Source: a virus
Virus record (IMG/VR): IMGVR_UViG_3300004231_000010
Location: 1 to 26,503 of that record
DNA: 26,503 nt
Strand: one strand, 5' to 3'
In this document: positions 1 through 26,503 of the stretch, piece by piece
Position numbering within the stretch: the first letter of the stretch is position 1
Layout: each line of letters begins with the position of its first letter
The notes under the pieces: generated by a model
Told to the model about the DNA's origin: nothing
The model's input: the letters and a program-made list of their open reading frames with translations, nothing else
Databases searched by the model: none
Translations under genes and position numbers: made by a program

Positions 1-858
1 CACGCTGGGCTGGTGGACGATGACCTTGTAGCCCGACACGGTGCCGTGCTGCAGGGTCATGGCCGACAGGGTGGCCGACAGCACGGTGCTGTAGAAAGTC
101 ACCTCCTGCGCGGCAGTCAGGTCCAGCTTGACGCTGCCGGCCATCGCACGGTTGGTGATGTCCACCGTCTCGCCGCCCAGCAGGGGGGAGAAGGTAACGG
201 CGTTGCCCAGATCCAGGTCGATACCCAGCGAGGGGTACGGCGTGCCGCCGCTGACCGCCGGCGCACCAGTGGGCGCCACGGTGGCGCCAAAGGTGACGTC
301 GCCGGTGTTGGCGTCGCTGATGGTGAGCGGGGTCTTGAAGGCCGAGAAGTCGACCGATGGTGCCGAGGCCGCCGTCGGCAGGCTGAACAGGCCCTGGAAG
401 CTGAAGACCAAGGTCGGCCGGTCACCCGAGGCCATGCCCAGCTTGACGTTGCCACGGGCGCCGACGATCTTGTGCAGGACACCGTCGTCATACCAGTACA
501 GGGTGACGCTTTCCTGTCCGGTGGTGATCGGCGTGTAGTCGACCCGGGTGAGTGCGATGAGCACCTCGGCCAGCGCGCAGGCGCGCAGCAGCGGGCCGTA
601 GGCCGGCGCGGTGCCCAGCGTGCCACTGCCGGCCAGCTCAACCTCGATCTCGCACGACACGTTGCGGGTGCCGACCAGCTGCTCACTGCCGCCCAGGAAC
701 GGGCGCACCAGGTCGCGGTCGACGTTGTTGGCCTGCAGCGGCGTGATCTTGGGCTTGCTGCACAGGATGGCGTTGGCGGCGCCGGTGGGCGTGGGGTCAA
801 CGCCGTAGGTGGCTTCGATCTTGGCCAGGATGACCTGGTTGCGCGTGTTGCGTGCCAT
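1..858 (-). CDS. Phage tail tube protein (3' end cut by window edge)
   Basis: The reading frame is open from an ATG at 858 to the window edge (286 codons seen, no stop). It begins MARNTRNQVILAKIEATYGV. The N-terminal stretch 'ILAKIEATYGVDPTPTGA', followed by a segment on distinguishing input values and long beta-rich Gly/Thr/Ser sequence, is the style of phage tail tube proteins of long-tailed phages. The protein would polymerise into the inner tube of the tail. An AGGAGG-like ribosome site lies about 10 nt before the ATG. It is last in the visible late operon, after a tail-terminator-like gene, which suits a lambda V-like position. Assembly chaperones and a tape measure would be expected further left. 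The family call rests on sequence style and position; the C-terminus is not visible. Confidence 0.72.
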   Translation of the reverse strand, partial: MARNTRNQVILAKIEATYGVDPTPTGAANAILCSKPKITPLQANNVDRDLVRPFLGGSEQLVGTRNVSCEIEVELAGSGTLGTAPAYGPLLRACALAEVLIALTRVDYTPITTGQESVTLYWYDDGVLHKIVGARGNVKLGMASGDRPTLVFSFQGLFSLPTAASAPSVDFSAFKTPLTISDANTGDVTFGATVAPTGAPAVSGGTPYPSLGIDLDLGNAVTFSPLLGGETVDITNRAMAGSVKLDLTAAQEVTFYSTVLSATLSAMTLQHGTVSGYKVIVHQPSV

Positions 859-863
859 GGCGA

Positions 864-1052
864 TCAGGCCTCCTGGCTGGCGCCGGCATCAGCCGCAGGC
901 GCATTGGTGGTAGTCGCATCAGCCGCGGGCGCCGGGTCGGTGCTCAGGTCAGGGGCAGCCGGTGCGGTCTGGTGCACCTGCGTCAGCGCGCCGGTGATCG
1001 GGTCGCGGCGATAGCTGCCACCCTGGTGGGGGTGTTCGGGGGTGTCGGCCAT
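864..1052 (-). CDS. Small Ala/Pro/Thr-rich protein of the tail gene cluster
   Basis: This 62-residue protein (MADTPEHPHQGGSYRRDPIT...) has an Ala/Pro/Asp-rich, probably disordered C-terminal half ending ADAGASQEA. The start is set by an AAGGA site 5 nt upstream of the ATG; a longer reading of the same frame would run through the neighbouring gene in an unlikely composition. It lies between the tail terminator and tail tube genes and ends 5 nt before the tube start codon. The N-terminal motif with 'GGSYRRDPITGALTQV' recurs in small proteins next to tail tube genes. No catalytic or membrane features are seen. Function unknown; a tail accessory role is inferred from position only. Confidence 0.6.
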   Translation of the reverse strand: MADTPEHPHQGGSYRRDPITGALTQVHQTAPAAPDLSTDPAPAADATTTNAPAADAGASQEA

Positions 1053-1074
1053 GGGGGTCCTTGAGAGGATGGGG

Positions 1075-1533
1075 TCAGGCGCCGGGGCTGTTGAGGGTGT
1101 TGCCAACGGTGCGGTGGGACACGGGGTACAGGCCCACGGTGATGCCGGTGCGGGTGTCCAGCACCTGCATGTCGCTGCGGATGGTGGGCTGGCGAAGGTC
1201 GGCGCCCACGATGGCCGCGCCAAGCGGGTTACCGGCCATGAGGCGCTGGTACACACGAGCGTGCAGCGCGCGGCTGGCGCGGCCGGCAGCGCTGCGGGCA
1301 TCGGCCCGGGCATAGCATTCGATCTGCACCGTGGTGGTCCAGTCGACCGGGGCACCCATCAGCACGGTGGGCGACTCGGGATCGCTTCCAACGATGCTGA
1401 TGCAGACGGCCTCGTCCGTTGTCTCGGGCAGGCTGCCAATGTCCACGTCCTCGCCGATGGGGCCGGCGGTGACGGCGGGGGCCTGGGCCAGCAGGGCGAG
1501 CACGGCATCGACGATGGCGTCGTGTGCATTCAC
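1075..1533 (-). CDS. Probable tail terminator / minor tail protein (lambda gpU-like position)
   Basis: This 152-residue protein starts at a GTG that overlaps the TGA of the upstream gene (GTGA), implying translational coupling. The N-terminal helix MNAHDAIVDAVLALLAQAP, followed by a beta-strand pattern with 'VQIECYAR' and a helix 'RASRALHARVYQRLM', matches the alpha/beta layout of short tail-terminator proteins that cap the tail tube. The size and its place between a head-tail joining gene and the tail tube gene fit that role. There is no motif that proves it; the call is by size, fold pattern and synteny. Confidence 0.55.
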   Translation of the reverse strand: MNAHDAIVDAVLALLAQAPAVTAGPIGEDVDIGSLPETTDEAVCISIVGSDPESPTVLMGAPVDWTTTVQIECYARADARSAAGRASRALHARVYQRLMAGNPLGAAIVGADLRQPTIRSDMQVLDTRTGITVGLYPVSHRTVGNTLNSPGA

Positions 1534-1871
1534 GCGAGATGCTCCAGATCCAGCAGGCTGTCGCCAGCCTCGGGCGTGTCAGTGCGGCGCTGCACGCGCC
1601 AGGTGGTGGTGGCACCGCGGTACAGCACATCCAGGGTGCTGCCCTTTTGCACATCGACTACCAGGACGCTGATGGGCACCAACACCGAGGGCTCACGGCC
1701 GGGCATGTGCATGCTGCCCAGACCATCGACCACCGGCTGGCTGAACACCGCCGGCATCTGCACGCCCGCTGCCGCACCGCTGCCCAGCGTGACGACGGCA
1801 TTGGCCATCAGGCTGACCACAGACGCGGCCAGCTGGGCCTCAGCCGCAGCAAACGGGGTAGCGATGGGCAT
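1530..1871 (-). CDS. Probable head-tail joining protein
   Basis: This 113-residue protein begins MPIATPFAAAEAQLAASVVS and ends LLDLEHLA. An N-terminal amphipathic helix is followed by beta strands ('ISVLVVDVQKGSTLDVLYRG', 'TTWRVQRR'), the pattern of small head-tail connector proteins such as lambda FII. The start at 1871 avoids overlap with the DUF2190 gene; the frame is open to 2090, so a longer form cannot be excluded, and no clear ribosome site is visible at either start. The order capsid, DUF2190, this gene, terminator and tube is the usual lambdoid order. Function is inferred from this order. Confidence 0.5.
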   Translation of the reverse strand: MPIATPFAAAEAQLAASVVSLMANAVVTLGSGAAAGVQMPAVFSQPVVDGLGSMHMPGREPSVLVPISVLVVDVQKGSTLDVLYRGATTTWRVQRRTDTPEAGDSLLDLEHLA

Positions 1872-1887
1872 GGGCGCGGCGCCAGGC

Positions 1888-2214
1888 TCAGCGGTTGAGC
1901 TGGACGGCGACCGTGGTGGCGCCGTTGCCAGCCGCCGCCGCGGCGTAGCCGGCCAGGGTGTTGCCGGCCGAGGTGGTGGTGAGCCGGTCGTTGGCCGAGT
2001 CGTAGTACACCAGGGCGCCCTGGGCGACCACATCGGTGGACAGCTTGGCGTAGCTGAACACGTCGGACACCGCCAACGGGCCGGTGGCACCGGCTGCGAT
2101 GGCAGCCAGCGTGATGCCCACGCGAACGCCGACCACCACCATCTTGCCGTTGGCGACTGCGCCGCCGGGGGTGTAGTCCAGGACCTTGCCGTCCTGGATG
2201 TATTTGCTGGTCAT
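1888..2214 (-). CDS. DUF2190 family protein (putative capsid accessory/decoration)
   Basis: This 108-residue protein begins MTSKYIQDGKVLDYTPGGAV and carries the hallmarks of DUF2190: an early 'GKMVVVGVRVGI' strand, a central 'GPLAVSDVFSYAKLST', then 'GALVYYDSANDRLTTT' and a final 'AGNTLAGYAAAAAGNGAT'. DUF2190 proteins are normally encoded next to the major capsid gene, as here, and are thought to sit on or stabilise the capsid; that role is known only by association. A GGAAAGG site lies 6 nt before the ATG. The gene follows the capsid fusion gene by about 50 bp. Confidence 0.8.
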   Translation of the reverse strand: MTSKYIQDGKVLDYTPGGAVANGKMVVVGVRVGITLAAIAAGATGPLAVSDVFSYAKLSTDVVAQGALVYYDSANDRLTTTSAGNTLAGYAAAAAGNGATTVAVQLNR

Positions 2215-2264
2215 GAAGAACCTTTCCGCTCAGATCAAGGGATGGGGGTTGCCGCTGCAGCCGA

Positions 2265-4421
2265 TCAGGCGCCGGGGTTCTTGTAGGAGGACTTGTATTC
2301 CACCCAGGCGATGCCGTAGTCCAGGCGAACCTTCCAGCGGGTGCCGTCGACGGTGAAGCCGATCTCGTTCTCCAGGTACGGCTCCTGGTTGCCGTCGAGG
2401 AAGGCCACCTCGATGGCGGGGGCCACCTGCGGGTCAGCGAACGCGTACCAGGCGGTGCCCGTCAGGCGCGGGCTGCCGATGGTGCGGCTGAACATGCCGT
2501 AGCTCTTGTTGTTGCGCTCCAGCTTGTTGGAGGCATCGGGGTCGTACTTGCTGCCGTTGATGACGTCGGCATCGCCCTTCAGGCCCAGGGGGCCCAGCCA
2601 GATGCTGGGCTGCAGGTCCAGGAAGTCGTTGCCGGACACGTCCTTCTGCGAACCCATGGCGGTGCGCACAGCGTCGAACGAGGCCACGCCGGGCGCCGCG
2701 CCGGCGCCGGCCAGGTTGCCGTGGTTGGCATGGAACAGGGCCACGCCGTCGCTGTAGTTGCCCGGGGTGTTGATCAGGGCGTAGACATCGCTCTCGATGG
2801 TGCGGCGGGCAGCGCGGCCCAGGCCGGCGGCCAGGCTGCTGAAGGCCGACAGGTCATCGTTGATGATGGCCTGGCGCGACAGGTTGATGATGTTGCCCTT
2901 GGTGGCCGCGATGATGCTGGCCTTCTCGCCATCGGGGATGGTCTTGTTCTTGAACTCGCCCACCTCGGTCAGGCTGTCGAGGTTGCCGAAGCTGCCGGTG
3001 CGGTAGCGGTTGTGCGCGCGGAAGTCGCTGACGGTGCCGACGTTGCAGAACAGGCTCCAGGTGTCGGCCTGGGTGGCGTAGGCGTTCTGCAACACCTTGT
3101 GCATGGTGGTTTCGAGCAGGATGGGGAAATCGCTGCCGGTCTGGGTGAAGGCCAGCGCCACCACCTCCATCTGGCCCATGCCGTCGATGTTCTTGCCCAT
3201 GCGGCGCAGGCTGGCTTCGGCCAGGCCCAAGAGCTTGCGGCCGCGCAAGGGGTTGGCCGAACTGGCGATGATCCGGTCGCCCTTGCGGTCGTTCAGGCCG
3301 GCGCGGGCCATGATGGCTTCGCAGGCCGCGGCGCGGAACTTTTCGGCCTCGTCCTCGGTGGTGGTGACGCGTGCGCCGCCATTGGGGTTGGCCGGGGTGA
3401 CACCCTTGGCCATCAGGCCCAGCAGCTTGCGGCCGGCGGCCTCGGGCGTGCAGGTGGTGTCCTGCTCGCACTGGTCGGCCATCGTGGCGAGCTCGGTCTG
3501 GTCGATGTCGTTGCGCGTGGCGAACGGGGCGAACTGCGCGCGCACGTCGGTGCGGCGGCGGGCCTCGGCCTGAACGGCCTCGGTGCGGGCAGCGGCCAGG
3601 GCCTCATCGGTGGCCGCCGGCTGGTTGGGTTGGGGCATGGAAGTCCTTGCGGTTTGGGCGGCAGCGGCCGCGGGGGTGGAAACGGAAGCGGCAACCAGGC
3701 CCAGGCGCTGGGCCATGGCCTGGGGGGTGGCGTAGCGCGACAGGTCGAGCGCACGGGTACCGCTGGCCTGCACGGGCAGTGCGCTGGTGGTGCGGGTGGC
3801 CAGGCCGGCATCGACGGCATCGGCGGCGGTGAAGAAGTGGTCCACGCCGTCGGTGAGCCAGGCGGTCATCACCTCTTCGGCCGTCTGGCCGGTGGCCGCG
3901 GCGTAGCTGGTGGCCATGGCCCGGGCGTACGTGTCCAGCTGGTCGGCTGCGATGCGCAGCTCGGCCGCATTGCCGCCGGTGTAGGTCCACGGGGCGTGGA
4001 TCATCATCAGCGCGTTGTCGGCCATCTCGCGCTCGTCGCCGGCCATGGCGATCAGGCTGGCGATGCTGTAGGCGATGGCGTCGACGCAGGTGGTGACGCG
4101 GGCCGGATGGCGCTTGAGCGCGTTGTAGATGGCGATGCCATCGGGCACCGACCCGCCGATGCTGCAGATGCGCACGGTGATCGAGTCGGCCTGCACGGCC
4201 TGCAGTTCCTCGATGAAGCTGGCAGCGGTGACGGTCTCTTCCCACCAGTTGGGGCCGATGTCGCCGTAGATGTAGATCTCGGCCTCGGCGCGCGGCGGCT
4301 GGTCACCCCGGGCCAGCACCTGGCGGGTGGGCCGAACGGTGTACCAGCGGCCATCCTGCGCGGACGGCGTGCCCTTTGCGGGCGGCTGCGGGTTGGGGTT
4401 TTCGGTGGGCATGGCGCGCAT
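2265..4421 (-). CDS. Prohead protease / major capsid protein fusion
   Basis: This 718-residue polyprotein has two parts. Residues about 45-215 are a ClpP/S14-like serine protease: the 'GDIG' strand, 'SIGGSVPDGIAIYNAL' (about 87-102), a nucleophile-type motif AIAYS with Ser119, and MIHAP with His142. After an Ala/Gln/Glu-rich, scaffold-like helical stretch (about 250-300), residues from about 360 form an HK97-type major capsid protein. It contains 'SANPLRGRKLLGLAEASLRRM', 'TRYRTGSFG'-type sequence and a 'VRLDYGIAWVEYKSSYKNPGA' end. Such fusions are known in lambdoid phages: the protease matures the head and is cut from the shell subunit. The start may be Met1 or Met4 (4412); neither has a strong ribosome site. 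The frame is intact, with no frameshift. Confidence 0.9.
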   Translation of the reverse strand: MRAMPTENPNPQPPAKGTPSAQDGRWYTVRPTRQVLARGDQPPRAEAEIYIYGDIGPNWWEETVTAASFIEELQAVQADSITVRICSIGGSVPDGIAIYNALKRHPARVTTCVDAIAYSIASLIAMAGDEREMADNALMMIHAPWTYTGGNAAELRIAADQLDTYARAMATSYAAATGQTAEEVMTAWLTDGVDHFFTAADAVDAGLATRTTSALPVQASGTRALDLSRYATPQAMAQRLGLVAASVSTPAAAAAQTARTSMPQPNQPAATDEALAAARTEAVQAEARRRTDVRAQFAPFATRNDIDQTELATMADQCEQDTTCTPEAAGRKLLGLMAKGVTPANPNGGARVTTTEDEAEKFRAAACEAIMARAGLNDRKGDRIIASSANPLRGRKLLGLAEASLRRMGKNIDGMGQMEVVALAFTQTGSDFPILLETTMHKVLQNAYATQADTWSLFCNVGTVSDFRAHNRYRTGSFGNLDSLTEVGEFKNKTIPDGEKASIIAATKGNIINLSRQAIINDDLSAFSSLAAGLGRAARRTIESDVYALINTPGNYSDGVALFHANHGNLAGAGAAPGVASFDAVRTAMGSQKDVSGNDFLDLQPSIWLGPLGLKGDADVINGSKYDPDASNKLERNNKSYGMFSRTIGSPRLTGTAWYAFADPQVAPAIEVAFLDGNQEPYLENEIGFTVDGTRWKVRLDYGIAWVEYKSSYKNPGA

Positions 4422-4467
4422 GGTGTGCGCGCTGGGGTGCCACTTCTACCCGGGAAATGGGACTTGT

Positions 4468-4698
4468 CTACACCGCACCCGCTTCGGCCTGTTGCCAGGC
4501 CTCATAGGCAGGCCAGAAGCGCGATCGACTGCCCGGCTGGCGGGCCTTGGGGTTGCCGTCGCGCCGCAGCACGATGGGGCCGCACCAGGGGTGCTGCTCG
4601 AAGTCCCACACGCGGCCACGGTCATCGGTGACCGTGTGGTCCCGGCCGCCCAGGGTCAGGCTGAAGCCAGTGCAGCTGGCGCAGCACAGCCGGGGCAT
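4468..4698 (-). CDS. Small Cys-containing phage protein, unknown function
   Basis: This 76-residue protein (MPRLCCASCTGFSLTLGGRD...) has an N-terminal CCxxC cluster, then 'GRVWDFEQHPWCGPIVLRRD' and a 'SRFWPAYEAWQQA' end. It starts 2 nt after the stop codon of the upstream zinc-ribbon gene. The Cys cluster plus a distant Cys could bind zinc. Nothing in it resembles a structural head protein. It stands directly before the capsid fusion gene, where a portal would be expected, so its presence here is odd. No family recognised. Confidence 0.6.
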   Translation of the reverse strand: MPRLCCASCTGFSLTLGGRDHTVTDDRGRVWDFEQHPWCGPIVLRRDGNPKARQPGSRSRFWPAYEAWQQAEAGAV

Positions 4699-4700
4699 GG

Positions 4701-5111
4701 TTAGAGCTCTTCGCCACAGGCCCAGCACTCGGCGCTGTAGAGCGCGTCGACGCCGGCGCCACAGCTGCCGCAAACCGGGCTGCCGCTGTAGTCGTGTTCG
4801 TCGAGACAGTCGTCGTCGCCGGTCCCGTCGTTCTGCGCTGTCGGGGCGGCGGCGTTGAAATGGTCCCGGCCCCCCTGCATGCACTCGGTGGCGCAGTGGT
4901 GCCAGCCGGGGCCTCCTCGCTTACCGTAGTCCGTGGCGCCGCAGGTCTGGCACTCGAACACGGCTTGGCTGCACCGGCCGTCGCCGACTTCATCGGGGTG
5001 GGGGCAGGCCCTGCCGCCGATGCTGGCCCACTGGTGCCGACCGTTGGCGCAGGCCTCGCTGCCCAGCGCAGTGGATGCTTCGCGGATCAGGGATTGCAGG
5101 GCGAACGTCAC
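4701..5111 (-). CDS. Zinc-ribbon-like protein of unknown function
   Basis: This 136-residue protein starts at a GTG overlapping the TGA of the upstream gene (GTGA). It is Cys-rich. An N-terminal part has 'GRHQWASIGGRACPHPD' and CQTCGATDYG; the C-terminus has CGSCGAGVDALY followed by ECWACGEEL, a typical paired CxxC...CxxC zinc ribbon (about residues 113-133). The middle is acidic and low in complexity. The protein probably binds metal and perhaps nucleic acid or a partner protein. It forms a coupled set with its two neighbours. No specific function can be given. Confidence 0.6.
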   Translation of the reverse strand: MTFALQSLIREASTALGSEACANGRHQWASIGGRACPHPDEVGDGRCSQAVFECQTCGATDYGKRGGPGWHHCATECMQGGRDHFNAAAPTAQNDGTGDDDCLDEHDYSGSPVCGSCGAGVDALYSAECWACGEEL

Positions 5112-6277
5112 AGCGCCTCCCCCTTCGCTGCCGGGGCAACACCTTCAAGCACGGCCCGGACGACACACGCGGCGTTGTCGCCGGTGGCGTCCTCCAGCAG
5201 CGCAGTTATCGCCTCGTCCACGGCTGGCAGATCGCGGATGCGCTCGCACTCCGACCATGCTGGCAGCGGTGCGGCGCTGGGCTGGGCGGTGGGTGCCGCC
5301 ACTGCGGGCGCTGATGCGCGGACGGCCAGCGCCATCTCGATGCCGTCCACGATCTTGCGGTGGAACGCTTCGGCATCCACCGTCTCGGCGTTGTATCCAC
5401 CGACTCCGAGCCAGCACGCCAGCTTGCGCAGCACTTGCTCGGCTGGCGTCTCGTCGGGATATGGGTTCCGGTCGATGGGTCGCAGCGGGTCCTGCATCGG
5501 GTCAATCCGCGCCGACACTGGCGCTGCCTGCGGTGCTGAGGCGGCCAGGCCATAGCGGTCGCGCATGTCGGCCGCAAGAACCGGGTGAGTTGCTTCCACG
5601 GCATCGGCATACGCTGCCAAGGCCAGGCGGGCGCACGGGTCGTGGTCAACGTCCAGCACGAAGTGCTCGCAGCCATGATGCTTGCCGCCCAGCTCGCTGC
5701 TGCCATCGGTACGCCGTACGTCGAACTTGTGGAACACCCCCTGCTGCTCGGCCGGCTTCGTCATGTCCCGCTCGGGAAGCGGGTCAGGCCCGCCGCAGCC
5801 GCAGAAGGGAAAGCGGCCGCAGTACTCCCTTCCGCCGCATGGCGCCTGCGACTTTCCTGGCGCTGCCTGCGGTGCTGCGAACACGCTCTGCACCTGTTCT
5901 GAGGTCCAGTCGGGCAGCAGGCTCTTGGCAAATGCCAAGTCGGTCCTGAACCGCGCCTTCACACGATCCACGGCATCGGTCAGCGGTGCTGGCGCTGTGG
6001 TGACGGACTCTGAAGCCGACGCCGGCACATCACGCGCCGCGGCGATCAGCTGCAACAGGTCTTCACGGCGAACGCCCTTGATGGCAACACCTTTGTGGTC
6101 AAGCTGGTTGAGGGTGCCACACAGCCAGTCGTCGAGCAGCTGGCTGGCAGACAACTCGGCCAGGCCCACGCGTGGGCAATGGGCTGCCACGCAGCGGCCG
6201 GCGATGTGGTCCATGCCGCAGCGGTTGGGTCCGCGCCGGCAGGCATTCTGAATGGTGGCGGCTTCGTCTTCGGTCAT
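5108..6277 (-). CDS. Mosaic hypothetical phage protein with Cys/His clusters
   Basis: This 389-residue protein begins MTEDEAATIQNACRRGPNRC; the start is supported by an AAGGAG site 9 nt upstream. It looks like several short modules joined by Ala/Pro linkers: a Cys-rich N-terminus (CGMDHIAGRCVAAHC), a helical 'LLQLIAAARDVP' segment, a central 'CGGREYCGRFPFCGCGG' knot, and then a module with 'GGKHHGCEHFVLDVDHDPCA' and 'ATHPVLAADMRDRYG'. The C-terminal part has two helical blocks. The central His/Cys module occurs in unrelated phage proteins as a small cassette. No enzyme motif is evident. It is not a portal: it lacks that size and fold pattern. Confidence 0.6.
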   Translation of the reverse strand: MTEDEAATIQNACRRGPNRCGMDHIAGRCVAAHCPRVGLAELSASQLLDDWLCGTLNQLDHKGVAIKGVRREDLLQLIAAARDVPASASESVTTAPAPLTDAVDRVKARFRTDLAFAKSLLPDWTSEQVQSVFAAPQAAPGKSQAPCGGREYCGRFPFCGCGGPDPLPERDMTKPAEQQGVFHKFDVRRTDGSSELGGKHHGCEHFVLDVDHDPCARLALAAYADAVEATHPVLAADMRDRYGLAASAPQAAPVSARIDPMQDPLRPIDRNPYPDETPAEQVLRKLACWLGVGGYNAETVDAEAFHRKIVDGIEMALAVRASAPAVAAPTAQPSAAPLPAWSECERIRDLPAVDEAITALLEDATGDNAACVVRAVLEGVAPAAKGEAL

Positions 6278-6302
6278 GGGTGCAGGCTCCTTCGTGTGTA
6301 TG

Positions 6303-6626
6303 TCAGGCACCTGGCGCGCGTGCGCCGCAGATGCGGTAGACGGTGGTGGGGCTGACGCCGTGCTGCTGGCAGACCTGGATGAGGTTCTTGCCGTTGAACT
6401 GGCGCCGGATCTGGCGGTCACGGGTGGCGGTGTCGCTGGCGGGCACGTAGATCTCGCTGCTTCCCCAGCGCTGGCGCAGGCCAGCGCCCAGGCGGGCAGC
6501 GCAGTCGGCCGCGCTGTGTGGTGCACGCTCAGCGAAGACTTGCTCGCAGACCTCGGCCAGGTCGGCCTCGAACTGAGCGACGAGCTGCTCGCGGTGCTCT
6601 CGGCTCTTGGGGTTGGGCTTCGACAT
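6303..6626 (-). CDS. Mor/C-like transcription activator
   Basis: This 107-residue protein begins MSKPNPKSREHREQLVAQFE. The C-terminal part (about 75-102), 'DRQIRRQFNGKNLIQVCQQ' followed by 'HGVSPTTVYRICG', matches the helix-turn-helix of the Mor transcription activator family. In Mu, Mor and C turn on middle and late promoters. The N-terminal helix with 'EADLAEVCEQVFAE' fits the dimerisation half. Its ATG overlaps the TGA of the upstream gene (TGAATG). It sits inside the late head-gene run rather than in a regulatory region, which is unusual; it may drive the capsid and tail genes downstream. The family call is good, the target is inferred. Confidence 0.75.
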   Translation of the reverse strand: MSKPNPKSREHREQLVAQFEADLAEVCEQVFAERAPHSAADCAARLGAGLRQRWGSSEIYVPASDTATRDRQIRRQFNGKNLIQVCQQHGVSPTTVYRICGARAPGA

Positions 6627-6911
6627 TCAGGTCCCCATGAATTGGACGGCCCGGTCACCGATCAGGTCAGCGACGGTCGCATCGCGCAGGTAGGTACGCT
6701 GAAGCCGCCAGCCCTTTGCTTCTCGACGCGACTCCGATTCGCGCCACTCGCTGGCCGATCCGCGGTAGCCCGGCGGGGGAAGGTCGGCTGCAGGACTGGC
6801 GTCGGAAACCATCACTTCGATTTCGATCTGCAGCACCAGACGGCCAGTGACGGCTTGACGTCGGCAGCGCATCGCGCCGGTGGGGTGCTCTCGGGTTTGG
6901 AAAACGTGCAT
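6627..6911 (-). CDS. Hypothetical phage protein
   Basis: This 94-residue protein begins MHVFQTREHPTGAMRCRRQA. The ATG at 6911 is preceded by an AGGAG site 5 nt away, so it is preferred over the in-frame ATG at 6941, which would overlap the terminase end. A beta-rich N-terminal half ('GRLVLQIEIEVMVS') is followed by a charged helix with 'ASEWRESESRREAKGW'. No family recognised. It overlaps the Mor-like gene by a TGAATG junction and so is probably co-translated with it. It could be a small partner of that regulator, but there is no direct sign of this. Confidence 0.6.
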   Translation of the reverse strand: MHVFQTREHPTGAMRCRRQAVTGRLVLQIEIEVMVSDASPAADLPPPGYRGSASEWRESESRREAKGWRLQRTYLRDATVADLIGDRAVQFMGT

Positions 6912-6922
6912 GCGGTCTCCTG

Positions 6923-9082
6923 TCAGATGCGGCTGCCCCATGCGCCGCTGGCGATGCCGGCGGCTGGGCGGGCCGGGGCGGCCGCGGGCGGTGGGATGTG
7001 GCGCCGAGGCGGCACCGGTTGAATGGCGTGTGCGTCAGCGCCCTGCTCTGCCGCGGCGTCGTCACCGGCTGGCGCGGGGGTGTCACCTGTGGCGGCAGTG
7101 ACGTCGCCAGTGGGCGCTGCCTGGCCGGGGGCCTCGCCTTCGTCGGCGGGGCCGGGCTGGCCGAACAGGTCAGGCTGAAGCTGGGCATCCAGCTGGGTCC
7201 AGCGGTAGTCGGCCCAGTCGGCTATGCCCAGGTGTTCCTCCAGGAACATCGTGTAGACGGTGGTGTCCAACGGCTCGTTGGCACGTCCAGCCGGGCATTC
7301 CCACCGGTGCACGGTGCCATCCTTGGTGCGCACGGGGATGCGCTGCTCGGCGGTCAGGCCTTTGAAGAAGCTTTCGGGCAGATCGGCCGCAAAGTGCTGC
7401 CGACCGGGGCCGGACCCGTCCAACTGCAGGCGGCCGTGCAGCAGGTCCTTGGCCGCGTCGGTGCCCACGTGCCACAGCGCCACGCCCTTCTTGAGCTTGC
7501 GGCCCTTGTAGCTGATGTCCACCAATTTGCGGCCAGCCTTGATGGCCAGGCCGTGCTTGCCTTCGCCGTTGACGGCGTAGACGTTCTCGTCCTTGTAGAG
7601 CCGGCAGAACTCGTAGGCGTTGTGGGTCTGGTAGCCGGTGTCCACGGCCATGCCGCTGAGGCGTACGCGCGGGCCGTTGGCGTGGCGGTAGGTGATGGTG
7701 GTGAGCGGGCCCAGCTTGGCGCGCCAGTCGGCGATGCTGCTGGTGTCGCCGTAAATGACGCGGTAGTCGATGGTCCAGGCCTCGCCGTCGCGGCCGATGG
7801 CGCGGGCGGTGTACTCCCATCGGTCACCCTGCACGTCCACCGCGGCCAGCACCAGGTAGGCGCCGCGGGGGATGACGCGCATGGGCAGGCCCTCGGCCTG
7901 GGCCCGGCGCTGGAGCACGGCGGCCTCGGTCTGCTCGAAGTCTTCTTCCCACAGCTCGGCCAACGTTTCGTTGGTGAAGCCCTGCAGCGGGCCGCTGTCA
8001 CCGGCGCGCTTGCTGGCAACGGCAGCCTCGTTCTCCTGCACGATGTCGGGCCAGCTGCGCTGCGGGCTGTAGGCGCTCCACAGGCCCACCACCGCGACGT
8101 GGCGCGGGGCGCGGCAGGGCTGGCCGCGATCGTCGCGCCACACACGGTCCTGGCCGTAGCGTCGGCCGGTGATGTCGCACACCCAGGCGCCGTCGGCCCA
8201 GATGCGCAGGTAGTCGGCCTGGGTGATGGCGCCGCGGCAGTGCGGGCAGAGGTGGCGCACGGTGAGCGGGCTGCCCTTGTCCCACTTGAAGCCGTGCGGG
8301 GTGTCGCGGCCGCCCCAGATCAGTGGGTGGCCGGCCTGGCAATGTGGGCAGGTGACCTGGTAGCGCATGCGCGCTTCAGCCTGGTCAACGCGGCGCTGCA
8401 GGTTGCTGAAGCCCTTGACGCGCGGGGTGCTGCCGCAGACCAGCTTCGGGAACGGTGCCCCTTCCAGCCGTCCCTTGCCCAACGTCACCGGGTCGCTGCT
8501 CTTACCCACCATCAGCGGGAAGCCGTCGAGCTCGTCGAACTTCACCGCGTCGACGGTGATCCGGCGGTAGACGCGCGGGCTGCTGCCGCCCAGGAAGCGC
8601 GCCACGCTGCGGCGGAACTGCAGCATGCCGATCTTGTCGGTGCCGCCCTTGCGCACCTGGCTGGCCACCACCGGGATGTCGAAGATGGGTTTGACCTCAC
8701 TGGTCACGAAGTCGTCGCGGTCCTCATCCACCGGCTGGTAGACCACCTGCTTGCGCGGGCGGTGGGCACCGTCGTACGCGATGCTAGCCACCAGGCACTT
8801 GGTGTAGCCCACACGCTTGGCCTTCATGACGTCGAGCTCTTCGATGTCGTCGCTGCCCATCCAGTCGAGGATCGCCACCTGGAACGGCCAGGCCTGCCAG
8901 CGGCCGCGCTTGTGGCTGCTGTCGCCGTCCAGCACGAAGTGCTCTTGCGCCCAGTCGCCCAGGCGCTGGTGCTCGCTGGCGCGCAGGCCCTGCAGCGCCG
9001 CCCGCACCGACGCGGCGATGGCCTGCCGGGTGATGCGGTGCACCTTGCGGGGCTGCAGGCGGTAGGCGCGTGGCGTGGTCAT
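6923..9082 (-). CDS. Terminase large subunit, lambda GpA family
   Basis: This 719-residue packaging motor cuts concatemeric DNA and drives it into the prohead. Seen in order: the Walker A variant typical of GpA, 'MKAKRVGYTK' (about 86-95); Walker B 'ITVDAVKFDELDGF' (about 175-188); 'GSTPRVKGFSN' (coupling region); a CxxC...CxxC zinc pair at C245/C248 and C279/C282; and a nuclease part with 'YLVLAAVDVQGDRWEY' and 'GMAVDTGYQT'. The last about 80 residues form an Ala/Pro/Asp-rich tail longer than usual for the family. It lies 12 nt after the small terminase gene. A portal would normally follow, but unknown genes do instead. Confidence 0.95.
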   Translation of the reverse strand: MTTPRAYRLQPRKVHRITRQAIAASVRAALQGLRASEHQRLGDWAQEHFVLDGDSSHKRGRWQAWPFQVAILDWMGSDDIEELDVMKAKRVGYTKCLVASIAYDGAHRPRKQVVYQPVDEDRDDFVTSEVKPIFDIPVVASQVRKGGTDKIGMLQFRRSVARFLGGSSPRVYRRITVDAVKFDELDGFPLMVGKSSDPVTLGKGRLEGAPFPKLVCGSTPRVKGFSNLQRRVDQAEARMRYQVTCPHCQAGHPLIWGGRDTPHGFKWDKGSPLTVRHLCPHCRGAITQADYLRIWADGAWVCDITGRRYGQDRVWRDDRGQPCRAPRHVAVVGLWSAYSPQRSWPDIVQENEAAVASKRAGDSGPLQGFTNETLAELWEEDFEQTEAAVLQRRAQAEGLPMRVIPRGAYLVLAAVDVQGDRWEYTARAIGRDGEAWTIDYRVIYGDTSSIADWRAKLGPLTTITYRHANGPRVRLSGMAVDTGYQTHNAYEFCRLYKDENVYAVNGEGKHGLAIKAGRKLVDISYKGRKLKKGVALWHVGTDAAKDLLHGRLQLDGSGPGRQHFAADLPESFFKGLTAEQRIPVRTKDGTVHRWECPAGRANEPLDTTVYTMFLEEHLGIADWADYRWTQLDAQLQPDLFGQPGPADEGEAPGQAAPTGDVTAATGDTPAPAGDDAAAEQGADAHAIQPVPPRRHIPPPAAAPARPAAGIASGAWGSRI

Positions 9083-9094
9083 GGTGGGCCGGGC

Positions 9095-9652
9095 TCAGAT
9101 GACGGCGGGGGGGTCAGGCAGATCGGCGTCGTCTTCGTCCAGCGGGTCGCCGTCATCCAGGTCGAGCGGATCCTCATCGGGCAGCTGCGCCAGGCCGGCC
9201 ACGACCAGGCTGCCGGTGGCACGCGCCCACTCGGCACGGGCGTCGGCCAGCATGGCGTCGATGGTGGACAGCGCAGCCTCGCTCAGCTCAGGACAGCGGC
9301 GGCGCAGGTCGCCGCGCAGGGCGTCCATTCGGTCGCTGACGCCGGCAGCGGCCATGCCCAGCACGTCGCCCAGCACTGTGATGGGCGCGAACTCTTTGCG
9401 GGCCACTGCGTTCTTGATCTCCTGGCCCTCGCGTTGGCTGCGGGCCAGGGCCGCACGCTCGGTGGCCAGCGCCTGGCTGCGGCCGGCGGCCTGTTCGCGC
9501 AGCCGCTGCACGTAGGCCTGCAGCCACATCAGCGCCGGCGCACCGTCGGCCAGCACGCCGGCGGCGATCAGCTGGCTCACCGCCGGCTGGCTGATGCCCA
9601 CCATCTCGCCAAATTCGGCCTGGGTTACCGGTTCGGACAGGTCGACTGCCAT
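9095..9652 (-). CDS. Terminase small subunit (Nu1-like)
   Basis: This 185-residue protein begins MAVDLSEPVTQAEFGEMVGI. Residues about 8-35 ('TQAEFGEMVGISQPAVSQLI') form the winged helix-turn-helix that in lambda Nu1 binds R sites in cosB. A helical middle ('LREQAAGRSQALATERAAL') and an acidic Asp/Pro C-terminus ('DEDPLDLDDGDPLDEDDADL') follow; in Nu1 the C-terminal end contacts the large subunit. The frame is open further upstream to 9799, but that part is Pro/Gly-rich with no homology look, so the ATG at 9652 is chosen. The protein would recognise packaging sites probably lying in the non-coding segment just upstream. Confidence 0.88.
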   Translation of the reverse strand: MAVDLSEPVTQAEFGEMVGISQPAVSQLIAAGVLADGAPALMWLQAYVQRLREQAAGRSQALATERAALARSQREGQEIKNAVARKEFAPITVLGDVLGMAAAGVSDRMDALRGDLRRRCPELSEAALSTIDAMLADARAEWARATGSLVVAGLAQLPDEDPLDLDDGDPLDEDDADLPDPPAVI

Positions 9653-9942
9653 CACATAACCCCCGTAGAAACCCCGCGCCGGACCCATGCGGTAGGGTTC
9701 GAATTGCCCGTGCGCCCCATTTCCCAGGAGGACCCATCGACCCCCCCCGGGGGGGCAGGCGGCCGGGGGAGGGGGCCGGCCTCGGCGAGGACGGCCCACC
9801 GAGCCCCGAGAACGGCCCTCTGGCGGCCGATCGCACTGCTGGACAGGGCACGGCCTACCCCCAACTCTTCAAACTCTCCTACCCCCTCTTTTCTTCGAAT
9901 GAATAGAGGGGGAAGGGAGAGGCGCGCGCGCGACGTGTGTGC
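9653..9942. other. Non-coding segment upstream of terminase; cos candidate region
   Basis: This 290-bp stretch holds no convincing gene. It has a C8-G7 block at 9741-9755 (14-bp perfect palindrome), an adjacent GGCCGG...CCGGCC patch (about 9761-9781), a purine/pyrimidine hairpin at 9874-9921 with perfect 8-bp core arms CCCCCTCT/AGAGGGGG, and an alternating CG run at 9922-9933. In lambda-type phages with Nu1/GpA terminases the cos site lies just before the small terminase gene, so cosN may be here. This is by position only. Confidence 0.4.
9874..9921. repeat. Imperfect inverted repeat (hairpin)
   Basis: The arms are CTCTCCTACCCCCTCT (9874-9889) and a purine arm AGAGGGGG followed by AAGGGAGAG (9905-9921), with a 15-nt AT-richer loop containing TTCGAA. 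The 8-bp core next to the loop is perfect. There is no T-run on either strand that would make a convincing terminator. Confidence 0.5.
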
Positions 9943-10168
9943 CAGTTCCGCCGCGGTTCCGCGTCGGTTCCGTCGTAAGTCGTTGCAGTTCCACGGGTTC
10001 CGCGGTTCCGCCGGGTTCGCACGTGAGAGAAATTGATTCTGCTGGGACCGGCCATGAAGCCCCGTGATGCGACGCGTAACGCGCACACGGGGAAATGTGG
10101 CGGAACTGCGGAACCCGTGGAACTGCAACGACTTACGGCGGAACCTTGGCGGAACCTTGGCGGAACTG
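9943..10168. repeat. 226-bp palindromic element with twelve GGAAC/GTTCC motifs (candidate iteron origin or terminase site)
   Basis: The left arm 9943-10012 and right arm 10099-10168 are inverted copies, 70 bp each, 63 of 70 positions matching. The inner 42 bp differ at only two positions, and both would be G-U pairs in one RNA strand. Each arm carries six (A/G)GTTCC motifs, all in one direction per arm. In the right arm the three outer motifs repeat every 11 bp as TTGGCGGAAC units. The 86-bp centre holds a smaller hairpin (about 10060-10092, CCCCGTG/CACGGGG). The element begins 1 nt after the helicase stop codon. Arrays of short direct repeats next to a primase-helicase recall the P4 alpha gene with its ori/crr iterons; next to a Nu1-type terminase they also recall cosB R sites. 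Confidence 0.85.
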
Positions 10169-10169
10169 A

Positions 10170-12920
10170 TCACGATTCACCCCCGTCGCTACCCTTGCCA
10201 TCGCCGCCCGGCCGCCCGGTATGGCCGCAGTAGCGGTTGAGTGGTGTGGCAAATGCACGGACGCAGTCCACCGCCCAGTCCCCCAGGGTCACACCGGTCG
10301 GAGGCCCGCCGGGCAAGTGGATGAGGATGACCAGATACTTGCGCTCGCCCACCTCTTTGTCGCCAGCGATGTCCGGCAGCTTCACCTTGCGCAGCTCGAA
10401 AGGCGGCGGCCGCAGCACACCAGCGGCATCACGCACACGCTGCTCATTGGCCCAGCGGTTGATCTCGCGCACAAAGGTCGCCTGGTCGGCAGCCCACTTC
10501 ACACCGGTGTTGTCCACCCAGCGACGAAAGGCGCGAAACACCTGCTCACGCGAGCAGGCCCAGCGGGGCACATCCAGGTAGCCACCGATCCACTCGGCCA
10601 CAAACCGCTGCGTCGGCTTCCAGTTCGCCTCGATCAGCAGCTGCTTGGCACGGGTCATCAGCGGCTTGGTGTGGCGGTCAAAATCGCCCACCGGGTAGCG
10701 CTGCAGGTAGTGCAGCCACTTGCCGATGCCATCGCCGTGCAGAAACGCCTTGACCTCGTCGTACAGCGCGGGGTCAGCCTCCAGCGGCGTGTAGACCACC
10801 AAGTAACGCCGGTCGCGGTCTTCCAGCGCCAGCGGCATGTCTTCGTTCGACGTGAAGACCACGTTGGCGTGGTTCGTCTCGTACCGCACATCGCAGTGCA
10901 TGGCCCGGATCGGGAACCGATGCTCCTGCGTCACGATCATCTTGAGCCGGTTCTTGTTGTGGTACAGCTCCGACTTGCTCACCACCTCGTCGCCCACGAT
11001 GGCCAGCGTGCGGCTCAGCCAGCCGGCGTTGTACTTCTCTTCCAGCTCGGTCTGCCCCACCGTCTTGCCCAGGTCGCCGAAGCAATCGCGCCAGGCGTCG
11101 AAGAACAGGTTCTTGCCTGTGCCCTGGCTGCCGTGAAAGATCAACGCCGTGCGCATCTTGGCGCCCAGGTTCTGCAGCGGGTAGGCCTGCCAGCACAGCA
11201 CCCAGTGCATCACTGCATCCACATCGTCAGCCTGGCCACTCTCCTGGGGCTCTTCACCGTCCGCCCCGCCCACCAGCACGCTTGAGCCGCACAAGTGGCG
11301 CAGCAGCCGCAGCATCGGCGCCACCTCTTCATCTGTGCAGGACACCGGCTGGACCCTGATGCCCTGGAACAAGTTGATCTTGTCCTCAGGCACCTCCACG
11401 CCGGGCTCGAACACCAGGTCTTCCGGGTACACCATGCGCCGACGAGTGCTTGCCAGCCAGAAGTTAACCGGCGTGGCGCCGCAGGCCAGGCGCAGGTGCG
11501 GCACTTCCACAAAGCGCGCCATCTCCAGATCCCACACCTGATTGCTGCCGTACACCAGGGCGTAGCGATCCAGCATGCGGTCGATCGCATCCCAGAACTC
11601 AGGTGGGTAGACCTTGGCTTTCTTAGCCTTGGCCGGCTTTTCGTCACCATCATCACCGTCCGGCGTGGCAGCAACCACTGCACCCACCGGCGGATCACCC
11701 GCCCCGCCCCCTTCCCCGGGCGCGGGGGCATCGTCGCCGCCATTTTCAGCACCGCCCTGCCCGTCCAGCGCAGCAGTAACGGATGCATCCCAGGCCGCAT
11801 CGTCATCGAGCTCACCATCGTCGGCTGTCGGTGCTGCAGCTGGCGCCACCGGTGCGGCAGCGGCCGCAGGGCCAGGGGTCGACCTGCCACCCGAGCGCTG
11901 CTGCACCACCACGCCACACCGCTGGGCCAGCCATAGCATCGCGGCCTTGGGCGTGTGCGCCAGGCCGGGCGCCCACTTCAGCACACAGTCGATGGCCGAG
12001 TAGGACTCTTCTTCGCCAAAGTCGTGGATACCCTCGGGCGACAGCTGCAGGTCCTCCTGCAGCTTGCGGCCCAGATCCTTGCTGGTGACACGCCAGCCAT
12101 AGGGCGTGTGCCGGGCGGCCGGAAAAATCTCCTGCACCCACCGGTCCAGGCAGGCCAGCGCCTCATCGTTCACCCGGCGGAAGTCATCGCCGGCAGCCCC
12201 TGGGCCACTGGTGGCCGACGCGGCCCGCGGCGCAGGCGGTGGCACAGCGGCCGGGCGCTTCGCCTCCTTCGCCGCGTCCTTGGCAGCCTGCACCACGCTC
12301 TGCATGTAGGCCATCGCGTAGGGCTTGATGGGCAGCACCTCGGCCGGCGCCGCGTCCAGCCGCTGGCCGGTGCATGTGAAGTAGCGGCCCCCGCAGTACA
12401 CCTCCACGCCCACATCGTCGTGCTTGAAGCTGTCGCACTGGCCGGACACGATGATGTGCACGCCCAGGCCCGACGGCGACCACTCGGCAAAGCTGGTGGC
12501 GCATTCCATGATGGCCTGCTGCTCGGCCGACGGTGCGCCGGTGTCCTTCCAGTCCAGATCGATGCCGATCAGGCCGTCACCGTCGAGAAAGGCAAAGCCC
12601 ACCCCGTCAAAGCCGCGCTGCTCCTGGATCTGCGCACACACCTGGTCAAAGCTGGCCAGGGCCGCACGGTCCAGCGCATCACCCAGATCCGCATGCGGCA
12701 TGGCCGCGGTGGGCTTGCCGTCGCGGGGCTTGCCCTTGGGCCAGCCACGCAGCTGCCCATTGATGTAGAAGGGCGTCTTGGCCGGCTTGGGCCTGCCCGG
12801 CACCTGCACCAGGCGCCACACCAGCCACTGCGGCAATACCCGCATCGCCTCGGGCATGCCGGTGCGCAGCCGCTCTACCAGGGCTGCGCGCTCCGCACGC
12901 CAGTCTGCTCCTGACGCCAT
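10170..12920 (-). CDS. Primase-polymerase / SF3-type helicase replication protein
   Basis: This 916-residue protein has an N-terminal archaeo-eukaryotic primase (PrimPol) domain: metal-binding 'GIDLDWKD' (Asp121, Asp123) and 'SPSGLGVHIIVSG' with His155, as in phage NrS-1-like polymerases. An Ala/Pro/Asp-rich linker spans about 340-435. The C-terminal helicase has Walker A GSQGTGKN (597-604), Walker B 'LAIVGDE' (about 639-645) and sensor-type 'VVFTSNED'. The protein would unwind and prime phage DNA at its origin. Its ATG overlaps the stop of the zinc-ribbon gene (TGATG). The iteron-like inverted repeat begins directly after its stop codon, so the protein may act there. Family assignment is firm; the origin link is inferred. 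Confidence 0.9.
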   Translation of the reverse strand: MASGADWRAERAALVERLRTGMPEAMRVLPQWLVWRLVQVPGRPKPAKTPFYINGQLRGWPKGKPRDGKPTAAMPHADLGDALDRAALASFDQVCAQIQEQRGFDGVGFAFLDGDGLIGIDLDWKDTGAPSAEQQAIMECATSFAEWSPSGLGVHIIVSGQCDSFKHDDVGVEVYCGGRYFTCTGQRLDAAPAEVLPIKPYAMAYMQSVVQAAKDAAKEAKRPAAVPPPAPRAASATSGPGAAGDDFRRVNDEALACLDRWVQEIFPAARHTPYGWRVTSKDLGRKLQEDLQLSPEGIHDFGEEESYSAIDCVLKWAPGLAHTPKAAMLWLAQRCGVVVQQRSGGRSTPGPAAAAAPVAPAAAPTADDGELDDDAAWDASVTAALDGQGGAENGGDDAPAPGEGGGAGDPPVGAVVAATPDGDDGDEKPAKAKKAKVYPPEFWDAIDRMLDRYALVYGSNQVWDLEMARFVEVPHLRLACGATPVNFWLASTRRRMVYPEDLVFEPGVEVPEDKINLFQGIRVQPVSCTDEEVAPMLRLLRHLCGSSVLVGGADGEEPQESGQADDVDAVMHWVLCWQAYPLQNLGAKMRTALIFHGSQGTGKNLFFDAWRDCFGDLGKTVGQTELEEKYNAGWLSRTLAIVGDEVVSKSELYHNKNRLKMIVTQEHRFPIRAMHCDVRYETNHANVVFTSNEDMPLALEDRDRRYLVVYTPLEADPALYDEVKAFLHGDGIGKWLHYLQRYPVGDFDRHTKPLMTRAKQLLIEANWKPTQRFVAEWIGGYLDVPRWACSREQVFRAFRRWVDNTGVKWAADQATFVREINRWANEQRVRDAAGVLRPPPFELRKVKLPDIAGDKEVGERKYLVILIHLPGGPPTGVTLGDWAVDCVRAFATPLNRYCGHTGRPGGDGKGSDGGES

Positions 12921-13159
12921 CAGCCCAGACGCCCTGCCCTGCGCTGTGCCAGGGTGCGGCGCTCATGATCTGCGCGGCAATCCGGATCACAGTACACCGC
13001 CAGCGATGCCAGGCCCGCGCCGCAGTTTTGGCACACACCAGGCGCAGAGGCCACCACAGGCCGGCGTGCTGCTGCCAGCGCAGCGGCAGTGAACTCCACT
13101 TCGCGCTGGGTCGCCATGTCGTCGACCGACGACAGGCGCTCGGGCTCTTCCGGAAGCAT
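12920..13159 (-). CDS. Small zinc-ribbon protein
   Basis: This 79-residue protein (MLPEEPERLSSVDDMATQRE...) has one C4 cluster, CQNCGAGLASLAVYCDPDC (about 43-61), followed by 'RADHERRTLAQRRAGRLG'. The spacing CxxC-x11-CxxxC with a trailing basic helix resembles small zinc ribbons found beside phage primases. It overlaps both neighbours at TGATG junctions, so it is translated together with the CII-like and primase genes. It may help the replication protein bind DNA, but there is no direct evidence for that. Confidence 0.65.
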   Translation of the reverse strand: MLPEEPERLSSVDDMATQREVEFTAAALAAARRPVVASAPGVCQNCGAGLASLAVYCDPDCRADHERRTLAQRRAGRLG

Positions 13160-13563
13160 CAGGCCACCGCCTTCAGACCTGTCGCGCCGGGCGGCAGGCT
13201 GCCCATCAGCGCCTCGATGCGCTGCAGCACCACTGCCTGCTGACTCAGCGACGCCTGAAATGCCCGCTGCAGCTCAGCCAGCTCCTGCTGCGGCTCACGC
13301 GGCGTGGGCACGCTGTAGTGCAACCGCGCCGCGCAGTAGTGCATGTAGGCGTGGCAGCCTGCATCACGCGCCAGCTGCGCGACCTGCAACACCCGGTCTG
13401 GCGTCAGATTGTGCGGACGGTCGTCGTTCAGACAGTCCAAAAGCTTCCGCTGTGCCTGGTCGACCAGCAGATCTGGAAACAGCTTCGACCCCACCAGCTT
13501 GGAGCCGCCAGCAGCCTTCACACACTCGATCAGCACATCGGTCAGTGTCTGGATTTCATCCAT
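13159..13563 (-). CDS. CII-like phage regulatory protein (CP76 family)
   Basis: This 134-residue protein begins MDEIQTLTDVLIECVKAAGG. The stretch 'GGSKLVGSKLFPDLL' - 'AQRKLLDCLNDDRPHNLTPD' - 'LARDAGCHAYMHYCA' is the signature of the Phage_CP76 regulatory CII family (residues about 19-85). Family members decide between lysis and lysogeny in P2/186-like and lambdoid phages. The C-terminal helix 'PQQELAELQRAFQASL' is typical too. The ATG at 13563 has an AGGGG site 6 nt upstream; the frame is open to 13653 but crosses a terminator and operator, so the shorter form is chosen. The operator array covers its ribosome site. Confidence 0.85.
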   Translation of the reverse strand: MDEIQTLTDVLIECVKAAGGSKLVGSKLFPDLLVDQAQRKLLDCLNDDRPHNLTPDRVLQVAQLARDAGCHAYMHYCAARLHYSVPTPREPQQELAELQRAFQASLSQQAVVLQRIEALMGSLPPGATGLKAVA

Positions 13564-13598
13564 TGCGAACCCCTGCGAAAAATTCGCAACCGTTCGCA
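13564..13598. promoter_or_regulatory. Palindromic operator array before the CII-like gene
   Basis: TGCGAACCCCTGCGAA (13564-13579) and TTCGCAACCGTTCGCA (13583-13598) are inverted copies matching at 13 of 16 positions, around an AAA centre. Four TGCGAA/TTCGCA half-sites start at 13564, 13574, 13583 and 13593, about one helical turn apart. The array abuts the start codon of the CII-like gene and includes its ribosome site, so a protein bound here could block transcription or initiation. The likely binder is the CII-like or Cro-like protein (inference). Confidence 0.65.
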
Positions 13599-13612
13599 TA
13601 GGCTGCAAACGG

Positions 13613-13658
13613 CAAAAAAAAGAGACTGGCGGCATGCCTTGCAGCAACACCACCAGCC
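13613..13658 (-). terminator. Intrinsic terminator between the Cro-like and CII-like genes
   Basis: On the leftward strand the stem GGCTGGTGG pairs with CCGCCAGTC (plus-strand 13650-13658 and 13624-13632, two G-U pairs, no gaps). It is followed by CTC and eight T (plus-strand A run 13614-13621). It starts about 10 bp after the Cro-like stop codon and stands before the CII-like gene, replication genes and all late genes. The position matches lambda tR1. Confidence 0.82.
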
Positions 13659-13668
13659 TCGTATGACT

Positions 13669-13980
13669 TCACGGGCAGACCGCCGTGGCAACCGTTACAC
13701 CATTCGGTATTTCCGACTGGCCGGCTCGTCGCACAATGCTGCCGTCCTTGGCAAGGGCGAACTCACCGGGCCAGATCAGGTGCGCATCCAGCGGCCGGGT
13801 CACCACCCTGGGGACAACGCCCTTGGACTCCGTTTCGATCTGTGCCGCCAGCGCCGCACTGGGCTTGCGCGTGCCGTACATGCAGTTGCGCAGGTGCTGC
13901 CACGTGGTGCCGCAGGCCACCGCAAAGGCGTCCCGCTCAGGCTGCGTCATCGGCGCCAGGAAGTCGCGTAGGCTGTTCAT
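13669..13980 (-). CDS. Cro-like (YdaS-type) helix-turn-helix repressor
   Basis: This 103-residue protein begins MNSLRDFLAPMTQPERDAFA. Residues 3-45 ('FAVACGTTWQHLRNCMYGTR' then 'KPSAALAAQIE') form a helix-turn-helix of the YdaS/Cro type, and a 'GVVPRVVTRPLDAHLIWPGE' tail follows. Such proteins oppose the CI repressor. It is divergent from the CI-like gene, with only about 30-75 bp between them depending on the CI start. No Shine-Dalgarno is visible, and the predicted promoter (-10 at 13991-13996) would leave a leader of only a few nt, so the mRNA may be leaderless. The frame is open upstream to 14058, but that part overlaps the promoter. Confidence 0.8.
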   Translation of the reverse strand: MNSLRDFLAPMTQPERDAFAVACGTTWQHLRNCMYGTRKPSAALAAQIETESKGVVPRVVTRPLDAHLIWPGEFALAKDGSIVRRAGQSEIPNGVTVATAVCP

Positions 13981-13990
13981 GGCGCGGGAT

Positions 13991-14020
13991 ATTACACCAA
14001 CTGGGTTAGTTATGGTTAAA
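13991..14020 (-). promoter_or_regulatory. Candidate leftward promoter for the Cro-like gene
   Basis: On the minus strand, TTTAAC (plus 14015-14020) lies 18 bp from TGTAAT (plus 13991-13996), which is preceded by TGG, an extended -10. Predicted transcription would start about 4 nt before the Cro ATG. Hexamers are partial matches only. Confidence 0.4.
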
Positions 14021-14022
14021 CC
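14003..14022. promoter_or_regulatory. Candidate cI/cro operator
   Basis: GGGTTAGTT (14003-14011) and GGTTAAACC (14014-14022) lie in the short gap between the divergent regulators. GGTT-A-AACC is a 9-bp palindrome. The reverse of the first half, AACTAACCC, resembles AACTAAACC at the 15.35-kb early promoter, hinting at a shared repressor. Confidence 0.35.
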
Positions 14023-14041
14023 GCTTGAGATAGTCGGCCCG

Positions 14042-21173: not shown

Positions 21174-21860
21174 ATGCAGCCCATGCGCTACAGCACCCCC
21201 CGCAGCCCATCACGCCGCCGGCATGCGCTGGCCAACCCGGTGGCCAAGAGCATCGCGGTGCGCCAGATCCACCAGCACCTGCGCGACATCCAGACCCTGG
21301 CCTACCTGCTGGGCGATGGCGAGGAAACCGCGTCCCAGCTGGCCCACATGGCCTGGGTCATCGGCCTGGGCACCGAGGTGGCGTATGCCATCGGGCACCA
21401 GCGTACCCGCGTGCTGCATGACACCCTGCAGACCGTGCACGGCATGGCCCTGGCCGGCTACCGCTGGCAGGCCCAGCATGCCGCCGCAGTGGACAGAGCC
21501 CTCAGCGAGTCGGCCACGCTGATCACCAAGAACGCGGAAATCGCCTGGACGATGGTGGCCGGCGCTGAGTTCCTGGCCCACCGCATCAGCACCCGCACGA
21601 CCACCGCCGACGATGTGGCCGGCGCCGAGCTCTTCGAGCCCTCCCCGCCTGCGGAAATTCCGCCGCTGGCCCCGCCCGCGCACGGGGGGGAGGGGGCGCG
21701 CCAGGCAAAGGCCGGCGAGGTGGATGGTCAGCAGGCCGCTGCGCGGCCTGAGGGCTTGGGAAGCAGCACCCGCCTGGCGGCAGGCGCTGCAGAAGTGATG
21801 GACGATGGGCTGGCCGAGCCGGCCAGCCCTGCCTTGTCCAGCGGAGAGGTGGCATGCTGA
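21174..21860 (+). CDS. Hypothetical phage protein with helical core and low-complexity tail
   Basis: This 228-residue protein begins MQPMRYSTPRSPSRRRHALA; an in-frame ATG at 21183 is an alternative. Residues about 25-145 form a helical domain ('IHQHLRDIQTLAYLLGDGEE', 'QTVHGMALAGYRWQAQHAAA'). From about 150 the tail is Pro/Gly/Ala-rich and unstructured; its DNA (about 21640-21700) is a GC-block stretch that may be an inserted repeat. No family motif was recognised. The stop region overlaps the methyltransferase start (ATG at 21854). The long frame before 21174 is rejected as antisense-like. Confidence 0.6.
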   Translation: MQPMRYSTPRSPSRRRHALANPVAKSIAVRQIHQHLRDIQTLAYLLGDGEETASQLAHMAWVIGLGTEVAYAIGHQRTRVLHDTLQTVHGMALAGYRWQAQHAAAVDRALSESATLITKNAEIAWTMVAGAEFLAHRISTRTTTADDVAGAELFEPSPPAEIPPLAPPAHGGEGARQAKAGEVDGQQAAARPEGLGSSTRLAAGAAEVMDDGLAEPASPALSSGEVAC

Positions 21861-23449
21861 CCCCGCAGTTTGGTCTGCCGCTGCACGACGAGCTGGTGGT
21901 TGATCTGTTTGCCGGCGGCGGTGGTGCATCGTGCGGCATCGAGCAGGCGATCGGCCGGCCGGTCGACATCGCGGTCAACCATGACCACGAGGCGGTGAGC
22001 CTGCACCAGGCCAACCACCCGCAGACGCGCCACTTCGTGAGCGATGTGTTCGAGGTGGATCCGCGCATCGTCACTGGCGGCCAGCGCATCGGCCTGCTGT
22101 GGGCCAGCCCTGACTGCACCTTCCATAGCAAGGCCCGGGGCGGCAAGCCCTTCCGCGACCGCAACCGTGCCCGCCGGCGCCGCGGCCTGGCTACCGTGGT
22201 GGTTAAGTGGGTGCGCCTGCTGAAGCCCACCGGCCAGCACCCGCGCGTCATCGCGCTGGAGAACGTGGAAGAGTTTCAGCACTGGGGCCCCTTGCTGGCC
22301 GATGGCATGCCCTGCCCTGACCGCCGCGGCACCAGCTTCCAGCGCTGGGTGGCCGAGCTGCGCAACCTGGGCTATCAGGTTGAATGGCGTGAGCTGCGGG
22401 CCTGCGACTACGGCGCCCCCACGATCCGCAAGCGGCTGTTCCTGATCGCCCGCTGCGACGGTCTGCCCATCGTGTGGCCAGAGCCTACCCATGCAGACCC
22501 GAAGCACGCCAAGGCACGCGGCCTGATGCCGTGGCGCACCGCTGCGGAGTGCATCGACTGGAGCCTGCCCTGCCCATCGATCTTTGAGCGCGAACGGCCA
22601 CTGGCCGAGGCCACACTGCGTCGCGTGGCACGCGGGGTGATGCGGTATGTGGTGGAGGCGGCGAAGCCGTTCATCGTCCACATCGCCCACGGCGAGGGCA
22701 AGCCCGGCGGCGTGCAGCGCTGGGGCACCGGCACCCACGACACCGGCAAGCCGTTCCCGACCGTCACCACCAAGGCCGAGCACATGCTGGCCGTTCCGAC
22801 GTTGGTGCAGACCGGCTACGGTGAGCGCCCAGGCCAGGCGCCGCGCGTGCCCGGCCTGAACAAGCCGCTGGGCACCGTGGTGGGCGGCCAGAAGCACGCG
22901 CTGGTGGCCGCCTTCCTGGCCAAGCACTACGGTGGCGTCACCGGCCACGGCGTGGAGCAGCCGCTGGGCACGGTGACCACCAGCGACCACCACAGCCTGG
23001 TGGCCGGCACCCTGGTCGGTGTTGGCGGCCGCACCGGCCAGGGCCAGGCTTCGAGCTATGGCGCCGATCGGCCGCTACGCACCGTGACAGCCAAGGCCGA
23101 CACTGCGGTGGTGGCTGCGTTCCTGGCCGCCTACTACGGCAGCGATCAGGACACCCCGCTGGACGATCCGCTGCACACCGTCACCACCAAGCCTCGGTTC
23201 GCACTGGTGATGGTCGACGGCGTGCCGCATGCCATTGCCGACATCGGCATGCGCATGCTGCAGCCGCGCGAGCTGTACAGCGCCCAGGGATTCCCGGCCA
23301 GCTACATCATCGACCGCGGTGCCGACGGCCGATTGCTCAGCAAGGCGGCGCAGGTACGGATGTGCGGCAACAGCGTGTCGCCAGTGCTGTCTCGGGCGCT
23401 GGTGCTGGCCAACTACACCGAGCGTCAAGCGCTCAGGCAGGCAGCATGA
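21854..23449 (+). CDS. C5-cytosine DNA methyltransferase (orphan, phage type)
   Basis: This 531-residue protein has motif I 'DLFAGGGGAS' (17-26), motif IV 'SPDC' with catalytic Cys88 (PDC in place of the usual PC), motif VI ENV (136-138), motif VIII 'RKRLFLIA' (192-199) and motif X GNSVSP (505-510). The target-recognition region is unusual: five repeats of the type (K/Q/R/D)P-x-x-TV, starting at residues 299, 337, 369, 406 and 438. It would methylate host-like sites on phage DNA, protecting it from restriction. No restriction enzyme gene is adjacent. It is coupled to both neighbours. Confidence 0.93.
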   Translation: MLTPQFGLPLHDELVVDLFAGGGGASCGIEQAIGRPVDIAVNHDHEAVSLHQANHPQTRHFVSDVFEVDPRIVTGGQRIGLLWASPDCTFHSKARGGKPFRDRNRARRRRGLATVVVKWVRLLKPTGQHPRVIALENVEEFQHWGPLLADGMPCPDRRGTSFQRWVAELRNLGYQVEWRELRACDYGAPTIRKRLFLIARCDGLPIVWPEPTHADPKHAKARGLMPWRTAAECIDWSLPCPSIFERERPLAEATLRRVARGVMRYVVEAAKPFIVHIAHGEGKPGGVQRWGTGTHDTGKPFPTVTTKAEHMLAVPTLVQTGYGERPGQAPRVPGLNKPLGTVVGGQKHALVAAFLAKHYGGVTGHGVEQPLGTVTTSDHHSLVAGTLVGVGGRTGQGQASSYGADRPLRTVTAKADTAVVAAFLAAYYGSDQDTPLDDPLHTVTTKPRFALVMVDGVPHAIADIGMRMLQPRELYSAQGFPASYIIDRGADGRLLSKAAQVRMCGNSVSPVLSRALVLANYTERQALRQAA

Positions 23450-23823
23450 TGAGCCTTACATCCCTGCATTCCCGGGTGTGCAACGTGGTGGCTGCATGGC
23501 TGTGGCCAGCCAAGCCGCAGCAACCCGCAGAGATGACAGCGCCGGCAGCGCCGGAAGCACCAATCCAGGAGTACACCGCCTTAATCCGGGAAGGCTGGTT
23601 CGCCCTACCCGGCTGCCGCCTCGAATACCGGGACAGCGGCCTGGCCATCGCACTGGCCACGCAGCCAGGTCACGCCGCCTACACGTTGCTCGACTCCGAA
23701 GGCCAGCCGCTGGCAGCAACTGGCCCAGGTCTGCTGGAGCGGCTTCAGGTCTACGCCGAGATCGTGGCCGCCGAGCGTGCGGCCTTCGTCTACCACCCCG
23801 CCAGCAAGGATGCGCATGGCTGA
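23446..23823 (+). CDS. Hypothetical protein
   Basis: This 125-residue protein starts at an ATG overlapping the methyltransferase stop codon (ATGA). A short hydrophobic N-terminus (MMSLTSLHSRVCNVVAAWLW) could be a weak membrane anchor. A Pro/Ala linker follows, then a beta-rich domain with 'REGWFALPGCRLEYRDSGLA' and 'LLDSEGQPLAATGPGLLERL'. No family recognised. It overlaps the DUF5131 gene at its 3' end and is probably co-translated with it and the methyltransferase. Confidence 0.6.
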   Translation: MMSLTSLHSRVCNVVAAWLWPAKPQQPAEMTAPAAPEAPIQEYTALIREGWFALPGCRLEYRDSGLAIALATQPGHAAYTLLDSEGQPLAATGPGLLERLQVYAEIVAAERAAFVYHPASKDAHG

Positions 23824-24763
23824 AGCCACCAACATCGAATGGTGCGACAGCACCTTCAACCCCTGGATCGGCTGCACACAGGTGAGCCCGGCCTGCGACG
23901 ACTGCTATGCCGCACGCAGCACGCCAGCTCGCACGCTGGGAGTCGCCTGGGGATCGGGCGAGCCGCGGCATCGGACCGGCGCCAGCAACTGGGCGTTGCC
24001 GGAGCGCTGGCAGCGCGAGGCGGCAGCTTTCCAGGCCCAGCACGGCCGCCGGCGCCGGGTGTTCTGCGCGTCGCTGGCTGATGTCTTCGACAACGAGGTG
24101 CCGAGCGAGTGGCGAGAAGACCTGTTCGCCCTGATCCGCGCCACGCCTGACGTGGACTGGCTGCTGGTCACCAAGCGCATCGGCAACGCGGCGCCCATGA
24201 TCAAGGCGGCCTTGTCCAACATGGACATCGGCTACAGCGTGCCGTTCGCGGCCTGGCCGTGGCCCAACGTATGGCTCGGCATCACAGTCGTCGACCAGGC
24301 CGAGGCCAACCGCGACGTGCCGAAGCTGCTGTGCGTGCCGGCGGCAGTGCATTTTCTGAGCGTGGAGCCGATGTTGGGGCGCATCTACGTCGAGGACATC
24401 CCCGACCCGGCCGGCGGCGTGTGCCTCAAGCCCCTGGCGGGGCTGCGCTGGGTCGGCAACGGTCAAGGCCGCAGCGAAGCGTACGCAGCTGGCGGTCGCA
24501 TCGACTGGGTGATCTGCGGCGGCGAGTCCGGCCCCAAGGCCCGGCCGATGCACCCCGACTGGGCCCGCAGCCTGCGCGATCAGTGCGCGTCCGCTGGCGT
24601 GCCGTTCCTGTTCAAGCAATGGGGCGAGTGGGTGGCCGATCCCGATCTGGCACACCGCGATGTCACGGACTGGTCAGCCCAAGCCTGCACCGTCCGCATC
24701 GGCAAGAAGACCGCGGGCCGCCTGCTGGACGGCCGCACACACGACGAGTTCCCCGCAGCATGA
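23816..24763 (+). CDS. Phage Gp37/Gp68 family (DUF5131) radical-SAM-like protein
   Basis: This 315-residue protein begins MAEATNIEWCDSTFNPWIGC. C20, C27 and C30 (C-x6-C-x2-C, in 'CTQVSPACDDCYA') form the three-Cys motif of this family, thought to hold an iron-sulfur cluster as in radical SAM enzymes. Later family signatures are 'FCASLADVFDNEVP', 'WLLVTKRIGN', 'NVWLGITVVDQAEANRDVPK', 'FLSVEPMLG', 'DWVICGGESGPKARPMHPDW' and 'FKQWGEW'. The chemistry is unknown; DNA or RNA base modification is a guess. The usual partner gene (TcmP, three-Cys-motif partner) is absent. An AAGGA site 5 nt before the ATG fixes the start. Confidence 0.9.
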   Translation: MAEATNIEWCDSTFNPWIGCTQVSPACDDCYAARSTPARTLGVAWGSGEPRHRTGASNWALPERWQREAAAFQAQHGRRRRVFCASLADVFDNEVPSEWREDLFALIRATPDVDWLLVTKRIGNAAPMIKAALSNMDIGYSVPFAAWPWPNVWLGITVVDQAEANRDVPKLLCVPAAVHFLSVEPMLGRIYVEDIPDPAGGVCLKPLAGLRWVGNGQGRSEAYAAGGRIDWVICGGESGPKARPMHPDWARSLRDQCASAGVPFLFKQWGEWVADPDLAHRDVTDWSAQACTVRIGKKTAGRLLDGRTHDEFPAA

Positions 24764-25029
24764 GCACCATCACCATCGTCACCACCCGGCCAGCCGTGCT
24801 GCCGCTGGAAGCTGCGGCGGCCTACACCTCGCTCAGCCCCACCCTGCTGCAAGAGGCCACACGCACGGACCCGAGCTTTCCGCGCCCCATCCAGCTCAGC
24901 GCCCGGCGCGTGGGCTGGCTGGTTGCCGAGCTGGACGCCTGGCTGGCCACGCGGCCGCGCTCGCAATGCCTGCCCCCGGTAAACAGCGGCTACGGCAGGG
25001 CCGGCAAGCCTGCGGCCGCTTCCAGCTGA
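24760..25029 (+). CDS. AlpA-like helix-turn-helix protein, probable excisionase
   Basis: This 89-residue protein begins MSTITIVTTRPAVLPLEAAA. Residues about 17-60 ('AYTSLSPTLLQEATRTDPSF' then 'PRPIQLSARRVGWLVAELDA') follow the AlpA/MerR-like pattern: helix-turn-helix, then a wing with Pro-Arg-Pro and a W-x-x-x-E-L-x-A-W helix. Such proteins are recombination directionality factors or integrase regulators. The start overlaps the DUF5131 stop codon (ATGA), making it the last gene of the early operon. Its 3' end overlaps the integrase 3' end on the other strand by 40 bp, fitting an integrase partner. Confidence 0.78.
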   Translation: MSTITIVTTRPAVLPLEAAAAYTSLSPTLLQEATRTDPSFPRPIQLSARRVGWLVAELDAWLATRPRSQCLPPVNSGYGRAGKPAAASS

Positions 25030-26276
25030 TCCGCAAGCAGGCCCAGCCAGCGCACGCGCTCGGCATCGTAGGTGTGGCGGTTGTAGGTGCCCTGGGTCTC
25101 GGGCGGAAGATGCCCCAGCAGCGCCTCCCCCACATCGTGCGGGCAACCCAGCCCAGCCAGCACCGTGCGCGCCGTGGCGCGCAGCCGGTGGGCTGACCAG
25201 CCCTCCACCGGCCAGCCCGTTCCCCCCCGCCGCTGGCCCTTGATGCTGGTGGGCATCCAGTCGTACACCGAGCCGCTGAAGGCCTTCTGCGTGTAGGGCT
25301 CGCCCTCGGTGTTGGGCCACATCACCGCCCCGCCGTCGACGCCGGCCGCGTGCCGCTCCACCACCTCGCGGGCCCGGCCGAACAGAGGGATGCGCAGATC
25401 CACCGCGCGCGCCACCTTCGCGTTCTTGGTCAGCGCCTTGGGCAGCGTGGCCCACAGCACACCATCGGCATCCTCGGCCAGGTGCTTGGGCTGCAGGCGC
25501 AGGATCTCGACGCCACGCGCACCCGTCCACAGGTACATCACGAGCAGATCAAAGCCGTGCCCGTGGAAATTCTCAGCCGCCCAGCGCAGCACCTGGCCGC
25601 ACTCGGCCAGCGTCAGCACGGCATGGGACAGCCCCTGGTGCTCGCCGCCGATCACCTTGCCCTTGCTGCGCAGCCTGCCGTGCATCAGCTGGCGCCACCA
25701 GTTGGGCACGTCGGGGTCCATCCGGCCTGAGTCCAGCCCGTGGTCCCAGGCTGCACCCAGCAGGCTGCGCAGCTTGCTGGCCATCGTCGGCGTGCCGGCT
25801 CGGGCCTTCAGCACGTCATACGCTCGGGCGCGGTTGATGCTGGCAGGTTTCGCGCTGGCCAGCTCCGGGTCTTCCTCGAACAGCAGCTCATACGCGCGCT
25901 TTGCCTGCCTCAGGCTCGATGCCGACCGGCTGCCGGCCAGCACGTCGCGCACGTAGTTGTCGCAGATGTCCTTCACCGTGATGGCATCCTGGGCCTGGGC
26001 CAGCGCGGCCGCTTTGGCCGCACGCTTGTGGCTGGCTGGGTCGACGCCCGTGGCCTTGCCATCGCGCAGGGCTTGCCAGCGGGACACTGCATCGCCCGCG
26101 GACATGGCCGGCCACCGGCCCAGGGCCGTCTGCTTCATCCTGCCGGCGGCATCCTTGTACCGGTAGACCCAGCTTTTCCACTGCGGCGCAGCCACCAGGC
26201 GCAGCCCGGCGCACCCGTCGATAATCATGTGGTCGCCCGCCGCCAGCTGCTTGGCTGCCCGTGCGTCGAAGAACAT
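24990..26276 (-). CDS. int: Tyrosine integrase (P4-type, DUF4102 N-terminus)
   Basis: This 428-residue protein starts at the ATG preceded by GGAGG 8 nt upstream; a GTG 9 nt earlier is less likely. The N-terminal arm-binding domain (DUF4102, about 5-80) shows 'DGCAGLRLVAAPQWKSWVYR' and 'ALGRWPAMSAGDA'. The core domain has Arg254 ('TGARGVEIL'), 'HRLRATARTV' with His363 and Arg366, 'LLGH' with His389 and a tyrosine nucleophile at Tyr398 or Tyr403 ('TYNRHTYDAERV'). It would integrate and, with the AlpA-like factor, excise the phage. No disruption is seen, so it should be active. The adjoining tRNA gene suggests the attachment site is near. Confidence 0.94.
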   Translation of the reverse strand: MFFDARAAKQLAAGDHMIIDGCAGLRLVAAPQWKSWVYRYKDAAGRMKQTALGRWPAMSAGDAVSRWQALRDGKATGVDPASHKRAAKAAALAQAQDAITVKDICDNYVRDVLAGSRSASSLRQAKRAYELLFEEDPELASAKPASINRARAYDVLKARAGTPTMASKLRSLLGAAWDHGLDSGRMDPDVPNWWRQLMHGRLRSKGKVIGGEHQGLSHAVLTLAECGQVLRWAAENFHGHGFDLLVMYLWTGARGVEILRLQPKHLAEDADGVLWATLPKALTKNAKVARAVDLRIPLFGRAREVVERHAAGVDGGAVMWPNTEGEPYTQKAFSGSVYDWMPTSIKGQRRGGTGWPVEGWSAHRLRATARTVLAGLGCPHDVGEALLGHLPPETQGTYNRHTYDAERVRWLGLLADQLEAAAGLPALP

Positions 26277-26297
26277 GCAAACCACCTCCGAAAAAAC

Positions 26298-26334
26298 CTA
26301 CGCCATTTCTACGCCTGACCGGCAAGTGTAGGCG
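26298..26334. promoter_or_regulatory. Possible integrase arm sites upstream of int
   Basis: CTACGCC occurs at 26298-26304 and 26309-26315, one helical turn (11 bp) apart, with a related inverted TAGGCG at 26329-26334. Short repeats in phase next to an integrase gene are what arm-binding sites look like. Too short to be sure; chance is possible in this composition. Confidence 0.3.
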
Positions 26335-26444
26335 GGCTTTGTCGGGTGCTAAACTGGATGCAGACGGCGGGCGAGATGGACGCAAGCTGTTGATTTTGCT
26401 GGGGTATGAGCGCTAAGCCTCTGTCCCACAACGGAAAATTCCGC

Positions 26445-26503
26445 GCGGGCGTAGCTCAATGGCAGAGCTGAAGCTTCCCAAGCTTAAGACGAGGGTTCGA
26501 TTC
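26445..26503 (+). tRNA. tRNA-Gly(CCC), 3' end cut by window edge
   Basis: It begins GCGGGCGTAGCTCAATGGCA. The D arm GCTC...GAGC, the anticodon arm GAAGC-TTCCCAA-GCTTA (loop U33, anticodon CCC) and the T arm start GAGGG-TTCGATT are all visible. The sequence closely follows E. coli glyU. About 59 of about 74 nt are seen, ending in the T loop; the acceptor 3' strand is outside. A pair CGGAA/TTCCG (26432-26443) stands just before the gene. The gene points away from the prophage. Confidence 0.88.

Follow-up and report, generated by a model that had tools for sequence, protein, structure and literature searches.

An inverted iteron array directly 3′ of a phage primase-helicase gene as a probable replication origin of the SaPI/PICI kind

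The window, meaning the whole stretch of DNA analysed here, is a 26.5-kb virus record (26,503 nt) that represents a partial phage genome. On its minus strand it encodes a 916-aa AEP primase-helicase, which we propose as the initiator. A DksA/TraR-type zinc-finger gene and a regulator gene lie 5′ of the primase-helicase gene in the same direction, and an S24 repressor gene runs in the opposite direction to this group. Beyond the 226-bp element that adjoins the 3′ end of the primase-helicase gene follow terS, terL, and a fused ClpP-capsid gene, and an integrase gene is found at 24990–26285. The presence of TerS, TerL, ClpP-capsid, and integrase genes places the window outside the PICI satellites, which are small elements that lack capsid and tail genes of their own. 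The order repressor, regulator, TraR/DksA, primase-helicase, array is common to Halomonas phage H4907 and Pseudomonas phage Turba, and PG1 shares the repressor-to-array gene order in essence. The features of the locus are as follows.

9922–9942, no strand: broken alternating purine-pyrimidine tract GCGCGCGCGCG-ACGTGTGTGC, 21 nt, outside the distal arm
9943–10168, no strand: inverted iteron array, candidate replication origin (whole element), 226 bp
9943–10012, no strand: left (distal) arm, with six GTTCC at 9945, 9956, 9967, 9988, 9997, and 10005
9972–9987, no strand: left-arm spacer with core TAAGTCGTTG, which sets the outer and inner iteron groups apart; mirror copy at 10124–10139
10013–10098, no strand: centre between the arms, candidate melting region, A+T 41% vs. 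31% in the window
10099–10168, no strand: right (gene-proximal) arm, with six GGAAC at 10102, 10110, 10119, 10140, 10151, and 10162
10170–12920, minus strand: AEP primase–PriCT/SF3 (DUF5906, VapE/D5-like) helicase, 916 aa, proposed initiator
10221–10598, minus strand: predicted C-terminal winged-helix domain of the initiator (about residues 775–900), proposed iteron reader

Several other genes of the window were also noted. The gene at 2265–4421 (minus strand, 718 aa) encodes a ClpP-type protease fused to a major capsid protein, and Stenotrophomonas phage S1 has a similarly placed "major head and protease protein". Between terL and the capsid gene, in the place expected for a portal, a 516-aa protein (5108–6658, minus strand) had no match beyond a partial one to a PHROG named sulfatase-modifying factor; it is probably the portal under a misleading family name. 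At 18627–20741 (plus strand), a 704-aa protein carries ParB N-terminal and HTH domains together with an H-NS C-terminal domain in a single chain. A partial tRNA cut by the record end (26445–26503, plus strand) lies beside the integrase gene and is likely the attachment site.

The layout of the element given in a preliminary description was recomputed and stands. The two 70-bp arms are inverted copies with 63/70 identical positions, each with six motifs in one orientation, and the element, which ends at 10168, lies 1 nt beyond the helicase stop codon (10170–10172, minus strand). The 11-bp pitch reported for the three outer motifs of the right arm is true of the left arm too, and the complete iteron spacing is mirrored, reading 11, 11, 21, 9, 8 on the left and 8, 9, 21, 11, 11 on the right. 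Under a laxer cut, the arms grow to 83 nt at 84% identity (9943–10025 and 10086–10168). All seven arm mismatches fall outside the 12 motifs, which occupy 30 of the 70 arm positions; the hypergeometric chance of every mismatch missing the motifs is ~0.016 (worked by hand). The order of the element was also said to exceed chance, with which two measures agreed: it holds 12 GTTCC/GGAAC sites, a number that did not exceed 4 in any 226 bp when the window was dinucleotide-shuffled 100 times, and RNA folding of the element gave z = −16. The hairpin ascribed to the centre is present in the predicted fold as CCCCGTG...CACGGGG, and the centre also contains an 11-nt alternating purine-pyrimidine run (10079–10089). 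A spacer core of the form TAAGT-TTG was found in L002, L003, L012, and other relatives as well. A repeat scan detected no second array in the 26.5-kb window, itself part of a phage.

The preliminary description had proposed a search of relatives for arrays beside the primase-helicase gene. Three virus contigs (L002–L004) with primase identities of 49–51% carry an inverted array in the same place, built from other motifs. Scans of prokaryotic genomes and virus contigs yielded 115 further loci, of which the named ones were nearly all Proteobacteria. Position was assessed in 118 non-redundant loci with a related primase-helicase, named phages included, with the array score defined as how often the commonest seven-mer occurs within 300 nt of the 3′ end of the primase-helicase gene. 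The mean score was 6.75 directly 3′ of the gene and 2.34 elsewhere. The locus maximum fell at the gene end in 99/118 loci, with differing motifs, and in 93/118 the gene-end score was equalled nowhere else. Phages Turba and pAN were scored as negative in this count since a low-complexity filter hid their GTGTTGGG arrays, and both became array-positive once the filter was relaxed. In H4907 (L128), a TCAGACAG array lies 3′ of the primase gene at about 27,560–27,830. Five distant relatives (M6, MW2, Ab18, KPP25, and Lacusarx), all with a homologous helicase core, had no array by this measure (scores of 2–3 against a background of 2.1–2.3). M6, MW2, and Ab18 keep a C-terminal stretch of similar length beyond the matched core, so the absence of an array there does not follow from a missing domain. 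A DNA polymerase gene is annotated nearby in four of the five. Phages and plasmids were also searched for the element at the DNA level, with no match, as expected given that the motif changes from phage to phage, and the plasmid relatives of the primase were distant.

Whether the next gene is a terminase, HNH, tail, antiterminator, or holin gene, the array keeps its place behind the primase-helicase. This bears on the reading of the element as a cos/pac packaging site that would be recognised by TerS, the small terminase subunit encoded by the next gene. Such sites are often near terS, and in the window TerS and TerL genes do follow the element. In L004, however, a tail-type gene is next (by eye), in H4907 an antitermination protein gene, and in Turba a hypothetical protein gene and a holin gene; the array remains with the primase-helicase in each, and terS is 2.5–3 kb off in H4907 and Turba. 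The similarity of the motifs also follows the C-terminus of the initiator (see below), a comparison that was made with the initiator alone. We regard a packaging site as extremely improbable.

The repeat itself differs between phages, and the left and right arms match within each locus. About 20 motif classes were distinguished among the loci, including GCGTAAC, GCGGAAC, CTGCACA, CCACTTA, and CGGGAGA; the L033-type motif is GTGCAGG. The question raised earlier of whether both arms co-vary was answered in 87 loci with protein identity below 75%, and they do. A left arm shared 16.1 six-mers with its own inverted right arm vs. 4.4 with those of other loci, and the summed sharing was 1398 compared to 394 ± 31 for permuted pairings. 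Spacing is conserved as well. In 41 GTTNC-class elements, sites recur at 8/9, 17, 38, 49/50, and 60 from the innermost iteron in both arms, and the ladder of the window (8, 17, 38, 49, 60) is an exact fit. Loci with unrelated motifs show a kindred ladder of 9, 12, 12, 32, 9 (L033 and L117; similar in S1). Same-strand iteron spacings cluster at 8–9 and 11–12 bp and avoid 10. Six iterons per arm also occur in other motif classes (L033, L117, L123, and phage S1). Among the GTTNC-class elements, 12/41 left arms and 12/41 right arms have six sites, five being about equally common and more than six rare. The count is sensitive to the pattern used, as the arms of the window contain 6 and 6 GTTCC sites and 8 and 7 GTTNC sites, the latter numbers including chance or degenerate sites.

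Joint change of the arms would fit a hairpin as well as a binding-site array, and the two are separated by the conserved geometry of the ladder. The hairpin reading holds that the polycistronic transcript forms a long stem acting as a terminator, an RNase III site, or a regulatory RNA. The predicted fold is very stable (z = −16, as above), and the two mismatches in the inner part of the arms are indeed G-U pairs in RNA, as had been claimed. The suggestion of selection on a folded RNA nevertheless fared poorly among relatives, many of which have shorter or gapped arms and keep the motif, its orientation, and its spacing instead, also where the arms form no continuous stem. The fully mirrored 70-bp stem of the window is among the longest of the set, and ungapped arms of this length are the exception (median inverted-repeat score of 21.5 in relatives vs. 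52.5 in the window). In L079, of the L072–L079 group, one mirrored iteron position holds an A.C mismatch with the GTTRCGC motif kept (by eye). An Rfam search of the window, judged by the gathering score, matched only the partial tRNA at 26445, leaving the element with no Rfam family. A structured RNA is, in our judgement, very unlikely to be what the element encodes.

Base composition and purine-pyrimidine alternation were compared across the family. The longest alternating purine-pyrimidine run averaged 19.8 nt in the elements and 8.5 nt elsewhere (86 loci), and in 74/86 loci it ranked within the top 5% of its own locus. The window is weak in this feature, with only the 11-nt run in the centre and the broken 21-nt tract outside the distal arm. 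A role of the alternating tract in duplex opening is conceivable. The family-wide rise in A+T is only 1–11 points across the region of the element.

The preliminary description proposed that the element is read by the C-terminal part of the primase-helicase, and the protein was examined by structure prediction. The model of residues 440–916 had a pLDDT of 92.5 and matched the NrS-1 primase-helicase (Z 27.6, 4.0 Å, 363 residues) and SaPI5 Rep (7ola; Z 17.5, rmsd 4.4 Å, 339 residues). Pfam Pox_D5 gave weak matches in 16/59 members. The C-terminal domain modelled alone had a pLDDT of 88.7, and a structure aligner returned nearly all winged helices for it, with Z up to 6.1, among them the RFX DNA-binding domain (1dp7; Z 5.8, 2.7 Å, 68 residues). 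A profile of the domain gave a weak RFX5 match (E 0.011), and Foldseek, run with just this domain, found nothing significant. The winged-helix assignment rests mainly on topology and the RFX5 match, given the Foldseek result and aligner Z scores of no more than 6.1. The C-terminal structure of P4 alpha was absent from the structure-match lists. Both the helicase and the winged-helix folds of the initiator are predictions.

The association between motif and protein was evaluated in 86 loci by comparing motif matrices with protein identity, a first k-mer measure having been noisy. Motif similarity correlated with identity over residues 785–900 (rho 0.44) and over the helicase core (rho 0.35). 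With the core held constant, residues 785–900 retained a partial rho of 0.33, a value reached in 0/1000 permutations. The association peaked at residues 850–889 (rho 0.50, partial 0.41), which in the AlphaFold model form the second strand of the wing and the first part of the last helix. By sequence comparison, the predicted C-terminal winged-helix domain tracks the motif better than the helicase core does, and since the stretch of DNA that codes for the end of this domain lies next to the array, linkage alone could give part of the association. Within CGNAAC, the variable base was T in 45 cases, A in 2, C in 5, and G in 3, and with so few non-T cases no particular residues could be tied to the base.

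Together, the position of the element, the joint change of its arms, and the tracking of the motif by the C-terminus lend support to the proposal of an origin read by the primase-helicase. We consider it quite probable that the element is the replication origin of this phage, of the SaPI/PICI-like kind and in a temperate phage. The element could otherwise be an accessory site like crr of P4, at which the initiator would control or stabilise initiation while the strands open at a second site in the phage. The annotated crr of P4 adjoins the 3′ end of alpha and has inverted type I repeats; an ori with these same repeats is ~4.5 kb away. Our scan, run on P4 as a control, picked up both sites: 7 copies of GTGAACA at crr, behind alpha, and a further array at ori. 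It found no second same-motif array in the window, which covers part of a phage, nor in S1, H4907, or Turba, whose genomes are complete. SaPI/PICI origins, moreover, have a single 3′ array (PMC6092414). An accessory site of this type appears improbable to us. The analogy with P4 alpha drawn in the preliminary description extends to the placement and inverted arrangement of the iterons; as the ori proper of P4 lies elsewhere, PICI/SaPI origins are the better analogue.

That the array 3′ of P4 alpha is crr and not the origin proper still counts against the origin reading, as does the only modest A+T richness of the centre. GC skew was tried as evidence for an origin and dropped. The cumulative skew of the window peaks at 8–10 kb, at the element, with a sign opposite to that of a classic bidirectional origin, and this peak was not reproduced elsewhere: no consistent flip at the element was seen in the mean over relatives or in the complete phages S1, H4907, and Turba.

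If the element is the origin, the primase-helicase, made from the gene directly upstream, would bind the iterons through its C-terminal winged-helix domain, which would prefer GGCGGAAC arrays. Each of the six iterons in an arm could hold one C-terminal domain of a hexamer, with a second hexamer, facing the first, on the mirrored arm. The two rings would then open the centre and depart in opposite directions as bidirectional helicases, and the N-terminal AEP domain together with host proteins would begin synthesis. What the analysis shows are the position of the array, its inverted iterons, the conserved spacing, the joint arm change, and the C-terminal association, together with the predicted helicase and winged-helix folds; the binding to DNA, the loading of a single hexamer on each arm, the opening of the centre, and the bidirectional start are inferred. 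One hexamer per arm would be an attractive reading in view of the six iterons per arm and of SaPI Rep, for which two hexamers on the origin have been described (PMC7581432). The fuller proposal, that the 6+6 ladder is the footprint of a head-to-head double hexamer, that iteron and wing co-diversify, and that the alternating tract aids opening, is a tentative one that we rate as possible and lean somewhat against. If iteron and wing do change together, one protein scaffold would serve many mutually incompatible origin types.

The SaPI/PICI-like kind of origin is already known. The present survey describes a closely similar layout across complete temperate phages and prophages, mostly of Proteobacteria; as far as our searches show, the literature searched describes neither the wide occurrence of such origins among complete temperate phages nor the ladder nor the co-diversification. 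The set comprises 86 non-redundant natural initiator-iteron pairs in about 20 motif classes with a conserved ladder, which makes a switch of winged-helix specificity and two-hexamer loading on duplex DNA testable. GC skew can mislead in phages of this type, and the array provides a simple rule for finding their origins. The genome paper of H4907 placed the origin by GC skew at 40,400 (PMC10580944), vs. ~27.6 kb for the array.

Among the systems compared, the NrS-1 primase-helicase (PDB 6k9c/6k9e) is the closest solved structure to the modelled helicase region; the origin proposed for NrS-1 depends on an 8-nt sequence that the primase recognises (PMC7102993). The replication protein orf904 of pRN1 likewise combines AEP, SF3, and winged-helix domains, and a stem-loop 3′ of its gene is essential (PMC4234260). 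It differs in being from an archaeal plasmid for which iterons are reported absent and a large loop is required (PMC4234260). Bordetella phages BIP-1 and BPP-1 resemble the window: they too are phages whose initiator is of the AEP-PriCT-SF3 type and has an inverted repeat 3′ of its gene. For BIP-1, the stem-loop was proposed as the origin and origin-like iterons were reported absent (PMC4234260); by eye, the BIP-1/BPP-1 stem consists of inverted TTTGCCTCG repeats, which would join it to the same origin class. The array does not adjoin the gene in these phages but lies ~450 bp downstream, in BPP-1 (L132) about 450–570 nt 3′ of bbp29 and beyond an opposing gene, and it was missed by our scan because this is more than 300 nt from the gene. 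P4 shares inverted type I iterons 3′ of a primase-helicase with a C-terminal winged helix, and differs in the Toprim-type primase of alpha (PMC4234260), in the 120-bp direct repeats of crr, and in having its origin proper at a separate site.

The nearest likeness is to the SaPI/PICI origins, which are located, as is the Cch2 site, immediately after the 3′ end of the initiator gene (PMC6092414, PMC7581432), just as the element of the window lies a single nucleotide from the stop codon. The SaPI origin, in the work of Ubeda et al. as cited in PMC7581432, pairs the Rep helicase with 3′ iterons, and the C-terminal domain of Cch2 of SCCmec binds short repeats 3′ of its own gene (PMC7581432). Two sets of short iterons are common to both, six GTTCC and six GGAAC in mirrored order in the window, as may be a self-loading helicase with C-terminal reading of the iterons, given the match of the modelled helicase to SaPI5 Rep. 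SaPI/PICI iterons flank an A+T-rich region, for which the centre in the window (41% A+T vs. 31% in the window as a whole) is a weak candidate. Unlike the satellites, the window belongs to a phage genome with its own terminase, capsid, and integrase genes, and its two arms mirror each other almost perfectly, their 6+6 iterons keeping to a fixed ladder.
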